A stretch of 64,000 nucleotides of DNA from an uncultured Dokdonia sp. GTDB lineage: Bacteria; Bacteroidota; Bacteroidia; Flavobacteriales; Flavobacteriaceae. The DNA is taken from positions 248,001 through 312,000 of the forward strand of contig NZ_CANLNH010000005.1 in the NCBI RefSeq assembly GCF_947492535.1. The letters are read 5' to 3'. The notes below the pieces were generated by a model. The model saw only the letters and a list, made by a program, of their open reading frames with translations, searched no databases and had not been told where the DNA came from. This document shows positions 1 through 64,000 of this stretch, piece by piece (within the stretch, counting starts at the first letter, position 1; every line of letters begins with the position of its first letter). The translations under genes were made by a program, and so were the position numbers.

Positions 1-867
1 CTGAGTGCAGGTGGTTCAACAGCTGGTGGTCAAGGAATAGAACTCGCTTATAAAATAGCAAAAGAACACTTTGTGAAGGATGGGAATAATCGCGTTATTC
101 TAGCAACTGATGGTGATTTTAATGTAGGACAAAGTAGTGATAAAGCAATGCAAACCCTAATAGAAGAAAAAAGAGATTCGGGTATTTTTCTAACCTGTTT
201 AGGTTTTGGAATGGGAAATTATAAAGATTCGAAACTAGAAACACTAGCTGATAAAGGAAATGGGAACCATGCGTATATAGATACCATGCAAGAAGCGCAT
301 AAGTTTTTAGGAAAAGAATTTGGAGGCACCCTATATACAATAGCAAAAGATGTGAAAATTCAAGTGGAGTTCAACCCTTTATTAGTAAAGTCATACAGAC
401 TTATTGGGTATGAAAATAGATTGCTAGCAAATGAAGATTTTGATAACGATGCAAAAGATGCAGGAGAGATAGGAAGTGGGCATACAGTAACAGCTTTATA
501 TGAGGTAGTACCTGTAGATTCCTCATATGACCCAACTCCAAGTAATACGCTTAAATATCAAAAGCAAATTCAACATTCAAATACTTCTAATGAATTACTT
601 ACGGTGAAGTTTAGATACAAAACACCTGAAGGATCAAAAAGTAAGTTGTTTTCAGAGGTTGTATATAATGATGTTAACTCTATAGATAAAGCTAGTGAAG
701 ATGTGAAATTTATTGCTGCCGTGGCGATGTTTGGAATGCAACTTAGAGATTCAAAATATGTGAAAGATATAAAGCAGGAAGATGTATTGGCATTAGCTCA
801 ATCTGGTAGAGGAGAAGATACAGATGGATTTAGAGCGGAGTTTATACGTTTGGTAAAAGCTAAATAA
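1..867 (+). CDS. YfbK-like von Willebrand factor A protein, 5' end outside window
   Basis: The reading frame is already open at base 1, so the gene begins upstream; about 288 C-terminal residues are visible. The first 40 carry the end of a vWA domain: a GGSTAGGQGI stretch like the threonine-bearing MIDAS loop, then VILATDGDFN with the MIDAS aspartate. The rest matches the C-terminal extension (DUF3520-like) of bacterial YfbK proteins, which are usually envelope-associated. An internal GTG at 73 is not the true start because homologous sequence continues upstream. The molecular role of YfbK proteins is poorly defined; MoxR ATPase partners are common in the family, but none is visible here. The next gene is a shortened paralogue 51 bp downstream. 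Confidence 0.85.
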   Translation: MSAGGSTAGGQGIELAYKIAKEHFVKDGNNRVILATDGDFNVGQSSDKAMQTLIEEKRDSGIFLTCLGFGMGNYKDSKLETLADKGNGNHAYIDTMQEAHKFLGKEFGGTLYTIAKDVKIQVEFNPLLVKSYRLIGYENRLLANEDFDNDAKDAGEIGSGHTVTALYEVVPVDSSYDPTPSNTLKYQKQIQHSNTSNELLTVKFRYKTPEGSKSKLFSEVVYNDVNSIDKASEDVKFIAAVAMFGMQLRDSKYVKDIKQEDVLALAQSGRGEDTDGFRAEFIRLVKAK

Positions 868-918
868 GTACGACGGGGTCTATGTGATTAAATAAAACAA
901 TAACTAAAAAATATAATT

Positions 919-1551
919 ATGAAAAGATATATGATATATGCATTATTGCTATTAATAGGAATACAAGTAAATGCTCAAGAAGACATAGCCACTACAGTTA
1001 TTAAACTGAAAGATTTAATCACACATGCTGCCGATGCATACCCTAATGAAGAACCACAACAGATTTATTTATTGATAGAGACAGGGGCTTCTGGTATTTC
1101 TTCAGACCATCGCTTTTATTTAGAACAAGGAATACAGTTACTTCTTAAAAGATTACAACCTGAAGATAAAATAGCAATAGGTACGTATGGAGGAAACAAT
1201 ACTACAATTGTATCGTATACGGAAGCTTCTAATAGTGATCATATCCTGAAAGAATTACAAAAAATATATACCATCACAAATCAAGATGAAGGCAAAGATG
1301 GAATTGATATGGCATATCAATTTGCAAAAAACTATTATGTAGAAGACACAGAAAATAAAGTGATTATGATGCGTAATGATCAGGTAGCTTCACAAAGCAT
1401 AGCAGCAGATTCAAAAAATGACAAGGAGAAAAAGCATAAAAAGACAAGAGCAGAACGTAAAGAAGCGGGACAATCTTACAAGTTAGGAGGAGCAATTGCT
1501 ATTACAGCACTTAGCATATTACCAGAAGTGTTAGAGGTAATAAAAGATTAA
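919..1551 (+). CDS. Secreted degenerate vWA-like protein
   Basis: This 210-residue protein has a signal peptide ending near VNAQ. Residues 45-155 align by eye with the preceding vWA protein: LLKRLQPEDKIAIGTYGG matches the vWA strand pattern, and GIDMAYQFAKNYYV matches GIELAYKIAKEHFV there. The metal-site motif DxSxS is replaced by ETGAS and the later TDGD by MRND, so a MIDAS metal site is probably lost. The tail is Lys/Arg-rich (residues 165-185) and ends in a hydrophobic segment. It probably arose by duplication and truncation of the upstream gene and may be a non-metal-binding partner. No function is known. Confidence 0.7.
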   Translation: MKRYMIYALLLLIGIQVNAQEDIATTVIKLKDLITHAADAYPNEEPQQIYLLIETGASGISSDHRFYLEQGIQLLLKRLQPEDKIAIGTYGGNNTTIVSYTEASNSDHILKELQKIYTITNQDEGKDGIDMAYQFAKNYYVEDTENKVIMMRNDQVASQSIAADSKNDKEKKHKKTRAERKEAGQSYKLGGAIAITALSILPEVLEVIKD

Positions 1552-1645
1552 GATGAAAGATATTGTGTTCTTTTTAAATTTTAGGCATCATTTTTGAAAA
1601 GCTGTAAAATGAAATAAAAGATGCATCTTTGTAAAAATTTTTAAA

Positions 1646-2125
1646 ATGAAACGTACAATTGTTTTAGCGCTCGTTCTTTTTCTAGGAACACTTTCGATAG
1701 GAGCTCAAAACTTAGGAAGTATTCAACGTGGCCAACGTGGGTATTCGCCTCAACCAAGACAGGTAGATGCTGGTGAGCCCGAAAAACCAGATGTAAATCA
1801 GTTGAGTATAGAAAAAGCAACACTTTATAAAGAAATGCTTGGGATAGATGTATTTGAAAAAGAAGTATTGCGTACCTATTTGAAAGATTATTATAGAGCT
1901 CGTGTTGATATAGATTATAATCCAGATTTAAAATTTGAGGATAAACAAAAACAAATCAACCTTGAGCAAAAGAAATTTGAAAAAGCACTTAAAGAAGTCT
2001 TTTCAGAAGATCAAGTAGAGCAGATACTTATCGAAGAGCAATTTGGTAATAGAGCGAAGGAGAAAAAGAAAGAAGAAAAAGAAGAAAAGAAGAAAAAGAG
2101 AAAGAAAAAAAATAAAAAAGGATAA
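1646..2125 (+). CDS. Secreted hypothetical protein with lysine-rich tail
   Basis: A 159-residue protein with an N-terminal signal peptide (cleavage after SIGAQ). The middle (residues 50-130) is predicted helical, with ELxK-type spacing around LKDYYRARVDIDY and an EEQFGNRAKEK run. The last 25 residues are almost only Lys and Glu. Similar small secreted helical proteins with basic tails are common in Flavobacteriaceae and have no assigned role. A strong hairpin terminator follows at about 2150. I do not recognise a domain. Confidence 0.65.
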   Translation: MKRTIVLALVLFLGTLSIGAQNLGSIQRGQRGYSPQPRQVDAGEPEKPDVNQLSIEKATLYKEMLGIDVFEKEVLRTYLKDYYRARVDIDYNPDLKFEDKQKQINLEQKKFEKALKEVFSEDQVEQILIEEQFGNRAKEKKKEEKEEKKKKRKKKNKKG

Positions 2126-2146
2126 TCTCCTTTTTATATAAATATT

Positions 2147-2180
2147 AAAAAGAGTGCTATACGGCACTCTTTTTTATTTT
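2147..2180 (+). terminator. Rho-independent terminator after the lysine-rich secreted protein
   Basis: The stem AGAGTGC / GCACTCT (2151-2157 and 2164-2170) is followed by a run of T. It separates the vWA-like genes from the M24 peptidase gene. Confidence 0.8.
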
Positions 2181-2215
2181 ACGTAATTTTAAATGATCAA
2201 TTAAATTTATTTCTA

Positions 2216-3529
2216 ATGACAAGAATATATACTTTTTTATTGCTAATACTATCATATAATATTACAGCTCAAGTAGTATCAGAACGAGAGCGTGCAGTAA
2301 TTGTTGATGATATTTTGGAAGACCGTTTTAATACACTGCTTCCAAAACTTATGGATAGAGCCAATATAGATATGTGGGTGTTAATTTCAAGAGAGTACAA
2401 CGAAGACCCTGTGTTAAAAACAATGTTGCCTGCAACTTGGTTGAATGCACGAAGACGTACCATCCTTGTTTTTTATAGAGATCAAGAAAAAAATACTATA
2501 GAAAAACTAGCAGTAGCGAGATATAATATTGGAAAAAGTATTACTTCAGCTTGGGATAAAGAAAAGGAACCTGACCAATGGAAAGCTTTAGTGAAGCTTA
2601 TAGAAGCTCGTAATCCTAAAAAAATAGCACTCAACTATTCTGATTATTTTGGTTTGGCAGATGGTGTTGTCCGTACAGATTATAATGAGTTTTTAGAAGC
2701 GTTGCCTACTAGTTATGCTTCTAAAATTACATCTGCAGAAGAACTCGCTATTGGTTGGATAGAGACCCGAACACCTAAAGAAATGGTGTATTTTGAACAA
2801 CTTGTAGATATTACACATGATATCATTAAAGATGCTTTTAGCGCTACGGTAATTACGCCAGGAACAACCACTACAGATGATGTAGTATGGTATTTACGAC
2901 AACGTGTTACCGATATGGGATTAGAAACTTGGTTTCATCCTACGGTAGATATACAGCGTAGTAATGAGAAATTAGCAAGTCATATAGAATCCTTTTCTAA
3001 TAGACCCGAAGGCAAGGTTATTCAGAAAGGAGACTTGCTACATTGTGATTTTGGAATCACGTATTTACGATTAAATACCGATTGTCAACAACATGCATAT
3101 GTGCTAAAAGATGGAGAAACGCAAGCGCCTGACTATTTGGTCAATGCATTTGCAGATGGAAATAGAGTTCAGGATATTTTAACAACTAATTTTAAGACTG
3201 GAAAAACGGGAAATCAGATACTATTAAAAGCCTTAAAAGAGGGAAAAGATGATCGGTATTCACCGGCAATTTACACACATCCATTAGGTTTATATGGACA
3301 TTCTGCAGGTCCTACTATAGGAATGTGGGACAGTCAAGGAGGTGTAGTAGGTACGGGAGACTATCCACTCTATGAAAACACTGCCTACGCTATAGAACTT
3401 AACACTACCGTTACTATTCCTGCTTGGAAAAAAGATATTCGTATCATGTTAGAAGAAGCAGGTTTTTGGGGTGAAGAAGGATTTAGATATGTTTCAGGAA
3501 GACAAGATGCCTTGATATTGATAGACTAA
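2216..3529 (+). CDS. M24-family metallopeptidase (Xaa-Pro aminopeptidase-like), secreted
   Basis: The 437-residue protein starts with a signal peptide (to about ITAQ, residue 19), then a creatinase-like N-terminal domain and a pita-bread M24 domain. The five expected dinuclear metal ligands can be assigned: Asp in HCDFG, Asp in NTDCQ, His in LYGHSAG, Glu in YAIELNT and Glu in IMLEE. The family removes N-terminal residues before proline or degrades dipeptides; the signal peptide suggests periplasmic peptide processing. It begins about 35 bp after a terminator and lies 14 bp before the vWA-plug fusion gene, so the two may be co-transcribed. The exact substrate cannot be told from sequence. Confidence 0.85.
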   Translation: MTRIYTFLLLILSYNITAQVVSERERAVIVDDILEDRFNTLLPKLMDRANIDMWVLISREYNEDPVLKTMLPATWLNARRRTILVFYRDQEKNTIEKLAVARYNIGKSITSAWDKEKEPDQWKALVKLIEARNPKKIALNYSDYFGLADGVVRTDYNEFLEALPTSYASKITSAEELAIGWIETRTPKEMVYFEQLVDITHDIIKDAFSATVITPGTTTTDDVVWYLRQRVTDMGLETWFHPTVDIQRSNEKLASHIESFSNRPEGKVIQKGDLLHCDFGITYLRLNTDCQQHAYVLKDGETQAPDYLVNAFADGNRVQDILTTNFKTGKTGNQILLKALKEGKDDRYSPAIYTHPLGLYGHSAGPTIGMWDSQGGVVGTGDYPLYENTAYAIELNTTVTIPAWKKDIRIMLEEAGFWGEEGFRYVSGRQDALILID

Positions 3530-3543
3530 ACAACCATACGATC

Positions 3544-5751
3544 ATGAAAAATCTAATTATTGTAATTGCTGTGTTTTTTGCTTTCGCGAAAGCGCACACA
3601 ACTCAAGCGCAAACTAAAGAAAACATACTATTTTATTGGGATGCGTCATTATCTATGCAGGATAGGAATCTTGATATAGAATTAGAATATTTAGATACTT
3701 TTTTTGAAAAACATAAAGAAGCAGCGGTCCATTTTGTGTCTTTTAGTTCAGAAATTATTTTAGAAGAAGATTATACGATCGTTAATGGAAATTGGGATGC
3801 CCTAAAAGCGGAATTAAAAAGTACAGTATATGACGGAGCTGTCTCTTTTGCATCTCTTGATTTCACTATACAAACAGATCGTTTTATACTTTCAACAGAT
3901 GGAGAAAGTATCTCTTCTGAATTACCTGAAAAAGCAAGCGCGCCTGTTCATATTATCACCAATAATAAGAATCGTTCTATTATGAAATTGGCACTCAACT
4001 CAGTCGGTAGCCTAACAAATACAAATAAACTTGCACGCAAAAAAAATAGACAACCTACTCTAGTTACTGGTGTTGTAATAGATGCTAATACTGGAGGAGG
4101 ACAAGCATTAGAAGGAGCAGTCATTAAAATAGTAGGAGGGGATAAAGAAGTAATTACTGATAGAAAAGGAGCGTATAGTATAGAAGCATTTCCAGAAAGT
4201 GTGTTGGAAATATCTTACGTAGGTAAGAAAGCAAGAAGATTTAGAGTTGGTAAGCAACAGACGTTGAATATCATATTTAGTGATCAAGGGGATGTGCTTA
4301 AAGAAGTCGTTATTACAAGTAGAGGAAATAATGAGACTGCTGTTGAAGAAAAAGAAGTAGATCTTGGACAACATAAAATCCAGAAAAAGAAATTAGGATA
4401 TTCTGTAGAGACTATTACAGATAAAGAAATTTCTCAAATAGATACAGATGTGAAACAAGCTGTAAATGGACAATTTGCAGGACTAGAGATTGCAAATGAT
4501 GCAGCACAAACTAGAGTAGATTTATCTCAGTTTTTAGGAAGACACAAAAACATGACACTTCTTGGAGATCAAACAGGATTGGTGGTTATAGATGGTGTGC
4601 CTCAATCTAAAACTGATTCTGGACAATTTTCAGGAAATACAGGAAGCACAGGGATATCAACTCATATTAATCCTGATAATATTGCAAGTATAAGCTATTT
4701 AAAAGGACTTGCCGCTACAAATAGATACGGTACACTAGGAAAAGGAGGCGTGATATTGATTACAACAAAATCTGCAATAGCAGGGGAAGTAACAAAAAGA
4801 GATACCGCACCTAAAGGAACTACTGCTACATATGCTGATACGGCTATCGAAATAGAAGCACTTCCCAAAACAGAATATATAGCGGCTTTGCAAAAGCACA
4901 AAACAATTGACGCCGCTTTTGAAGAATATCTTATACAAAGAGATACGTATGGTAGTACCCCTAGTTTTTATCTCAATGTTGCCGATTATTTTAAAGGATG
5001 GAATAATGTAGAAATGACTTCTCGAGTCCTTTCTAATGTTTCTGAAATTGCAAAAAATGATGCAACAGCATTAAGAGCGATGGCTTTTAAAATAGATGAG
5101 ATTGGGAATAAAAAGAAAGCATTAGAGGTTTATAAATATATCAGTCGAATTAGATCTTTAGAAGTACAATCTTATCGTGATCTAGCACTTTCATATGCAG
5201 AAAATGGTGATGTAGGTAATGCTTTTAATATCTATCAAAATATTGTGGAAGGGAAAGGCAATATTGTCGTAAATGCTTCTGGTATAGAAGAAAGCCTTAT
5301 TAAAGAATATCAAAACTTTATAAAAAAATATAAAAGTGCAATCAATGTAAGTACCATTTTACCTCGATTCTTAAAAGAGCCAGAAAAACTGAAAAAACGT
5401 ATTGTTTTAGAATGGAATCATCAAGATGCAAAATTTGATTTACAAATTGTAAATCCTCAAAATAGATTCTTTACATGGGAGCATACTGAAAAAGTAGCAG
5501 CACAGCGACTTGCTCAAGAAAAGAGAGATGGCTTTCAGATGGAAGAATTTTTCTTAACAGAAGATGATAAAGGAAAATGGACTTTTAATATCATTTATTA
5601 CGGAAAAATAACAGATGATGATGGATCACCTACGTATATGAAATTTACAGTCTATGATGAGTACGGAACTCCTAAAGAATCTAGAGAAGTAAAAGTAGTA
5701 CGTTTAATTGATGTAAATCAACCATATACAGTACTGGAGGTTACATTATAA
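3544..5751 (+). CDS. vWA / CarboxypepD_reg / TonB-plug fusion protein with helical repeats
   Basis: This 735-residue exported protein has an unusual domain order. A signal peptide (1-22) is followed by a short vWA-like domain with an intact DASLS motif (33-37) and a later STDGE aspartate. A carboxypeptidase-regulatory-like beta domain spans about 170-260 (GAVIKIVGGDKEVITDRKG). A SusC/RagA-type TonB plug spans about 285-410 (VVIDGVPQ, YGTLGKGGVILITTK). Helical TPR-like repeats (about 470-600) and a beta-rich C-terminus follow. No 22-strand receptor barrel is present, so it cannot be a transporter. It may be a scaffold or binding protein that reuses a plug domain. The genomic palindrome GCTTTCGCGAAAGC encodes part of its signal peptide (FAFAKA). 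Confidence 0.75.
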   Translation: MKNLIIVIAVFFAFAKAHTTQAQTKENILFYWDASLSMQDRNLDIELEYLDTFFEKHKEAAVHFVSFSSEIILEEDYTIVNGNWDALKAELKSTVYDGAVSFASLDFTIQTDRFILSTDGESISSELPEKASAPVHIITNNKNRSIMKLALNSVGSLTNTNKLARKKNRQPTLVTGVVIDANTGGGQALEGAVIKIVGGDKEVITDRKGAYSIEAFPESVLEISYVGKKARRFRVGKQQTLNIIFSDQGDVLKEVVITSRGNNETAVEEKEVDLGQHKIQKKKLGYSVETITDKEISQIDTDVKQAVNGQFAGLEIANDAAQTRVDLSQFLGRHKNMTLLGDQTGLVVIDGVPQSKTDSGQFSGNTGSTGISTHINPDNIASISYLKGLAATNRYGTLGKGGVILITTKSAIAGEVTKRDTAPKGTTATYADTAIEIEALPKTEYIAALQKHKTIDAAFEEYLIQRDTYGSTPSFYLNVADYFKGWNNVEMTSRVLSNVSEIAKNDATALRAMAFKIDEIGNKKKALEVYKYISRIRSLEVQSYRDLALSYAENGDVGNAFNIYQNIVEGKGNIVVNASGIEESLIKEYQNFIKKYKSAINVSTILPRFLKEPEKLKKRIVLEWNHQDAKFDLQIVNPQNRFFTWEHTEKVAAQRLAQEKRDGFQMEEFFLTEDDKGKWTFNIIYYGKITDDDGSPTYMKFTVYDEYGTPKESREVKVVRLIDVNQPYTVLEVTL

Positions 5752-5760
5752 AATTAACGT

Positions 5761-6135
5761 ATGACGGAGTACATCATAAATGATATTTTTAATCAAATAC
5801 TTGACGATAAAGAACACATTAAACCTGAATTGATTAACAAATCAGATTATCATGATTTAGATTTAATTATTAATTATCTAGAAAATGGGGGTAAAATAGT
5901 TACAATGGCTAGTAAGGAAGATTGTAAATTATGTGGAGAAGTAGCAGGTTCTAGAAATTATTTTACAGATGGTAAATGGATTTGGCCTATATGGATAAAA
6001 CACTATTTGGTACAACATAAATTAAAACTTCCTGAACAATTTATTCTTTATATACGTGAAAATAACTTCAAGATTATGGAGGTAAACCTTATGAGAAAAA
6101 TTGTTAATCAAGAAATAGACTATGATGTAATTTAA
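5761..6135 (+). CDS. Hypothetical 124-residue protein with CKLC motif
   Basis: A small, probably cytoplasmic protein with no signal peptide. It has one CxxC pair (CKLCG near residue 59) and then DGKWIWPIWIKHYLVQHKL, an aromatic block of the kind seen in small immunity-like families (DGxWxWPxWxxHYV). It starts 9 bp after the vWA-plug gene and may be its last operon partner. An immunity or regulatory role is only a suggestion, since no toxin gene is visible nearby. Confidence 0.55.
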   Translation: MTEYIINDIFNQILDDKEHIKPELINKSDYHDLDLIINYLENGGKIVTMASKEDCKLCGEVAGSRNYFTDGKWIWPIWIKHYLVQHKLKLPEQFILYIRENNFKIMEVNLMRKIVNQEIDYDVI

Positions 6136-6200
6136 TCAGAATTCTATATTTATTCTATTCTAATAACAATACTATTATATTGTAATTTATGAATAGAATT

Positions 6201-7106
6201 TTAATTCTTCTTACTCCTAGGATGAAATGTGTGTAATACCTCAGAAAGTTGAGATCTGTCTACATGCATATAAATTTCAGTAGTTGTAATACTTTCATGA
6301 CCAAGCATTTGTTGTATAGAACGTAAGTCGGCACCATTCTGTAATAAATGTGTTGCGAAACTATGCCGAAACGTATGCGGACTAATCGTTTTTTGAATAC
6401 CCGCTTTAATCGCTAGATCTTTAATAATTGTAAAAACCATAGCTCTTGTGAGCTGTCGTCCTCTACGGTTTAGAAAAAGGGTATTACTATATTCAGGTTT
6501 AGGGGCTGTGTGTATCCTAATTTCATTGCGATATAGGTTAATATATTTTTGAGTATGTTGACTTATAGGAACAAAACGTTGTTTATCTCCTTTTCCTATT
6601 ACATTAATAAATCCTTCTTCAAAATATAAATCTGAAAGTTGTAAACTGATTAATTCAGAGACTCGAAGTCCACATGCATACAAACATTCTAGCATAGCTC
6701 TGTTACGCTCTCCTTGTGGATGACCTAAGTCTATAGCAGCAATCAACTGATCTATTTCTTCTTCAGACAGCGTATCTGGTAGTTTACGTCCAATTTTTGG
6801 AGGTTCTATTAAATCAGTAGGATTGTCATCACGATAATCTTCAAAGATGAGGTAATTAAAAAAACCTTTTAGTCCAGATATAATACGTGCTTGTGATCTA
6901 GGTTGTACTTCTTTAGCAATATCATATATAAATTTCTGAATCTCTTCTTTTCCAATTGTAATAGGGCTTTTTGTGATCTTATGTGCCTCAAGAAATCGAA
7001 TCAATTTTGTAATATCTCTAGAATAATTGGAAATCGTATTATCAGAGAGTCCGCGTTCAATACGTAAGTAGTGTTTATAATCTGTAATACTATGTTTCCA
7101 ATTCAT
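6201..7106 (-). CDS. xerD: Tyrosine recombinase XerD
   Basis: At 301 residues it has the normal XerD length. The N-terminal SAM-like core-binding domain covers residues 1-100. The catalytic set is complete: Arg148 (CGLRVSEL), Lys in GKGDKQR (172-175), His244 and Arg247 (SPHTFRHSF), His270 (LGHES) and nucleophile Tyr279 (TEIYMHV). XerD with XerC resolves chromosome dimers at dif. In many flavobacteria xerD is divergent from aroQ; here the two are separated by three barrel genes, and a decayed xerD fragment lies at 8151-8245. No phage or integrase context is seen, so a housekeeping role is likely. Confidence 0.93.
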   Translation of the reverse strand: MNWKHSITDYKHYLRIERGLSDNTISNYSRDITKLIRFLEAHKITKSPITIGKEEIQKFIYDIAKEVQPRSQARIISGLKGFFNYLIFEDYRDDNPTDLIEPPKIGRKLPDTLSEEEIDQLIAAIDLGHPQGERNRAMLECLYACGLRVSELISLQLSDLYFEEGFINVIGKGDKQRFVPISQHTQKYINLYRNEIRIHTAPKPEYSNTLFLNRRGRQLTRAMVFTIIKDLAIKAGIQKTISPHTFRHSFATHLLQNGADLRSIQQMLGHESITTTEIYMHVDRSQLSEVLHTFHPRSKKN

Positions 7107-7353
7107 GTAAGTATATCTTCTTTTTTATGGCTACTCTTAGCATATAGTAAGATAAGTAACCTAAAAATACTTGTTCTATTTGATTTAACGAATGAATCCT
7201 AATAAAATCTAATTCATAAATTAAAAATAAAGCCGTGAAGAAAACTATATTATTTGGATATTTTACTAGGTAAACCCAAATGCTAATTAATATACTAAAG
7301 ATTTTAAATACTCGTTATTGCCTAAAGTTGAATTAACTAAAGAAATATAAACT

Positions 7354-7920
7354 ATGAAAAAAATCATTTTATTTGTTACAATTGGGATATTAACCATTTT
7401 AGGAGTAAGTGCTCAAAACATTCATTTTGGTGCTAAAGGAGGTGTCAATTTAGCCTCTCTAGACATTGAAAATGCAGTTGGAACTATAAATGGAAGAACT
7501 TCTTTCCATCTAGGAGGAGTGGTGAATATAGAACTTACTGAAAATGTTGGGATTCAACCCGAGTTTTTGTATTCTGCCCAAGGAGCAAATTCAAATGTTA
7601 ATGGATTTGAGTCTACCATAAAATTAGATTACATTAACGTACCAGTTTTATTAGATTATAAAGTTTTAGATAGCTTTAGTTTACAAGCAGGTCCTCAAAT
7701 AGGGTTTAATATTAACGCAGAAACAGAAGCTGACAATAGTACATTTGATATACCTGGTGCTGAAACTATAGATCTTGCTTTAGCTTTTGGAGCACAGTAT
7801 AAATTAGAACAAGGAATTTTCTTTCAGGGGCGATATAGTCTTGGTCTTACAGATTATGCCCAAGGGTTACGTTCAAGAAATAATGTGTTTTCACTTTCAG
7901 TAGGATACTTCTTCAATTAA
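7354..7920 (+). CDS. Outer-membrane beta-barrel protein (PorT/OmpW-like fold)
   Basis: A 188-residue protein with a signal peptide cleaved after GVSAQ, followed by alternating amphipathic beta strands and a terminal aromatic strand (FSLSVGYFFN), typical of 8-stranded barrels of the Bacteroidota outer-membrane beta-barrel (OMP_b-brl_2) family. NIHFGAKGGVNLASL is the usual first strand. It is about one-third identical by eye to the two barrel genes downstream, and its 3' flank (terminator, TTGTAAT, palindrome) resembles theirs, so all three probably derive from tandem duplication. No ligand can be inferred. Confidence 0.8.
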   Translation: MKKIILFVTIGILTILGVSAQNIHFGAKGGVNLASLDIENAVGTINGRTSFHLGGVVNIELTENVGIQPEFLYSAQGANSNVNGFESTIKLDYINVPVLLDYKVLDSFSLQAGPQIGFNINAETEADNSTFDIPGAETIDLALAFGAQYKLEQGIFFQGRYSLGLTDYAQGLRSRNNVFSLSVGYFFN

Positions 7921-7938
7921 AAAATCTAGTGTAAAAAA

Positions 7939-7967
7939 AGTGCTTTTATAGTTGAAAGCACTTTTTT
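7939..7967 (+). terminator. Rho-independent terminator after first barrel gene
   Basis: The stem AGTGCTTT / AAAGCACT (7939-7946, 7955-7962) is followed by T residues, 19 bp past the stop codon. Confidence 0.8.
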
Positions 7968-7992
7968 ATGCATTGTAATCTGTTGTTTTTAT

Positions 7993-8007
7993 GCTTTCGC
8001 GAAAGCG
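7993..8007. repeat. Genomic palindrome GCTTTCGCGAAAGC (intergenic copy)
   Basis: A perfect copy of the 14-bp palindrome lies just after the terminator of the first barrel gene. It is one of about a dozen intact copies in the window. Confidence 0.9.
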
Positions 8008-8046
8008 TATATTAAAATATCATCATTGATAAAATAAAGTTAGTAG

Positions 8047-8140
8047 ATAAAACTACGTATTATAAATGGTCTCCATCTCCTAGGAAAAAGAGAACCTGAA
8101 ATATATGGAGGAAAGTCCTTTTGAAGATTAATTTAAAGAA
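8047..8140 (+). pseudogene. Decayed 5' fragment of aroQ
   Basis: The stretch matches the start of the intact aroQ gene at 9960 with substitutions and small indels. Shared blocks include AAACTACG, AGAGAACCTGAAATATATGG and TTTTGAAGAT. The start codon is ATA instead of ATG, and a deletion after GGTC removes two codons and shifts the match. It ends abruptly where an xerD fragment begins. It lies in a 543-bp spacer between barrel genes that has no intact gene. Confidence 0.8.
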
Positions 8141-8150
8141 CTACCATCTA

Positions 8151-8245
8151 GCTACAATACGTACTTGTGATCTAGGTTGTAATATCATATAATAAATTTC
8201 TGAGTCTCTTCTTTTCAATTGTAATAGAACTTTTTGCAATACTTC
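8151..8245 (-). pseudogene. Decayed internal fragment of xerD
   Basis: The stretch matches xerD near 6880-6980 in the same orientation. Shared blocks include AATACGT, CTTGTGATCTAGGTTGTA, AATATCATAT, AATTTCTGA and AATTGTAATAG. About 40 bp further on, TAAAAATACTTGT (near 8270) matches the xerD upstream region near 7163, so the bulk of the gene copy was deleted. Together with the aroQ relic it indicates an old tandem copy of an xerD-barrel-aroQ unit. Confidence 0.78.
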
Positions 8246-8464
8246 CGATTGTATAAGAAATAAGAAGTTTAAAAATACTTGTCTTATTATGGAATCTAAA
8301 GGAATACGACAGTTTCTAACTAAAAGAGATACACAGTAATTTTAATTAATACAGTATTCAGTTTTTCTAGTTTTAAGAAAAGTTTACAAAATAAAAACCT
8401 GTTTATCTTGTAACAATTTGTAACTATGTATACTAATACTTAACAAAAACAATTAATTACAATT

Positions 8465-8980
8465 ATGAGAAAAATTATTTTAGGGGCTGCGATTGCAGTA
8501 TTAACCATTACCGGAATGAATGCTCAAGAAACTACATTTGGAGTAAAAGCAGGTTTTTCAAGCGCATCTGCCACACTTGAAGCAGGAGGACAAGATGTTT
8601 CTGCTAGCGAGAGTGGGTTTTTTGTAGGAGTTGTCGCAGATTTTACAGTTTCTGACCAATTTCATGTTACGCCAAGTGCTTTGTATACAAACATAGATGA
8701 TACGGGCTTCTTACAAATACCTGTTTTAGGTAAATACTTAATAGGAGAAGGAGGGTTTAATGTACAAGCTGGACCACAATTTAACCTTATTCTAGAAGAA
8801 ACTGCAGACGATTTCTCATCGTTATCTGTAGGATTAACAGGAGGTCTTGGGTATGACTTTACAGAAAAGTTTTTTGCAGAAGCTCATTATCACCTTCAGT
8901 TAACAAACAGTTTTACAGGAGATGGAGATATTACTGCTAGAACTGATTTTTTCAACGTTGGTGTTGGATATAGATTTTAA
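8465..8980 (+). CDS. Outer-membrane beta-barrel protein, copy A
   Basis: A 171-residue protein with a signal peptide cleaved after GMNAQ and about eight predicted strands ending in FFNVGVGYRF, whose C-terminal Phe is the usual BAM-recognised end. It differs from the 9288-9803 copy at only five positions (residues 2, 38, 45, 100 and 127), although the flanking DNA is more divergent; this suggests recent duplication or gene conversion. The leader AACAATTAATTACAATT before the ATG is shared with the other copy. Function is unknown; small barrels of this type are abundant flavobacterial outer-membrane proteins. Confidence 0.85.
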   Translation: MRKIILGAAIAVLTITGMNAQETTFGVKAGFSSASATLEAGGQDVSASESGFFVGVVADFTVSDQFHVTPSALYTNIDDTGFLQIPVLGKYLIGEGGFNVQAGPQFNLILEETADDFSSLSVGLTGGLGYDFTEKFFAEAHYHLQLTNSFTGDGDITARTDFFNVGVGYRF

Positions 8981-9016
8981 TATACACAATAACTAAACTA
9001 GTTATTGATCATCCTA

Positions 9017-9044
9017 AGCGTCTATTTATATAGACGCTTTTTTA
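9017..9044 (+). terminator. Terminator after barrel copy A
   Basis: The stem AGCGTCTA / TAGACGCT is followed by T residues. The same hairpin recurs after copy B near 9840. Confidence 0.8.
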
Positions 9045-9068
9045 TGCCTTGTGATGTAGGCTTTTTAC

Positions 9069-9080
9069 GCTTTCGCGAAA
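9069..9080. repeat. Truncated palindrome copy (GCTTTCGCGAAA)
   Basis: The left arm and centre of the genomic palindrome are intact, but the right arm continues TAAT instead of GCGTA. It sits at the same position after the terminator as the copy at 7993. Confidence 0.75.
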
Positions 9081-9287
9081 TAATATACTAGACCTGTTGA
9101 AGTCGCATATATTCTATGAAATGTGCATGACTGAAAATTTAGATGTAACAAATAGTTTTATTCGAATATACATTCTAAACCTTCAAATTTGAAGTAGATC
9201 ATAGCATTTAGAAAATAATTATTAGTTTGTTGGGTAAGATTTTGTAATTATGTGAACTAGTACATAACAAAACAATTAATTACAATT

Positions 9288-9803
9288 ATGAAAAAAATTA
9301 TTTTAGGAGCTGCTATAGCAGTATTAACCATCACAGGAATGAATGCTCAAGAAACTACATTTGGAGTTAAAGCAGGTTTTTCAAGTGCCTCTGCAACCGT
9401 TGAAGCAGGAGGACAAGATATTTCTGCTAGCGAGAGCGGATTTTTTGTAGGAGTTGTCGCAGATTTTACAGTTTCTGACCAATTTCACGTTACGCCAAGT
9501 GCATTGTATACAAACATAGATGATACGGGCTTCTTACAAATTCCTGTTTTAGGAAAATACCTTATAGGAGAAGGAGGATTTAATATTCAGGCTGGTCCTC
9601 AGTTTAATCTTATTTTAGAAGAAACTGCAGACGACTTTTCATCGTTATCTGTAGGATTAACAGGAGGATTTGGATATGACTTTACAGAAAAGTTTTTTGC
9701 AGAAGCTCATTATCACCTTCAGTTAACAAATAGTTTTACAGGTGATGGAGATATTACAGCTAGAACTGATTTTTTCAACGTTGGTGTTGGATATAGATTT
9801 TAA
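9288..9803 (+). CDS. Outer-membrane beta-barrel protein, copy B
   Basis: This 171-residue protein is a near-duplicate of the gene at 8465: 166 of 171 residues are identical, and most base differences are synonymous. It has the same signal peptide (cleaved after GMNAQ) and the same C-terminal aromatic strand. The last 50 bp upstream (GTACATAACAAAACAATTAATTACAATT) are partly conserved with copy A, so the two are probably expressed alike. The pair may provide dosage or be maintained by gene conversion. A terminator follows at 9840. Confidence 0.85.
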   Translation: MKKIILGAAIAVLTITGMNAQETTFGVKAGFSSASATVEAGGQDISASESGFFVGVVADFTVSDQFHVTPSALYTNIDDTGFLQIPVLGKYLIGEGGFNIQAGPQFNLILEETADDFSSLSVGLTGGFGYDFTEKFFAEAHYHLQLTNSFTGDGDITARTDFFNVGVGYRF

Positions 9804-9839
9804 TATATACAATAACTAAACTAATTATTGATCATCCTA

Positions 9840-9867
9840 AGCGTCTATTTATTTAGACGCTTTTTTT
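9840..9867 (+). terminator. Terminator after barrel copy B
   Basis: The stem AGCGTCTA / TAGACGCT is followed by seven T residues. Confidence 0.8.
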
Positions 9868-9959
9868 ATGCCTTGTAATGTAGTATTTTTACGTTTTCGA
9901 GAAACATCGTGACGTAGAAGTTTATGCTGAGCGAAGCCGAAGTACGAAAGTTAACACTT

Positions 9960-10373
9960 ATGAAACTACGCATTATTAATGGTCCAAATCTGAATCTCTT
10001 AGGAAAGAGAGAACCTGAAATATATGGTGGGAAATCTTTTGAAGATTATTTTAAAGATTTACAACATAAATATCCAAGTATTGAATTTTCTTATATTCAA
10101 TCAAATATAGAAGGGGAGTTGATTACTCATATTCAAGACTCTGATGATGTATATGACGGAATTATTTTGAATGCAGCTGCTTATACACATACTTCGGTTG
10201 GGATTGGCGATGCTGTAGCTGCGATAGGAACTCCTGTTATTGAAGTGCATATTTCTAACACATTTACAAGAGAAGAATTTAGACATCAATCCTATATTTC
10301 AAAATATGCAAAAGGTGTTGTCTTAGGATTCGGTCTACAGAGCTATGATCTAGCTATCCAAAGCTTTTTATAA
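9960..10373 (+). CDS. aroQ: 3-dehydroquinate dehydratase, type II
   Basis: A 137-residue type II dehydroquinase that converts 3-dehydroquinate to 3-dehydroshikimate in the shikimate pathway (cytoplasm, dodecamer in the family). Seen are NGPNLNLLGKREP, catalytic Tyr22 in EIYGG, the substrate loop LNAAAYTHTS and catalytic His near residue 101 in EVHISN. The start at 9960 is chosen because homologues begin MKLRIINGPN; the in-frame ATG at 9924 would add residues encoded by an intergenic repeat (CTGAGCGAAGCCGAAG). The gene lies 5 bp before the next gene. A decayed partial copy is at 8047. Confidence 0.95.
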   Translation: MKLRIINGPNLNLLGKREPEIYGGKSFEDYFKDLQHKYPSIEFSYIQSNIEGELITHIQDSDDVYDGIILNAAAYTHTSVGIGDAVAAIGTPVIEVHISNTFTREEFRHQSYISKYAKGVVLGFGLQSYDLAIQSFL

Positions 10374-10378
10374 GATAT

Positions 10379-11116
10379 ATGAACAAAACATATTTTAATT
10401 GGAGTAGTGGTAAAGATTCTAGTTTAGCATTATATAAAATCTTACAAAACGACCAGTACGCTATTTCAAAACTAGTGACAACCATAAACTCAGATTATAA
10501 ACGTGTGTCCATGCATGGATTACGTATAGCACTTTTAGAACAACAAGCGCAAAGTATAGGACTACCATTACATACTATAGAATTTCCTGCAGCGGTTTCT
10601 ATGGAAAGCTACTCAAATACCATGAAAAAAGAAGTAACCCAACTTCGTTCAGATGGTTATACACATGGTGTTTTTGGAGATATTTTTCTAGAAGATTTAA
10701 GAGCGTATAGAGATGAACAATTAGCAGAAGTAGGAATAGAAGGCGTATATCCTTTATGGAAAAAAGATACTAAAGCACTACTTAAAGAGTTTATTGATTT
10801 GGGGTTTAAAGCCATTACAGTATGTGTAAACGCTAAGCATTTGGATGAACATTTTTGTGGAAGAATCATAGACGAATCTTTTATAGAAGATTTACCTGAT
10901 ACTGTTGACGTATGTGGTGAAAATGGAGAGTTTCATACGTTTGTATATGACGGTCCTATATTTAAAAACCCAATCCCTTTTACCATAGGAGAGAAGGTAC
11001 TAAGAGGCTATGATAAAGCAGATAATGATGATGATAATTGCTTTATTGATGAAGATGATCAGAAATCTTGGGATACAGCCTTTTGGTATTGTGATTTAAT
11101 CGCTCATAAAACATGA
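10379..11116 (+). CDS. Dph6-like ATP pyrophosphatase (PP-loop adenine nucleotide alpha-hydrolase)
   Basis: A 245-residue protein with a PP-loop WSSGKDSSLAL at residues 8-18 for ATP binding and the Dph6 family block VCGENGEFHTFVYDGPIF near residue 180. The eukaryotic relatives amidate diphthine. Bacteria lack diphthamide, so the bacterial substrate is unknown, and a cofactor or small-molecule amidation is the safest inference. It is separated from aroQ by 5 bp and probably co-transcribed, though the shikimate link may be accidental. Confidence 0.85.
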   Translation: MNKTYFNWSSGKDSSLALYKILQNDQYAISKLVTTINSDYKRVSMHGLRIALLEQQAQSIGLPLHTIEFPAAVSMESYSNTMKKEVTQLRSDGYTHGVFGDIFLEDLRAYRDEQLAEVGIEGVYPLWKKDTKALLKEFIDLGFKAITVCVNAKHLDEHFCGRIIDESFIEDLPDTVDVCGENGEFHTFVYDGPIFKNPIPFTIGEKVLRGYDKADNDDDNCFIDEDDQKSWDTAFWYCDLIAHKT

Positions 11117-11117
11117 A

Positions 11118-11148
11118 AGCCTCACATATGAGTGAGACTTTTTATAAA
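11118..11148. terminator. Weak hairpin between convergent genes
   Basis: CTCAC / GTGAG with a short AT loop is followed by five T residues on the plus strand. It lies between the Dph6-like gene and the convergent GH3 gene. Confidence 0.45.
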
Positions 11149-11156
11149 TAATAGTA

Positions 11157-13427
11157 TTATTCAACTTGAAATGTAGTCATTAATAAATCTTCTTTTTTCG
11201 ATGAATTCCCTACATATACTTCATACTCCATATGTTCAATTTCCCAAGATTTAGTCTCTGGATTATACCAAGCTAAATCCTTAATAGGGATTTGTAACTC
11301 AACCCCTTTAGTTTCTTTAGGGAGTATACTTATTTTTTTAAAGTCTCTTAGTAACTTTACAGGACGATCTACTTTTGAATTTTTAAAACCAATATACATC
11401 TGGGCAACATCTTTAGAAGGTATAGTGCCTTCATTTCTGATTTGAACAGTAATACTAAGACTATCATCAATAGATAAAGAAGATTGTTTTACTTGTAAAG
11501 AATCATATTTGAATTGTGTATATGATAAACCATAGCCAAATGGATATGCAGTTTCAATATGAGCTTTGTCAAATAAGGTGTAACCATGATAGTAATCATA
11601 TGTAATTTCCTTAGTGTAAGGAGTGAAATATGGATAGTCTTTAACATTCTTTGCAATGGAAAAAGGTAGTTTTCCACTAGGACTCACATCTCCATATAAT
11701 ATATTTGCTAATGCGCTTCCTCCTTCCATTCCAGAATACCAAGAAAACAAGATAGTAGGCACTTGATCTTCCCAAGAAGACATATCTATAGCGCTACCTC
11801 CTATATAAACAATAGCTAGTTGTTTGTTTACAGGTGCAATTGTTTTAATTAAATTTTCATCACTATGTAAAAGACGTAAGTCTACACGATCTCCTCCAAA
11901 AGAAGTATTATCAGTGGGTTTTCCATTTTCGGCAGCTTCTAGCATTTTATCACGACTAAATATAATATACTCTCCTTCATCTTCATGAGTAAAACCTACA
12001 ATTAAGATAACTTCATCCGCCTCACTAGCAATTTGTTTAGCAGTTTCTATATCACTACCATCATTGAATATTACTTCATTACCAAGAGCTTCTTGATATT
12101 TCTTTATACCTTCATAAGGAGTTTCTACATACATAGGAGTAGCGTTACTACTCCCTCTATCTCCTGTGTTTTCTATATCAGCTATTCGTCCTATAACAGC
12201 TATTTTTTTTCCACGTTCCTTTTTAAATGGTAGTACATTTTCATTCTTTAGAAGAACCATACTTTCTTCGGCTACACTACGTGCTAAGTCAATGCTTGAA
12301 GCTTTCCCAATAACACTATGCGGGTACTTATCTTGATCGTTAACTAATGCATATTTGAGGCGTGTCGCTAACGATTCAATAACCAATTGATCAATTTGTT
12401 TTTCTGTAATTTCTCCGTTAGTAATAGCTGTTTCTATAACGTCAGAAGTGTAGGCTTGTTGAAATGGCATTTCTACATTGAGACCTGCCTGTATTCCTTT
12501 TACACCATCGTAAAGACCAAATACCCAATCGGTGGTTATAAAACCATCAAATTCCCATTCATTTTTAAGAATGTCAGTAAGCAAATATTTATTCTCTGCA
12601 CAAAAATCCCCATTCACTGAATTATAAGCACTCATGATAGAAGCTGGTTTGCCTTCTTGTATAATTTTTTTCCAATGGGGTAGATAGACTTCACGTAATG
12701 TACGTTCATCTACTTTTACATCAACAATCCAGCGAGAGTTGTCGATACTATTTAAAACAAAATGCTTAGGACATGCCATAATATTATTCTTCTCTAACCC
12801 TTTAACAGCAGCAACACCAAATTCTCCCATAAGCCATGGATCTTCTCCATATGTTTCCTGAGCACGTCCCCAACCAGGGTGACGTAATATATTAATGCAT
12901 GGAGTTGCACCATAATTTACCCGATTAGCACGCATTTCTGAAGAGATTACTTTATTGACTTCATATTCTAGCGCTGGATTCCAAGTAGCTCCACGCGCCA
13001 TTCCTACAGGAAATGTTGTAACAGCATCTATCTCTTTATCTAATACTCTGGCACCTCTAGGGCCATCAGAAAGTACCCATGGCGGAATGCCCAAACGATC
13101 ATTTTTTCCAACATAGACATGAGGAAATCGTTCTTTTAATACAGCATTTATAACAAACTTTGTCATACCACCTCCATAAGACTCTCCATACATTTGTTGA
13201 ATTTTTTCCTCAAGTGTCATTTGAGAAACTAACTCCTTTGCAATCTCTTTTGTGTCAGATGAGGTTATTTTAGTTTTTAAATTAGTGTCAGTGATATACA
13301 GACTGTACATATCATAATTTGAATTCTTATAATATAGATATCCACTCACTATGCATAATAACAATAAGAAAATTCCCAAAAATTTTAGAATTCTCTTTAT
13401 CCATTTTTTTAAATTAGATTTTGACAT
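11157..13427 (-). CDS. Glycoside hydrolase family 3 beta-glycosidase, membrane-anchored
   Basis: A 756-residue GH3 enzyme. The start at 13427 (MSKSNLKKW) is preferred; the longer frame from 13475 would run through the operator-like palindromes. An N-terminal signal-anchor (about residues 12-32) precedes the (beta/alpha)8 domain, with KHFVLNS and the nucleophile region FDGFITTDW. The C-terminal half has the alpha/beta sandwich and a fibronectin-like domain (SLSITVQIRNEGTIPSKDVA). The family hydrolyses beta-glucosides or xylosides; substrate is not readable here. The leader LLLLC could be read as a lipobox, but what follows is hydrophobic. It is divergent from the NUDIX regulator and probably controlled by it. 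Confidence 0.9.
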   Translation of the reverse strand: MSKSNLKKWIKRILKFLGIFLLLLCIVSGYLYYKNSNYDMYSLYITDTNLKTKITSSDTKEIAKELVSQMTLEEKIQQMYGESYGGGMTKFVINAVLKERFPHVYVGKNDRLGIPPWVLSDGPRGARVLDKEIDAVTTFPVGMARGATWNPALEYEVNKVISSEMRANRVNYGATPCINILRHPGWGRAQETYGEDPWLMGEFGVAAVKGLEKNNIMACPKHFVLNSIDNSRWIVDVKVDERTLREVYLPHWKKIIQEGKPASIMSAYNSVNGDFCAENKYLLTDILKNEWEFDGFITTDWVFGLYDGVKGIQAGLNVEMPFQQAYTSDVIETAITNGEITEKQIDQLVIESLATRLKYALVNDQDKYPHSVIGKASSIDLARSVAEESMVLLKNENVLPFKKERGKKIAVIGRIADIENTGDRGSSNATPMYVETPYEGIKKYQEALGNEVIFNDGSDIETAKQIASEADEVILIVGFTHEDEGEYIIFSRDKMLEAAENGKPTDNTSFGGDRVDLRLLHSDENLIKTIAPVNKQLAIVYIGGSAIDMSSWEDQVPTILFSWYSGMEGGSALANILYGDVSPSGKLPFSIAKNVKDYPYFTPYTKEITYDYYHGYTLFDKAHIETAYPFGYGLSYTQFKYDSLQVKQSSLSIDDSLSITVQIRNEGTIPSKDVAQMYIGFKNSKVDRPVKLLRDFKKISILPKETKGVELQIPIKDLAWYNPETKSWEIEHMEYEVYVGNSSKKEDLLMTTFQVE

Positions 13428-13429
13428 AA

Positions 13430-13446
13430 TGTGGCTTTTTGCCACA
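13430..13446. promoter_or_regulatory. Operator-like palindrome 1, TGTGGC-N5-GCCACA
   Basis: A perfect 6+6 inverted repeat with spacer TTTTT lies immediately before the GH3 start codon. An identical pair of half sites lies 30 bp away (centre to centre), about three helical turns, as expected for cooperative regulator binding. Confidence 0.8.
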
Positions 13447-13459
13447 AATATAAAATAAA

Positions 13460-13476
13460 TGTGGCATATCGCCACA
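13460..13476. promoter_or_regulatory. Operator-like palindrome 2, TGTGGC-N5-GCCACA
   Basis: A perfect inverted repeat with spacer ATATC, 18 bp before the regulator start codon. With palindrome 1 it occupies the whole 67-bp divergent spacer, suggesting both genes are repressed by the NUDIX regulator. Confidence 0.8.
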
Positions 13477-13494
13477 AATCAGTATTTTTACGGT

Positions 13495-14205
13495 ATGAAT
13501 TTAAAGACTTTTTTAGAAGAAGGAGAAGAACATTATTTGCCTAATATATCAGTAGATATAGTGATCTTAGGATATCAGGAAGGGATACTTAAAGTAATAT
13601 TACAGCAATTAGATGATAAATGGTGTTTGCCAGGAGGATATATTAGAAAGGAAGAGTCTGTAAGTGATGCAGCGATTAGAGTATTAGAAGAACGTACAGG
13701 ATTAAAACAATCATACTTGCAACTTTTTCAAGTTTTTGGAAGTCCTAATAGAAGTTTTTCAGATCAATTTAAAACGATTTTAGAGAAAAATGGATATACT
13801 TGGCATAAGGACTTATGGATTAATCAGCGGTTTATAACACTTGCTCATTATGCCTTAGTAGATATAGATAAAGTATTTCCAAATGGGGGATTATTTTCGC
13901 TAGACTATGGTTGGTTTCCTCTTGATAATTTGCCTACTATGCATATGGATCATGAAGCAATTGTGGTTGATTCAAAAGAACAACTTAAAAGAGATATTAC
14001 GGTAGAGCATATTTCGTTTAAATTGTTACCAGAAACATTTACAATGCCAGAGTTGCAAAAATTACATGAAGCAATTTTGGATAAGAAATTAGAGCGAAGT
14101 CGTTTTCAAAAGAAAATGCTATCGATGGAAGTTTTTGAACGTTTACCTGAACCTAAAGAAAATGCGCCACGTCGTAAACCTTATGTATATAGATTTAAGG
14201 TATAA
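13495..14205 (+). CDS. NUDIX-domain transcriptional regulator (NrtR-like)
   Basis: A 236-residue protein with an N-terminal NUDIX fold (about 15-150) and a C-terminal winged-helix domain (about 160-236), the architecture of NrtR-type regulators. The NUDIX box is degenerate: GGYIRKEESVSDAAIRVLEE followed by RTGL keeps G, E, R, the first E of EE and G, but has Val where the second catalytic Glu of REU should be. It therefore probably senses rather than cleaves a nucleotide-linked ligand. Relatives in Bacteroidota control sugar catabolism. The start at 13495 is chosen because homologues begin MNLKTFLEEG and the earlier frame crosses palindrome 2. It most likely controls the adjacent GH3 gene. 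Confidence 0.85.
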   Translation: MNLKTFLEEGEEHYLPNISVDIVILGYQEGILKVILQQLDDKWCLPGGYIRKEESVSDAAIRVLEERTGLKQSYLQLFQVFGSPNRSFSDQFKTILEKNGYTWHKDLWINQRFITLAHYALVDIDKVFPNGGLFSLDYGWFPLDNLPTMHMDHEAIVVDSKEQLKRDITVEHISFKLLPETFTMPELQKLHEAILDKKLERSRFQKKMLSMEVFERLPEPKENAPRRKPYVYRFKV

Positions 14206-14230
14206 TCTGTTATAAATGGAATGCTTCTAT

Positions 14231-14252
14231 ATACGCTTTCGCGAAAGCGTAT
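14231..14252. repeat. Genomic palindrome, extended copy
   Basis: A 22-bp perfect palindrome with core GCTTTCGCGAAAGC flanked by TACG / CGTA, between convergent genes. Confidence 0.9.
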
Positions 14253-14273
14253 ACACTCAAAAAATCATACACT

Positions 14274-14302
14274 AAAAAAGGTCTACTAAATGTAGCAGAC
14301 CT
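14274..14302 (-). terminator. Terminator of lpdA
   Basis: Inverted repeat AGGTCT-A-CT / AG-C-AGACCT (14279-14302), with a plus-strand A run before it that gives a U run on the minus transcript. Confidence 0.75.
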
Positions 14303-14333
14303 CTTATAGTATATATAGTATTTTATGATCGCC

Positions 14334-15710
14334 TTATAAATGAATTACTTCATCATACGCATCAGCGACAGCTTCCATCACCGCTTCACTCATTGTTGGG
14401 TGAGGGTGAATTGTTTTTAATACTTCATGCCCAGTAGTTTCTAACTTACGACCTAAAACAGCTTCAGCAATCATATCGGTTACACCAGCACCAATCATGT
14501 GACATCCAAGCCATTCTCCGTATTTTGCATCAAAAATTACTTTTACAAAACCATCTTTGGCTCCCGAAGCACTTGCTTTACCAGATGCAGAAAATGGGAA
14601 CTTACCAACTTTGAGTTCATAACCCGCTTCTTTAGCTTGTTTTTCTGTCATTCCAACACTTGCAATTTCTGGAGTTGCATACGTACATCCAGGAATATTA
14701 GAATAATCGATAGCTTCTACATGCATACCTGCTATTTTCTCTACACAAGTAATCCCTTCGGCAGAAGCAACGTGTGCAAGCGCGGGGCCTTTAGTGACAT
14801 CACCAATAGCGTAATATCCAGGCATATTAGTTTGGTACCAGTCATTTACAATGATCTTATCTCGATCTACAACAATACCAACATCTTCTAACCCTATATT
14901 TTCAATATTTGTTTTAATTCCAACAGCAGAAAGTACAATATCTGCTTCTAGTGTTTCTTCTCCTTTTTTAGTTTTAACTGTAGCTTTTACTCCGCTATCA
15001 GTTTTTTCAACTTTCTCAACAGAACTATTAGTCATTACTTTAATACCTGCTTTCTTCATAGAACGCTCAAATTGTTTTGAAACATCTACATCTTCTACAG
15101 GTACTACCGTAGGCATATATTCTACAATAGTCACTTCGGTTCCCATTGAGTTATAAAAACTAGCAAACTCTACACCGATAGCACCAGAACCTACAACAAT
15201 CATTTTCTTAGGTTGCTCAGGTAATGTCATTGCTTCGCGGTATCCAATAACTGTTTTTCCGTCTTGAGGTAAACTAGGAAGTTCTCTAGAGCGAGCTCCA
15301 GTAGCAATGATGATATGATCAGCACTATAATCTTTACCGTCAACTTCTACTTTTTTTCCAGGTTTAATTTTTCCGTATCCTTCAATAACGTCAATTTTAT
15401 TCTTTTTCATTAGGAATTGAACACCTTTGCTCATTCCTTCTGCAACACCACGACTACGTTTTACAACAGCAGCAAAATCTTTGTCGGCGTTTTCTACTTT
15501 AAGACCGTAATCTTCTGCATGTTTAAGGTATTCAAATACTTGAGCACTTTTAAGTAATGCTTTTGTTGGGATACACCCCCAATTTAAACATACACCTCCA
15601 AGGCTTTCTTTTTCTACAACTGCAGTTTTTAAACCCAGTTGAGAAGCTCTAATAGCTGTTACATATCCGCCAGGGCCACTCCCTAAAACGATAACATCAT
15701 ACTTGCTCAT
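14334..15710 (-). CDS. lpdA: Dihydrolipoyl dehydrogenase (E3)
   Basis: A 458-residue flavoprotein disulfide reductase of normal E3 length. It has the FAD motif GSGPGGY (residues 10-16), the redox disulfide C41-LNWG-C46, the NAD motif GSGAIGVEFASF (about 177), the second FAD motif YAIGDV (about 300) and the C-terminal catalytic HPHPTMSE. It reoxidises lipoamide on the E2 subunits of 2-oxoacid dehydrogenase complexes or the glycine cleavage system; gcvT is elsewhere in this window. It stands alone, with its own terminator and the palindrome downstream. Confidence 0.96.
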   Translation of the reverse strand: MSKYDVIVLGSGPGGYVTAIRASQLGLKTAVVEKESLGGVCLNWGCIPTKALLKSAQVFEYLKHAEDYGLKVENADKDFAAVVKRSRGVAEGMSKGVQFLMKKNKIDVIEGYGKIKPGKKVEVDGKDYSADHIIIATGARSRELPSLPQDGKTVIGYREAMTLPEQPKKMIVVGSGAIGVEFASFYNSMGTEVTIVEYMPTVVPVEDVDVSKQFERSMKKAGIKVMTNSSVEKVEKTDSGVKATVKTKKGEETLEADIVLSAVGIKTNIENIGLEDVGIVVDRDKIIVNDWYQTNMPGYYAIGDVTKGPALAHVASAEGITCVEKIAGMHVEAIDYSNIPGCTYATPEIASVGMTEKQAKEAGYELKVGKFPFSASGKASASGAKDGFVKVIFDAKYGEWLGCHMIGAGVTDMIAEAVLGRKLETTGHEVLKTIHPHPTMSEAVMEAVADAYDEVIHL

Positions 15711-15776
15711 ATTTAGATTTTTTATGGTCTATTTTATAGTGCGAAAATACATATTAAACACCATATCTTAAAACTA

Positions 15777-15803
15777 AAACCCTGAAGTGTTTCTTCAGGA
15801 TTC
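15777..15803 (-). terminator. Terminator after msrB
   Basis: Stem CCTGAAG / CTTCAGG with a T-rich tail on the minus strand (TTTTAGTTTT). Confidence 0.7.
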
Positions 15804-15831
15804 TAATTGGTTGTTATATTTAAAAAGGAAA

Positions 15832-16224
15832 TCATCCTTTAAAATTAATACTAGCAGAATTTACACAGTACCGTTGTCCAGTTTCTGTTGGACCATCATT
15901 AAATACGTGCCCTAAGTGAGAACCACAATTTGCACATACTATTTCAGTACGTATCATCCCATGCGTAGTATCTCTTATGTACTCTACAGTACCCTCTATA
16001 GAAGCATCAAAACTTGGCCATCCACATCCACTATCAAACTTATTTGTACTCTCAAATAGTTGCGTATTACAAGCCCCACAATTGTAAGCCCCATTTTCTG
16101 CGTGTAAGTTATACTCACCAGTAAACGGGCGCTCGGTTCCCTTTTTACGCAATATGGCATAACGTTCTGGACCTAATTCTTCTAGCCACTCTGCTTCGGT
16201 TTTTTCGATAGGGTATTTTTTCAT
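15832..16224 (-). CDS. msrB: Peptide-methionine (R)-S-oxide reductase, cytoplasmic
   Basis: About 130 residues covering a single MsrB domain. Two zinc CxxC pairs (CGAC and CANC) and the catalytic cysteine in RYCVNSASINF are present. It reduces methionine-R-sulfoxide in proteins using thioredoxin. There is no signal peptide, so it is cytoplasmic. The start at 16224 (MKKYPIEK) is preferred; ATG at 16230 adds two residues. It is followed on the minus strand by lpdA after a terminator. A second, exported MsrB gene lies about 100 bp upstream, so the two probably serve different compartments. Confidence 0.93.
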   Translation of the reverse strand: MKKYPIEKTEAEWLEELGPERYAILRKKGTERPFTGEYNLHAENGAYNCGACNTQLFESTNKFDSGCGWPSFDASIEGTVEYIRDTTHGMIRTEIVCANCGSHLGHVFNDGPTETGQRYCVNSASINFKG

Positions 16225-16322
16225 AATCAATTTATTTCCTCACTTCGATTATGCTCAGCATAAACTCCAGCAGAAATCTTTTTAAATTAGTTCTAAACCA
16301 CATTTGTATATGTAGTCTTTTC

Positions 16323-16805
16323 TTATTCTTCTCCTTCAGGTACAAAAACTAATGCATCTCCATTAATACAGTGACGCTTACCCGTTGTGTTTCTCGGTCC
16401 GTCGCCAAAGACATGTCCTAAATGACCTCCGCAATTGGCACAGTGTTCTTCTACTCTTGTATATCCTAATTTACGATCTGTAGAATAGGCGACATTCTCT
16501 CCGATAGGACGATCAAAACTAGGCCATCCAGTCCCGCTATCAAATTTATGCTTTCCCTCAAAGAGTGCAATACCACATCCAGCACATTTATACGTTCCGT
16601 TAGAATAGTTTTTATTTAATTTACTTGAAAAAGGTCGCTCCGTACCTTCTTGTCGTAATATATAGTATTGATCTGCTGTTAATTCAGCCTTCCATTCGGC
16701 ATCTGTTTTTTGAACTGGAAATACTTCAGGCTCTTTTTCTTGTGCTTTTCCATTACAACTTATAAGTACCAATGTAAATAAAGCTATTGCAAATTGTCTT
16801 ATCAT
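16323..16805 (-). CDS. msrB: Peptide-methionine (R)-S-oxide reductase, lipoprotein form
   Basis: A 160-residue MsrB with an N-terminal lipoprotein signal (TLVLISC, Cys17). The domain has CAGC and CANC zinc pairs, the signature HKFDSGTGWPSF and catalytic Cys in KRHCINGDAL. It should repair oxidised methionine in envelope proteins, whereas the neighbour at 15832 does so in the cytoplasm. The two share about half their residues by eye and probably arose by duplication. The electron donor in the periplasm is not visible here. Confidence 0.92.
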   Translation of the reverse strand: MIRQFAIALFTLVLISCNGKAQEKEPEVFPVQKTDAEWKAELTADQYYILRQEGTERPFSSKLNKNYSNGTYKCAGCGIALFEGKHKFDSGTGWPSFDRPIGENVAYSTDRKLGYTRVEEHCANCGGHLGHVFGDGPRNTTGKRHCINGDALVFVPEGEE

Positions 16806-17065
16806 GACTTTTTCTTTTTATGTAAAAATACGATTTATCATATTTTCTGTCGTTAAAACTATTCTAAAATGACATAATTAGATAAACTTTTATAAGGGTA
16901 AACTACAACGTTGTAAGTGTATTTAACTATTTGTAAAACAGTGTTTTATGTATTTGTTTTTGAATATTTATATTAAAAATTTAATGTAATTTTTACATAT
17001 AAATAGGTGTAATACAAGAGATTTGTTTTAAATTAATAAACTTGTATACCTATTAACCACCGTTC

Positions 17066-18475
17066 ATGAAGATTATACATATAAGTGCAGAGTGCTATCC
17101 TATAGCTAAAGTTGGGGGTCTTGCAGATGTTGTAGGCGCATTACCAAAATATCAAAATAGAATAGGGCATCATGCCACTGTTTTGATGCCGTACTATGAG
17201 ACAGCTTATGTAGAAAAAGCAACCACTGTAGTTGATTTTTGCTATACCCTAGTGATGAATCAAAAAACCTATTTTGCAGAAGTACTTTCAGTACAGGACC
17301 CAGCATTAGGTTTTCCGTTATTTCTAATACGTATCGCTGACTTAACAGATCGAAAAGACGTATATGGTTATGAAGATGATGCGTTACGTTTTGTGGCTTT
17401 TCAACGGGTAGCATTACAATGGATTTTAAGTAAGGATACACTTCCTGAGGTGGTACATTGCCATGATCATCATACAGGACTTGTGCCATTTATGATGAGT
17501 CGATGTGAAGATTTTGCTACGCTTAAAAATATTCCGACGGTACTCTCGATACATAATGCACAATATCAAGGACAGTTTTCTCACGAAATGGAGAATATCT
17601 TGCCACGCTTTCGCGAAAGCGATATAGGATTACTTGACTGGGATAGCATGATTAATCCGCTGGCTGCAGCTATTAAATGTGCATGGCGCGTAAATACAGT
17701 TTCTCCTTCTTATATGGAAGAATTGAAACAGAAAGCCAACGGACTAGAATGGTTATTGAATCATGAACGTGCGAAATGTGTAGGGATCTTAAATGGTATA
17801 GATGCCGAAACATGGGATCCTGCAACAGATACTTATCTACATAAAAACTATACCATACGGACCAGACAATCTGGACGTAAAGTCAATAAAGAGGCATTGT
17901 GTGATGAGTTTGGCTTGGATGCGAGCAAGCCGCTATTTGGTTTTATAGGCCGCTTGGTGTGGGAAAAAGGCGCCGATATCTTACCAACAATTATAGACAA
18001 AGCATTACAAGAGTATGATGTGAATATTATATTATTAGGTTCAGGTTCGCCAGAAGTAGAATCTCAATTGGCCGATTTAGCCATAAAATACAAGGGCCGT
18101 TATAATGCCTATATAGGTTATGAAGAACGGATGTCTCATCAGGTATATGCAGGAGCAGACTTTTTATTAATGCCGAGTCGCGTAGAACCTTGCGGACTCA
18201 ACCAAATGTATTCGTTACGTTATGGGTGTATGCCTATTGTAAGACGTACAGGTGGACTTAAAGATACAGTCATTGATTTAGGAGAAGAAGGTGGATTTGG
18301 GATTTGTCATGATCATACTTCAGTAGAAGATGTTGTATATAGTATAGGAAGAGCGGTAACGCATTTTAAAAACCAAAAGAAGTTTAAAGAAATACAAAAG
18401 ACAATGATGCATTTAGAACACAGTTGGGAAAACTCAGCTCAAATGTATGTATCTTTATATAATCAGTTAAAATAG
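17066..18475 (+). CDS. glgA: Glycogen synthase (ADP-glucose)
   Basis: A 469-residue GT5 enzyme that extends alpha-1,4-glucan from ADP-glucose. Seen are the N-terminal KVGGLADVVGALPK loop (the family usually has KTGGL), IHNAQYQGQF, GILNGIDAETWDP and the C-terminal PSRVEPCGLNQMYSLRYG with the catalytic Glu. It is first in the operon glgA-glgC-glgB. A copy of the genomic palindrome at 17606-17621 is inside the gene and encodes RFRES, a surface-type segment near residue 183. A 260-bp AT-rich spacer precedes it. Confidence 0.95.
   Translation: MKIIHISAECYPIAKVGGLADVVGALPKYQNRIGHHATVLMPYYETAYVEKATTVVDFCYTLVMNQKTYFAEVLSVQDPALGFPLFLIRIADLTDRKDVYGYEDDALRFVAFQRVALQWILSKDTLPEVVHCHDHHTGLVPFMMSRCEDFATLKNIPTVLSIHNAQYQGQFSHEMENILPRFRESDIGLLDWDSMINPLAAAIKCAWRVNTVSPSYMEELKQKANGLEWLLNHERAKCVGILNGIDAETWDPATDTYLHKNYTIRTRQSGRKVNKEALCDEFGLDASKPLFGFIGRLVWEKGADILPTIIDKALQEYDVNIILLGSGSPEVESQLADLAIKYKGRYNAYIGYEERMSHQVYAGADFLLMPSRVEPCGLNQMYSLRYGCMPIVRRTGGLKDTVIDLGEEGGFGICHDHTSVEDVVYSIGRAVTHFKNQKKFKEIQKTMMHLEHSWENSAQMYVSLYNQLK
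17606..17621. repeat. Genomic palindrome inside glgA
   Basis: A perfect CGCTTTCGCGAAAGCG copy in the coding frame, encoding RFRES. Confidence 0.9.
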
Positions 18476-18482
18476 AATAGAA

Positions 18483-19751
18483 ATGAATAAAAAGGTATTA
18501 GCAATTATTTTAGGGGGAGGACAAGGATCAAGATTATACCCACTTACAAAAATGCGATCAAAACCAGCAGTGCCTATCGCTGGAAAATATCGTTTGGTAG
18601 ATATTCCTATATCTAATTGTATCAATTCTAATATCAAACGTATGTTTGTTTTAACCCAGTTTAATTCTGCTTCCTTAAACAAGCATATCAAGCATACCTA
18701 TCAATTTAGCTATTTTTCAAATGCCTTTGTAGATATCTTAGCAGCAGAGCAAACACCCGAAAATAAAGGCTGGTTTCAAGGTACCGCAGATGCCGTTCGT
18801 CAAAGCATGCATCACTTTAAAGGTTATGAGTCTGATTATATTCTCATTCTTTCTGGAGATCAATTATACCAAATGGACTTCAATAAAATGTTAGAAGCTC
18901 ACATAGAAGCAGATGCTAAAATTAGTATAGCATCCCTTCCTGTAAATGCTAAAGACGCTACATCCTTTGGGATTTTAAAAACAAATGAAGATCAAACCAT
19001 AGGTTCTTTTATAGAAAAACCAGATACATCATTATTACCAGAATGGAAGTCACCAGTTTCTTCAGCTATGAAGAAGCAAGGAAAACATTACTTAGCTTCT
19101 ATGGGGATTTATATCTTTAATAAAGACCTGTTAGTAGACTTATTAGAAGGTACAGATACTATGGATTTTGGGAAAGAAATTATACCACAATCTATCAACG
19201 ATCATAAAGTATTAAGTTATGCTTATGAAGGCTATTGGACAGATATAGGAAATATAGATTCGTTCTTTGAAGCCAATATTGATCTTACAGCAGATATTCC
19301 TAAATTTAATTTATTTAATAGAGATCAAAGTGTTTTAACACGCCCTCGTGTATTACCTCCCACAAAAATATCAGGAACGACTCTCGAAAAATCAATTATA
19401 GCAGAAGGAAGTATCATTCATGGAAGTCGTATTGCAAATTCTGTTATAGGAATTCGTTCAAGGGTAGGAAAAGGTACCGTGATTGAAAACTCCTATGTCA
19501 TGGGAAGTAATCGCTTTTTAGATCTAGAAGAAATTGACGCCGCACGCGCAAAAGGGACACCTCATGAAGGAATAGGAGATCGTTGTTTTATCACCAATTG
19601 TATTATTGATAAAAATGTAAAAATTGGGGATGATGTTCGTATTACTGGTGGAAAGCATTTAGAGGATGTTGAGACAGATACCTATGTAGTAAGAGATGGT
19701 ATTGTGGTTGTTAAAAACGGAGCCTTGATTCCTTCGGGAACGATTATTTAA
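18483..19751 (+). CDS. glgC: Glucose-1-phosphate adenylyltransferase
   Basis: A 422-residue ADP-glucose pyrophosphorylase, the committed step of glycogen synthesis (glucose-1-phosphate plus ATP gives ADP-glucose). The nucleotidyltransferase motif GGGQGSRLYPLT is at residues 11-22, followed by RLVDIPISNCINS, FQGTADAVRQ and a C-terminal left-handed beta-helix (GIRSRVGKGTVIENSYVMG). It starts 7 bp after glgA and ends 2 bp before glgB, so the three are almost certainly one transcript. Confidence 0.96.
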   Translation: MNKKVLAIILGGGQGSRLYPLTKMRSKPAVPIAGKYRLVDIPISNCINSNIKRMFVLTQFNSASLNKHIKHTYQFSYFSNAFVDILAAEQTPENKGWFQGTADAVRQSMHHFKGYESDYILILSGDQLYQMDFNKMLEAHIEADAKISIASLPVNAKDATSFGILKTNEDQTIGSFIEKPDTSLLPEWKSPVSSAMKKQGKHYLASMGIYIFNKDLLVDLLEGTDTMDFGKEIIPQSINDHKVLSYAYEGYWTDIGNIDSFFEANIDLTADIPKFNLFNRDQSVLTRPRVLPPTKISGTTLEKSIIAEGSIIHGSRIANSVIGIRSRVGKGTVIENSYVMGSNRFLDLEEIDAARAKGTPHEGIGDRCFITNCIIDKNVKIGDDVRITGGKHLEDVETDTYVVRDGIVVVKNGALIPSGTII

Positions 19752-19753
19752 GT

Positions 19754-21667
19754 ATGAGTAATGTACAAACCTACAGTCTGTTTACAGACTTTGATATTTC
19801 ACTTTTTAAGGCTGGAAAACACTTTCGTTTACACGAAAAAATGGGTTCGCATATCTGCACGGTAAATGGTGTAGAAGGTACCTATTTTGCAGTTTGGGCA
19901 CCTAGTGCCAATCAAGTATCGGTCATTGGAGATTTCAATCATTGGCAAGATGGCGCACATCTGTTACAAGTACGATGGGATGCAAGTGGTATCTGGGAAG
20001 GCTTTATTCCTAATGTAGGTCATAGTGATGCCTATAAATACAAGATTCATTCTAATCATAACGGGATTGTTACTGAAAAAGCAGATCCTTTTGCAAGACG
20101 TGCTGAGCATCCACCTAAAACAGCTTCGATTGTTTATAGTACTGACCATGTTTGGAAAGATACAGACTGGATGCAAAAGCGTCACAAGCATAATAGCTTA
20201 AATGCCCCTTTCTCTGTATATGAACTACATATAGGTTCGTGGAAACGAAAAGCCGAAGAAAACAATCGAAGTCTAAGCTATTCAGAACTGGCAACAGAGT
20301 TAGTAGCTTATGTAAAAGAAATGAACTTTACCCATGTAGAATTCATGCCTATTATGGAATATCCCTATGATCCAAGTTGGGGCTACCAACTCACAGGGTA
20401 TTTTGCACCTACGTCTCGTTTTGGATATCCAGAAGAACTCATGACACTCATAGATGCATTTCATCAAAACGACATTGGTGTCATTCTAGATTGGGTGCCG
20501 TCCCATTTTCCAGAAGATGCACACGGACTAGGAAACTTTGACGGTACTGCCTGTTATGAACATCCAGATCGTCGTAAAGGCTATCATCCCGATTGGAAAT
20601 CCTTGATATTTAATTATGAACGTAATGAAGTGCGTTCCTTTTTAATTAGCAATGCGTTATTCTGGTTAGATCAATATCACATAGATGGCTTACGTGTAGA
20701 TGCGGTGGCCTCTATGCTATATCTAGATTATAGTCGAGAAGAAGGAGAGTGGGAACCTAATGAGCAGGGAGGAAGAGAAAACCTAGCTGTGATTAGTTTT
20801 CTAAAAGAACTCAATCAAGAAGTATATGCCAGCTTCCCAGATGTACAAACCATCGCCGAAGAATCTACAAGCTTTCCAATGGTAAGTAAACCTGTATTTG
20901 TAGGCGGATTAGGTTTTGGTATGAAATGGATGATGGGCTGGATGCATGATACACTCTCTTATTTTAAAAGAGATACCTTATACAGAAACCATCATCATAA
21001 TGAGATTAGTTTTAGTATGACCTATGGGTTTACAGAAAATTTCATGCTTCCTTTATCACATGATGAGGTGGTGTATGGGAAACAATCTATACTAGGACGT
21101 ATGCCTGGTGATGAGTGGCAGCGTTTTGCAAATCTTAGATTATTATATACCTATATGTATACCCACCCTGGAGGGAAATTGCTGTTTATGGGAAGCGAAT
21201 TTGGACAAGGGTCTGAATGGAATTTTCAAGAACAATTAGATTGGTATGTCTTACAATATGATATCCATAAAGGTGTACAGAAAACAGTGGCAGATTTGAA
21301 TCATTTATATAGAACAGTGCCCTCATTATATGAAAAACAGTTTGAGGCAGATGGTTTTGAATGGGTCGCCCATGACGATAGTGAAAATGCAGTGTTAAGC
21401 TATATTCGTAAAGGGAATAATGCTGATACGTTGGTGATAGGAGTATTTAATATGACGCCTGTACCACGTACAACATATCGTATTGGAGTGCCCCAAAAAG
21501 GAACCTTACGAGAACTATTTAATAGTGATGCCTCTATATATGGAGGAACAGGAGATTATCATAATAAAAATCTCAAGGTTTCAAAAACTTCATGGAACGG
21601 TAAATCCCATTCCGCAGAAATTGTGGTGCCACCGCTTGGAGGAATTGTATTGGAATTAAAATCATAA
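19754..21667 (+). CDS. glgB: 1,4-alpha-glucan branching enzyme
   Basis: A 637-residue GH13 enzyme that makes alpha-1,6 branches in glycogen. A CBM48 domain (about 30-130, TYFAVWAPSANQVSVIGDFN) precedes the catalytic barrel with the nucleophile Asp in GLRVDAVASM, the acid/base Glu in TIAEESTSFP and the third Asp in LSHDEVVYGK. Its length is typical of the short (about 640-residue) branching enzymes lacking the extra N-terminal module. The stop codon of glgC is 2 bp away. A 219-bp spacer with an expanded palindrome element follows. Confidence 0.96.
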   Translation: MSNVQTYSLFTDFDISLFKAGKHFRLHEKMGSHICTVNGVEGTYFAVWAPSANQVSVIGDFNHWQDGAHLLQVRWDASGIWEGFIPNVGHSDAYKYKIHSNHNGIVTEKADPFARRAEHPPKTASIVYSTDHVWKDTDWMQKRHKHNSLNAPFSVYELHIGSWKRKAEENNRSLSYSELATELVAYVKEMNFTHVEFMPIMEYPYDPSWGYQLTGYFAPTSRFGYPEELMTLIDAFHQNDIGVILDWVPSHFPEDAHGLGNFDGTACYEHPDRRKGYHPDWKSLIFNYERNEVRSFLISNALFWLDQYHIDGLRVDAVASMLYLDYSREEGEWEPNEQGGRENLAVISFLKELNQEVYASFPDVQTIAEESTSFPMVSKPVFVGGLGFGMKWMMGWMHDTLSYFKRDTLYRNHHHNEISFSMTYGFTENFMLPLSHDEVVYGKQSILGRMPGDEWQRFANLRLLYTYMYTHPGGKLLFMGSEFGQGSEWNFQEQLDWYVLQYDIHKGVQKTVADLNHLYRTVPSLYEKQFEADGFEWVAHDDSENAVLSYIRKGNNADTLVIGVFNMTPVPRTTYRIGVPQKGTLRELFNSDASIYGGTGDYHNKNLKVSKTSWNGKSHSAEIVVPPLGGIVLELKS

Positions 21668-21689
21668 AAATAGTGTGAATAATACGTAG

Positions 21690-21757
21690 TACGCTTTAAC
21701 GCTACGCTCTCCCTTTTGGTCGTGAATCTCGCAAGCTCGATTTCGCGAAAGCGTATA
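21690..21757. repeat. Expanded palindrome-associated repeat
   Basis: ACGCTTTAACGCTACGCT, then CTCCC..GGTCGTGAA, ends in ATTTCGCGAAAGCGTATA. The same layout recurs at 48882-48970. The right arm and centre of the palindrome are intact, while the left arm is separated by about 45 bp of inserted sequence. Confidence 0.75.
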
Positions 21758-21886
21758 AAATACCTTCAAAAACAAGATAGCGACCTTATAATAACACTAC
21801 GAAAACGTTAGCGTTAATAACTTATTGCGATTAATTTTCTTCTTTTAAATAGATAGTGTTTATTTGAATTATAAAATAAAGATCCT

Positions 21887-24301
21887 ATGATCATTAATAC
21901 AGAATTACAACAAAAAGGGAATCAATTTCCTAATCAAATTATAGATTTTAATAAGGAAGTAGATACCTTATATTTTAAAACTGAAAACCTTGTTATTTTA
22001 CAATTGACAGTATTAAGAGATAGTGTAATCAGATTTCGGTATGCAACAGAAGGTGCTTTTGAAAATGATTTCTCATATGCTATAGATGAAGGGGCCAATA
22101 GAGGCTACAATCATCTGGAAGTGACAAGTGATGATCTCAACTATATTGTTACCACATCAAAACTTGTTGTTCATATAGAAAAACTAAGTCTTCAAGCAAA
22201 AATCTATGATTTAGATGGGTTTTTAATCAATGAAGACGAACTTGGTTTTCATTATGAAGAAAGCTTTGAATACGGAGGGAACATCGTTAAGATGAGTAAA
22301 AAAGCACAACATGCAGAAAGTTATTATGGATTAGGTGATAAACCAATGCATATGAACTTACGAGGAAAGCGTGTGCAAAATTGGGCTACCGATCAATATG
22401 CTTTTGGAAAAGATCAAGATCCTATTTATAAGAGTGTTCCTTTTTACATTGGATTGAATAAAAAGAAAGCTTACGGTATTTTCTTTGATAATACGTTTAG
22501 AACCTTTTTTGATTTCTGTCATGAACGTATGGATGTGACGAGTTTTTGGGCACAAGGAGGCGAGATGAATTATTATTTCATTTACGGACCTAGTATGCCC
22601 GATGTAGTAAAAAGTTATACCAATCTTACTGGCGTTCCAGAATTGCCACCTTTATGGGCATTGGGATACCAGCAATGTAAGTGGAGTTATTATCCAGAAA
22701 GTAATGTAAAAGAAATAGCAGCAAAGTTCAGAGAACTTCAAATTCCTTGTGACGGGATTTATCTGGATATTGATTATATGGATGGCTTTCGATGCTTTAC
22801 GTGGAATAAGGAGTATTTTCCTGATCCAAAACGCATGGTGAAAGAACTCGCTGATGATGGATTTAAGACCATTGTGATTATAGATCCAGGAATTAAAATA
22901 GATAAAGACTATAGCATATACAATGAAGGCGTTGAGAATGATTATTTCTGTAAACGTGCTGATGGTCCGTATATGAAAGGAAAAGTATGGCCAGGCGAAT
23001 GTAATTTTCCTGATTATACAAACCCTAAAGTGCGCACCTGGTGGGCAGGTCTCTTTAAAGAGCTGATAGGAGATATAGGTGTCAAAGGGGTTTGGAATGA
23101 TATGAATGAACCTGCAGTGATGGAAGTGCCAGGAAAAACATTTCCCCCTGATGTACGCCATGATTATGATGGCAATCCATGTAGTCACCGTAAAGCACAT
23201 AACATTTATGGAACTCAGATGGCACGTGCCACTTATGAAGGTGTAAAGAAATTTGCCTATCCTAAACGTCCATTTGTAATTACACGTTCAGCATATAGTG
23301 GGGCACAACGTTATACATCGTCTTGGACAGGAGATAATATCGCAAGTTGGGAACACTTATGGGTAGCCAATATCCAAGTGCAACGTATGTGTATTTCTGG
23401 GATGTCTTTTACAGGAACTGATATAGGTGGATTTGCAGAACAACCTACAGGAGAGTTATATGCACGATGGATTCAATTAGGTGTTTTTCATCCTTTTTGC
23501 AGAACACATTCTTCTGGACATCATGGAGATCAAGAACCTTGGGCATTTGATCCAGGTGTGACCGATATCGCACGTAAATTTATCAACTTACGCTATAGAC
23601 TATTGCCTTACTTGTATACGATGTTTTATGAGTATACTCAAAATGGGACGCCATTATTAAAACCACTTGTGTACTTTGATCAGGATGATCCGCAAACACA
23701 TTATAGAACCGATGAGTTTGTGTTTGGACACCAAATTTTAGTTTGCCCTGTATTAGAACCTAATGCTAAGGGAAGACGTATGTACATTCCAAGAGGTACT
23801 TGGTATAACTATTGGAGTAAACTTCCAGTAGAAGGAGGGAAAGAGCAATGGGTAGATGCAGATGTAGATAGCATGCCTTTATTTGTGAAAGCAGGTGCTA
23901 TTATTCCTAAATATCCAATACAGCAATATGTTGGTGAGAAAAAACTAGAACAAATTGAATTAGAGGTGTATTATGCGTTAGGGAAAAATCAATCGAATGT
24001 ATATGAAGATGCACAAGATGGATATGATTATACAAAAGAGCGTTATAGTTTTAGAACCTTTAAAATGTCAGGACGCGAGAGTGACTGGATTATACAACAA
24101 CACAAACGCGGAACCTATATTACACCCTACGATACGTATAGAATTCATCTAATTGGATTGCCATTTAAAATAAAAGATATTGAATTGGATAATACACAAG
24201 TATCGCTTGAAAGTGTACAATACGACGATAAAACGTGTTCTTTGATCGTACCTAAAGATTTTACAGAGCTTCATATCTCAGGGATTGCAGATAATTTGTA
24301 A
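21887..24301 (+). CDS. Glycoside hydrolase family 31 alpha-glucosidase
   Basis: An 804-residue GH31 enzyme: N-terminal beta-sandwich, then the catalytic barrel with nucleophile Asp in GVWNDMNEPAVME (about residue 408) and acid/base Asp in SSWTGDN, and C-terminal beta domains. There is no signal peptide, so it acts in the cytoplasm, probably on maltose or maltodextrins released from glycogen. It lies directly after the glycogen operon, with its own 219-bp spacer, and 20 bp before the M48 lipoprotein gene. Confidence 0.93.
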   Translation: MIINTELQQKGNQFPNQIIDFNKEVDTLYFKTENLVILQLTVLRDSVIRFRYATEGAFENDFSYAIDEGANRGYNHLEVTSDDLNYIVTTSKLVVHIEKLSLQAKIYDLDGFLINEDELGFHYEESFEYGGNIVKMSKKAQHAESYYGLGDKPMHMNLRGKRVQNWATDQYAFGKDQDPIYKSVPFYIGLNKKKAYGIFFDNTFRTFFDFCHERMDVTSFWAQGGEMNYYFIYGPSMPDVVKSYTNLTGVPELPPLWALGYQQCKWSYYPESNVKEIAAKFRELQIPCDGIYLDIDYMDGFRCFTWNKEYFPDPKRMVKELADDGFKTIVIIDPGIKIDKDYSIYNEGVENDYFCKRADGPYMKGKVWPGECNFPDYTNPKVRTWWAGLFKELIGDIGVKGVWNDMNEPAVMEVPGKTFPPDVRHDYDGNPCSHRKAHNIYGTQMARATYEGVKKFAYPKRPFVITRSAYSGAQRYTSSWTGDNIASWEHLWVANIQVQRMCISGMSFTGTDIGGFAEQPTGELYARWIQLGVFHPFCRTHSSGHHGDQEPWAFDPGVTDIARKFINLRYRLLPYLYTMFYEYTQNGTPLLKPLVYFDQDDPQTHYRTDEFVFGHQILVCPVLEPNAKGRRMYIPRGTWYNYWSKLPVEGGKEQWVDADVDSMPLFVKAGAIIPKYPIQQYVGEKKLEQIELEVYYALGKNQSNVYEDAQDGYDYTKERYSFRTFKMSGRESDWIIQQHKRGTYITPYDTYRIHLIGLPFKIKDIELDNTQVSLESVQYDDKTCSLIVPKDFTELHISGIADNL

Positions 24302-24321
24302 CTTTATCGTACTTAAAATCA

Positions 24322-25155
24322 ATGACCATGAAGACAAAACGATTATTCACCTTAGTATTAACTGTTGTCCTAGTATGTGCTTGTAAAACAAGCCCTTTTA
24401 CAGGAAAGAAAACCTTAAATTTTGTAAGTAACGATCAGTTGTTTCCAATGGCTTTTCAGCAATATGATCAATTTCTGTCTGAAAATAATGTAATTACTGG
24501 AACGGCCGATGCCAATATGGTAAGAAGTGTTGGAGAGAAAATAGCTGTTGCAGCAGAACGATACCTTACTTCATTAGGAGAACCAGGCTACTTAAAGGAT
24601 TATCGATGGGAGTATAATTTAGTACAAGATGATGCGGTAAATGCTTGGTGTATGCCAGGTGGTAAAATTGTAGTGTATACAGGTATTTTACCCATTACCC
24701 AAACAGAAACAGGACTGGCTATGGTAATGGGACATGAGTTAGCACATGCACTAGCAGACCATGGAGCGCAACGTATGAGTGCTGCACAATTACAACAAAT
24801 TGGAGCTGTTGGTGTCGCTGTAGGAACTGGTGTCGCTGGACAAAGTCAAGAGCAGCAAGCATCATGGATGCAAGCGTATGGTCTTGCATCACAATTAGGA
24901 GGAATGTTACCTTTTAGCCGTTCTCACGAAACACAAGCAGATGAGATTGGAATTGTGATTGCTGCCATTGCAGGATATGATCCTTATGAAGCTGCAAATT
25001 TATGGAAACGTATGAAAGCAGCAAGTGGAGGACAAGCACCGCCACAAATACTAAGTACACACCCTTCTAATGATTCTAGAATTGCAAACCTAACTGCAAA
25101 AGCACCCTTTGCTGTAAAAGAGGCAGCAAAGTTTGGCGTGACTTCGTTTAAATAA
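24322..25155 (+). CDS. M48-family zinc metalloprotease, lipoprotein
   Basis: A 277-residue protein with a lipoprotein signal (VCAC, lipidated Cys21), zinc motif HELAH at 138-142 and the third ligand Glu in SHETQADEIG (about 210). This is the LoiP/YcaL-like group of M48 peptidases that degrade damaged outer-membrane proteins. The start may be ATG 24322 or ATG 24328; both keep the signal. It sits 20 bp after GH31 and may be co-transcribed, and a strong terminator follows. Confidence 0.92.
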   Translation: MTMKTKRLFTLVLTVVLVCACKTSPFTGKKTLNFVSNDQLFPMAFQQYDQFLSENNVITGTADANMVRSVGEKIAVAAERYLTSLGEPGYLKDYRWEYNLVQDDAVNAWCMPGGKIVVYTGILPITQTETGLAMVMGHELAHALADHGAQRMSAAQLQQIGAVGVAVGTGVAGQSQEQQASWMQAYGLASQLGGMLPFSRSHETQADEIGIVIAAIAGYDPYEAANLWKRMKAASGGQAPPQILSTHPSNDSRIANLTAKAPFAVKEAAKFGVTSFK

Positions 25156-25181
25156 ATAAAATTTATCATAATATTATTCAT

Positions 25182-25217
25182 AAGAAAGCTACACAATCGT
25201 GTAGCTTTCTTATTTTA
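25182..25217 (+). terminator. Terminator after M48 gene
   Basis: A 13-bp perfect stem AAGAAAGCTACAC / GTGTAGCTTTCTT with a four-base loop, followed by ATTTT. Confidence 0.85.
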
Positions 25218-25222
25218 GTAGG

Positions 25223-26524
25223 ATGAAGACACAGTTACAGAAAGGAGACAAAAAACTTTTAAATGCTTGGGCATTTTATGATTGGGCAAATTCAGTTTAT
25301 AGTCTAGTGATCGCATCGGCTATCTTCCCTATTTTTTATGATGCTATATTCTCTGTTAAAGGACAGGAAACTGTAGCCGTTTTTGGAAAAGATTGGAAAA
25401 GTAGTTCCCTCATTTTTGGAACGACGGCGGTAGCTTTCTCAATAGTAGCTATTATATCGCCCTTACTTTCTGGAGTGGCTGATTTTTTAGGGAATAAGAA
25501 ATTCTTTTTGAAATTCTTTTGTTATTTAGGCGCTTTTAGTACGATTGGATTATACTTTTTTTATGTAGATCATATTTTTCTTGGGCTTACATTGTATCTG
25601 TTGGCATTGATAGGTTTCTGGGGAAGTCTTGTGTTTTATAATTCATACTTACCAGATATTGCGCATGTAGACCAGCATGATAGTATTAGTGCCAAAGGTT
25701 TTTCTTTAGGGTATATAGGAAGTGTCATACTTCTTATAATATGTCTTGCTATGGTAATGAGTAAAGAAGAAACAGCAGATCAAATTGAAATGATGCGATT
25801 TTCGTTTGTGCTTACAGGGATTTGGTGGATTGTCTTTAGTCAGTATACCTATACCTATTTACCTAAAGGAAATAAGAGTGATGGCGCACTATCAAAAGAT
25901 ATATTTTATCAGGGTTTTAGAGAATTGAAAGCGATATGGAAAGAAATGCAACATAAACCTCGTTTAAAAAAATATCTTATTTCTTTCTTTGTCTATAGTA
26001 TGGGGGTACAAACGGTGATGCTTGCAGCTTCCTATTTTGGAGCAGAAGAATTAGATTGGGGAACTACAGATAAAACACTAGGGCTTATTATTAGTATTTT
26101 ACTCATTCAATTAGTAGCCGTATTAGGCGCATTTTTAACCTCAAAATTATCTGCACGGATAGGAAACGTCAAAGCATTGATTGTGATTAATATTATTTGG
26201 ATTGCCATATGTGCTTGGGCATTCTTTGTCTACACACCTATACAATTTTATGTGACAGCGGGTGTTGTTGGATTGGTCATGGGTGGTGTACAAGCACTTT
26301 CAAGATCTACCTATGCTAAATTTCTGCCAGTAACAGATGATACGACTTCTTATTTTAGTTTTTATGACGTATCAGAAAAAATAGGAATTGTCTTTGGAAT
26401 GCTTATGTTTTTAGCAATGCAAGAACTTACAGGAAGTATGCGCTATTCTATTATCTTTTTAATTGTATTCTTTGGCGTGGGTGTATTATTATTAAAACGA
26501 GTCCCTAAGGAAGAAAAAAAGTAA
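25223..26524 (+). CDS. UMF1-family major facilitator transporter
   Basis: A 433-residue inner-membrane protein with about 12 predicted transmembrane segments. The N-terminal LNAWAFYDWANSVYSLVI is the hallmark of the UMF1 / Atg22-like branch of MFS transporters, and GGVQALSRSTYAKFLP is the matching cytoplasmic loop signature. Substrates of the bacterial members are not established; the yeast homologue exports amino acids from the vacuole. It starts only 6 bp after the terminator T run and is followed by an extended palindrome. Confidence 0.88.
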   Translation: MKTQLQKGDKKLLNAWAFYDWANSVYSLVIASAIFPIFYDAIFSVKGQETVAVFGKDWKSSSLIFGTTAVAFSIVAIISPLLSGVADFLGNKKFFLKFFCYLGAFSTIGLYFFYVDHIFLGLTLYLLALIGFWGSLVFYNSYLPDIAHVDQHDSISAKGFSLGYIGSVILLIICLAMVMSKEETADQIEMMRFSFVLTGIWWIVFSQYTYTYLPKGNKSDGALSKDIFYQGFRELKAIWKEMQHKPRLKKYLISFFVYSMGVQTVMLAASYFGAEELDWGTTDKTLGLIISILLIQLVAVLGAFLTSKLSARIGNVKALIVINIIWIAICAWAFFVYTPIQFYVTAGVVGLVMGGVQALSRSTYAKFLPVTDDTTSYFSFYDVSEKIGIVFGMLMFLAMQELTGSMRYSIIFLIVFFGVGVLLLKRVPKEEKK

Positions 26525-26537
26525 TGTTTTTTCAGTG

Positions 26538-26557
26538 TACGCTTTCGCGAAAGCGTA
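26538..26557. repeat. Genomic palindrome TACGCTTTCGCGAAAGCGTA
   Basis: A perfect 20-bp palindrome 13 bp after the UMF1 stop codon. Confidence 0.9.
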
Positions 26558-26615
26558 TACAAAGAATCACCTAATATTATAGTATTTTAATAAAAATAGA
26601 GTAGAATATTTTACT

Positions 26616-26623
26616 TATGTTTG
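26616..26623 (+). promoter_or_regulatory. Bacteroidota -7 promoter element TATGTTTG
   Basis: Matches TAnnTTTG 30 bp before the lipoprotein start codon at 26653. The same block, with AGAGTAGAATATTTTACTT in front, occurs before the paralogous gene at 27692. Confidence 0.6.
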
Positions 26624-26652
26624 CGTTTCCAAGTTTACAAAACTATACAAGA

Positions 26653-27405
26653 ATGAAAAAAATATCCTACTATCTTCCCTTTCTTTTATTATTTATGACT
26701 TTTGCCTTTATTTCTTGTGATGATGAGCAATTAGAAGGTGAATTTTTCAGCACTCCAGATGGAAGTGATCCAGAAGTTTTTTGTCAAGAAACAGGACCTC
26801 TTGCTATCGCGGAAGCACAACTAGCACTTTTAGGTTTAGATCCATCTGAAGCACAGGCAGGGTGTGATGCATTTATAGCAACTATTAATAGTTTTATAAA
26901 TACATGTGGTGATGAAGGAGGAGGATTACAATTATTATTAGATGAATTAGGTACTGATTGTAACCTTACGACTGATGGAGGTGACGGAGACGATGACGAC
27001 GATGATGATGATGATGGAACTATAGATCCGATTGTTGGTGAATGGGCCTTAGTCAGATCTGTTGATTTTTTTAATGATATGGAGAATGAATTTTTAGCTA
27101 ATGATTGCTCCGAACAAAGCAGACAAATTTTTGAAGAAAATGGATCATATAGTTTTACAATGTATGATATTCCTAATAGTGAGTGTGTAGTTTTATCTTC
27201 AACAGATTCAGGCACATGGGCTAATATGAATGGTAATTATCAAGCAAATTATGATAATGAATGTATTGGAGTTGATTGTACCAATTCAGATGAACCTTCA
27301 AGTATTATACTTGTAAATCAAAATACGCTAAGAATTCAGTTTGACGGGGAAACAGTTGATGGCGAGTTAGTTGAGTTCTTTTTTAGAGAATACACTAGAT
27401 TGTAA
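26653..27405 (+). CDS. Lipocalin-like lipoprotein with Asp-rich linker (paralogue 1)
   Basis: About 250 residues. The start at 26653 (MKKISYYLPF) is preferred over an upstream ATG at 26617, which lies inside the promoter. The lipobox FAFISC is followed by DDEQLEGEFF, a helical four-cysteine region (about 30-105) nearly identical to the neighbour, an Asp-only linker, and a lipocalin-like C-terminus (IVGEWALVRS, SGTWANMNGNYQ). It should be an anchored envelope protein that binds a small molecule or ions. Function is unknown. Confidence 0.75.
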   Translation: MKKISYYLPFLLLFMTFAFISCDDEQLEGEFFSTPDGSDPEVFCQETGPLAIAEAQLALLGLDPSEAQAGCDAFIATINSFINTCGDEGGGLQLLLDELGTDCNLTTDGGDGDDDDDDDDDGTIDPIVGEWALVRSVDFFNDMENEFLANDCSEQSRQIFEENGSYSFTMYDIPNSECVVLSSTDSGTWANMNGNYQANYDNECIGVDCTNSDEPSSIILVNQNTLRIQFDGETVDGELVEFFFREYTRL

Positions 27406-27655
27406 TTGATGACTTAGTTTATCGTAGAAATAAGTCGACAGCCTCTAAAATAAATAATTCAATCCAGTGAAGCTTGCTTTACTGGATTTTTTTATTACCT
27501 ATAAATTAGATGTTTCATAATCTTTTTACTAGTGTATTAGTAATTAAGAAATAGGTATAAATACGTTCGTACCTTTTATGAAATTAATAGTATTTATAAG
27601 ATACTATCCTGACACTGTTAGTCTAGCATCTTTGATAAGAGTAGAATATTTTACT

Positions 27656-27663
27656 TAAGTTTG
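27656..27663 (+). promoter_or_regulatory. Bacteroidota -7 promoter element TAAGTTTG
   Basis: Matches TAnnTTTG 29 bp before the second lipoprotein start and lies in sequence duplicated from the first paralogue. Confidence 0.6.
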
Positions 27664-27691
27664 CGTTTGAAGTTTACAAATCTATATTAGA

Positions 27692-28480
27692 ATGAAAAAA
27701 ATATCCTACTATCTGCCTTTTATTTTATTAGTTACAGCATTAGCCTTCGTTTCATGTGATGATGAACAATTAGAAGGTGAATTCTTTAGTACACCTGACG
27801 GAAGTGATCCAGAAGTGTTTTGTCAAGAAACAGGACCTCTTGCTATCGCAGAAGCGCAACTAGCACTTTTAGGTTTAGATCCATCTGAAGCACAAGCAGG
27901 ATGTGATGCATTTATAGCAACTATTAATAGTTTTATAAATACATGTGGCGATGAAGGAGGTGCGTTACAAATGTTATTGGATGAACTAGGTACTGACTGC
28001 AATCTCGTAACAGGAGGAGATGATGATGATGACGGTGTGAATATTGTGGGTAGAACGTATTTATTAACCACTTTTACAACTACGTCTGAGTTAGATTTTA
28101 ATGGAGATGGAATTGCAACGACAGATCTTTTAGCAGAAACAGGATGTTTCCAAAATGAAACGATATTTTTTAATGATGAAACAAATGCCACTGCAATGTC
28201 TACTTCATTTTTAAATATTGTAGTTGAAGAAGATTCCAATGGGAATTTGGTTCAGTTGTCTGAATGTATTGATCAAGTTGAGAATACAGAAACTGGTTAT
28301 GTGCGAGATGGTAATACTTTAAATTTTGATGATTTTGGAGAAGAAATTCCAGGTATAATATCAGGAAATCAAATTATATTCTCTTTTACCGATGCCTTTT
28401 TAGGAGAGTTTATTAATGATACTGGTGATGGTACGGTTGAAGTATCTGAAGATTTAGTTATTATTTACACTGCTCAGTAA
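27692..28480 (+). CDS. Lipocalin-like lipoprotein (paralogue 2)
   Basis: A 262-residue lipoprotein (lipobox LAFVSC). Its first about 108 residues are nearly identical to those of the gene at 26653, including DDEQLEGEFF and the cysteine-bearing helical region. After a shorter Asp run the C-terminal lipocalin-like domain (IVGRTYLLTT onward) shows little similarity to paralogue 1. The pair has kept the N-terminal module while the ligand-facing module diverged. A terminator follows at 28505. Confidence 0.75.
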   Translation: MKKISYYLPFILLVTALAFVSCDDEQLEGEFFSTPDGSDPEVFCQETGPLAIAEAQLALLGLDPSEAQAGCDAFIATINSFINTCGDEGGALQMLLDELGTDCNLVTGGDDDDDGVNIVGRTYLLTTFTTTSELDFNGDGIATTDLLAETGCFQNETIFFNDETNATAMSTSFLNIVVEEDSNGNLVQLSECIDQVENTETGYVRDGNTLNFDDFGEEIPGIISGNQIIFSFTDAFLGEFINDTGDGTVEVSEDLVIIYTAQ

Positions 28481-28502
28481 AATTAAATATATATAAAGTA
28501 AA

Positions 28503-28531
28503 AAAACCTCGCATTGCGAGGTTTTTTTTAT
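28503..28531. terminator. Bidirectional terminator
   Basis: Stem AACCTCGCA / TGCGAGGTT with A and T runs on either side, between the convergent lipoprotein and GIN-domain genes. Confidence 0.85.
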
Positions 28532-28546
28532 GTGTATATCATGTTC

Positions 28547-29266
28547 TTAGTGCATTGAGATTTTACCAGAACCAGAAACCTTTGTATCCTGCTTATCTGG
28601 ATTACCGTAATATTCAACATCTCCAGAACCACTTACACGTGCTTTGATGCTTTTACTACAATATACTGCAACGTCTCCAGAACCTGCAACACTTACATAC
28701 GCATTATCTGCTTTTAAATCTTTTGCGTGTACTTCTCCAGAACCAGCAACACTAGCTTCTATATCTCTACTATTACCTTTTAATGTAAGATCACCAGAAC
28801 CTGCTACACTTGCATCTATAGAATCTACGTCTAGTTGTAATATAAGATCACCAGAACCTGCTACGGATGTTTTAAAATTGGTAGCCTTGATCACATCTTT
28901 CGTCCAGACATCTCCAGATCCAGCAAGAGTTACTTCATTTAAATCCTGAAAAGGAACCGTGATTTTGATCTTTTTTGAAGAACGTATGTTTTTGTTGTTT
29001 TCTACTTTAATTTTAAGTGCATTTCCTCGTACTTCAGTAACAATATATTCTAATAGATTGCTATCTCCTTCAATAGTGATCGTACCTTCTGTACCCGCGA
29101 CAAGTTCTACGTTAAATGATCCTCCTACGTTTACTTCGTCATAGGTTCCTACAGAACGAGTAATTGTTGTAATGTTACCATTTCCTTTAACTCCTTTGCC
29201 CCACCATTGCGCTTGTACTTGAATAGCTGATACTAGAATAAGACAGATTGTGATTACTTTTTTCAT
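28547..29266 (-). CDS. Secreted head-GIN-domain (DUF2807) protein
   Basis: A 239-residue exported protein (signal to about VQAQ) whose whole mature part is a right-handed beta-helix built from SVAGSGDL-like repeats (at least six copies of AGSG or SGSG). This is the DUF2807 'head GIN' domain, thought to be adhesin-like in Bacteroidota; binding partners are not known. It is the last gene of the minus-strand operon sigma, anti-sigma, DUF4097 protein, GIN protein, so the sigma factor probably controls it. Confidence 0.88.
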   Translation of the reverse strand: MKKVITICLILVSAIQVQAQWWGKGVKGNGNITTITRSVGTYDEVNVGGSFNVELVAGTEGTITIEGDSNLLEYIVTEVRGNALKIKVENNKNIRSSKKIKITVPFQDLNEVTLAGSGDVWTKDVIKATNFKTSVAGSGDLILQLDVDSIDASVAGSGDLTLKGNSRDIEASVAGSGEVHAKDLKADNAYVSVAGSGDVAVYCSKSIKARVSGSGDVEYYGNPDKQDTKVSGSGKISMH

Positions 29267-29288
29267 AATGTTTGATTTTTAGATTGAT

Positions 29289-30374
29289 TTATATTTTAGT
29301 GAATGTTACGCCTCCGTATTCAGAGTTGATGTTTATGTTATTTTGACTATTTGCATTACCATGATATCCTTCGTAGTATTTATCTGAAGACTCAATACGT
29401 TTTTTGGTAAACTCTAGATCATCTTTACCACCAAGTCCCGCATACTCTAAAGAGATATTAAATGTAAAATTATATTGACTGTTATATCCTAATTTGATTC
29501 CTGTATAGTCACTTTGAATGATGACATCACCTGCAGAAGCACTTAGCTCATTAATTCGTACAGAGCCGTAGTTTGTATTCAAGTTTACATCTCCTTGTAC
29601 CGTTTCAAATGTGGTCGTTAAATGATCCCCTCTTCCCATCAGATTACCAATAGTATCTATTTGTAATTTTCCAAACTCACATGCATAGTTGAGATTTTCA
29701 ATAACTCCAAATACACTTGTAGTATGTTCTGCATTAAGTTCTATAGTACCTGATTTTTCTATATTAAAACTGGAGTGTTTTGTTTTAATTCGACCACTTT
29801 TTATATATTCTATAGTTGAATTACCAACATAATCAAGTGCTAAACTATTATTATCTGCTAATAGTTCTCCCAATGAAAGATTCCCATGTTTACAATTTAT
29901 TTTAGTTACTCCATTAGTCTTGTTTATATAAATATTCCCAAATTCATTATCAATATCAAGATCGTTCGTTACAGGAACTTTTACCTCATAACGTATTTCC
30001 ATATTGACATTGCTACTTTTCCAGCTTTTCCACCAAGAACGTCCTCCTTCTTTATTAAACTTTGTAACAGCGCTTACAAGACCATCACTTCCATCAAATT
30101 CTACATCAATTTCATCTAGCTTTTCTTGAACTCTTTCTTCATTATTACCATTTGTTTTAATAAAAACTTCAATAACGGTTCTGTTTTCATCCCAAGAGAT
30201 AATATTTACATTCCCATAACTATTGTCTATTTTAAGACGTGCATCTGGGTTTACAGTAAATTCTTTTTTAACTTTCTTCTCTTTGGTGTAGCGTCCTTTA
30301 AAACCATTGTATGCAAAGGCAACCGTAGGTATAGAGATTAAAATAAATAATAATGTGTAGATTTTTGTTTTCAT
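29289..30374 (-). CDS. Secreted DUF4097-like beta-helix protein
   Basis: A 361-residue protein with a signal peptide (to AFA). A repetitive beta pattern (NVNIISWDENRTVIEVF, GNIYINKTNG, GSVRINELSAS, NINSEYGGVTF) fits the DUF4097 adhesin-like beta-helix family, which is related to DUF2807. It begins 23 bp after the anti-sigma stop and ends 22 bp before the GIN gene, so all are one operon. It is probably a surface or periplasmic structural protein under cell-envelope sigma control. Confidence 0.8.
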   Translation of the reverse strand: MKTKIYTLLFILISIPTVAFAYNGFKGRYTKEKKVKKEFTVNPDARLKIDNSYGNVNIISWDENRTVIEVFIKTNGNNEERVQEKLDEIDVEFDGSDGLVSAVTKFNKEGGRSWWKSWKSSNVNMEIRYEVKVPVTNDLDIDNEFGNIYINKTNGVTKINCKHGNLSLGELLADNNSLALDYVGNSTIEYIKSGRIKTKHSSFNIEKSGTIELNAEHTTSVFGVIENLNYACEFGKLQIDTIGNLMGRGDHLTTTFETVQGDVNLNTNYGSVRINELSASAGDVIIQSDYTGIKLGYNSQYNFTFNISLEYAGLGGKDDLEFTKKRIESSDKYYEGYHGNANSQNNININSEYGGVTFTKI

Positions 30375-30397
30375 AGTATGTGTATGATTAAGGCTTC

Positions 30398-30949
30398 TTA
30401 TAAGGTAGAAGCTTTTAATTCATTTAAATTTTTAATAGCGTCTATATGTTCTAGTACTTGCTGTAAAAGATCGATTCGGTTTTGGAAATTACTAATCATT
30501 GCATAGATTACTCTTTTGTCTTGACCGCTTTCTGCAAGATCACTTTTTAAGTTGTCGTAATCTGCTTCTAGTGTTGCAAGTCTTTTTTTAGCATCATCTA
30601 TAACGGCTTGTGTCTCTGGAGTTGCTTGCTCATTAATTTCAAACAATTCTTTTTCTATGGTCTGCGTAAAGAATTGCTGTGTTTGTTCCATTTCTGGAGA
30701 TACATCGGCAAGTTCTCTTACATCAGTATCTACATTTCGCGAAAGCGTAATCATAAACACTAAAGCAATACTTGCAGCAACCGCTAGTGGTTTCCACCAG
30801 TTAAGTTTACGTACAGGTTTTTCTTGTACAGGCTGTATACTCTGTAACTTTTCTAAAAATCGAGATTGATGGTCAGTGCTTGGTTCTGCAGCACTAAGCT
30901 GACCTTCTAATCGATCAAATAGTTGTTCTATATCGTCCTTCTTCATCAT
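30398..30949 (-). CDS. Putative anti-sigma factor, single-pass membrane protein
   Basis: A 183-residue protein with an N-terminal cytoplasmic part (MKKDDIEQLFDRLEGQL), one transmembrane segment (about 67-82, PLAVAASIALVFMITL) and a periplasmic coiled-coil-like tail rich in Glu, Asp and Lys. It overlaps the sigma gene by 35 bp, the normal layout of an ECF sigma/anti-sigma pair, although no zinc-binding anti-sigma motif (HxxxCxxC) is present. A palindrome copy (30735-30748) encodes residues TLSRN at the end of the membrane segment. Confidence 0.7.
   Translation of the reverse strand: MMKKDDIEQLFDRLEGQLSAAEPSTDHQSRFLEKLQSIQPVQEKPVRKLNWWKPLAVAASIALVFMITLSRNVDTDVRELADVSPEMEQTQQFFTQTIEKELFEINEQATPETQAVIDDAKKRLATLEADYDNLKSDLAESGQDKRVIYAMISNFQNRIDLLQQVLEHIDAIKNLNELKASTL
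30735..30748. repeat. Partial genomic palindrome inside anti-sigma gene
   Basis: TTTCGCGAAAGCGT lies in the coding frame just after the transmembrane segment; the left arm is degenerate (ACATTTCG). Confidence 0.75.
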
Positions 30950-31493
30950 TTTTTAATAATTTTCGTAAACTATCTTTTGCTCTAGAAACCACGGTTCTAC
31001 AATTAGCATAGCTTACATTTAATATCGTACTCATCTCTTCATAATCATATCCTTCGATGAGGTGTAGAGATAATGCTTGTCTATAATTATCTTTAAGATG
31101 ACTCATTGCTTTCACTACTTGTTGTGCTTTGACAGTACTTAAATCTGTTTCGGCAATACCGTCTGCATCATCTTCAATACGGTATAAGTGATCTTCTAAT
31201 GGTGTTTCATCTAGTCGCTTTGAACGCTGGTAACTATTTAAGCTTTTATTCACTACGATTCGTTTTAACCAACTTCCAAAGGAAGCATCTCCTTTAAAGC
31301 TATCTAACTTTGTAAATGCATTGAGAAATGCTTCTTGCATGACATCTTCTGCTTCGGCGGTATCTTTTACAATATGCAATGCTGTATTGTACATCGCTTT
31401 GTAGTAGCGGTTATACACTTCTAGCTGTGCAGGTTGTTCTCCACGTTTACACATGGGTAGGAGATCATTAATATCGCGATTGGTTAGTGTCAC
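30915..31493 (-). CDS. ECF RNA polymerase sigma factor
   Basis: A 192-residue sigma-70 family factor with region 2 (AEDVMQEAFLNAF, FGSWLKRIVVNKSLN) and region 4 helix-turn-helix (EGYDYEEMSTILNVSYAN, TVVSRAKDSLRKLL). It directs RNA polymerase to promoters of an envelope regulon and is probably held by the overlapping anti-sigma protein. Downstream operon genes encode two beta-helix surface proteins, its likely targets. A palindrome variant (ACTTTCGTGAAA) lies about 55 bp upstream. Confidence 0.92.
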   Translation of the reverse strand: MTLTNRDINDLLPMCKRGEQPAQLEVYNRYYKAMYNTALHIVKDTAEAEDVMQEAFLNAFTKLDSFKGDASFGSWLKRIVVNKSLNSYQRSKRLDETPLEDHLYRIEDDADGIAETDLSTVKAQQVVKAMSHLKDNYRQALSLHLIEGYDYEEMSTILNVSYANCRTVVSRAKDSLRKLLKNDEEGRYRTTI

Positions 31494-31914
31494 TTTATGG
31501 TTTTGGTTATTTCTGTTATAAAGATGTGTTCTTTTTTAGTTTGTTACACTTTCGTGAAAAAATATTTGAAACAAATTGTAATTAGGGCACTTTAAAGATA
31601 ATGAAGCTACTGTTTTTAAAGGTGTTGCCTGCATTTTTTCTTTTTATATTTTATAAATTACATAAAAGATTCTTAGTAAGAATACGATATTGATGCAGGT
31701 GAGTTCGCTTTCGCGAAAGCGGAAAAAAGAATATTGAAAAGAATAAAAACATCTTTTTAAATTCGCACAAACTGGCACAACAATTGACTTCTATATAGAG
31801 AAGATAGTGTATATATGTAGGTTTATATATACATTCCTTTTAATACGTTAGTAATTAATTGATAAATGAAACGTCTACTGAAACAAAAATGTGACATTAT
31901 GACGTATATATAAT
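31494..31914. other. Divergent spacer between the sigma factor gene and lon
   Basis: This 421-bp AT-rich spacer has no gene I can support. It holds a palindrome variant ACTTTCGTGAAA near 31547, an intact GCTTTCGCGAAAGC at 31707-31720 and a perfect small palindrome CTTCTATATAGAAG near 31788-31801, which could be regulatory for lon. Confidence 0.5.
31707..31720. repeat. Genomic palindrome upstream of lon
   Basis: A perfect 14-bp copy flanked by TTC and GGAA. Confidence 0.9.
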
Positions 31915-34365
31915 ATGGCAAAACCAAAATTTACAACGCTTGACAGATTGTCATTGCAAGATATAGATGGAGATGCGGAGTTAATCCCCTTAATGACTCC
32001 AGAAGATGAAGAAGCGATTAATAAAGAAGAACTTCCTGTGAGTATTCCTATTTTACCTTTACGTAATATGGTATTATTTCCAGGTGTTGTGATTCCTATT
32101 TCTGCTGGAAGAGATACCTCTATTAAACTTATAGATGAGGCTAATAAAGGAGGAAAAATCGTAGGTGTCGTTGCTCAAAAAGATGAGGAGGTAGAAAACC
32201 CTACGGCAGACGATATTCATAAAGTAGGTGTGGTGGCACGTATTTTACGTGTACTTAAAATGCCTGATGGTAATGTTACGGTAATCATTCAAGGAAAGAA
32301 ACGTTTTGAAATCACAGAAGTGACTTCAGAAAAACCATATATGATGGCGCGTATTGCTGAATATCCAGAAAAACGCCCAGCAAAAAATAATAAAGAATTT
32401 AAGGCAGCGATAGATTCTATACGGGACTTATCGTTACAAATTATTCAGGATTCTCCTAATATTCCTTCGGAAGCTTCTTTTGCGATTAAAAATATTGAGA
32501 GTAATTCCTTTTTGATCAACTTTGTAAGTTCTAATATGAACCTTACAGTTTCTGAAAAGCAGCAGTTGTTGGAAGTAAATGATCTTCATAAACGTGCTTT
32601 AGAAACGTTGACATTTATGGATTTAGAGCGTCAAAAGCTAGAACTCAAAAATGATATCCAGAGTAAGGTGCAAAGTGATATGAGTCAGCAGCAACGTGAG
32701 TATTTCTTACATCAACAAATGAAGACCATTCAAGAAGAATTGGGTGGCGTATCATCTGAAGATGAGATTGAAGAAATGCGTATGCGTTCTAAAAACAAGA
32801 AATGGGACGAAAAAGTAGCAAGGCACTTTAAGAAGGAACTTGCGAAGATGCAACGCATGAATCCGCAAGTTGCAGAATACAGTATACAGCGTAATTATCT
32901 AGATTTATTTTTAGACTTACCATGGAATGAGTTTAGTACAGATAAGTTTGATTTAAAACGTGCTAAGAAAATATTAGACCGTGATCATTATGGTCTTGAT
33001 GATGTAAAACGTCGTATTATAGAATACCTAGCGGTATTGAAACTTCGTAACGATATGAAGTCTCCTATCTTATGTTTATACGGACCTCCAGGTGTTGGTA
33101 AAACCTCTCTTGGTAAATCGATAGCAGAGGCATTAGGAAGAGAGTATGTACGTATGAGTTTAGGAGGATTGCGTGATGAAGCAGAGATACGCGGACATCG
33201 TAAAACCTATATCGGAGCGATGCCAGGTCGTATCATCCAAAGTCTTAAAAAAGCAGGAACAAGCAATCCTGTTTTTGTACTTGACGAAATAGATAAACTT
33301 AGCGCAGGAAACCAAGGAGATCCTTCTTCTGCGTTGTTGGAAGTCTTAGACCCAGAACAGAATAGTGAATTCTATGATAACTTCTTAGAAATGGGATTTG
33401 ATCTTTCTAAAGTGATGTTTATCGCTACATCAAATAGCTTGAATACGATTCAGCCAGCATTACGTGATCGTATGGAGATTATTAATGTGACTGGATATAC
33501 GATAGAAGAAAAAGTAGAGATAGGAAAACGTCATTTATTGCCAAAGCAATTAGGAGAGCATGGAATGAATGATACTCAGCTTAAGATTGCAAAACCACAA
33601 CTAGAAAAAATTGTGGAAGGATATACACGGGAATCTGGAGTACGTGGCCTTGAAAAACAAATCGCAAAAATGGTACGCTATGGTGCAAAAAATATAGCCA
33701 TGGAAGAAGATTATAATGTCAAAGTAAACAACGATGATATTATTGAAGTACTTGGATCACCTCGCTTAGAACGTGGTAAATATGAAAATAATGATGTGGC
33801 TGGTGTAGTCACAGGACTTGCTTGGACACGCGTAGGGGGTGATATCTTATTTATAGAGTCGGCATTATCTAAAGGAAAAGGATTGCTGACTATTACTGGA
33901 AACCTTGGGAAGGTAATGAAAGAGAGTGCTACTATTGCAATGGAGTATATCAAGGCTAATGCAGAAATGCTTGGATTAAAACCAGAGGTATTAGACTCAT
34001 ATAATGTGCATATTCATGTACCTGAAGGAGCAACTCCTAAAGATGGACCTAGTGCAGGAATTACTATGTTAACGTCATTAGTGTCTTTATACACACAGCG
34101 TAAAGTGAAGAAGAGCATCGCTATGACAGGAGAGATTACATTACGAGGAAAAGTATTACCTGTAGGAGGAATTAAAGAGAAAATCCTAGCGGCAAAACGT
34201 GCTAAAATTAAAGAGATCTTATTGTGCGAGCAAAATAGAAGAGACATTGAAGAAATTAAAGAAGAATACCTCAAAGGACTTACATTTCATTATGTAAAAG
34301 ATATGAGCGAAGTCTTAGAATTAGCACTCACAAAACAAAAAGTAAAGAATGCTAAAAAGCTATAA
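31915..34365 (+). CDS. lon: ATP-dependent protease Lon (La)
   Basis: An 816-residue LonA protease with all three domains. The N-terminal substrate domain is at about 40-250 ([14 protein letters not shown]). The AAA+ module has Walker [10 protein letters not shown] near residue 390 and Walker [11 protein letters not shown]. The S16 protease domain has catalytic Ser about 713 in KDGPSAGIT and Lys in KEKILAAKR. It degrades misfolded and regulatory proteins in the cytoplasm. It stands alone; the next gene is 155 bp downstream. Confidence 0.97.
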
Positions 34366-34520
34366 TTATTAATATACTTATAAATGTAAGGGCGAGAATA
34401 TATTCTCGTCCTTTATATTTTACGCTCCTGTCAAAATATATTATACTTGTATGCGTTTTGAAATAGTACATTTTATAGTATTATAAATTCAAAGAGTGTA
34501 TAAAGACTAGAATACATTGC

Positions 34521-35537
34521 ATGCAGAAATATATATTATTCGTAGTATTTTTAATATCCACCTTTTGTCATGCGCAGTTAGGGGGTCGTGCTACCTATCA
34601 ATTTCTGAATTTATCAACGTCACCTAGACAAGCAGCACTAGGAGGGAAGGTCATCACAAACTATGACTATGATCCTGATTCTGCGCTCTACAATCCCGCT
34701 ACTATTAATTACAGGATGGATAATCAACTGTCTGTAAATTATGTCAACTTTCTAGCAGATATTAATTATGGGACAGCGAGTTATGCTTATTTATGGGACA
34801 GACGTACTCAAGTAATTCATGCGGGTATTACCTATATTAATTACGGGACATTTGACGGAAGAGATGAAAACGGAAATCCAACAGGCGATTTTAGTGGAGG
34901 AGAAGCAGCTTTATCTTTTGGATATGCTGTAAATATTCCTCGTACAGATTTTCACATCGGTGCTAATGTGAAATTTATTACATCCAAATTAGAACAATTT
35001 ACCTCTGTAGGGGTCGCAACAGATCTTGGATTTATTTATAATTATGAAAAATGGGATCTAAATATCGCTGCGGTTGTTCGTAATTTAGGAACGCAGATTA
35101 CTCCGTATGTAGATACTTTTGAAAAATTGCCACTAGAGATAGATGCAGGAATCTCTCAAATTGTACCTAATGTACCTATACGATGGCATCTTACTTTTGA
35201 AAACTTGCAATTGTGGAATATCGCTTTTGAAAATGAAGCAAGAGGTATTACAGACCTTGATGGAAATACCACAGGAGAAGAAATAGGTATCCTAGATAAT
35301 GTTATTCGTCATACCATTGTAGGAGTTGAATTGTTCCCTCGAAGTGGCTTCAATATCCGATTAGGATATAACTTCAGACGTAGTGAAGAATTACGTATTA
35401 TCAATCAGCGTAGCTTTGCGGGTATTAGTGCTGGTATCGGGATTAAGATCAATAAGATTCGTTTTAACTACGCCTATGCACGTTTTAATAGTGTAGCTTC
35501 AAGTAGCTTATTTGGGTTGAATATTGATTTGCAGTAA
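34521..35537 (+). CDS. porQ: Type IX secretion system protein PorQ
   Basis: A 338-residue outer-membrane beta-barrel protein with signal peptide (to CHAQ), then LGGRATYQFLNL and PRQAALGGKVI, typical of PorQ. It belongs to the PorV/PorQ (FadL-like) group and is needed for attachment or processing at the type IX attachment complex. Its place before cmk is a conserved arrangement in Bacteroidota, which supports the call. No type IX C-terminal sorting domain is recognised in the other proteins of this window. Confidence 0.9.
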   Translation: MQKYILFVVFLISTFCHAQLGGRATYQFLNLSTSPRQAALGGKVITNYDYDPDSALYNPATINYRMDNQLSVNYVNFLADINYGTASYAYLWDRRTQVIHAGITYINYGTFDGRDENGNPTGDFSGGEAALSFGYAVNIPRTDFHIGANVKFITSKLEQFTSVGVATDLGFIYNYEKWDLNIAAVVRNLGTQITPYVDTFEKLPLEIDAGISQIVPNVPIRWHLTFENLQLWNIAFENEARGITDLDGNTTGEEIGILDNVIRHTIVGVELFPRSGFNIRLGYNFRRSEELRIINQRSFAGISAGIGIKINKIRFNYAYARFNSVASSSLFGLNIDLQ

Positions 35538-35618
35538 AACATAGTTTTACAATAAAACTCCATATTATTTTATCCCTCCAGTTCTAATTTTTACTTTCGT
35601 AGTCTTAATAACACTTTC

Positions 35619-36311
35619 GTGAAAATCACCATTGCCATAGACGGATATTCATCCACAGGGAAAAGTACAGTTGCTAAACAGCTTGCTGATTGGCTTGAAT
35701 ACATATATGTAGACACAGGTGCGATGTATCGCGCTGTGACCTTATTTGCCATGCGTGAAGGATTGATAAGCGATGGTTTTTTTGATAAAGAACTCTTGAT
35801 TAAGAAGTTGGATGCTATTACGATCACTTTCGTGAAAAACGTTTCTACCGGAAAAGCAGATGTATGTTTGAATGGTGAAAACGTAGAAAATCACATCAGA
35901 ACCTTAGAAGTTTCTTCTTTTGTAAGTCCAGTAGCAACCGTCTCAGAAGTACGTGCAAAATTAGTAGAGCAACAACAACGGATGGGAGAGGAGAAAGGCA
36001 TTGTGATGGACGGACGTGACATTGGTACCGTTGTTTTTCCAAATGCCGAACTCAAAATATTTATGACCGCTAGTGCTGAAGAACGCGCTAAAAGACGCTA
36101 TAACGAACTCTTAGAACGTGGTGATTCTATAACCTATCAATCTGTGTTAAGTAATGTCATAGAGCGTGACACTATCGATACTACACGTAAAGATTCACCC
36201 CTTGTCAAAGCTGAGGACGCTATAGAAATAGACAATACAGAAACCAATATTGAAGATCAGTTTCATACGATTTTGCAACTCGCAAAAGATCGTATTGCTA
36301 AACGTATTTAG
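35619..36311 (+). CDS. cmk: (d)CMP kinase
   Basis: A 230-residue P-loop kinase that phosphorylates CMP and dCMP. It has P-loop DGYSSTGKST (residues 8-17), YVDTGAMYRAVT and DGRDIGTVVFPNA, all diagnostic. The start is GTG at 35619: no ATG precedes the P-loop and the product MKITIAIDG is normal. This GTG lies inside a palindrome variant (ACTTTCGTGAAAA), which also recurs inside the gene near 35825. It lies 81 bp after porQ. Confidence 0.95.
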   Translation: MKITIAIDGYSSTGKSTVAKQLADWLEYIYVDTGAMYRAVTLFAMREGLISDGFFDKELLIKKLDAITITFVKNVSTGKADVCLNGENVENHIRTLEVSSFVSPVATVSEVRAKLVEQQQRMGEEKGIVMDGRDIGTVVFPNAELKIFMTASAEERAKRRYNELLERGDSITYQSVLSNVIERDTIDTTRKDSPLVKAEDAIEIDNTETNIEDQFHTILQLAKDRIAKRI

Positions 36312-36445
36312 CTTTTAGCTGATAGTATGTAGCTATTAGTCAGTAGCTATTGATGCTTACTAAACTGTACTTGTCTGATTAAAACGATCACTTTTAAGTT
36401 GGTAGCTATTAGAATTTACGTTCCATAATGCGGGTTAAAAGAATA

Positions 36446-37906
36446 TTATAATACAGGGCGTACTCCTATACTTTTAAAGAGTTTTGCTTTTGCTTTCAAA
36501 AATCCGTTTTGCGTTTTATTTCTTTTTAAATAGGCATCAATCAGACTCTTTTCACGGGAGTTCACTAAAAATATAGAACTCTCACCTAATTCAAACTTAC
36601 GTTCTTCTCCTGTGAGTAGTACTTGATAATTGGTAACAATATCAGTAATAAGAGTATTTTGTCTTGTGTATGAATCAAGCTCTTGATAAATGGCTTTCAC
36701 ACTATTTTGAATATTTGTTTCGGTAGCTATTACATCTAATTCTGCATCGCGTATTTTTAGTTTTGAAAGCTTTAAATCTCCACGTTCTTTCCTTAAAAAT
36801 AATGGAAAACTAAAATTAACACCCCCTTTGTATTGATTTGCCAAAAAGCTATTTCCTATGTCAGGAGTTGAGGTAAGAAAATTATATTCCAGTTTTAATT
36901 TGGGTAACAATTTATTTGCCTTTAACGTACGATCTACCTGCAATCCTTCTAATTTTAGATTTAGGGATTGCAGCTTTGGATGATTTGTTACCGTAAAAGT
37001 TTCTAAGGATTGCCCTGCAATTTGTAGCGTAATATCTATTTCATTCGAAATGTCCAGATTAGGGATTACGTTTTGCTCTAATTCTAAAGGGGTTTCCCCA
37101 TTCAGCCATAAGAAATTTGACAGGCGCATTCCTGCGTTAAATAGTGTTACTTGTGCTTGTTCTAGACTTAATTGCCTGTTTTGCAATGATATTAAAGCTT
37201 CTGTTTCGTCAATTTGTGCACTTTCTCCTACTTCTACATTTTTCTGAATTCCTTCATATCTCAGTTGTGCGTTGCTTACAAATTGCTCAAAAGTAATGGC
37301 ATCTTGGTAGGCTTGTAACCAATTAAAATAGGCTAAAGAAGCATCATAGATCACTTGGTTTACTAATAGATCTCGATCTGCTTGTGTTTGTTGTCTAAAG
37401 AATTTGGCTTTGCGCAAGGTTGCCATACGGTCATTAATCCATAGTCCTTGCGCAATATCTATAGACACTCCTGCAGCAAAAAGACCTTCTTCTGGAACAT
37501 TTCTCTCTGGATTAAGAAAAACCCCTTCATTACGCTCAAATCCAGCTTTTAATTCGATACCATACCAAGTAGGGATTTTGAGTTTTGCATCCAGAATATC
37601 ATAATACTCAAGATCTTTAAAATCCTTACGACTGTAATCTGCTTCTAATTTTGGATCAAAGCCACCACGTGCTTTTAAGACATTCGCCTGTCCTTCAGTG
37701 AGCACCAATTCTGCTTGTTTTACTACAGGATGAAACTGTTTCACATATCCTAAATACTCTTCAAAACCTAATATTTTCTTAGCTTTTGGGAGTTGGGTTG
37801 TTTGCGCTCCTGCCTGTCGTGCTATATTTTGAGCACTAGCAGCAGACAGGTTCGCGAAAGCGGACCCTAAAAGAAACATGAATGTATACAACACTATTTT
37901 CATCAT
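36446..37906 (-). CDS. TolC-family outer-membrane efflux protein
   Basis: A 486-residue protein with a signal peptide (SAFANLSAASAQ) and two long alpha-hairpin repeats (FFRQQTQADRDLLVNQVIYD, LNLKLEGLQVDRTLKANKLL), as in TolC channels. It overlaps the HlyD gene by 4 bp and is the last gene of the TetR-ABC-HlyD-TolC operon, so the three make a type-I-like export system across both membranes. A palindrome copy (37851-37862) encodes part of its signal peptide. Confidence 0.9.
   Translation of the reverse strand: MMKIVLYTFMFLLGSAFANLSAASAQNIARQAGAQTTQLPKAKKILGFEEYLGYVKQFHPVVKQAELVLTEGQANVLKARGGFDPKLEADYSRKDFKDLEYYDILDAKLKIPTWYGIELKAGFERNEGVFLNPERNVPEEGLFAAGVSIDIAQGLWINDRMATLRKAKFFRQQTQADRDLLVNQVIYDASLAYFNWLQAYQDAITFEQFVSNAQLRYEGIQKNVEVGESAQIDETEALISLQNRQLSLEQAQVTLFNAGMRLSNFLWLNGETPLELEQNVIPNLDISNEIDITLQIAGQSLETFTVTNHPKLQSLNLKLEGLQVDRTLKANKLLPKLKLEYNFLTSTPDIGNSFLANQYKGGVNFSFPLFLRKERGDLKLSKLKIRDAELDVIATETNIQNSVKAIYQELDSYTRQNTLITDIVTNYQVLLTGEERKFELGESSIFLVNSREKSLIDAYLKRNKTQNGFLKAKAKLFKSIGVRPVL
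37851..37862. repeat. Partial genomic palindrome inside TolC signal-peptide coding region
   Basis: TTCGCGAAAGCG (read as CGCTTTCGCGAA on the coding strand) encodes AFAN of the signal peptide. Confidence 0.75.
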
Positions 37907-39255
37907 TTTGATGCTGTCTTTTTGGTTGCTGAATCTGCTTGATAATAATTAGGTGGAAACCCATTGAGTTGTCTCCAAAGCTCAAACCAGATAGGAACAT
38001 CTTCTAGTAAGGCAATAGAACGTGCTCCAGAACCAGCGCGAAGTGCCTCTGGCCATGGCTCCTCATTAGGATCTGGTGCAATTAATAATCGGTATTTACC
38101 GTTGTCGCTAATAAATCTTTCTACAGCAACAATTTTACCTGCATAGGTTCCTGTAGATACATTAGGCCATCCACTAAAGATAATAGCAGGCCATCCATCA
38201 AACTGAATACGAACATCACCTCCTTTATGTGCCAATGGCAAGTCTATAGGATTGATAAACATCTCTACGGCAAGATCTGGATTGTCGGGCATGATATTAA
38301 TGAGTTCATCTCCTTCTTTAAATGTTTGTCCAACACCAGCCTTAATTGCTTTGTTAAGATAACCGCTTTGTGGTGCACGCACATAATATAAGCTATTTCG
38401 AATTTGATAGTTGGACAGCGAATTTTCAAGTTTTGTTACTTGCGCTTCGGCATCAAATCCACTAGAAGAAGCGGTAAATTTATCACTTTGTGCCTTTGAA
38501 ATCTTATCTGTATATGCAGCTTGAACACGTGTGATTTCTACTTGTGCATTGATCACATTGTTTTTACTAGTAAGCAATTTATTTTTCTGAGAGATTAATT
38601 TTGCTTGTGTTTCTTGCAATTTTAATCGTTTGTCTTCTACATCTCTTGTCGCTTTAAGACCTTCGGCTTGTAATTGCTCAGTACGCTTATATTGACGTTC
38701 TGCTATCGTTAGATTTGTTTTTGCAGCTTCCAGATCTATACTATCACTTTGTACTTTAAGTTTTGCTTGTAATAATTTATTACGGGCTTGCTCTAGTTTG
38801 AGTACACGTTCTCTTTGCAAAGCGACCACCTGATTGTTAAGTGCATTTACTTTCCCTTGATAAGCTATAACAGAACTTGATTTTGCATTGATTTGTTGTT
38901 CTGTACGAGCGATTAAATTAGGATCGAAATACTCATTTTTAATTTCAGAAATATGCATGATCGTATCTCCTTCATTTACAAAATCTCCTTCTTTTTTATA
39001 CCACTTTTCAATACGTCCAGGAATTTGAGATTGTACCGTGGTAGCACGTTGTTCAGGGCGTAAGGTGGTGAGGTATCCTTTTCCAGTAATATTTTGTGTC
39101 CAAGGAAGAAATAATATAATAAGACCTATGAAAGAAAAGGTCAGTAAAAATCTATTGAAATGCTTAAAATGTTTTTTGTGCATCACCTTAGATATAGCCT
39201 TATATTCTTTAAGGTCTACTGTCTTATTTAATTTGTTTTCTGCAATATTAAGCAT
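37903..39255 (-). CDS. HlyD-family membrane fusion protein
   Basis: A 450-residue periplasmic adaptor. A single transmembrane segment (about 37-52) is followed by the first half lipoyl segment (PGRIEKWYKKEGDFVNEGD), a long coiled coil (about 110-275) and the second half plus beta-barrel (VRAPQSGYLNKAIKAGVG). It connects the ABC protein to the TolC channel. It starts 5 bp after the ABC gene and overlaps TolC by 4 bp. The cargo is unknown. Confidence 0.92.
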   Translation of the reverse strand: MLNIAENKLNKTVDLKEYKAISKVMHKKHFKHFNRFLLTFSFIGLIILFLPWTQNITGKGYLTTLRPEQRATTVQSQIPGRIEKWYKKEGDFVNEGDTIMHISEIKNEYFDPNLIARTEQQINAKSSSVIAYQGKVNALNNQVVALQRERVLKLEQARNKLLQAKLKVQSDSIDLEAAKTNLTIAERQYKRTEQLQAEGLKATRDVEDKRLKLQETQAKLISQKNKLLTSKNNVINAQVEITRVQAAYTDKISKAQSDKFTASSSGFDAEAQVTKLENSLSNYQIRNSLYYVRAPQSGYLNKAIKAGVGQTFKEGDELINIMPDNPDLAVEMFINPIDLPLAHKGGDVRIQFDGWPAIIFSGWPNVSTGTYAGKIVAVERFISDNGKYRLLIAPDPNEEPWPEALRAGSGARSIALLEDVPIWFELWRQLNGFPPNYYQADSATKKTASK

Positions 39256-39260
39256 GGTTC

Positions 39261-40907
39261 TTATTTTTTAATGATAGATCCTTTTTCTACAATAATGTGG
39301 TTGTGACAAAATTGTTTCCATTTAGGGTTTTGACTTACAACCAAAAGTGTCCAAGGATGTTCTTTTCCTGCTAGGAATTGAATTAATTTTTCTGCTTCGG
39401 TTTCGCTAAAATGATCTAAAGGGTCTTTTAAAATGAGTAGTTTAGGCTTACGAATAATACTACGTGCTAATACAATTTTCTTTGAAATGGTATAGGGAAT
39501 TTGCCTTCCTTCAGGATAGATAATAGTTTGTAATCCATTGTCTAGACTTTTTACAAAATTCATGAGTCCTGTTTTTTCTAAGGCCCATTGAATTTGTTTT
39601 TCTGAAATAGTAGTATCTCCAAAAGTGATATTTTCCCTTAGCGTTCCTTCAAAAGGAGATTCTTCATTTAAAGACTGGCCGATATACGATCTATAATGAT
39701 TTAAATGAACACTTTTTAATGACCGATCATTTATAAATATATCACCGGTACTAGGCTCAAAAATACCAGCAATAAGTCTTAGTAAGGTTGTTTTACCAGA
39801 ACCTTGTGGTCCTTGTATCACATAGTTTTCCCCAGGTTGAAGTGTTAAGGAAACATCTTTTAAAATATGCTTATAGCTTACATCTTTTAGTTCAACAACA
39901 AGCTGTGTCTCTTCATCTATAATAAGGTCTCCTTTTTGAGGTTCTAGCTCTTTATCTACGACTTGTCCTATCTTTTCAAGCGAAGTCAATACATCATATA
40001 CAGACTCTAAACCTGTAATCAATTTTTCGACAGAACTAATCACTAAAAGAATAATAATTTCTGCCGCTACAAACTGACCAATATTCATCTGTTGGTTCAG
40101 TACTAGAATTCCGCCTATAAGTAAGAGTCCAGCAGTAACAAGGACTTTAAAGCCAATCATTTGCATGAATTGAAGTACCAAAATTTTAAAGTGGCCTTCA
40201 CGTGCTCTTAAATATTCTAAAACCAATTTGTCATTTTTTTCAAGAGCTAAAGAGGTTTGACCAGAGAGTTTAAAACTCGTAATAGTTCTGGCTACTTCTT
40301 GAATCCAATGTGCTACTTTATACTTTTGTTTAGACTCATCAAGACTTGTATCTAATCCTTTTTGAGCAGTGAATTTAAAAACGAGATAGACTAAAAAGAT
40401 AAGTAGTACTCCATAAATAATAAAGAACGGGTGATAAAAGGATAATAATAAGAGTCCAAATGTGATCTGTAAAATAGCTGCTGGAAAATCAATTAAGATT
40501 TTAGGTAAACTTTTTTGTATAGTTAATGTATCAAAAAAACGGTTAGCTAATTCTGGAGGGTAAAAATCACTCAATTCGCTCATCTTAATTTTTGGAAATC
40601 TATAAGCAAACTCAAATGAAGAACGAGCAAATAGTTTTTGCTGTACATTTTCCAGTATACGCATTTGCATAAGTTGTAATGCGCCAACAAAAATGGTTCC
40701 TATGGTTACTAGAATAACTAATATGACCCAAGAAGTACTGAGTTGAGCTCCTTGAAGTAAGTTAATAATGGCTTGTATTCCTAAGGGAAGTGATAAACTT
40801 ACTAATCCTGCAAAAATGGCATAAAAAATAATTTGTTTAATGTCTTTTCGATCTAATTGTAATAAACCAGTAAGACGTTGGGTAGCTGTAAGAACAGTTT
40901 TAGCCAT
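39261..40907 (-). CDS. ABC exporter subunit with degenerate ATPase motifs
   Basis: A 548-residue fusion of a six-helix membrane domain (about 25-300) and a nucleotide-binding domain (about 335-548). It lacks an N-terminal C39 peptidase. Walker A is intact (GPQGSGKT, 366-373) and the Q-loop has Gln411. The LSGGQ signature region reads IPYTISKKI (470-478). Walker B reads LLILKDP, with Lys494 replacing the Asp and Asp495 the catalytic Glu. The H-switch is Gln526 (VVSQNPKW). ATP may be bound but hydrolysed poorly or not at all. It works with the adjacent HlyD and TolC proteins and lies 1 bp after TetR. Confidence 0.88.
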   Translation of the reverse strand: MAKTVLTATQRLTGLLQLDRKDIKQIIFYAIFAGLVSLSLPLGIQAIINLLQGAQLSTSWVILVILVTIGTIFVGALQLMQMRILENVQQKLFARSSFEFAYRFPKIKMSELSDFYPPELANRFFDTLTIQKSLPKILIDFPAAILQITFGLLLLSFYHPFFIIYGVLLIFLVYLVFKFTAQKGLDTSLDESKQKYKVAHWIQEVARTITSFKLSGQTSLALEKNDKLVLEYLRAREGHFKILVLQFMQMIGFKVLVTAGLLLIGGILVLNQQMNIGQFVAAEIIILLVISSVEKLITGLESVYDVLTSLEKIGQVVDKELEPQKGDLIIDEETQLVVELKDVSYKHILKDVSLTLQPGENYVIQGPQGSGKTTLLRLIAGIFEPSTGDIFINDRSLKSVHLNHYRSYIGQSLNEESPFEGTLRENITFGDTTISEKQIQWALEKTGLMNFVKSLDNGLQTIIYPEGRQIPYTISKKIVLARSIIRKPKLLILKDPLDHFSETEAEKLIQFLAGKEHPWTLLVVSQNPKWKQFCHNHIIVEKGSIIKK

Positions 40908-40908
40908 G

Positions 40909-41586
40909 TTATTTTAAATTTAATGTATTGTATACTAAGTGTGTAAAATAATCAGTAGGAGATACGGTATCATCACAATCTGTGATAGAGGTAAAATGCT
41001 CCTTTAAAAAATGTTGGTGTAGTGTGCCTTCTAAGACCGTACTTGCTAAACTAGCTGGGTATAGGTACGAAGGGTTTACGTCATGTATGATTTCGCGTAA
41101 GCGTGTCACCAAACGTTTATAAATTAAAAAATAACCTTCTTTATTTTCTGTATCTACCTCCTTAGTGAGATATGATTTAGAATACTCACTAATGATAATC
41201 TTACTAAGGATCACTTCGTTAATATGAGAAAAATTAGAATCTTCTTGAATTACCTGTGTCACAACTTCTAATGTCCTTTGTAGCTTTTGTTGAGGATCAT
41301 TGAGTGCCGCTGTAGAGAATACCAAGCGATACTCCATCCATCCCCAGTACCAACTCGTTAAATACAGTAATAATTTATGCTTATTCTCAAAATATCGATA
41401 GATAGAACTTTCATTAGAACCAATATGAGTTCCCAGTTTTTTAAATGTAAACTCCTCAAAGCCTAGCTCACCTATTAAAATGATACTGTTTTCAACAATA
41501 CGTTTCCCTAAATCTGAAGATTCAGGATCTTTTACGTATAGTTTTTCGTGTATGTTAATTTTTAGATTTTGGAGTAATCGATCCAT
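40909..41586 (-). CDS. TetR/AcrR-family transcriptional regulator
   Basis: A 225-residue regulator with the N-terminal helix-turn-helix (GFEEFTFKKLGTHIGSNESS, then IYRYFENKHKLLLYL) and a C-terminal ligand domain. It is the first gene of the export operon and ends 1 bp before the ABC gene, so it probably represses its own operon in response to an exported or toxic compound. Its effector is unknown. Confidence 0.9.
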   Translation of the reverse strand: MDRLLQNLKINIHEKLYVKDPESSDLGKRIVENSIILIGELGFEEFTFKKLGTHIGSNESSIYRYFENKHKLLLYLTSWYWGWMEYRLVFSTAALNDPQQKLQRTLEVVTQVIQEDSNFSHINEVILSKIIISEYSKSYLTKEVDTENKEGYFLIYKRLVTRLREIIHDVNPSYLYPASLASTVLEGTLHQHFLKEHFTSITDCDDTVSPTDYFTHLVYNTLNLK

Positions 41587-41713
41587 GTTCTGATATATTT
41601 GATTTCAAAAGTAATAGTATTACTATCAATAATAAATAGTTTAACTCGCTTTTAACGTGTGTAACTATCTTTTGTGTTTAATTTTGAGACCAATTCATTA
41701 AAAAAGATATGTC

Positions 41714-42028
41714 ATGATGTTATTAAATGTGGTGTCGTATAGTGCTAAGCAAGCAAGAGAAATCGTTATTTATTTACTTGATAATAAGTTTATTGCGCAA
41801 GCGACTATAGGAGAGAGGGAATTGTATGAGCTCAATGAACAGCATGAATTAGAAGGTTCAAAGAAATTTGTGATTAAGGGAATATCTAAAGCGCTACTTT
41901 TTGATACTATTAATAAGAAATTAAGAAAAAAGTACCCAAATCAGATGCCTACCGTATTAGCAGAACCCCTCATATATATAGATTCAGAACAAAATGAAAT
42001 GTTTTTAGAACGTATTGTAAAGGTGTAA
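41714..42028 (+). CDS. Small CutA/PII-like protein
   Basis: A 104-residue cytoplasmic protein. LNVVSYSAKQAREIVIYLLD, a middle LYELNEQHELEGSKKFVIKG and PTVLAEPLIYID resemble the order of elements in CutA1 (divalent-cation tolerance; PII-like ferredoxin fold), but the typical WxG and HPY motifs are missing. It is therefore a distant relative at best. It is divergent from the tetR operon and convergent with the alpha/beta hydrolase. Start could be 41714 or 41717. Confidence 0.5.
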   Translation: MMLLNVVSYSAKQAREIVIYLLDNKFIAQATIGERELYELNEQHELEGSKKFVIKGISKALLFDTINKKLRKKYPNQMPTVLAEPLIYIDSEQNEMFLERIVKV

Positions 42029-42041
42029 TTAGACTGAATAT

Positions 42042-42935
42042 TTATTGTCTTTCAATAAACTTCATGATTGCATTTATATATGGTTTACCTCCTATATCAA
42101 ACAGATTGTAATGATTAGCACCTTCTACAGGATAAAAGGTTTTATCTGTTGATTTTAGATTCTCAAAAAGTGCTTGTCCATAGTTGAAATTGATATTAGG
42201 ATCATCTGTACCATGTGCTAAAAATATAGATTGGTCTATTTTTTTTACAGCATCTATAGGGCGTACTTGCATGGGGTCAAATTTTCCAATTTCTCCAGCG
42301 CGTTTTAAGGCATGTTCACATATGGGTTTAAGACCCAATCCAAAAGAATAGCGTTTTTGATAATCATATACAATGGTATTTAAATCTGTAAAGGTACTTT
42401 CTATAACGCCAAAGTCTAGTCTAGGTTCTATAGAGAGTGCTTGTAAGGCAACGGCACCTCCCATAGAATTTCCCCAAATGCCGATAGGTATATTAGGATA
42501 GCGTTGTTTTACTTCATTTACAATGACAGAGACATCATACTTTTCATAGAACCCATAGGATATGTACTGTCCGTCACTTTCGCCATGCCCACGAGCATCG
42601 TAGACTACAGAAGCAATGTGTTGCTCAGCTAGTGATTTAGCTAAATTGTAAAAGTGTTCTTTCCCACCTCCAATTCCATGTAAGAGAAGCATAATACTTT
42701 TAGGTGATGTCTTTTCAGGGGTAATCCAATAGCCTTTTAAGTGTAGACTATCATTGATCGTAAAAGATGCTTCTTCAGCTTGTAAGCCTATTTCTGAAGG
42801 AAGGGTAGTTAAAGGTTGTTTGTGACGTGATATAATAGCATATGGTAATACGTGATGCGTTATATAAAGTACTGCAGCAGTCAAGAGCATTAAACTTATT
42901 CCTGCTATTTTACGCTTTCTATATTTCTTTGCCAT
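42042..42935 (-). CDS. Alpha/beta hydrolase, membrane-anchored
   Basis: A 297-residue hydrolase with an N-terminal transmembrane anchor (about 10-30). It has oxyanion loop LLLHGIGGGKEHF, nucleophile elbow GNSMGGAV (Ser about 160), Asp in HGTDDPN and His in GANHYNL. This matches the BEM46-like/YqkD group of serine hydrolases with an N-terminal anchor; the substrate is unknown. It is a single gene between the CutA-like gene and the small peptide gene. Confidence 0.87.
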   Translation of the reverse strand: MAKKYRKRKIAGISLMLLTAAVLYITHHVLPYAIISRHKQPLTTLPSEIGLQAEEASFTINDSLHLKGYWITPEKTSPKSIMLLLHGIGGGKEHFYNLAKSLAEQHIASVVYDARGHGESDGQYISYGFYEKYDVSVIVNEVKQRYPNIPIGIWGNSMGGAVALQALSIEPRLDFGVIESTFTDLNTIVYDYQKRYSFGLGLKPICEHALKRAGEIGKFDPMQVRPIDAVKKIDQSIFLAHGTDDPNINFNYGQALFENLKSTDKTFYPVEGANHYNLFDIGGKPYINAIMKFIERQ

Positions 42936-43008
42936 AGTGCTATTTTAAAGAATGACTGTCTGTAAGACTCATTTTTGAATAGATGGTTACAGAATGATAA
43001 CCTAAAAA

Positions 43009-43036
43009 AGGTTGCCTAAACATTATTAGGCAACCT
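43009..43036 (-). terminator. Terminator of small cysteine peptide gene
   Basis: Perfect 11-bp stem AGGTTGCCTAA / TTAGGCAACCT with an A run on the plus strand (U run on the minus transcript), 36 bp past the stop codon of the 54-residue peptide. Confidence 0.8.
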
Positions 43037-43071
43037 CATGAGTAGTATTTTATACTTTTAAGATGATCATT

Positions 43072-43236
43072 TTAATCACAAAGAACTTGATAACATTGTG
43101 GTACTAAAAAATCATTACCATCTCGTATTGCTGTTTGAATACATCCAATCACTGCATTGTGACATTGTTTACCATTAATTAGTTTCGCAAGTGATGTTGG
43201 AATTTCATACGATTGTAGATTCTTTAATGTTTTCAT
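43072..43236 (-). CDS. Small Cys-containing peptide (RiPP or bacteriocin-like precursor candidate)
   Basis: A 54-codon gene: MKTLKNLQSYEIPTSLAKL, then ING, then a core with cysteines at 25, 32, 48 and 53. The charged N-terminal half ending in LAKLING resembles the leader end of the GG-leader peptide at 48360 (QKAIKGG), although only one Gly is present. A perfect terminator lies just downstream on the same strand, supporting a real transcription unit. No modification enzyme is adjacent. It may also be a small regulatory protein; I do not recognise a family. Confidence 0.5.
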   Translation of the reverse strand: MKTLKNLQSYEIPTSLAKLINGKQCHNAVIGCIQTAIRDGNDFLVPQCYQVLCD

Positions 43237-43380
43237 TTTTTACATGTTTTAAATTAATAATGCTCTAAAACTAATCCCCCTTTTTTTCTACTACAAATAG
43301 TAGTGTCCAAGATTCATGAATATTCACAACTTTATAGGATGCACGAATATAATTTACCACATTAGAATAATGCTATATAA

Positions 43381-43412
43381 AAAAGAGCCATCAATTTTGA
43401 TGGCTCTTTTTA
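43381..43412. terminator. Bidirectional terminator downstream of yebC
   Basis: Stem AAAAGAGCCATCAA / TTGATGGCTCTTTT. Confidence 0.8.
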
Positions 43413-43431
43413 TTATGGATGTATCTATTTC

Positions 43432-44154
43432 TTATTCTTCATCAGAGGCTTCCATGGTATGGAAAACATTCTGGACATCATCATCTTCTTCTATTTTATC
43501 TAATAACTTGTTGACATCGGCTTCTTGTTCTGGTGTCAACTTTTTCGTCACCTGAGGGATACGGTCAAATCCAGAGGAAATGATTTCTATTCCACGCTCT
43601 TCTAATGCTCCTTGGATAGCTCCAAAGCTTTCAAAAGAGGCATAAATATGAATGCCATCTTCATCTTGAAAAACTTCATCGGCACCATAATCGATAAATT
43701 CTAGTTCAATCTCTTCTACATCTTGACCTTCTGCATTGATACAGAAGTTACAGGTATGATCAAACATAAAGACAACCGATCCAGAAGTACCTAAACTCCC
43801 ATCACATTTATTAAAATAGGAACGTACGTTTGCAACGGTACGTGTATTATTATCTGTAGCAGTTTCTACAAGAATCGCAATACCATGTGGTGCATACCCT
43901 TCAAAAACCACTTCTTTATAATCTCCTTGACTTTTATCTGAAGCACGTTTAATAGCGCGTTCTACATTGTCTTTAGGCATATTTACAGCCTTGGCATTCT
44001 GAATAACAGCACGTAATCTAGAATTACTATCAGGATCAGGACCACCTTCTTTTACCGCAATTACAATATCTTTCCCAATACGTGTAAACGCTTTAGACAT
44101 AGCGCTCCAGCGCTTCATTTTACGCGCTTTTCTAAATTCAAATGCTCTTCCCAT
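43432..44154 (-). CDS. YebC/PmpR-family regulator or translation factor
   Basis: A 240-residue YebC-family protein beginning MGRAFEFRKARKMKRWSAMS, with GGPDPDSNSRLRAVIQNAK and NMPKDNVERAIKRA in the conserved N-terminal helical domain and an acidic C-terminus. Members bind DNA as transcription regulators or help translate difficult peptide stretches; the sequence does not decide between the two. It is upstream of a bidirectional terminator and downstream of the pterin dehydratase gene (56-bp spacer). Confidence 0.93.
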   Translation of the reverse strand: MGRAFEFRKARKMKRWSAMSKAFTRIGKDIVIAVKEGGPDPDSNSRLRAVIQNAKAVNMPKDNVERAIKRASDKSQGDYKEVVFEGYAPHGIAILVETATDNNTRTVANVRSYFNKCDGSLGTSGSVVFMFDHTCNFCINAEGQDVEEIELEFIDYGADEVFQDEDGIHIYASFESFGAIQGALEERGIEIISSGFDRIPQVTKKLTPEQEADVNKLLDKIEEDDDVQNVFHTMEASDEE

Positions 44155-44210
44155 ATATAATCTTAGTTAAGGTCTGTAAAAATAATAAAAAGTAAGACTT
44201 TTCAAAATAG

Positions 44211-44492
44211 TTATGCATTGAGAATATCTTCAATTGCAGCAGCTAATTCAAAATCATTTTCGGTGACGCCACCATGATCGTGTGTAGATAATGTAATCGA
44301 TAATTCATTATAGACATTACTCCAATCAGGATGATGTTGTAATCGCTCTGCTTCAAAGGCAATACGTGTCATCGTAGAAAAAACTTCTCTAAAATTTTCA
44401 AATTCTAAACTGGTATGAATTGCATTGTCTTCATATTCCCAATCTGGAAAATCTTCTAAGCGATCTTTAATCTGTGCTTCTGTAAGTTTCAT
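44211..44492 (-). CDS. 4a-hydroxytetrahydrobiopterin dehydratase
   Basis: A 93-residue pterin-4a-carbinolamine dehydratase (PhhB/DCoH). The catalytic block AERLQHHPDWSNVYNELSIT with the two adjacent His residues and the distal HDHGG are visible. It regenerates the pterin cofactor of aromatic amino acid hydroxylases, or recycles pterins. An operon with yebC is possible, with 56 bp between them. A palindrome lies 46 bp upstream. Confidence 0.92.
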   Translation of the reverse strand: MKLTEAQIKDRLEDFPDWEYEDNAIHTSLEFENFREVFSTMTRIAFEAERLQHHPDWSNVYNELSITLSTHDHGGVTENDFELAAAIEDILNA

Positions 44493-44537
44493 AGCTGTTT
44501 CGTTTTATAATTTGTAGTATCTAATGTACATAATTCC

Positions 44538-44551
44538 GCTTTCGCGAAAGC
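44538..44551. repeat. Genomic palindrome GCTTTCGCGAAAGC
   Basis: A perfect copy upstream of the pterin dehydratase gene, with CGTAC following. Confidence 0.9.
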
Positions 44552-44605
44552 GTACTTAAGAGAAAAATAACATAGAATTGAGTGTGGTTTATAAATGATA
44601 CGGTA

Positions 44606-45316
44606 TTAGTGCCTGATACTCCAAATCTCATAAATGGGATTTCCTTTACTGGAAAGCCCTGAGTGATGCCAAGCGTCATCAATAAGTTCATAGGTAAATG
44701 CTAGACTACGATTTGCTTTAGAATCATCTCTAGAGAAAAATTCAATGTTTTCTGTGTACGTACCCTCTTTGGTGGTGTAGGTACCACCTCCTGTGCCCAT
44801 AAATTGTTTGGTTTCTGTATTATATGCAATCCATTGAAAGCGAGTTCCTGAGAGTATTTTTATAGTTTTTCTTGGTCTGCTGGTATCACGTGTTTGAATG
44901 TTACCATCTCGTTTTCTTCCAGACATGAGCCAAGCGCCTTGTAGTTTCCCAGGCGTTCCATCATCTATTCTAGTCAATTTCATATCACTTCCTACTATCT
45001 GAAGCGTAGTATCTGTAATAACTACTTTAAAACGTACTTTACTACCGACTCTTTCTGGCGAATCCGTATGAAATTCTACTTGTTCTGTCATGATATCTCC
45101 CTCTAAAGACCATGTACCACCATTAGAGTGAATAAAAGCTCCTGTATTTGCGTTATACGTGGTTAGTACTTGATATCCATCTGTAAAAATGACTACGTTT
45201 CTTAGTTTTTCGCCACTTGTAGACGTTGTATAACTTTCCCAAGCGCCTATCACATTTTGTGCATTTGTTCCTATATATAAGAACATACTTAAAAGGAGTA
45301 TCGCTGTATTTTTCAT
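44606..45316 (-). CDS. Secreted tandem lipocalin-like protein
   Basis: A 236-residue protein with signal peptide (to GTNAQ). Two repeats of a lipocalin-like domain can be seen, opening with IGAWESYTT (about 23) and LQGAWLMSG (about 127), each continuing with an F/Y strand and a GGTW or GGTY block. Similar secreted proteins are common in flavobacteria; ligands are unknown. The 148-residue protein at 62063 has one related domain. Confidence 0.72.
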   Translation of the reverse strand: MKNTAILLLSMFLYIGTNAQNVIGAWESYTTSTSGEKLRNVVIFTDGYQVLTTYNANTGAFIHSNGGTWSLEGDIMTEQVEFHTDSPERVGSKVRFKVVITDTTLQIVGSDMKLTRIDDGTPGKLQGAWLMSGRKRDGNIQTRDTSRPRKTIKILSGTRFQWIAYNTETKQFMGTGGGTYTTKEGTYTENIEFFSRDDSKANRSLAFTYELIDDAWHHSGLSSKGNPIYEIWSIRH

Positions 45317-45358
45317 GATGTTGATTATTATGAATTATAAAAATACAACATCTTTACC

Positions 45359-45504
45359 CATTGTGTATTTTGAATAGATTTCTTAATTTTTCCCCTCTCT
45401 GAAGGGTGAATGGAAGAAATCTTTAGTATTTCCTTTAGGATTTGAGGAAAATAATGAAGATTGATTAGGATACTATGACAGTTGTTTTGTCAAAATACAC
45501 AATG
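45359..45504. mobile_element. MITE-like element, copy 1 (146 bp, perfect 14-bp terminal inverted repeats)
   Basis: Begins CATTGTGTATTTTG and ends in its exact reverse complement CAAAATACACAATG. The interior has a hairpin AGATTTCTT / AAGAAATCT and a smaller one around TTTCCT / AGGAAA. No gene is encoded. A 145-bp relative at 48129 lies in the same orientation. Confidence 0.8.
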
Positions 45505-45537
45505 ACTTATCTCTATTTACACATAATACATTGATTA

Positions 45538-47382
45538 TTAAATACTTTTAACGAAATCAGAGAATACTTTTTTGTGAAGCTCCAAATCCATCTTTGGTGA
45601 AAGGGCAACACGAGCGATATAATCTTTATCTCCTTCTTTTGTGGTTCCTTGTGTTGAGGTTGCAGGAATAGTCCAGTAGCATCCTTTTAATTGTCCATAA
45701 CTCACACAATACTTACTCTCATTAGGAATTTCTGTAATCATTAAGTTGATAAGCTTGTGATTTAAGGCTCTTTTGTATGCTTCACGTTCTTGGTCTGTAG
45801 CTCCTTTTGTTGGAAGGTCTAAAGAAAAAACGGAAGGAGTAAATCCTTGTGTAGCCAATTCTTCTGATACAAAATTGATTTTAGCATCTGGTAAGGTCTT
45901 ATGGATAAAGTTTACAAATTCGCGTGTATTTGTATATGCATCCTGAATTCGTTGATTCATGGATGGTAATTGTTCTGCTAAGATTTCATATTGAAGATCT
46001 GTCGCTTCATTATCGCAAAGCTGTAGATGCATTTCTATAGTTTGCATGAATCCCGCTGCTTTTTTATTTCCTACGCAATATCCAGCTGTACATCGTCCAC
46101 CACTTGGGAATTTTGATCCGCTGGCATATGAAATAGCACTTACCGTTGAGAGTATTTCGCCTTCTCCTAAAAAGTGTACGTTAGGACAAAATGTTTGATC
46201 TAAAATAAAAACAGGAGCAACAGCGGTTTTACCTGTTGCGGTTGTACGCTCTTTTTGTAATGCTTCTTTTAATTTGATAAGGTCAGGAACTTCTACTCTA
46301 GGATTTGTAGGAATTTCAGCAATGATATATGGAACAGCATCTTCTTGAGCAATTTTGTCTAAAACTGTATGGATACTTTGTACCATATCATTATCACCAT
46401 CTACGGGTAAGTCGACAACAGCAACATTGTCAATACATGCTGCCACACGTCTTGCTTGATCATTGGTGCCTCCATAACAATTAGGAGGAACCACAAACTT
46501 GATTGCTTTTCCTTTATGATTTTCTAAGGCATCATGCACGAGTCCCATCATAATAGCATATTGAATAGACAATCCACTAGAACCAACCAATGCTTTTGTC
46601 TCTGTACCTGTAATTGCAGCAATGGTATCTACTACCTGTGTTTTATTTGCATTCGTATTTTTAGTGCTTGCTTCAATAGGTCTGTTATCTATGATTGATT
46701 GTAAGGCCGTATAACAATTGGCTGGAGTCATCGCAATAGTCTCTCTTCTTCGTACGTGTTGAATTTCTGAGATATAGCTTTCGTTTTTCTCTCCTTGTAC
46801 TAATAACACACTTCCTAAGTGATCATTAAGATTAATATAAAAATCAATGTTTGGATTACGATTTATGGTGTGAATATCATCTTGCTGAGAAATAAAAATG
46901 GTACTTCCATCAAACTCAGAGATAGTGGCTATATTTTCAATTTTTTGAACATCAAACGTATATCCATATACACGGTGTAATACATCAACATCAAAAAAAG
47001 AAGGAAGCTCTCCTGTGTATAAGATTCGAGTGTTTTTATGCGCCAATACATTTTTCCTCAGAATTGCCAAGATAGGAGTGGTCTTTGATGAAAAACTAAT
47101 CACGCCTTCTGGAGTTAGATCATACATCTTAGCCAAGGTCCATTCTAATACAGATGATAATGGATGCCCTAATCGAATATAATCAAAGGCAGTAGGTAAT
47201 TCTTGAAGGGCTTCTAGCGTAGCATTATTCGTTTTATATAAAGTTTCAAACTGCGTTAAAAATGCTGTTTTAGCTAATGCTTCATTATAAATATCGAGTC
47301 GATGCGTTGTTAAGTGTACCCAATCTGTAGGGATATTATTTAGTACATCTTTGATGTATGCTTGTAGGTTTGTGTCTTGCAT
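45538..47382 (-). CDS. Cys/Met-metabolism-type PLP-dependent enzyme, extended form
   Basis: About 614 residues, longer than the usual 380-400 of this fold type I family because of an N-terminal region of some 230 residues. The PLP lysine is in SGSKFPSGGRCTAGYCVG, preceded by AEIPTNPRVEVPDL and ILDQTFCPN (Asp that binds the pyridine nitrogen). Relatives are cystathionine synthases or lyases, but the substrate is open for this long form. The start at 47382 (MQDTN) or 47391 (MKIMQ) cannot be settled. The segment with the EthD gene is bracketed by two MITE-like copies. Confidence 0.8.
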   Translation of the reverse strand: MQDTNLQAYIKDVLNNIPTDWVHLTTHRLDIYNEALAKTAFLTQFETLYKTNNATLEALQELPTAFDYIRLGHPLSSVLEWTLAKMYDLTPEGVISFSSKTTPILAILRKNVLAHKNTRILYTGELPSFFDVDVLHRVYGYTFDVQKIENIATISEFDGSTIFISQQDDIHTINRNPNIDFYINLNDHLGSVLLVQGEKNESYISEIQHVRRRETIAMTPANCYTALQSIIDNRPIEASTKNTNANKTQVVDTIAAITGTETKALVGSSGLSIQYAIMMGLVHDALENHKGKAIKFVVPPNCYGGTNDQARRVAACIDNVAVVDLPVDGDNDMVQSIHTVLDKIAQEDAVPYIIAEIPTNPRVEVPDLIKLKEALQKERTTATGKTAVAPVFILDQTFCPNVHFLGEGEILSTVSAISYASGSKFPSGGRCTAGYCVGNKKAAGFMQTIEMHLQLCDNEATDLQYEILAEQLPSMNQRIQDAYTNTREFVNFIHKTLPDAKINFVSEELATQGFTPSVFSLDLPTKGATDQEREAYKRALNHKLINLMITEIPNESKYCVSYGQLKGCYWTIPATSTQGTTKEGDKDYIARVALSPKMDLELHKKVFSDFVKSI

Positions 47383-47533
47383 AATTTTCACCTTAACAAA
47401 GGCAGGTATTATGTATTAATTTGATTTATTTAAAGTAGTATACAGTATGTTATTGTAGTGTAAAAGACAGTGCGATATACACGTGTCTAAATTACTACAA
47501 AAAAGTATTTCTGTCTCCTTTGTCGTAATTTTT

Positions 47534-47560
47534 AGTGAAAATTATAGCTAATTTTTCACT
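47534..47560 (-). terminator. Possible terminator of the EthD-like gene
   Basis: Inverted repeat AGTGAAAA / TTTTTCACT with an AT loop; the following tract is only moderately T-rich. Confidence 0.4.
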
Positions 47561-47654
47561 ATGCTTTTTAGCGTCAGGATTTTGTGCATAAGACCAGTAG
47601 TAGGAACAACCGTTTTTGCTTTTTTTTTGGACTATATAGGAATTTGTTAGTTGC

Positions 47655-48068
47655 TTATTGAATAATTTCACTGATTTGAACTACAGGTCTAATATTGGTG
47701 TAGTTTGGAATATCCGTACGGATTTTTTCTCCATGTGGACCAAAAGCACTTTCGTAATCTGCGATCGTATCAAAGTATAGATATCCAATCGCTAAATAGG
47801 GAGTAGCTGTATCAGAGATTCCTCCAGCAACTCCTTTATCAATAGCTACATGTCGTATAAAAGGACTTAATAAACTATCGACCATAGGCATATGTTTATT
47901 GGTATAATAGTCCATATCAAATGTTTTCCAATTGTCGTTTGGATATAAGATCGTCACTTTAATCATTCCTTTTTTAGGAATGAATGTCTCATCGTTTGAT
48001 GTAGTTTGTTGACAACCAGTAACAAATATGCTGATAACAAGAAGAAGAAGAAGGATGTTTGTTTTCAT
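47655..48068 (-). CDS. EthD-family lipoprotein
   Basis: A 137-residue protein with a lipoprotein signal (IFVTGC) and an EthD ferredoxin-like domain (KVTILYPN, DYYTNKHMPMVDSL, IGYLYFDTIADYESAF). EthD proteins are small dimeric stress-related barrels; in this family some act on ether degradation or reductase systems, but the role here is unknown. The start at 48068 (MKTNILLLLL) is chosen: a longer frame begins at 48269, but most of it reads through the MITE-like element at 48129-48273. Confidence 0.85.
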   Translation of the reverse strand: MKTNILLLLLVISIFVTGCQQTTSNDETFIPKKGMIKVTILYPNDNWKTFDMDYYTNKHMPMVDSLLSPFIRHVAIDKGVAGGISDTATPYLAIGYLYFDTIADYESAFGPHGEKIRTDIPNYTNIRPVVQISEIIQ

Positions 48069-48128
48069 ATTGCTGTGATGTGTTGATTTGATATAGAATA
48101 CAAATGTAGAATTTATTTTGTGGTAACC

Positions 48129-48273
48129 CATTGTGCATTTTGAATAGATTTCTTGATTTTTCTCCTCCCTGAAGGGTGAATCGAAGAAATCTTCATTACT
48201 TCCTTTAGGGTTTGAGGAAAATAATGAAGATTGATAGGATACTATGACAGTTGTGTTGTCAACATACACAACG
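48129..48273. mobile_element. MITE-like element, copy 2 (145 bp)
   Basis: About 85-90 percent identical by eye to the element at 45359. The ends are CATTGTGCATTTTG and CAACATACACAACG, an imperfect inverted pair; outside them TAACC / GGTTA extends the repeat. It lies 60 bp upstream of the EthD lipoprotein gene and probably supplies part of its leader or promoter. Confidence 0.75.
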
Positions 48274-48304
48274 GGTTAATGGTATCTATTTTATAGGAAT
48301 AAAA

Positions 48305-48335
48305 AATGCAAGACTCTTTTAAAAAGCCTTGCATT
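48305..48335 (-). terminator. Terminator of the GG-leader peptide gene
   Basis: Stem AATGCAAG / CTTGCATT around an inner CTTTT / AAAAAG hairpin, with an A run on the plus strand (U run in the minus transcript). Confidence 0.75.
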
Positions 48336-48359
48336 ACATAGATGTTTTACTTAGAAAGT

Positions 48360-48563
48360 CTATAATGGAATATAACCTCCTTGTCCGTCACATATTCCAT
48401 CATATAATGGACATAATGGGTGAACACGACAGCGAACTCCAGCAGAAGCTGTTGGGCATACGGTTGCACAAGAAGTAGGTTTAAGCATACCTCCTTTAAT
48501 TGCTTTTTGATCGTCTTTAGATAAGCCTTGGGCTCCTTCTAATTTTGAAATTTTTTTTAACAT
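48360..48563 (-). CDS. Double-glycine leader peptide, bacteriocin or RiPP precursor
   Basis: A 67-residue peptide. Residues 1-25 are a leader, MLKKISKLEG... ending QKAIKGG, the KxIxGG pattern of Bacteroidota natural-product precursors cut by peptidase-type ABC exporters. The core has five cysteines (32, 36, 45, 51, 58), with Pro, Thr, Ser and Gly (SCATVC, VRCRVHPLC, GICDGQGG). No C39 peptidase exporter or modification enzyme is visible in the window; the ABC protein at 39261 has no peptidase domain. A terminator follows immediately. Confidence 0.75.
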   Translation of the reverse strand: MLKKISKLEGAQGLSKDDQKAIKGGMLKPTSCATVCPTASAGVRCRVHPLCPLYDGICDGQGGYIPL

Positions 48564-48881
48564 AATAGTAAAATATATAGATGATTAATTTTACCGTGAA
48601 CAGTTAAAGACACTCATGGTATATGTCTATTCTTGCAAGAATGGTAATAATCTTAAAGTTAGTGATTTAGAGTGTTAATGCCATTTTTTTAGCATTTATT
48701 TATAATATGATGCATATAGAATTTCTCTATAGGTTAGAGAGATTATGTCTCTACTGGCTGGTTTGTCTCACTTCTTTGCAATGATTATGCTTAATGCGTT
48801 GACACTTAAGAAGTTTCTTACGGTTAGCTATACTTACCTCTTTTTTACAACTCATTTTCTGCTAACTATGTAGGTTGCTTT

Positions 48882-48970
48882 ATACGCTTTAACGCTTCGC
48901 TCTCCCTATGGTCGTGAACCTGCCTGCCGGCAGGCAGGCCTCACAAGTTCGCTTTCGCGAAAGCGTATAC
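48882..48970. repeat. Expanded palindrome element with embedded CCTGCCTGCCGGCAGGCAGG
   Basis: ACGCTTTAACGCTTCGCTCT, then GGTCGTGAACC, a perfect 20-bp palindrome CCTGCCTGCCGGCAGGCAGG, then AAGTTCGCTTTCGCGAAAGC. The layout matches 21690-21757 with the extra palindrome inserted. The surrounding 505-bp spacer (48564-49069) contains no gene I can support. Confidence 0.8.
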
Positions 48971-49069
48971 AATAATCATATATTTTTCATAATTAACATT
49001 TTGTATAAAAACGTATTTCCATTATCCAAGTATAAGTTTTATATATTTGGTTTATAAAATTCATCAATT

Positions 49070-49468
49070 ATGTATATCAAAAGGCTCATCACCATTCTTT
49101 TCACGATTCTACTTAGTGTCTCTGCAAACAGTCAAAATATCAAGGAAGTTTCTAGATACTGGACGTCATTTGCGCAAACTATCGAAGTACAAACAGATTC
49201 TATAAAGAAGTTTAAGATAGTCGCTTATGCAAAAACCGAAACAAGTGATGATAAAGCTTGGTCTGGAGTTTGGGCAAGAGTAGATAATAAACCAGAACAA
49301 GGGAGAGGTTTTTTTGATAACATGCGCGATAGGCCCATAAAGACAAATGCGTGGACTGAGTATACGATTGAAGGTACGATAGATGAAAGATCAGAAAAGA
49401 TTGTTTTTGGAGGTATTTGCATGTACAATGGGAAGTTTTTCTTTGATAAGTTTGAACTCTATATATAA
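49070..49468 (+). CDS. N-terminal CBM-like fragment of an interrupted gene
   Basis: 132 residues before an in-frame TAA at 49466-49468. A signal peptide (to SANSQ) is followed by a beta-sandwich module with VWARVDNKPEQGRGFFDNM, RPIKTNAWTEYTIEG and KFFFDKFEL, a module that in Bacteroidota commonly precedes S41 peptidases or other envelope enzymes. The frame stays open after the stop for 38 codons and then through the DoxX-like part, so a single substitution (for instance AAA to TAA) probably split one 656-residue gene. Whether the fragment is still made and secreted is unknown. Confidence 0.7.
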   Translation: MYIKRLITILFTILLSVSANSQNIKEVSRYWTSFAQTIEVQTDSIKKFKIVAYAKTETSDDKAWSGVWARVDNKPEQGRGFFDNMRDRPIKTNAWTEYTIEGTIDERSEKIVFGGICMYNGKFFFDKFELYI

Positions 49469-49582
49469 GATGAAGCAGGAGCATACCAACCTGTAGAAAT
49501 TAAAAATGCTAGTTTTGAAACAAGTGTAACAGATCGCATCATTCCAGATTGGAACCCAGGTATTTCTTCAAAAGAAATTTCT

Positions 49583-51040
49583 TTGGTAAGAGAATTTACT
49601 TCTAGTTCTAATACTGATCGTGTAGATGGGAATTATTCGATTTTAGTAGAAGGAAAAGGGATCTCAGATGCTACTGGAAATCCCGAAGCGCTTCTTCCTA
49701 ACATAGGTATTTATGTCACATTATTATATCTATTATTAATAGTACTATCCTTTATGACACATGCATCATCTACCGATGATACTACATGGTCTAGGGCTGG
49801 AAAGATTGGGTTTCGATTTTCATTTATCTATTTCCTACTCATTATCTTATTTCAAAATAATGGTGCCTATCCTTATTTTGGATATATCTCAGAGAAGCCT
49901 GTGGAGTGGATGCAGCAATTTGCTACTTGGTTTGGGAAAGCGGTTGTAGGGATTCCATATGATGTTAATACAGGACCTAATGGTAGTGGGGATACTACCT
50001 ATGATTACTTGGTTGTTTTTATTGTTTTTATCGTGGCTGTCATCGGTACGTTGATTTGGTCTCTTTTAGATAGAAAACGTTCTAATTATAAAAAACTATA
50101 CTACTGGTTAACGACTGGAATGCGTTATTATGTGGGATTAATGCTCATTAGCTACGGTTTGATAAAGGTAATTCAATTACAATTTTCATCGCCTAGTTTT
50201 TATAGACTCATGGAAACGTATGGGGAATCTTCTCCTATGGGATTAGCATGGACGTTCTTAGGGTTTTCAGAAGGGTATAATCTATTTATGGGAATTGCAG
50301 AGGTATTAGCAGGCTTATTGTTATTTAGACGTACGCTTACTTTTGGAGCTGTGATTACCTTAATGACAACCATGAATGTCATGGCTGTGAATTACTTCTT
50401 TGATGTTCCTGTGAAGATCATGTCTACGCATTTAGTGATTATGACCTTATTCCTTTTATCACGGGATATAAAGAAAGTAATGCAGTTTTTAGTCACCAAC
50501 AAAGCGGTAGAAAAATTAACCATTATTCCGCGGCCTCCATTTAAGAAGTGGCTACGCATTAGTTTAGGCGTTTTAAAAGGGGTAATTGTTGCGTATGCCT
50601 TAGGTTATGGTTTTTATGATGCTATCGCTTCTAAAGAAGCCTATGGTTTAAATGATCCTAAACCACCATTATATGGCATTTATGAAGTAACAAATTATGT
50701 AGTAAATGGTGATACGCTCGTCGATTATAATAGTGATGTACGCTGGAAGGAAATCCGTTTTGAAAGAGCAGGTAGGGCACAAGTACAGACAATGAATAAG
50801 AAAAGGGTTAGTTATAGAATAGAACTTGACTCCACCATTCAAAAGATTAAATTCTTCCCTTCTGGGAATGATACTGATTATTTTGATTTTAAGTATACGA
50901 AAACAGAAAATACCTTAGACTTCCAGTATATCTTTAAAAATGATACGATCTCTGGAAAAACTAGAAAACTGGGAGGCGATGACTTTTTATTGATTAATCG
51001 AGGGTTCCATTGGATAAGTGAACGTCCTTATAATCGATAA
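49583..51040 (+). CDS. DoxX-like membrane protein, C-terminal part of interrupted gene
   Basis: 485 codons from TTG 49583, in the same frame as the fragment at 49070; coding homology probably starts at 49469 (DEAGAYQPVEIKNASFETS). About eight transmembrane segments follow, with the DoxX-like block RYYVGLMLISYGLIKVIQ and GLAWTFLGFSEGYNLFMGIA, then a soluble C-terminal domain (LVDYNSDVRWKEIRFERAGR). No good start codon or ribosome site is seen, so it is best taken as the rest of a gene broken by TAA. Function of DoxX-like proteins of this size is unknown. Confidence 0.7.
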   Translation: MVREFTSSSNTDRVDGNYSILVEGKGISDATGNPEALLPNIGIYVTLLYLLLIVLSFMTHASSTDDTTWSRAGKIGFRFSFIYFLLIILFQNNGAYPYFGYISEKPVEWMQQFATWFGKAVVGIPYDVNTGPNGSGDTTYDYLVVFIVFIVAVIGTLIWSLLDRKRSNYKKLYYWLTTGMRYYVGLMLISYGLIKVIQLQFSSPSFYRLMETYGESSPMGLAWTFLGFSEGYNLFMGIAEVLAGLLLFRRTLTFGAVITLMTTMNVMAVNYFFDVPVKIMSTHLVIMTLFLLSRDIKKVMQFLVTNKAVEKLTIIPRPPFKKWLRISLGVLKGVIVAYALGYGFYDAIASKEAYGLNDPKPPLYGIYEVTNYVVNGDTLVDYNSDVRWKEIRFERAGRAQVQTMNKKRVSYRIELDSTIQKIKFFPSGNDTDYFDFKYTKTENTLDFQYIFKNDTISGKTRKLGGDDFLLINRGFHWISERPYNR

Positions 51041-51113
51041 GAGATAAGAGATAACAGATAACAGATAACAGATAAGAGATAACGAATAACGAATAACAGA
51101 TAACAGATAACAC
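51037..51113. repeat. Simple repeat of ATAACAGAT / ATAACGAAT units
   Basis: About nine imperfect copies of an 8-9 bp unit (GATAAGA, GATAACA, GAATAAC) just after the DoxX-like stop codon. Confidence 0.85.
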
Positions 51114-51117
51114 GTTA

Positions 51118-51312
51118 ACCATTACAAACACAAGTCCAATTATCTCGTTTTAAAACGACATAGCGTTTTCGCTTCCATGCGTCTGATTTTAGATATACGT
51201 TTCGGTAGTAGTCACGTCTTTTTTACGTTTTCTATTGAAGTTCCATGTGTCAAACCACCATTTTCCTAGTACGGAGCATAGTAGGAGGAAGAGAGTTGTG
51301 AGTTCTTTTATG
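51118..51312 (-). pseudogene. Relic of a membrane-anchored HNH-endonuclease-like gene
   Basis: Minus-strand reading gives LTTLFLLLCSVLGKWWFDTW (a membrane anchor), NFNRKRKK, then after a one-base frameshift RDYYRNVYLKSDAWKRKRYV and VLKRDNWTCVC, the start of an HNH nuclease domain (YLxSxxWKxKR, RDNxxC). The HNH half is missing after WTCVCN, where the microsatellite begins. No intact start codon is visible. It is decayed and probably silent. Confidence 0.55.
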
Positions 51313-51321
51313 GCGGGTTAT

Positions 51322-51404
51322 TCAAGAGCATTCGTCACAGACGAGGGCTAGCGGGGATTAAATCGCTATTATTTTTATACTGTGTTGTAGTGCGTTTATA
51401 TTTA
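51322..51404. repeat. Cassette-type boundary 1
   Basis: TCGTCACAGACGA and GGCTAGCGGGGATT are followed by GTTGTAG (51384-51390) and TGCGTTTATATTTA. The stop codon of the WG-repeat gene (51402-51404) lies inside this end, as at the boundaries near 53416 and 54540. Confidence 0.6.
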
Positions 51405-53195
51405 AGTCTTATTTCCATTAAAATCATAAATGTCATACGGTTCATCTTTATTCAAAGTATGAGAACTAGTTTTTTGAGCATATATCTTCTCTTCTCTTAA
51501 CTGAATTATATCGTATTCTAATGGGACTATTAATTTATTATTGATATCCATAACACCAAATTTACCACCCATTACATAGGTGTTTTCACCATCTCCGTCT
51601 TTATCATAATAGTTAATAACTTCACTGTCTATACTAACTTCTAATAATTTGGAAGAAATAAATTCAATCCAACTATACTTTTTAGGAATAATCACATTGT
51701 TATTTATATCTACAATACCAAGGTAATTACCTTTCCAAGAACTAATAACGTATAAACAAGATGTAAAAGAGCCACTTTCATAGTCAGACCACCAATTGTA
51801 AGATTCTTCAGTGTTATTATATGAAAATAGTTCTCCTTCTTGTTCAAACCAATTTAAATGATTATCACTTAAGGCTGGTGCTTTAAATACTTTGTAATAG
51901 TTTAAGTTATTACTTCTCTCTAAGTAATTATACTCTGAAGGTATTTGGTATTCTCCTTGAGCATTTATTAGACCCCATAAATCAATAATTTCATTTTCAT
52001 ATTCTGTTTGATTTTTTTTTACAACTCTTGTGTATGGTGAGATTTCTTCTTCTTTAGTATAATCATTGTCATCTATGAAAGTATTACATTCAAGAGTTTT
52101 TACAACATCAATATTATTCAATTGAAAAAGATAAACTTTATCATCTTTTGAAGCTAATATTGTTTGTTCTTTTTCGAAGACGATTAAGTCTCCATATTTT
52201 TTAGGTAAAATTTGATCGTTATTATTGTTTATCAAACCTGTTGTTCCTTCATATGAATTATTATTAGTATAGTAGGAAGATGAAAAAATTTTACGATAAT
52301 CCCTGTTGACTAGTTCTGCTTTAATTTCAACGATATTGTTTTCTTCAGGTAAATTATAATTAATACCAATTTCAGGTAAAAACCGTGTTTTATATTCTCC
52401 ACGTGTTTCAAAAATTAAGTTACCCAAAACATCAAAGAAGTATTTTTTATGATAGGTTGTATTATCAAAATCGGTATTTCTCTTTTCATTATCTTTTATT
52501 AACCCACAAAAAACATTATGCCTTGCGTAATAATGAATATTATTGAATAAGGGTTCTATTAAAAATGAATTATTTGAAACAATTACACCACATTTCATAA
52601 ACCTAGCTGTAAAAATATCACAAGTCTGACCTGTGATTAGTTTTTTCATATGTTCATAAAGATATCTATTGGGACTTATTTCAAATGTAGATTTCGTGTC
52701 TTCACAGCGACAACTATATCCGCCATCATAGCTTTGTCTTCTATTACTTGTAGTTAATTCTACTTTTCTAAGTTCAAAGGAACCTTTTTGACTCCTACTT
52801 TTTATAAATTCTTGGAACCTAATATCTAAACACTTTTCAAATAAAGGATAATACATAATTTGGTTATTTTCTTTCTTTATGGCTCTGAAAGAATCTCCCA
52901 AGATATCGAGACGGATTTTGTTCTTATTTTTTGGTTCTATGCTTAGTTTGTTAAATTGCTCAACAACTTTAATCCAGTAATTTAATTTATTATCTAAATC
53001 AAATTCCAGTTTAAGACTTTGTTCCAACTCATCAAATGAATATGGGTAAAACTCCTTTAAGCCATTATAAATGAATTTTAATTTACTTTGTGTAGGGTAA
53101 GAAGTATTTTCTGTGTTGACTAATCCGATTTTTTTAGAACCAGATTCACTTTTATCTTTTTTCCTTTTACTAAATATGTTTTTAAATATTCTCAT
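51402..53195 (-). CDS. WG-repeat protein in cassette-like array
   Basis: A 597-residue protein without a signal peptide. The second half carries repeats of the WG/KWG type: TTGLINNNNDQILPKKY, DLWGLINAQGEYQIPSEY, YLGIVDINNNVIIPKKY and GKFGVMDINNKLIVPLEY, each a G-[LIV]-[IV]-[ND] strand followed by IPxxY. The first 200 residues are charged and helical and unlike known domains. WG-repeat proteins are abundant in Bacteroidota and probably bind peptides or other proteins. It is the first of three minus-strand genes separated by inverted-repeat boundaries; base composition is more AT-rich than the housekeeping genes. Confidence 0.7.
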   Translation of the reverse strand: MRIFKNIFSKRKKDKSESGSKKIGLVNTENTSYPTQSKLKFIYNGLKEFYPYSFDELEQSLKLEFDLDNKLNYWIKVVEQFNKLSIEPKNKNKIRLDILGDSFRAIKKENNQIMYYPLFEKCLDIRFQEFIKSRSQKGSFELRKVELTTSNRRQSYDGGYSCRCEDTKSTFEISPNRYLYEHMKKLITGQTCDIFTARFMKCGVIVSNNSFLIEPLFNNIHYYARHNVFCGLIKDNEKRNTDFDNTTYHKKYFFDVLGNLIFETRGEYKTRFLPEIGINYNLPEENNIVEIKAELVNRDYRKIFSSSYYTNNNSYEGTTGLINNNNDQILPKKYGDLIVFEKEQTILASKDDKVYLFQLNNIDVVKTLECNTFIDDNDYTKEEEISPYTRVVKKNQTEYENEIIDLWGLINAQGEYQIPSEYNYLERSNNLNYYKVFKAPALSDNHLNWFEQEGELFSYNNTEESYNWWSDYESGSFTSCLYVISSWKGNYLGIVDINNNVIIPKKYSWIEFISSKLLEVSIDSEVINYYDKDGDGENTYVMGGKFGVMDINNKLIVPLEYDIIQLREEKIYAQKTSSHTLNKDEPYDIYDFNGNKT

Positions 53196-53205
53196 CAGTC
53201 AAAAT

Positions 53206-53409
53206 GCACTACAACGTTAAATATATGGCAAGTTGGGCAGAAAATAAGCAATTATTTTCGGTTAAGCCACAAGCCAAATCTTTTACATTTTGTTTTATTT
53301 TTCTCTTTTAATACCAAATCAAAAGATTTGGCGATTTCGCAAATAGACAACAACCTTTCGGTTAAACACTAATGGTCCTATTTGCTATATATAGTGTTGT
53401 AGGTAGTAC
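53206..53409. repeat. Cassette-type boundary 2 (long form)
   Basis: Starts GCACTACAACG (53206-53216) and ends GTTGTAGGTAGTAC (53396-53409), roughly inverted. Inside is an inverted pair CCAAATCTTTT / AAAAGATTTGG and two copies of TTTCGGTTAA. The stop codon of the next gene lies 7 bp beyond, in TTTATTTTA. Confidence 0.7.
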
Positions 53410-53415
53410 TTTATT

Positions 53416-54423
53416 TTAAGTTCCGTTTAATGTCAAGCAAATTAATTCATAAGAATTTTTAATTTTTTTGAAATTATTTTCACTTAATGTTAAGCTACTT
53501 GCTTTCTTTATATGATTACCAGGATGAACCAAATTCCTAATATTTCTTATAAAATGACATATATTCTCAGTTGAAAAAACAAACTTTTCTGTCTCAATAT
53601 TTGGTAGCCAATTACATTTTTTAGATACTTCTATTAAAGCGTTTAAATTCCAATCAGTTGGTTTATTAGACTTAATATTTATTTTTTCTTTATTAGATTT
53701 AATTTCTCGGACAACAGCTTTAACTTTATCTGGGTTTTCTAAACACTTTATTATCATTTTTGTTTCAATTATAGAACCAAGCAATATACTGGCTGATAAA
53801 AATGCTTTCGCACTTTCATTTAAATCAGCTTCTTTTTTATATATTTTATTTAATTCGGTAAGTCTATCAGTTTCATCTTTTACAAAAACTGATTTTCGAC
53901 CGATTTCAACAATCTCTTTGAATATTTTTTTTTCATTTAAAAAAGATGCTAATGCTTTTGCCGAAGCAAATTCTCTGAATAATTTTTCGATTTTATTATC
54001 TAGTACTTTTTCGTATTGTTCATTTAGGATTTGATATTCAGATGGTGCTTCGTCTATTAACCAATACTCATCAGACTTAAGATTGTGCTTTTCTTTAACT
54101 TTATCTATTTCATCTTCTATTGGTTGTAATTCTGAATTGTAATGTCCTTCAGAAAACCTTGACTCAAACATCAGACCTTCAATAGCGTGGTTTTGGTAAT
54201 AGAAAAACTCATTTATCGATATTTTAGAAGATTGGTATAGTGATTCAGATATTTTTAAAAATAATTTTGCTCGTTTTTCAACATTGTCAAAATTATTAAA
54301 ATCTATTTTGCCTATTTTTTTTAATTCTTTAGCAAGTTTTTCTGTTTCTATCGAGTTCTCGGCTTCTATTGTGAAATTATCTAATATGTCAAGAAATATT
54401 TCATTACTAGATAAATCTTCCAT
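53416..54423 (-). CDS. Hypothetical helical protein with HEPN-like RN..H motif, in cassette-like array
   Basis: A 335-residue, Lys/Glu-rich, mostly helical protein without signal peptide. Near residue 300 it has FIRNIRNLVHPGNHIKKA; RN-L-V-H fits the R(x3-5)H motif of HEPN-type domains and is reminiscent of the RNxxxHP motif of DUF4145-like proteins, many of which sit in defence loci. The N-terminal 230 residues carry no motif I recognise. It is flanked by boundary repeats on both sides and has no functional link to its neighbours. An RNase or defence role is only a possibility. Confidence 0.6.
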   Translation of the reverse strand: MEDLSSNEIFLDILDNFTIEAENSIETEKLAKELKKIGKIDFNNFDNVEKRAKLFLKISESLYQSSKISINEFFYYQNHAIEGLMFESRFSEGHYNSELQPIEDEIDKVKEKHNLKSDEYWLIDEAPSEYQILNEQYEKVLDNKIEKLFREFASAKALASFLNEKKIFKEIVEIGRKSVFVKDETDRLTELNKIYKKEADLNESAKAFLSASILLGSIIETKMIIKCLENPDKVKAVVREIKSNKEKINIKSNKPTDWNLNALIEVSKKCNWLPNIETEKFVFSTENICHFIRNIRNLVHPGNHIKKASSLTLSENNFKKIKNSYELICLTLNGT

Positions 54424-54458
54424 TTTATAAAGGTGTTTTCTGTGCTTGTGTTGTATTA

Positions 54459-54533
54459 CCTACAACGTCTCTTGTATGGTGCGTTTGCATCCCAAAGGGT
54501 GCATATGCACTATACAAATTGTTGTAGCACGTA
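54459..54533. repeat. Cassette-type boundary 3 (short hairpin form)
   Basis: A 75-bp inverted structure: CCTACAACG at the left, CTTGTATGGTGC paired with TGCACTATACAA, TGCATCCC paired with GGGTGCA, and GTTGTAGCACGTA at the right. It separates the genes at 53416 and 54540, and the stop codon of the latter lies 7 bp beyond the end. Confidence 0.75.
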
Positions 54534-54539
54534 TTTTAT

Positions 54540-55475
54540 TTATAATTCAATTTTAAATAACCCATAACCTGTGGCAATCCACGCAATATCATTTTCAATT
54601 GCTATATCCATAATTGCGTTTCCTCTTTGACGAAAAAATAAAGAGTATATCTTATCTTTTGTCACAATATTTAGTCCGTCATTAGTCGCCATCCAATAAT
54701 TTTCATTGTCATCTATCTCTATATCTCTAACCATATTGTTTGACAAATCAGAATTGTCTTTGTTCACGTGATTCCATTTGTCATTTTTTAGGATTGAATA
54801 ACCTCCAGTTAAATTTCCTCCATAACCAATATAAAGTTCATTGTCATTATATAATCTTAATGCGCGAACATATTGTTGTAAATCAGAATTTTTCGTTGTC
54901 AACGATTCCCACTTTGAGTTTTTATAAATTAACAATCCGCTATTGTGTCCGATGTAAATTTCTTTATCGTTCTTAGCTGCCAATGCTCTAATTGTAACAC
55001 TTTTTGGAAGTCCGATTTTTTTCCATTCAGTTCCGTCGAAAGAAGTCAATCCGTTTGAACCTCCAAAGTATAATATTCCATTTTCATCTTCAGTTATATT
55101 GATGATTGAAATTTTAGATAATTTAATTTCGGTTGCAGAATAAGTAGTCCATTCTTTTCCGTCAAATTTTGCTAAACCGTCTGGTTGTGAAAATGACACC
55201 CAAACATTGCTTTTGGAATCAATAAAAATTGGGGAAATGTATTTTCCTTTAATAACTGAATTATTGGCATCAAATGTTGTGAATTTTTCGCCATCAAATT
55301 TTATTAGTCCTGATTTTGCACTTCCAAGCCATTTATTTCCTTTTTCATCAACTGCGATTCCCCAAAAGTCATCACCTTTCAATTCAGAGTTTTCTTTAGT
55401 GAAATGCTCGATATTTTGTCCAAAACTAAATTGGATAAATAAAATTATTAATATGGTTGATATTGTTTTTCTCAT
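54540..55475 (-). CDS. Secreted two-component-regulator-type beta-propeller, in cassette-like array
   Basis: A 311-residue protein with a signal peptide (to QFSFGQ) and repeats of the regulator-propeller type: FWGIAVDEKGNKWLGSAKSG, LAKFDGKEWTTYSA, LTSFDGTEWKKIGLP and YWMATNDGLNI. It lacks the histidine kinase and output domains found in hybrid two-component systems, so the propeller stands alone and may be a periplasmic sensor or binding protein. Its start codon lies 2 bp from the boundary motif GTGCTACAAC. Confidence 0.75.
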   Translation of the reverse strand: MRKTISTILIILFIQFSFGQNIEHFTKENSELKGDDFWGIAVDEKGNKWLGSAKSGLIKFDGEKFTTFDANNSVIKGKYISPIFIDSKSNVWVSFSQPDGLAKFDGKEWTTYSATEIKLSKISIINITEDENGILYFGGSNGLTSFDGTEWKKIGLPKSVTIRALAAKNDKEIYIGHNSGLLIYKNSKWESLTTKNSDLQQYVRALRLYNDNELYIGYGGNLTGGYSILKNDKWNHVNKDNSDLSNNMVRDIEIDDNENYWMATNDGLNIVTKDKIYSLFFRQRGNAIMDIAIENDIAWIATGYGLFKIEL

Positions 55476-55477
55476 AT

Positions 55478-55540
55478 GTGCTACAACTATTGTATATCAT
55501 ACATGTATGATATTTCTTATATACGTTTTTTCTTCTCAAA
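55478..55540. repeat. Cassette-type boundary 4 (left part only)
   Basis: GTGCTACAACTATTGTATATCATACATG, then a palindrome ATATCATACATGTATGATAT. The GTTGTAG right end is not found, so the array appears to end here. Confidence 0.55.
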
Positions 55541-56137
55541 TGTACTTCAAAATTTGAAAAACATACCTGTAATGTGCTGCTAATTAAATATTTGTTATTA
55601 ATTATGTCAAGACTTATTACCATTTACAAATGACTATACCTATTTATAAACGTTTGTAATCATTACTAAACCTACCCAATTCCATATAGAGTTCATTACG
55701 GATTCCCGTAAACCTATTAGAAAAGAAAAGATTGGAGATTGGAGATTGTCGATTTTTGATTGAAGATTTAAAAAAAGTCCTGACTCCTGATTCCTGACTC
55801 TTGTAGCAAAGCGATCCAAAAAGATTAGAGATTGCTGATTGGAGATTGTGGATTGCTGATTTTTGATTAATGATTTAAAAAGTCTTGAGTCCTGATTCTT
55901 GTAGCGTAGCGATCCAAAAAGATTGGAGGGTTGAAAAGTCTTACGTCCTATAGCGAAGCGGTCTTATGTCATTTAGAGGGAAGTGATCATTAGTAATTTG
56001 AAATTTCCTGCCTACGGCAGACAGGCTCGTCACTCGTACCTCGTTCTGTCGAAATGACGGCGTCTTATCTCTTAAACCATAGCGAATCGATTATAAAACT
56101 TGATTCTTTAAGTGTAGTACTCTAAAAAGAAGATGGT
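55541..56137. repeat. Repetitive spacer with GATTGGAGATT / CCTGACTCCTGATTC units
   Basis: No gene is seen. It contains several copies of AGATTGGAGATTG, TTTTTGATT, AGTCCTGACTCCTGATTC and TAGCGWAGCGATCCAAAAA (55734-55975), and a TAGCGAAGCGGTCTTA block near 55952. Related copies lie at 57145-57310, so such units flank the esterase gene on both sides. CCTGCCTACGGCAGACAGG near 56009 is a degenerate relative of the 20-bp palindrome at 48920. Confidence 0.7.
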
Positions 56138-57001
56138 TTAATGTATATACCCGTATGTTTTTAGAAAATTGTCTATTTCTTCTTGGGCTTTTGCACTTAC
56201 TTTTTTATCTGGATTTGGCCAACCATCATCGGGTTCTGTTTCTGGAGTAAATAAGTGTCCTACGTTATCATAGATGACTAATTTACAATCATTGCCATAG
56301 GTATCCATATTATTTTTAAACAATTCAGAACCTTGTAACGGTGTTACGGTATCTGTTCTTCCCATGACAATAATGGTAGGTGGTGTATTTTCAGAAACGT
56401 TTTCTGCTGGAGAAAGATTTTTAACTTCTATTTTATCAAGAAGCCTTTTTTGAAAGTCAGAATACACCAATAATGAAAGGGCTGGTGATTTTAAGGCTAG
56501 TAGATCTGGTGCGCTTGAGATGTCTTCATCTGGTGTATCTAAATTATCAAATATAGCAGCACAAGCAGCAAGATGCGCACCTGCTGACCAACCGTATGCC
56601 GCTACTTTATTTTTATTTATTGAAAATGTATCTGAATTCTTTCGAACCCATCTTAATGCGGTTTGAGCATCAAGTACTGATTCATAGGGTGTAATTCCTT
56701 TTCCTAAATCTTGGAGTCTATATTGTACAGAGAAGGCTACCATGCCTTTTTGAGCATAGTGTTTTGCATTACTAAATCCCCAAGATGCTTCTCCCATATA
56801 CCAACCCCCACCGTGAAAAATCACAATGGCTGGATATTCTTTGTCTTCATTATAATCTGCTGGGCGGACACAATAAATTTTTAAGTCATTTTTTGTGTCA
56901 TATGTAAATTCTTCAATGTTTAGTGTATCTGATTGAGTTTGTGCTTTGGCTATTTGTGTCATTGATAGTATACAGACAAAGAAGAAGATTACGTGTTTCA
57001 T
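56138..57001 (-). CDS. Secreted alpha/beta hydrolase (BD-FAE / carboxylesterase type)
   Basis: A 287-residue protein with signal peptide (to KAQ). The oxyanion motif HGGGWYMGE, nucleophile elbow YGWSAGAHLA (Ser about 149), Asp in VMGRTDTVTPL and His in NVGHLFTPE form a complete triad. Esterases of this group remove acetyl or feruloyl groups from polysaccharides, but the natural substrate is unknown. It lies between repetitive spacers, with no nearby carbohydrate gene. Confidence 0.87.
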   Translation of the reverse strand: MKHVIFFFVCILSMTQIAKAQTQSDTLNIEEFTYDTKNDLKIYCVRPADYNEDKEYPAIVIFHGGGWYMGEASWGFSNAKHYAQKGMVAFSVQYRLQDLGKGITPYESVLDAQTALRWVRKNSDTFSINKNKVAAYGWSAGAHLAACAAIFDNLDTPDEDISSAPDLLALKSPALSLLVYSDFQKRLLDKIEVKNLSPAENVSENTPPTIIVMGRTDTVTPLQGSELFKNNMDTYGNDCKLVIYDNVGHLFTPETEPDDGWPNPDKKVSAKAQEEIDNFLKTYGYIH

Positions 57002-57133
57002 ATATGTTATTTTATGTAAAGACGAGATTTTTTAATAGATGTTGCATTACTCATTTATAAAATGAAAACTAATTGCTTTATGGGATATGTAATTTCTCGT
57101 CACTCTTGCCAAACGGTCATCTACTTGTTGTTG

Positions 57134-57148
57134 TTTTCGCGAAAGCGG
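57134..57148. repeat. Partial genomic palindrome
   Basis: TTTTCGCGAAAGCGG; the left arm is altered (GTTG instead of CGC). Confidence 0.7.
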
Positions 57149-57312
57149 AAAATAAAGATTGGAGATTGTTGATTGTGGATTTTTGATTTAAAATAGTCCT
57201 GACTCCTGATTCCTGTAGCATAGCGATCCGTAAAAAAGATTAGAGATTGGTGATTTTTGATTTAAAAAGCCCTACGTCTTATAGCGAAGCAGTCTTATGT
57301 CATTAATGACGA
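57145..57312. repeat. Repetitive spacer, second copy group
   Basis: Two units of AGATTGGAGATTGTTGATT / AGATTAGAGATTGGTGATT with AGTCCTGACTCCTGATTC and TAGCGAAGCAGTCTTATG, related to those at 55734-55975. This fills the 371-bp gap between the esterase and the reductase-like gene, and no gene is seen in it. Confidence 0.7.
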
Positions 57313-57372
57313 GTCGGTATTTTGATATAATTTCACCTATGATAAAATCACTCAATGTCCTTACATCAACGT

Positions 57373-58227
57373 TTACAACTTCTGACTCCCAGCAACGACC
57401 TCTTCATTGGTAATGCTTAAATGCTTGGGCAATTTGTTGTCTCTAGGAAGTACGGCTAAGTAGCGATCAAAGTTACTGGTGTACACATTTTTATAAAGTG
57501 GTTTTCGTGGGATGTCAAACATCGTAACCAAGTCGTGTATAAACTCCTTATGATGGATCAAATCAGAACTCCCTAAATGGAAAATACCGTGTAACTTTCT
57601 ATTGATTATATAATGCACCTGCTGACTAAACTTAGAATCTGTAGTGGTATTGATAATCAAATGTGGGAATACTTCAATAGGCTCTCCGAGAAGGAGGTTA
57701 TTTTTGAGTTCGCGAACACGTTCAGACTGCACGCCAAATACCATGGGTAATCGTACAATGGCATATTGCTTTTCAGGAAGGTGACGCATGAGTAAGGTTT
57801 CGATACGTATTTTAAGCTTGCCATAGATACTTTCAGAAAGCGTCTTGTCATGCTCATAACTAGGGTAGTGGGAAAAGGCATCAAAAACATTAGCACTTGA
57901 TAAGAAAACCACTCTGCAACCACTCATGGCGGCATATTCGGTAATGAGTTCATGTGCTTCTAACTGTGCAGGAAATGGACCTCGTAGTGCTGATACGATC
58001 ACAGAAGGACGTACTTTTTTTAGTAATTCAAAGACATCATCGGCGATGAGGTCGTATCTAAAAAAATGTTTATTGTCACTATAGATCTTACCAGAATGGT
58101 AGGTGCCATAGGTATCGTAGTATCTATATAATTCCTTATATAAGGCAGCGCCTAGAAAGCCAGAAGCTCCTAGTATCAGGACTTTATCTTTTGATTTTTT
58201 ATAAGCGATAACAAGGGGGAATTTCAA
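57373..58227 (-). CDS. NAD(P)-dependent nucleotide-sugar reductase-like protein (RmlD family)
   Basis: A 284-residue Rossmann-fold protein with LILGASGFLGAALY (residues 17-30). Its pattern fits the RmlD substrate-binding group of extended SDR enzymes (RPSVIVSALRGP, CRVVFLSSANVFDA, LRLPMVFG-like YAIVRLPMVFG). The usual Tyr-x-x-x-Lys pair may be at YGKLKIRIE, with Lys present (the Y in SIYGKLK). It may reduce a 4-keto sugar, but no polysaccharide genes adjoin it, so the substrate is unknown. Confidence 0.8.
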   Translation of the reverse strand: MKFPLVIAYKKSKDKVLILGASGFLGAALYKELYRYYDTYGTYHSGKIYSDNKHFFRYDLIADDVFELLKKVRPSVIVSALRGPFPAQLEAHELITEYAAMSGCRVVFLSSANVFDAFSHYPSYEHDKTLSESIYGKLKIRIETLLMRHLPEKQYAIVRLPMVFGVQSERVRELKNNLLLGEPIEVFPHLIINTTTDSKFSQQVHYIINRKLHGIFHLGSSDLIHHKEFIHDLVTMFDIPRKPLYKNVYTSNFDRYLAVLPRDNKLPKHLSITNEEVVAGSQKL

Positions 58228-58228
58228 T

Positions 58229-58270
58229 AGAAGTTAGCCAATGATTATACATAACCGTTAGCTAACTTCC
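58229..58270. terminator. Hairpin between gcvT and the reductase-like gene
   Basis: Inverted repeat GAAGTTAGC / GCTAACTTC, but there is no clear U run on either strand, so it is a hairpin of uncertain function. Confidence 0.45.
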
Positions 58271-58293
58271 TATTGTATGATAAAAATGTCTAC

Positions 58294-59376
58294 TTATCCT
58301 TTATAGAAAGGTGGTCTTACAACGGTGGCAGGGACTGCTTTCTTGCGTATCTGTATGTTAATTTTTGAATCTGATTTTGAAAATGCTTTGTTTACATAGC
58401 CTAAACCGATTCCTTTTTCAACAGAAGGCCCCATGGTACCAGATGTTACACGACCTATTTTTGTGCCTTCATCATCTACGATGTCATATCCTTGACGCGG
58501 AATTCCACGTTCATCCAATACAAAACCAACGAGCTTTTTAGAAACGCCTTCTTCTTTTTGTGCTTTCAGTGCTTCACTATTTACAAAGTCTTTTGTAAAC
58601 TTTGTGACCCATCCTAAACCAGCTTCTATTGGAGAAGTCGTATCATCGATGTCATTTCCATATAAGCAATAGCCCATTTCTAGACGTAAAGTATCACGGG
58701 CTGCAAGTCCTATAGGTTTAATCCCCCAATCGGCACCTGCTTCAAAGACTTTATTCCAGACCATCTCTGCGTCTTTATTATGACAGTATATTTCAAAACC
58801 ACCACTTCCTGTATATCCAGTAGCACTGATAATTACGTTTTCTGCTCCAGCAAAAGGACCTACTTCAAAGGTGTAAAATTTGATAGCAGAAAGATCTGTA
58901 TCTGTAAGTGACTGCATAGCTTCGGCAGCTTTTGGTCCTTGAATAGCCAAAAGTGAGAAATCTTCAGAGATGTTTCTAAGGTTTACATCATAGGTATTAT
59001 GCTTGTTGAACCACGCCCAATCTTTATCAATATTAGAAGCATTTACAACAGCTAAGTATTCGTTTTCTTTGATACGGTATACAATAAGATCGTCTACGAT
59101 TCCTCCATCTTCATTTGGCAAACAGTTATACTGTGCACCACCTACACCAATTTTAGAAATATCATTAGAACAAATACGTTGTAAAAAGTCTAATGCCTTC
59201 TCTCCATTAATAAGAAATTCTCCCATGTGAGATACATCAAAAACGCCTACGCCTTTACGCACTATTTCGTGCTCAGCGTTTACGCCCTCGTAGGATACAG
59301 GCATATTATATCCAGCAAAAGGAACCATTTTTGCTCCTAAAGCTTCGTGTATTGCGGTTAATGCAGTGTTTTTCAT
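58294..59376 (-). CDS. gcvT: Aminomethyltransferase (glycine cleavage T protein)
   Basis: About 360 residues. It transfers the methylene from the H-protein aminomethyl-lipoate to tetrahydrofolate. Visible are GVFDVSHMGEFLINGEKALD, GGIVDDLIVYRI with the catalytic Asp region, ATGYTGSGGFEIY and IGRVTSGTMGPSVEKGIGLG. The start at 59376 (MKNTALTAIHEAL) is chosen; the longer frame from 59397 adds seven unlikely residues. The P and H proteins are not in the window, but lpdA (E3/L protein) is at 14334. Confidence 0.96.
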   Translation of the reverse strand: MKNTALTAIHEALGAKMVPFAGYNMPVSYEGVNAEHEIVRKGVGVFDVSHMGEFLINGEKALDFLQRICSNDISKIGVGGAQYNCLPNEDGGIVDDLIVYRIKENEYLAVVNASNIDKDWAWFNKHNTYDVNLRNISEDFSLLAIQGPKAAEAMQSLTDTDLSAIKFYTFEVGPFAGAENVIISATGYTGSGGFEIYCHNKDAEMVWNKVFEAGADWGIKPIGLAARDTLRLEMGYCLYGNDIDDTTSPIEAGLGWVTKFTKDFVNSEALKAQKEEGVSKKLVGFVLDERGIPRQGYDIVDDEGTKIGRVTSGTMGPSVEKGIGLGYVNKAFSKSDSKINIQIRKKAVPATVVRPPFYKG

Positions 59377-59453
59377 TTGTGTGATTTTTTGCAACACAAA
59401 TGTACATAAAATGAAGTGCTAAAAATAGCTTTATAACAAGGTTAATTATGTAT

Positions 59454-59864
59454 TTAATTCATACGATTTCTACGATCATCTTTTGTGGGAAAATACAAAT
59501 TAGAACTACTGTAGGATGATCCAAAGTTCTGAGCACCTGCATATACTTGTTGAATCGCATCTTCTACTTGTTGCTCTGTGAGTTCCTTTAATGGATGCAT
59601 AAAGACAGACCATAACACTCCGTCCGAAATGGCATACTTAATGTCTAGTGCGGTATGGAAGTTGGCTTCCAAACATGTTTTCATTTCACTAGGTGTTAGT
59701 TTATCGGTTTCTATGATAGGCGCCATAAATCGCATTCTATTATGTAGTTCATCTGTGAGGCAAATAACCTGTGTATCACCGAGTATAAATTGCCAATGCC
59801 CATTTCCTCCTTTGATATTTTCGATGAGTGAATGGAATATCGTGTCTAATTGCTTATTATTCAT
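59454..59864 (-). CDS. Conserved hypothetical protein, YbjN-like candidate
   Basis: A 136-residue protein without signal peptide. GHWQFILGDTQVICLTDELH is followed by NRMRFMAPI, a short acidic/aromatic pattern loosely resembling YbjN or secretion-chaperone-like folds, but motif support is weak. Its start codon overlaps the stop of the preceding esterase gene (TAATG), so translation may be coupled. Function is unknown. Confidence 0.6.
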   Translation of the reverse strand: MNNKQLDTIFHSLIENIKGGNGHWQFILGDTQVICLTDELHNRMRFMAPIIETDKLTPSEMKTCLEANFHTALDIKYAISDGVLWSVFMHPLKELTEQQVEDAIQQVYAGAQNFGSSYSSSNLYFPTKDDRRNRMN

Positions 59865-60643
59865 TAGTTAATTTTTCTTTTTTTACTGTAAACCCATGAA
59901 AAGAATGCTTCTTCTGCAAATGCATGATCCCAACTATTATGACCTATACCTGGATACATAGTAAGTTTAGGTACTGCTTTTTCTTCTAAAAGAGCTTGGT
60001 ACATGATTTTAGAATACGTAGGAGGAACTACCTTATCTTCATCGCCGTGAAAAATCCATACAGGTGTTTCTTTGGCCCATGTAGCAACGTTATCAGGATT
60101 TCCACCACCACATATAGGCGTTGCTGCTGCAAAGAGATTGGGTCTTCTAGATAAGAGTTCAAATGTGCCCATACCGCCCATAGAGAGTCCACCTAAATAA
60201 ATACGGCTCTTATCAATATACGCTTTCTCCAAATAGTGATCTATCAGTGCGATAACGGCACTCATTGCCCATGTAGGTTCACTTTGCTTTGGATATATAA
60301 AGACATTGGTTCCTTTTTCCTCATCACGCCTGTATTGAATTTGTGCCCAATAATCTTCTTTAGGACATTGCGGAAAAATCACAATCGCAGGATAATTAGG
60401 ATTCTGTTTTATAAATAATTCACTGCCGTGTACTAGTTGCGCCTGATTATCATTTCCACGCTCTCCTGAACCATGTAAAAAGATATGAAGCGGATAGGTT
60501 TTGGTGGCATCAAAATCTACAGGCATTAAAATACGATAGGGTAGGGTTTTGTCTTTATGTTCAAAAGCATCTTTATCAAAAGTTTGTTGTTGTCCCATCG
60601 CAGTATATCCTATACATAAAATAAAAAGTAAAATCCGTTTCAT
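59864..60643 (-). CDS. Secreted carboxylesterase / dienelactone-hydrolase-like enzyme
   Basis: A 259-residue alpha/beta hydrolase with signal peptide (to AMGQ). HIFLHGSGERGND provides the oxyanion loop, YLGGLSMGGMGTFEL the nucleophile Ser (about 155), WIFHGDEDKVVPP the Asp and GIGHNSWDHAF the His. This matches the PlaE/prolyl-oligopeptidase-like esterases that commonly accompany polysaccharide degradation, although no glycan genes adjoin it. Its stop overlaps the next gene start by 1 bp. Confidence 0.87.
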   Translation of the reverse strand: MKRILLFILCIGYTAMGQQQTFDKDAFEHKDKTLPYRILMPVDFDATKTYPLHIFLHGSGERGNDNQAQLVHGSELFIKQNPNYPAIVIFPQCPKEDYWAQIQYRRDEEKGTNVFIYPKQSEPTWAMSAVIALIDHYLEKAYIDKSRIYLGGLSMGGMGTFELLSRRPNLFAAATPICGGGNPDNVATWAKETPVWIFHGDEDKVVPPTYSKIMYQALLEEKAVPKLTMYPGIGHNSWDHAFAEEAFFSWVYSKKRKIN

Positions 60644-60704
60644 AAAGTAAGCGTTATATGGATGTAAGATAACTAAAACTGTTAGAATTTATAAAACGAA
60701 AAAC

Positions 60705-60833
60705 AGATTCCCGTCTTCGCGGGAATAGATGAACTTTCTATCCATCCGATTCTCATTCGTCAATGTATTGACTAGTTTGTGAAGTAGTGATGTGTTTTTG
60801 ATTTATGAGTGTACGCTTTCGCGAAAGCGTATA
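60705..60833. repeat. 129-bp direct repeat, copy 1
   Basis: Starts AGATTCCCGTCTTCGCGGGA and ends in the genomic palindrome with CGTATA. Copy 2 lies 263 bp away and differs at one base. The 650-bp gap 60644-61297 contains these repeats, a CCCTCCTAGGAAGGAGGG palindrome between them, and the first tRNA-like piece. Confidence 0.9.
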
Positions 60834-60967
60834 GAAAAATATTGTACTGATTATTTTGTATTTAGATATAGGTTTTGTTTTGAAACATACCCTTTAATCT
60901 CTTCTTATTAGGAAGATACTTGGAGCTTCCCTCCTAGGAAGGAGGGATTGAGGGAGGTGTGAAAAAG

Positions 60968-61096
60968 AGATTCCCGTCTTCGCGGGAATAGATGAACTTT
61001 CTATCCATCCGATTCTCATTCGTCAATGTATTGACTAGTTTGTGAAGTAGTGATGTGTTTTTGATTTATGAGTATACGCTTTCGCGAAAGCGTATA
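60968..61096. repeat. 129-bp direct repeat, copy 2
   Basis: Nearly identical to copy 1 (128 of 129 bases by eye), including the ATTCCCG / CGGGAAT hairpin and the palindrome at 61078-61091. Confidence 0.9.
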
Positions 61097-61140
61097 AAGA
61101 GTGATAAAATAATTTATGATAAAAATTTATAAAAGATTGT

Positions 61141-61169
61141 TTTGTAACTAATAAATAGTAGTATATTTG
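61141..61169 (+). promoter_or_regulatory. Promoter for the tRNA-Pro region
   Basis: TTTG at 61141-61144 and TATATTTG at 61162-61169, 17 bp apart, fit the Bacteroidota -33/-7 pattern. The -7 element lies about 20 bp before the first tRNA-Pro-like piece, so transcription starts just ahead of it. Confidence 0.75.
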
Positions 61170-61189
61170 CACCCGCAAAACACCAATTC

Positions 61190-61262
61190 GGGGTGTACCA
61201 TGCTAAAGCTTGGCAGGTCTAGCCCGGTGTTTATCGCGCCGCGTTTGGGACGCGGAGGTCGT
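61190..61262 (+). pseudogene. tRNA-Pro-like 5' portion, piece A, with D-arm insertion
   Basis: CGGGGTGTA, a 24-base insertion (hairpin CCATGC / GCTTGG), then GCCCGG, CGCGCC and the intact anticodon arm GCGTTTGGGACGC. After GGAGGTCG the T arm is replaced by TCACGC / GCGTGA. Without a T arm and 3' acceptor it is not a working tRNA. Confidence 0.7.
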
Positions 61263-61548
61263 CACGCTTGAGGCGTGACCACCCAGATAACAACAATATG
61301 TTCGTATATATTTTATATAGCGAGAAACGTTCAAAATATTATGTAGGTCAAACTGCAGATATTGACAAAAGATTGAAAAGACATAACCTTGGTTTAGTAC
61401 CGTCTACAAAAGGCGGAGCACCTTGGAAATTAGTTTTGCAAATTGAAGTTTTATCTAGATCTGAAGCCATGGTTTTAGAAAAAAAGATAAAGAAAAGAGG
61501 AGCAAAGCGATATATAGATAACCAATTCGGGGTGTAGCGTAGCCCGGT
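61232..61548 (+). repeat. 317-bp tandem repeat unit 1 (tRNA part plus GIY-YIG gene)
   Basis: A direct repeat with period 317; the second unit is 61549-61865, followed by the intact tRNA. Identity is near complete, with one difference seen in the anticodon stem (GCGGAGG versus GCAGAGG). Confidence 0.9.
61298..61537 (+). CDS. GIY-YIG endonuclease-domain protein, copy 1
   Basis: A 79-residue single-domain nuclease of the UPF0213/YhbQ type. It has VYILYSEKRSKYYVGQTADI (the GIY-YIG equivalent, YIL...YVG), Arg in DKRLKRHN, and catalytic Glu in SRSEAMVLEKKIKKRGAKR. The start at 61298 (MFVYIL) is chosen; the longer frame from GTG 61268 lies in repeat sequence. The last residues NQFGV and the stop codon are encoded by the 5' end of the following tRNA-Pro-like piece. 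Identical in protein sequence to copy 2. Confidence 0.8.
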   Translation: MFVYILYSEKRSKYYVGQTADIDKRLKRHNLGLVPSTKGGAPWKLVLQIEVLSRSEAMVLEKKIKKRGAKRYIDNQFGV

Positions 61549-61580
61549 TATCGCGCCGCGTTTGGGACGCAGAGGTCGTC
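61528..61580 (+). pseudogene. tRNA-Pro-like portion, piece B (broken)
   Basis: CGGGGTG...GCGTTTGGGACGC, then AGAGGTCG and TCACGC instead of the T arm. One base of the anticodon stem differs (A for G). Not a working tRNA. Confidence 0.75.
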
Positions 61581-61614
61581 ACGCTTGAGGCGTGACCACC
61601 CAGATAACAACAAT

Positions 61615-61854
61615 ATGTTCGTATATATTTTATATAGCGAGAAACGTTCAAAATATTATGTAGGTCAAACTGCAGATATTGACAAAAGATTGAAAAGACA
61701 TAACCTTGGTTTAGTACCGTCTACAAAAGGCGGAGCACCTTGGAAATTAGTTTTGCAAATTGAAGTTTTATCTAGATCTGAAGCCATGGTTTTAGAAAAA
61801 AAGATAAAGAAAAGAGGAGCAAAGCGATATATAGATAACCAATTCGGGGTGTAG
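61615..61854 (+). CDS. GIY-YIG endonuclease-domain protein, copy 2
   Basis: The same 79-residue protein as copy 1, 317 bp downstream. Its stop codon (61852-61854) lies within the intact tRNA-Pro at 61845, so gene and tRNA overlap by 10 bases. Domain features are as for copy 1. The unit looks like a tRNA-Pro-targeted mobile or self-duplicating cassette, but no mobilising activity has been shown for this family. Confidence 0.8.
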   Translation: MFVYILYSEKRSKYYVGQTADIDKRLKRHNLGLVPSTKGGAPWKLVLQIEVLSRSEAMVLEKKIKKRGAKRYIDNQFGV

Positions 61855-61919
61855 CGTAGCCCGGTTATCGCGCCGCGTTTGGGACGCGGAGGTCGCAGGT
61901 TCGAATCCTGCCACCCCGA
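61845..61919 (+). tRNA. tRNA-Pro (TGG)
   Basis: A complete cloverleaf: acceptor stem CGGGGTG / CACCCCG, anticodon stem CCGCG / CGCGG with loop TTTGGGA (anticodon TGG at 61880-61882), T stem GCAGG / CCTGC with loop TTCGAAT, discriminator A at 61919. CCA is not encoded. It is the only intact copy among the three tRNA-Pro-like pieces here. The stop codon of the GIY-YIG copy 2 lies in its 5' end. Confidence 0.95.
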
Positions 61920-61925
61920 CAAAAT

Positions 61926-62000
61926 GGAGGTCGTCACGCCTGAAGCGTGATCACCCCGACAAAATGGAGGTCGTCACGCCTGAAGCATGATCACTCCCGA
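61926..62000 (+). repeat. Two T-arm-like remnants after tRNA-Pro
   Basis: Two copies of GGAGGTCGTCACGCCTGAAG, GYRTGATCAC, CCCGAC in tandem, the second somewhat diverged. The same GGTCGTCACGC..GCGTGA end is in pieces A and B, so these are likely relics of earlier units. Confidence 0.7.
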
Positions 62001-62004
62001 CCAA

Positions 62005-62040
62005 AAAAAGCCTAAAATCATATTGATTTTAGGCTTTTAA
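62005..62040. terminator. Terminator after tRNA-Pro region
   Basis: Stem AAAAGCCTAAAATCA / TGATTTTAGGCTTTT, near-perfect, serving both the tRNA and the convergent gene. Confidence 0.85.
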
Positions 62041-62062
62041 CTTTTTTAGTAGGTTGTCTATT

Positions 62063-62509
62063 TTATTCTACTCTCGTATAACTTTCTCCATGAAAACGTT
62101 TGCCATCATCATCCAATTGAATTTGCTGATACGCTTTCTTTTCCATAATCAATTCAAATCGGAATACTTGTGTGGTATCTACCACTTTCATCATCGGACC
62201 CGATGCATATTCTAAACGTTCTTCGAGCATTCCATTTTTTATAGTATAGGTTCCATATCCAAACCACTCATTAGTATCTGAAGGATCATTGCGTGTCCAC
62301 ATCACTTTTCCTTTACTATACATTTTGATTTGTCTGTATCCATTTTCATTTTCCATGATTTCAGATACATTACCATCTTCATACATTTGTTGGTTTTGGA
62401 GTTCCCAAACTCCTTCTAAAGAGATTTTTTCATCTATTGTAATTCTTCCATCACCCGAGACGAGTGTAGCAACCATCAAGTAACAACTAAACATTAATAA
62501 GGCTTTCAT
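62063..62509 (-). CDS. Small secreted lipocalin-like protein
   Basis: A 148-residue protein with a signal peptide (about residues 1-18). LEGVWELQNQQMYEDGN and YGTYTIKNGMLEERLEYASG resemble the repeats in the protein at 44606, so it is a one-domain member of the same secreted family. Function is unknown. A terminator lies immediately downstream. Confidence 0.72.
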   Translation of the reverse strand: MKALLMFSCYLMVATLVSGDGRITIDEKISLEGVWELQNQQMYEDGNVSEIMENENGYRQIKMYSKGKVMWTRNDPSDTNEWFGYGTYTIKNGMLEERLEYASGPMMKVVDTTQVFRFELIMEKKAYQQIQLDDDGKRFHGESYTRVE

Positions 62510-62670
62510 AATTTTGGCGTTTTAGTGTGAGATCGGTTTTAACCCCTATTCTATAAGCAGAACTATTGGTATAGCACTACTATACAATTAGGGTTGCATC
62601 GAAAATAAGTACTATAAGTTACAAAAAATCAACGAGAATCCCTTAGTAATGAAGCGTTAAAAGGTCTTGT

Positions 62671-63096
62671 TTAGTAATACGTTGCTGTATCTGTAGTTGC
62701 TTTTTCTTTGGCAATGAGAATACGTTTTATAAACTGATGCACTCTCTTTTCTGTAGCTTCTATCTTGATACAATAAGTATCTCTATAAATGCTATACTCT
62801 TGAGAATCGCCTTTATAGATAGTAAGTTTCCAATACGGAATCACAAGTGCATACGACTCTAATAAAGATCGAAATCCAATAATAATACCATTAGGCCGTA
62901 ACTCAATATTACACTTATTACGGTATTTGTCTAAGGCGAGTATGTTTTGAATTTCGAGACTAGATGAAGTGATAATAAGATGTCCTATCCCAATACCTCC
63001 AGATTTTATACGTTCAAAGAATGAAAATGGAAGACCTACTTCGGTGTCTATTTTCTTTTTAATCTCAGGATTATTATACGATACATTAACAAGCAT
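62671..63096 (-). CDS. Hypothetical protein
   Basis: A 141-residue protein, probably cytoplasmic, with a strand-rich C-terminal half (VIPYWKLTIYKGDSQEYSIY, DTYCIKIEATEKR) that resembles a PH-like or small beta-sandwich fold, but no motif is certain. It lies 37 bp downstream of the flavoprotein gene and may be co-transcribed with it. Confidence 0.55.
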   Translation of the reverse strand: MLVNVSYNNPEIKKKIDTEVGLPFSFFERIKSGGIGIGHLIITSSSLEIQNILALDKYRNKCNIELRPNGIIIGFRSLLESYALVIPYWKLTIYKGDSQEYSIYRDTYCIKIEATEKRVHQFIKRILIAKEKATTDTATYY

Positions 63097-63133
63097 TTTC
63101 TTTTTCTTATAAAGATATGAAATGCTTATAGTT

Positions 63134-64000
63134 CTATAAAGAATGATGTCTTCTTTTCCAGAAAGGATAATTTTTCCAACGCATTTCAGCGCTATAAAAT
63201 GTGTTTTTATGATATAGGTATTGCTCCCAAATGGATTCCATTTGTTTGGTATACATTTTTTGAAATTGTTTATCTATGTCTGTATCTGGATGATTTACAA
63301 TGTTTGACATGACTAGCAGTTCTTTTAATTGCATTGCATTGGCCATGGCATTAAACATGCCTTGTGAAGACAACGGGTCAAAACTAATGGCTGCATCACC
63401 TATGGCTACCCATTGTTTGCCAGTTATTTGTTCTAGTCGTGTTGAATTTGCGGCTACCACTCCGTGAAAAGTAATATTTGTTTTGTTTTTCCCTAAAATA
63501 TAAGTGATCTGTAGATTTCCTTTTGAAAATTCAAGAAAAGAATCAAGGTCTTTAAACGTCGCTTTATCGATCAAGTCTGAATCTGTTTGAAAAGCAATAA
63601 CACGCTTGTTATTTGGTATAACGGCACTATACCACCACCCATTTTCAGTAGCAGTAATCGTACTCATAGTGTTTACCTCAGTATCAGGAAGTGTCACCCA
63701 ACAGGCTATTAACTTATCTATATGGATACGTTGTATACCTTGGCTTCTTGCAAAATGTGATTGTCGTCCTGTAGCATCGATGATAAATTTGGCTTGTATG
63801 TGTTGTTCTTCAAGTTTTTCAGAGGTAGCAATCACATGCCAAGTGGTATCGTTTAGAGAACTGCTTTTAAGCTTCGCAGGCCAGATACAGTGTACACCTC
63901 TTTCAACTGCTGATTTCCTTAGAAACGTTTCAAACCCTTTTCTATCGAGGCTTTTACTTAATCCATCAGGATTACGTAGATGATCTACAATGTGTACTTG
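63134..64000 (-). CDS. FAD-dependent oxidoreductase (halogenase/LodB-like), N-terminus outside window
   Basis: The frame is open to the window edge, so the gene starts beyond 64000; about 288 C-terminal residues are visible. SLDRKGFETFLRKSAVERGV, FIIDATGRQSHFAR and the FAD-binding block AIGDAAISFDPLSSQGMFNA are those of group-A flavoproteins such as flavin halogenases and LodB-like maturation oxidases. The ATG/GTG near 63835 is not the true start. The substrate cannot be told from this part. The small gene at 62671 follows it by 37 bp. Confidence 0.8.
   Translation of the reverse strand, partial: QVHIVDHLRNPDGLSKSLDRKGFETFLRKSAVERGVHCIWPAKLKSSSLNDTTWHVIATSEKLEEQHIQAKFIIDATGRQSHFARSQGIQRIHIDKLIACWVTLPDTEVNTMSTITATENGWWYSAVIPNNKRVIAFQTDSDLIDKATFKDLDSFLEFSKGNLQITYILGKNKTNITFHGVVAANSTRLEQITGKQWVAIGDAAISFDPLSSQGMFNAMANAMQLKELLVMSNIVNHPDTDIDKQFQKMYTKQMESIWEQYLYHKNTFYSAEMRWKNYPFWKRRHHSL

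Follow-up and report, generated by a model that had tools for sequence, protein, structure and literature searches.

Short GIY-YIG nuclease genes lodged in tRNA genes of Bacteroidota are probably free-standing homing-type elements

How two identical nuclease genes came to lie between pieces of a tRNA gene, and whether such a unit moves, is the question raised by a locus in an uncultured Dokdonia sp. The locus was found in a 64-kb window, that is, the whole stretch of 64,000 nucleotides that was analysed, where two identical GIY-YIG nuclease genes of 79 codons lie in 317-bp units with tRNA-Pro pieces on either side. The initial annotation of this DNA had taken the arrangement for an element that targets tRNA-Pro, travels or duplicates with it and regenerates a full tRNA at one end. 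In this study, we conclude that the unit is probably a free-standing homing-type element that splits its target gene and supplies a replacement end, as the mobile ORFs (mORFs) of fungal mitochondria do, with tandem amplification like that of the phage nuclease SegB. The features of the locus, all on the + strand, are as follows.

61138 to 61169, + strand: promoter-like TTG...TATATTTG upstream of the first broken tRNA (from the sequence)
61189 to 61287, + strand: first broken tRNA-Pro, with an insert after nt ~9 and a hairpin for the T arm (repeats D1, D4 and D6; sequence)
61262 to 61278, + strand: hairpin TCACGCTTGAGGCGTGA instead of the T arm (repeat and palindrome searches)
61298 to 61537, + strand: GIY-YIG nuclease gene copy 1, 79 codons plus stop (ORF, PF01541)
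61528 to 61604, + strand: second broken tRNA-Pro, with the same hairpin at 61579 to 61595 for the T arm (Rfam RF00005, 25.2 bits, below the tRNA cut-off of 29)
61615 to 61854, + strand: GIY-YIG nuclease gene copy 2, the same as copy 1, with TAG at tRNA nt 8-10 as its stop
61845 to 61920, + strand: intact tRNA-Pro(TGG) (ARAGORN; Rfam 67.8 bits)
61912 to 61991, + strand: two 40-bp relics of the tRNA 3' part with a related palindrome, hairpin TCACGCCTGAAGCGTGA (repeat family D3)
62006 to 62038, + strand: terminator-like inverted repeat (I10), with a matching hairpin directly after the tRNA at an empty site in the congener G011

The tRNA-Pro sequence is present in three copies, of which the last is complete and is the sole tRNA recognized by ARAGORN across the window; the T arm of the second piece was unmatched in Rfam. 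The direct repeat 61231-61530/61548-61847 has a spacing of 317, is 300 nt long and is 100% identical, and it carries two ORFs with ATG at 61298 and 61615 and stops at 61537 and 61854. Both ORFs end in ...DNQFGV-stop inside the 5' end of the next tRNA-Pro copy, so that the last 10 nt of copy 1 are the 5' end of the second broken tRNA-Pro, and tRNA bases 1-10 (C-GGG-GTG-TAG) complete the F codon of the upstream ORF with one base and encode its G, V and stop. The tandem genes, their NQFGV ends within the tRNA, the single intact tRNA-Pro and the broken T arms with two T-arm-like relics, all described on first reading, are therefore present in the sequence. The units are not alike throughout, with G/A at 61254/61571 and the extra insert in the first broken tRNA-Pro only. 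With up to three mismatches allowed, the palindrome pattern has eight matches (four sites on both strands), all within 61262-61990, against 0.43 expected, and as many were found in 0 of 100 shuffles. The promoter-like sequence, which we take to be of the Bacteroidota -33/-7 type, recurs almost unchanged immediately before the unbroken tRNA-Pro of G011, where the site is empty.

Both nuclease copies exceed the PF01541 cut-off of 22.6 bits (copy 1, 50.9 bits, E 1.9e-13). Residues Y3, Y14, R24 and E60 are invariant in alignment A1, numbered on its first row, which has no Met, and the matching Y5, Y16, R26 and E62 are invariant in all 25 rows of alignment A2; presumably these two Tyr, the Arg and the Glu are the catalytic residues, with roles as in I-TevI and UvrC. 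The proteins at the Arg and Leu loci of the same genome are 40% and 33% identical to the window protein. By sequence, the nearest solved structures are UPF0213-type GIY-YIG proteins (BH0048, 1zg2, E 7.4e-9; EF2693, 1ywl, E 2.6e-8), which like the window nuclease consist of one small domain and for which we know of no tRNA link. Matches to the group I intron endonucleases TIGR01453 (17-24.5 bits against a cut-off of 56, mostly over the first ~38 residues) and to the I-TevI domain 1mk0 (E 0.025) are weak, and, unlike group I intron endonucleases, the window nuclease has no further domain. A group I intron with its endonuclease was rejected, as the Rfam search of 60600-62300 at E 0.1 reported no such intron. 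For a homing enzyme, one domain of ~80 aa that lacks a DNA-binding part is small, a point against the homing reading. In its favour, dN/dS is 0.05-0.15 among full-length Leu-type genes from three species, which shows purifying selection at one locus, that of the Leu type.

Of ten GIY-YIG matches in the window's own genome, four precede an intact same-strand tRNA: the two window genes, L007 directly before tRNA-Arg(TCG) and L008 directly before tRNA-Leu(CAA). Each of the latter two is preceded by a 5' fragment of its own tRNA whose D loop holds a hairpin. A first survey, with a profile (A1) of three own-genome proteins against 119 genomes of the host family, one per genus, gave a match in 94 of the 119; the 116 loci taken up are a selection of the matches (7 from the own genome, 3 of these being the query genes, 29 fetched by search and 80 chosen down the ranking). 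A tRNA was called adjacent if it started at -40 to +150 of the ORF stop or ended at -10 to +200 before the domain. An intact tRNA adjoined the nuclease gene on the same strand in 59 of these loci and on the opposite strand in none, in favour of the homing reading. A second survey used a profile (A3) of the tRNA-adjacent proteins against named genomes, with 80 of 291 relatives taken plus one viral-contig locus; among the matches listed, 70 of the 81 loci had an intact tRNA on the same strand and 0 on the other. The surveys share two loci, and in both together opposite-strand adjacency was found in 0 of 197 loci, while chance adjacency is below 1% per strand by a rough estimate (~50 tRNAs in ~3.5 Mb). 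A stricter window left 50 of 116 loci in the first survey and, among the matches listed, 69 of 81 in the second.

Adjacency in the first survey dropped with distance from the query proteins, from 31 of 38 loci at A1 scores of at least 80 bits to 8 of 15 at 60-80, 19 of 45 at 45-60 and 1 of 18 below 45, which was counted for the homing reading. Against it stand the 57 of 116 loci with no tRNA in range, several of which belong to a subfamily among dispersed repeats. This second GIY-YIG subfamily of ~95-120 aa (L150, L169, L154, L157, L161, L143, L165, L147 and L156) has no tRNA in range; its genes are found in regions of dispersed REP-like repeats and are flanked by repeats on either side. Among the matches listed in the second survey, hosts with an adjacent tRNA comprise many Bacteroidota and metagenome-assembled (MAG) contigs of Patescibacteria (named Uhrbacteria, Roizmanbacteria, Peregrinibacteria and Parcubacteria), Planctomycetota and Neomarinimicrobiota, and the Nitrospirae contig L223 has no adjacent tRNA. 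The non-Bacteroidota MAG contigs may be misbinned, a point against the homing reading. Only 1 of 2.9 million viral contigs matched the A3 profile, at a contig edge, and tblastn against 50,697 phage records gave 3 matches for the Arg type (43-45% identity) and 0 for the window protein; this rarity in virus collections was counted for the homing reading. A phage origin was rejected or put low.

Two mirror arrangements recur. Form A, found at the window locus, has the order 5' stub, ORF, intact tRNA; form B has an intact tRNA with its terminator, the ORF, a tRNA-like 3' stub in which one arm is swapped for a hairpin (e.g., L095, L113, L128 and L135), and a second copy of the terminator. Both forms were found with Arg(TCG), Leu(CAA), Pro(TGG), Asn and Met tRNAs. 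The nuclease stop TAG coincides with tRNA nt 8-10 (offset -9) in 27 of 84 class-A loci, or 25 without duplicates, at Pro, Arg, Ala, Met, Phe and Asn tRNAs, and the ORF stop falls at offset -22 in another 17 of the 84. In a stub test whose entries take in some neighbouring non-target tRNAs, 76 of 89 class-A upstream stubs exceeded the 95th percentile of other-isotype stubs (n=445), in support of the homing reading; in class B, 22 of 50 stub entries scored at least 40 with no control, so the support is less good than in class A, a point against the homing reading. The acceptor stems of stub and intact tRNA are mostly alike, which weighs against the homing reading, since the expected mark of a foreign replacement end is then seen at one tRNA locus only, the Leu locus of G011.

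Hairpins are a regular part of the stubs. Among class-A stubs, 51 of 84 have a perfect stem of at least 7 bp, compared with 29 of 244 control windows; for class B the figures are 22 of 35 stubs and 14 of 131 windows. Members of the CTGCC..GGCAG palindrome family occur in 51 of the 84 class-A stubs, compared with 1 of the 244 windows, which were taken from farther upstream; in class B, 9 of the 35 stubs and 0 of the 131 windows have one. This palindrome stands at tRNA nt 21-22 in 26 of 44 placeable class-A stubs and at nt 20 in the Uhrbacteria contig L179; palindromes of the CCTGCCTGCCGGCAGGCAGG type would share roughly one place in the D loop of stubs from different phyla, and they are also dispersed in some genomes. 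The own genome has 50 sites (at most two mismatches) against 0 for the reversed pattern, and many of the 15 sites viewed lie inside a larger repeat with TTTCGCGAAA. With one mismatch allowed, the palindrome is found in only 33 of 119 family genomes, and some palindrome-rich genomes have no high-scoring nuclease match (G117, with 20 copies). It occurs in 15 of 25 genomes with a tRNA-type gene of at least ~75 bits and in 18 of 94 others (Fisher p 2e-4), the list of 25 having been taken by eye, with stub copies included and with G087 (L069) and three epimerase-type genomes placed in the group of 94; the genome-level link between palindrome and nuclease is moderate. That the palindrome is a mere genome-specific repeat was partly rejected on its enrichment in stubs over controls and its recurrence at tRNA nt 21-22. 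The hairpin may prevent tRNA-like folding or processing of the stub, may hinder recombination that removes the gene, or may protect from the nuclease. In a flank-repeat test, 39 of 111 loci lay beyond the 99th percentile of mismatched pairs, a control that includes homologous contexts (5 of the 116 loci were dropped for short flanks); some of the high scores come from REP-like repeats with no tRNA.

Targets are not confined to tRNA genes. In four genera (L070, L072, L073 and L074), a GIY-YIG gene lies in an epimerase-type gene, with a stub before and an intact gene after it. The stub (e.g., MGTANISEYSYLVTGGAGF-NP-stop) has its stop codon shortly before the nuclease start, and the break is at the GGAGF/IG Rossmann motif in all four. 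The downstream gene is intact in four of four, with a start unlike the stub and with TGGAGFIG, which favours the homing reading, and Pfam Epimerase was found in both of the two (of four) downstream genes scanned. At the four epimerase junctions this palindrome was not seen. The nuclease gene of L073 is itself broken, and at L131, where a shortened nuclease gene precedes an epimerase-type gene, no stub was found. At L069, a GIY-YIG gene breaks a gene with the 5' part ...LRKSAVSVPSN; the 3' remainder (by eye) has no new start, and no intact target copy was seen alongside.

The initial annotation had proposed a search for empty sites and a comparison of copy number in relatives. Within a genus set of 18 genomes, the own genome (G000) included, empty sites were found at three loci, so the unit is not fixed with identical structure in all relatives. 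The Leu locus was scored in 16 of the 18 genomes, with 12 empty and 4 occupied (G000, G011, G015 and G001); in the 12 empty sites, 8 of them read at sequence level, flank and tRNA adjoin with no space for the gene. The Arg locus was empty in 8 and occupied in 1 (G000) of the 9 of 18 genomes scored. Of three genomes scored at the Pro locus, G011 is empty, with promoter, leader, tRNA and terminator unbroken in the same gene neighbourhood, and G015 and the window are occupied; in G015, the unit lies at one contig end and tRNA-Pro at another. The Pro-type nuclease gene of G015 (L016, G015:C7) has an in-frame stop after 13 codons, which counts against the homing reading. At the Leu locus, G001 is occupied with 82% identity over the whole locus, while G007 and G014 are empty with flank identities of 87% and 85%; occupancy does not track similarity, which was counted for the homing reading. 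Occupied and empty alleles at one fixed site in relatives, a pattern expected of a homing endonuclease element, were thus found at the Leu, Arg and Pro loci.

The Leu locus of G011 (L264) bears on the origin of the replacement end. Its stub has the acceptor GCCGAAA as in the genus, and the intact tRNA-Leu(CAA) has GCCTTGG..CCAAGGT and agrees with that of G232, from another genus, at 79 of 82 positions and with that of the window genome at 72 of 83; the nuclease gene is otherwise orthologous in place. Judged by these comparisons, the locus combines a native stub with a foreign-like tRNA, a single such case. Copy number also varies: 22 of 116 first-survey loci hold two to four copies of at least 40 bits, and 22 of the 27 neighbouring pairs in these arrays reach at least 95% identity, in favour of the homing reading. 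More than one profile hit was found in 28 of the 116 loci, some of the hits being fragments.

A protein tree was built from 116 of 119 rows, with the tRNA-encoded C-terminus cut off, over 62 columns. The target amino acid requires 26 changes on this tree against 65.8 in shuffles (0/200), and all 18 Leu rows, of forms A and B, fall on one side of one branch (SH-aLRT 94), in a clade that spans several Bacteroidota orders. On the 63 named rows, the target requires 15 changes (shuffled 29.8, least 7), compared with 20 for host order on 45 named rows (shuffled 24.9, least 6) and 20 for host family on 37 (shuffled 22.1, least 9), a loose comparison because the row sets differ (45 for order, 63 for target). 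The tRNA target thus seems to account for protein relationships better than host order or host family does. Several results weigh against the homing reading here: the Ala rows are unclustered (5 changes in 5 rows), the A/B form clusters too (12 changes, shuffled 29.6), and 56 of the 63 named rows are Bacteroidota, with phylum at 5 changes (shuffled 7.0, least 5). As the phylum label is at its least number of changes, cross-phylum transfer is unsupported and the claim of host-independent relationships is weakened. Few branches are strongly supported (8 starred).

Considering these results, we propose that the ~300-bp unit would be a minimal free-standing homing-type element with a bare GIY-YIG domain of ~80 aa. 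The nuclease would cut one kind of gene, mostly one tRNA isoacceptor gene, at a conserved place in an element-free copy, and repair from an occupied copy would insert the nuclease gene with a replacement target end. This would leave the nuclease gene flanked by a stub of the target and, on its other side, by one intact target. In form A, the nuclease gene lies between the putative tRNA promoter and the intact tRNA and is thus probably cotranscribed in one transcript, and the stub hairpin probably keeps the stub from tRNA function or from recombination with the intact copy. Because repeats flank the gene, cutting or slippage between stub and intact tRNA would yield tandem arrays or clean loss. 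The suggestion that the element travels or duplicates with the tRNA and leaves a full tRNA at one end gains support from the empty sites and copy-number variation. The unit is found with tRNA-Pro in the window and in G015, but it is not confined to that tRNA and occurs with many isoacceptors, in two mirror forms and in a protein gene.

Two known systems come close. In fungal mitochondria, mORFs have replaced gene 3' ends in atp6 of Allomyces macrogynus and in atp6, atp9, cox2 and nad3 of Glomus, according to the available part of that report (PMC3630166). As here, the mORFs described in it are free-standing endonuclease ORFs inside a gene (GIY-YIG in Glomus atp9), with a replacement end and a stub of the native end, and the hybrid gene is expressed (PMC3630166). 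They differ in concerning mitochondrial protein genes and 3' ends, whereas the present units concern mainly bacterial tRNA genes with mostly 5' stubs and have an ~80-aa nuclease and stub hairpins, as far as that part of the report allows comparison (PMC3630166). Of the marks of an mORF, a stub and an intact target were seen, a foreign-like new tRNA was seen at one locus, and epimerase starts differ from stubs in 4 of 4. SegB of T-even phages, in the available part of its description, is a GIY-YIG nuclease that cuts tRNA genes and multiplies nuclease and tRNA, its repeats involving microhomology of the tRNA 5' end with the segB 3' end (PMC13096335). It shares with our units a free-standing GIY-YIG nuclease beside tRNA genes and tandem nuclease and tRNA repeats, and it differs in being phage-borne within tRNA arrays, while our units have a fixed tRNA overlap; that part of the text describes no tRNA stub, hairpin or isoacceptor-specific clade (PMC13096335).

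The likeness to SegB raises the alternative of local tandem duplication, in which occasional tRNA cutting and repair, as with SegB of phage T6, multiply or delete the unit in place and the unit rarely or never moves. The arrays of near-identical copies and the mostly equal acceptor stems of stub and tRNA agree with it, and the available account of SegB amplification through tRNA 5'/segB 3' microhomology offers a precedent (PMC13096335). We nevertheless consider it unlikely, given the patchy occupied and empty sites at three loci in one genus, the Leu-type clade across several Bacteroidota orders and the single profile hit at 88 of 116 loci. Still less probable is that the host has domesticated the nuclease to process, regulate or guard the tRNA with which the gene overlaps: strict same-strand linkage, purifying selection and the stop codon at tRNA nt 8-10 in 27 of 84 class-A loci would suit such a role, but the gene is absent from most scored genus genomes at the Leu and Arg loci, forms A and B place it on opposite sides of the tRNA, and relatives occur in epimerase genes.

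The 3' ends of tRNA genes are common integrase sites, and the nuclease gene could be the passenger of tRNA-targeting integrases at an insertion hotspot. At one own-genome locus (L012, G000:C3:272340-275540), a GIY gene does lie between two tRNA-Met 3' halves, one with the hairpin TCCGCCAGAGGCGGA, near a reading frame that is integrase-like by eye. We regard this explanation as highly improbable, as units of ~300 bp are too small for an integrase, the gene has the orientation of the tRNA in every adjacent case with its end often at fixed tRNA bases, and form A leaves a 5' stub. A tRNA-targeting integrative element was likewise rejected, the unit ORFs being GIY-YIG genes and the pieces 5' parts of tRNA. 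An assembly or chance artefact, suggested by the 73-contig draft of the window genome and by contigs ending at or near such loci in G015, G035, G066, G079 and G137, deserves almost no credence when the window units differ from each other, the layout recurs in many genera and G160 has a three-unit array in a genome given as one contig, so that arrays as such are real. In this 73-contig draft, the precise number of units in the window is provisional.

Returning to the homing-type element, a wider and more speculative reading, whose parts are taken jointly and which is more doubtful than not, is that the units represent a large class of minimal (~300 bp), isoacceptor-specialised gene-splitting elements in bacterial chromosomes, that they borrow the tRNA promoter and even bases 8-10 as a stop codon, and that they act with the ~20-bp palindrome CCTGCCTGCCGGCAGGCAGG and its relatives, the nuclease spreading or recognising it as a GIY-YIG counterpart of REP/RAYT. 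Free-standing GIY-YIG nucleases near tRNAs and end-replacing mobile ORFs are already known separately. To our knowledge, the end-replacement route of homing is known only from fungal mitochondria. Among the papers listed in searches of the open-licence literature, we found no bacterial chromosomal tRNA-gene elements of this type, nor isoacceptor-specific clades, a tRNA-supplied stop codon or hairpin stubs. Their essential role and high conservation make tRNA genes an ideal yet dangerous place for a selfish gene, and the units show a way of living in them, with the gene broken and one whole copy kept. The results suggest that selfish genes of a little-noticed kind can enter essential genes while the host survives. 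Such units would account for short orphan nuclease genes and tRNA fragments missed by annotation, and they would form a large natural set of ~80-aa nucleases with relationships that each follow one tRNA gene, which makes them candidate compact cutters. End-replacement homing would also become testable in culturable bacteria.

Two further observations were made in the own genome. At L004 (G000:C12:97435-100478), ten tRNA genes, including a divergent tRNA-Pro(TGG), lie within 2 kb, possibly in a prophage. In the window, a 136-bp direct repeat (60698-60833/60961-61096, 99% identical) lies between the gene at 59864-60643 and the tRNA unit; it holds the palindrome TACGCTTTCGCGAAAGCGTA, and parts of it recur across the genus.
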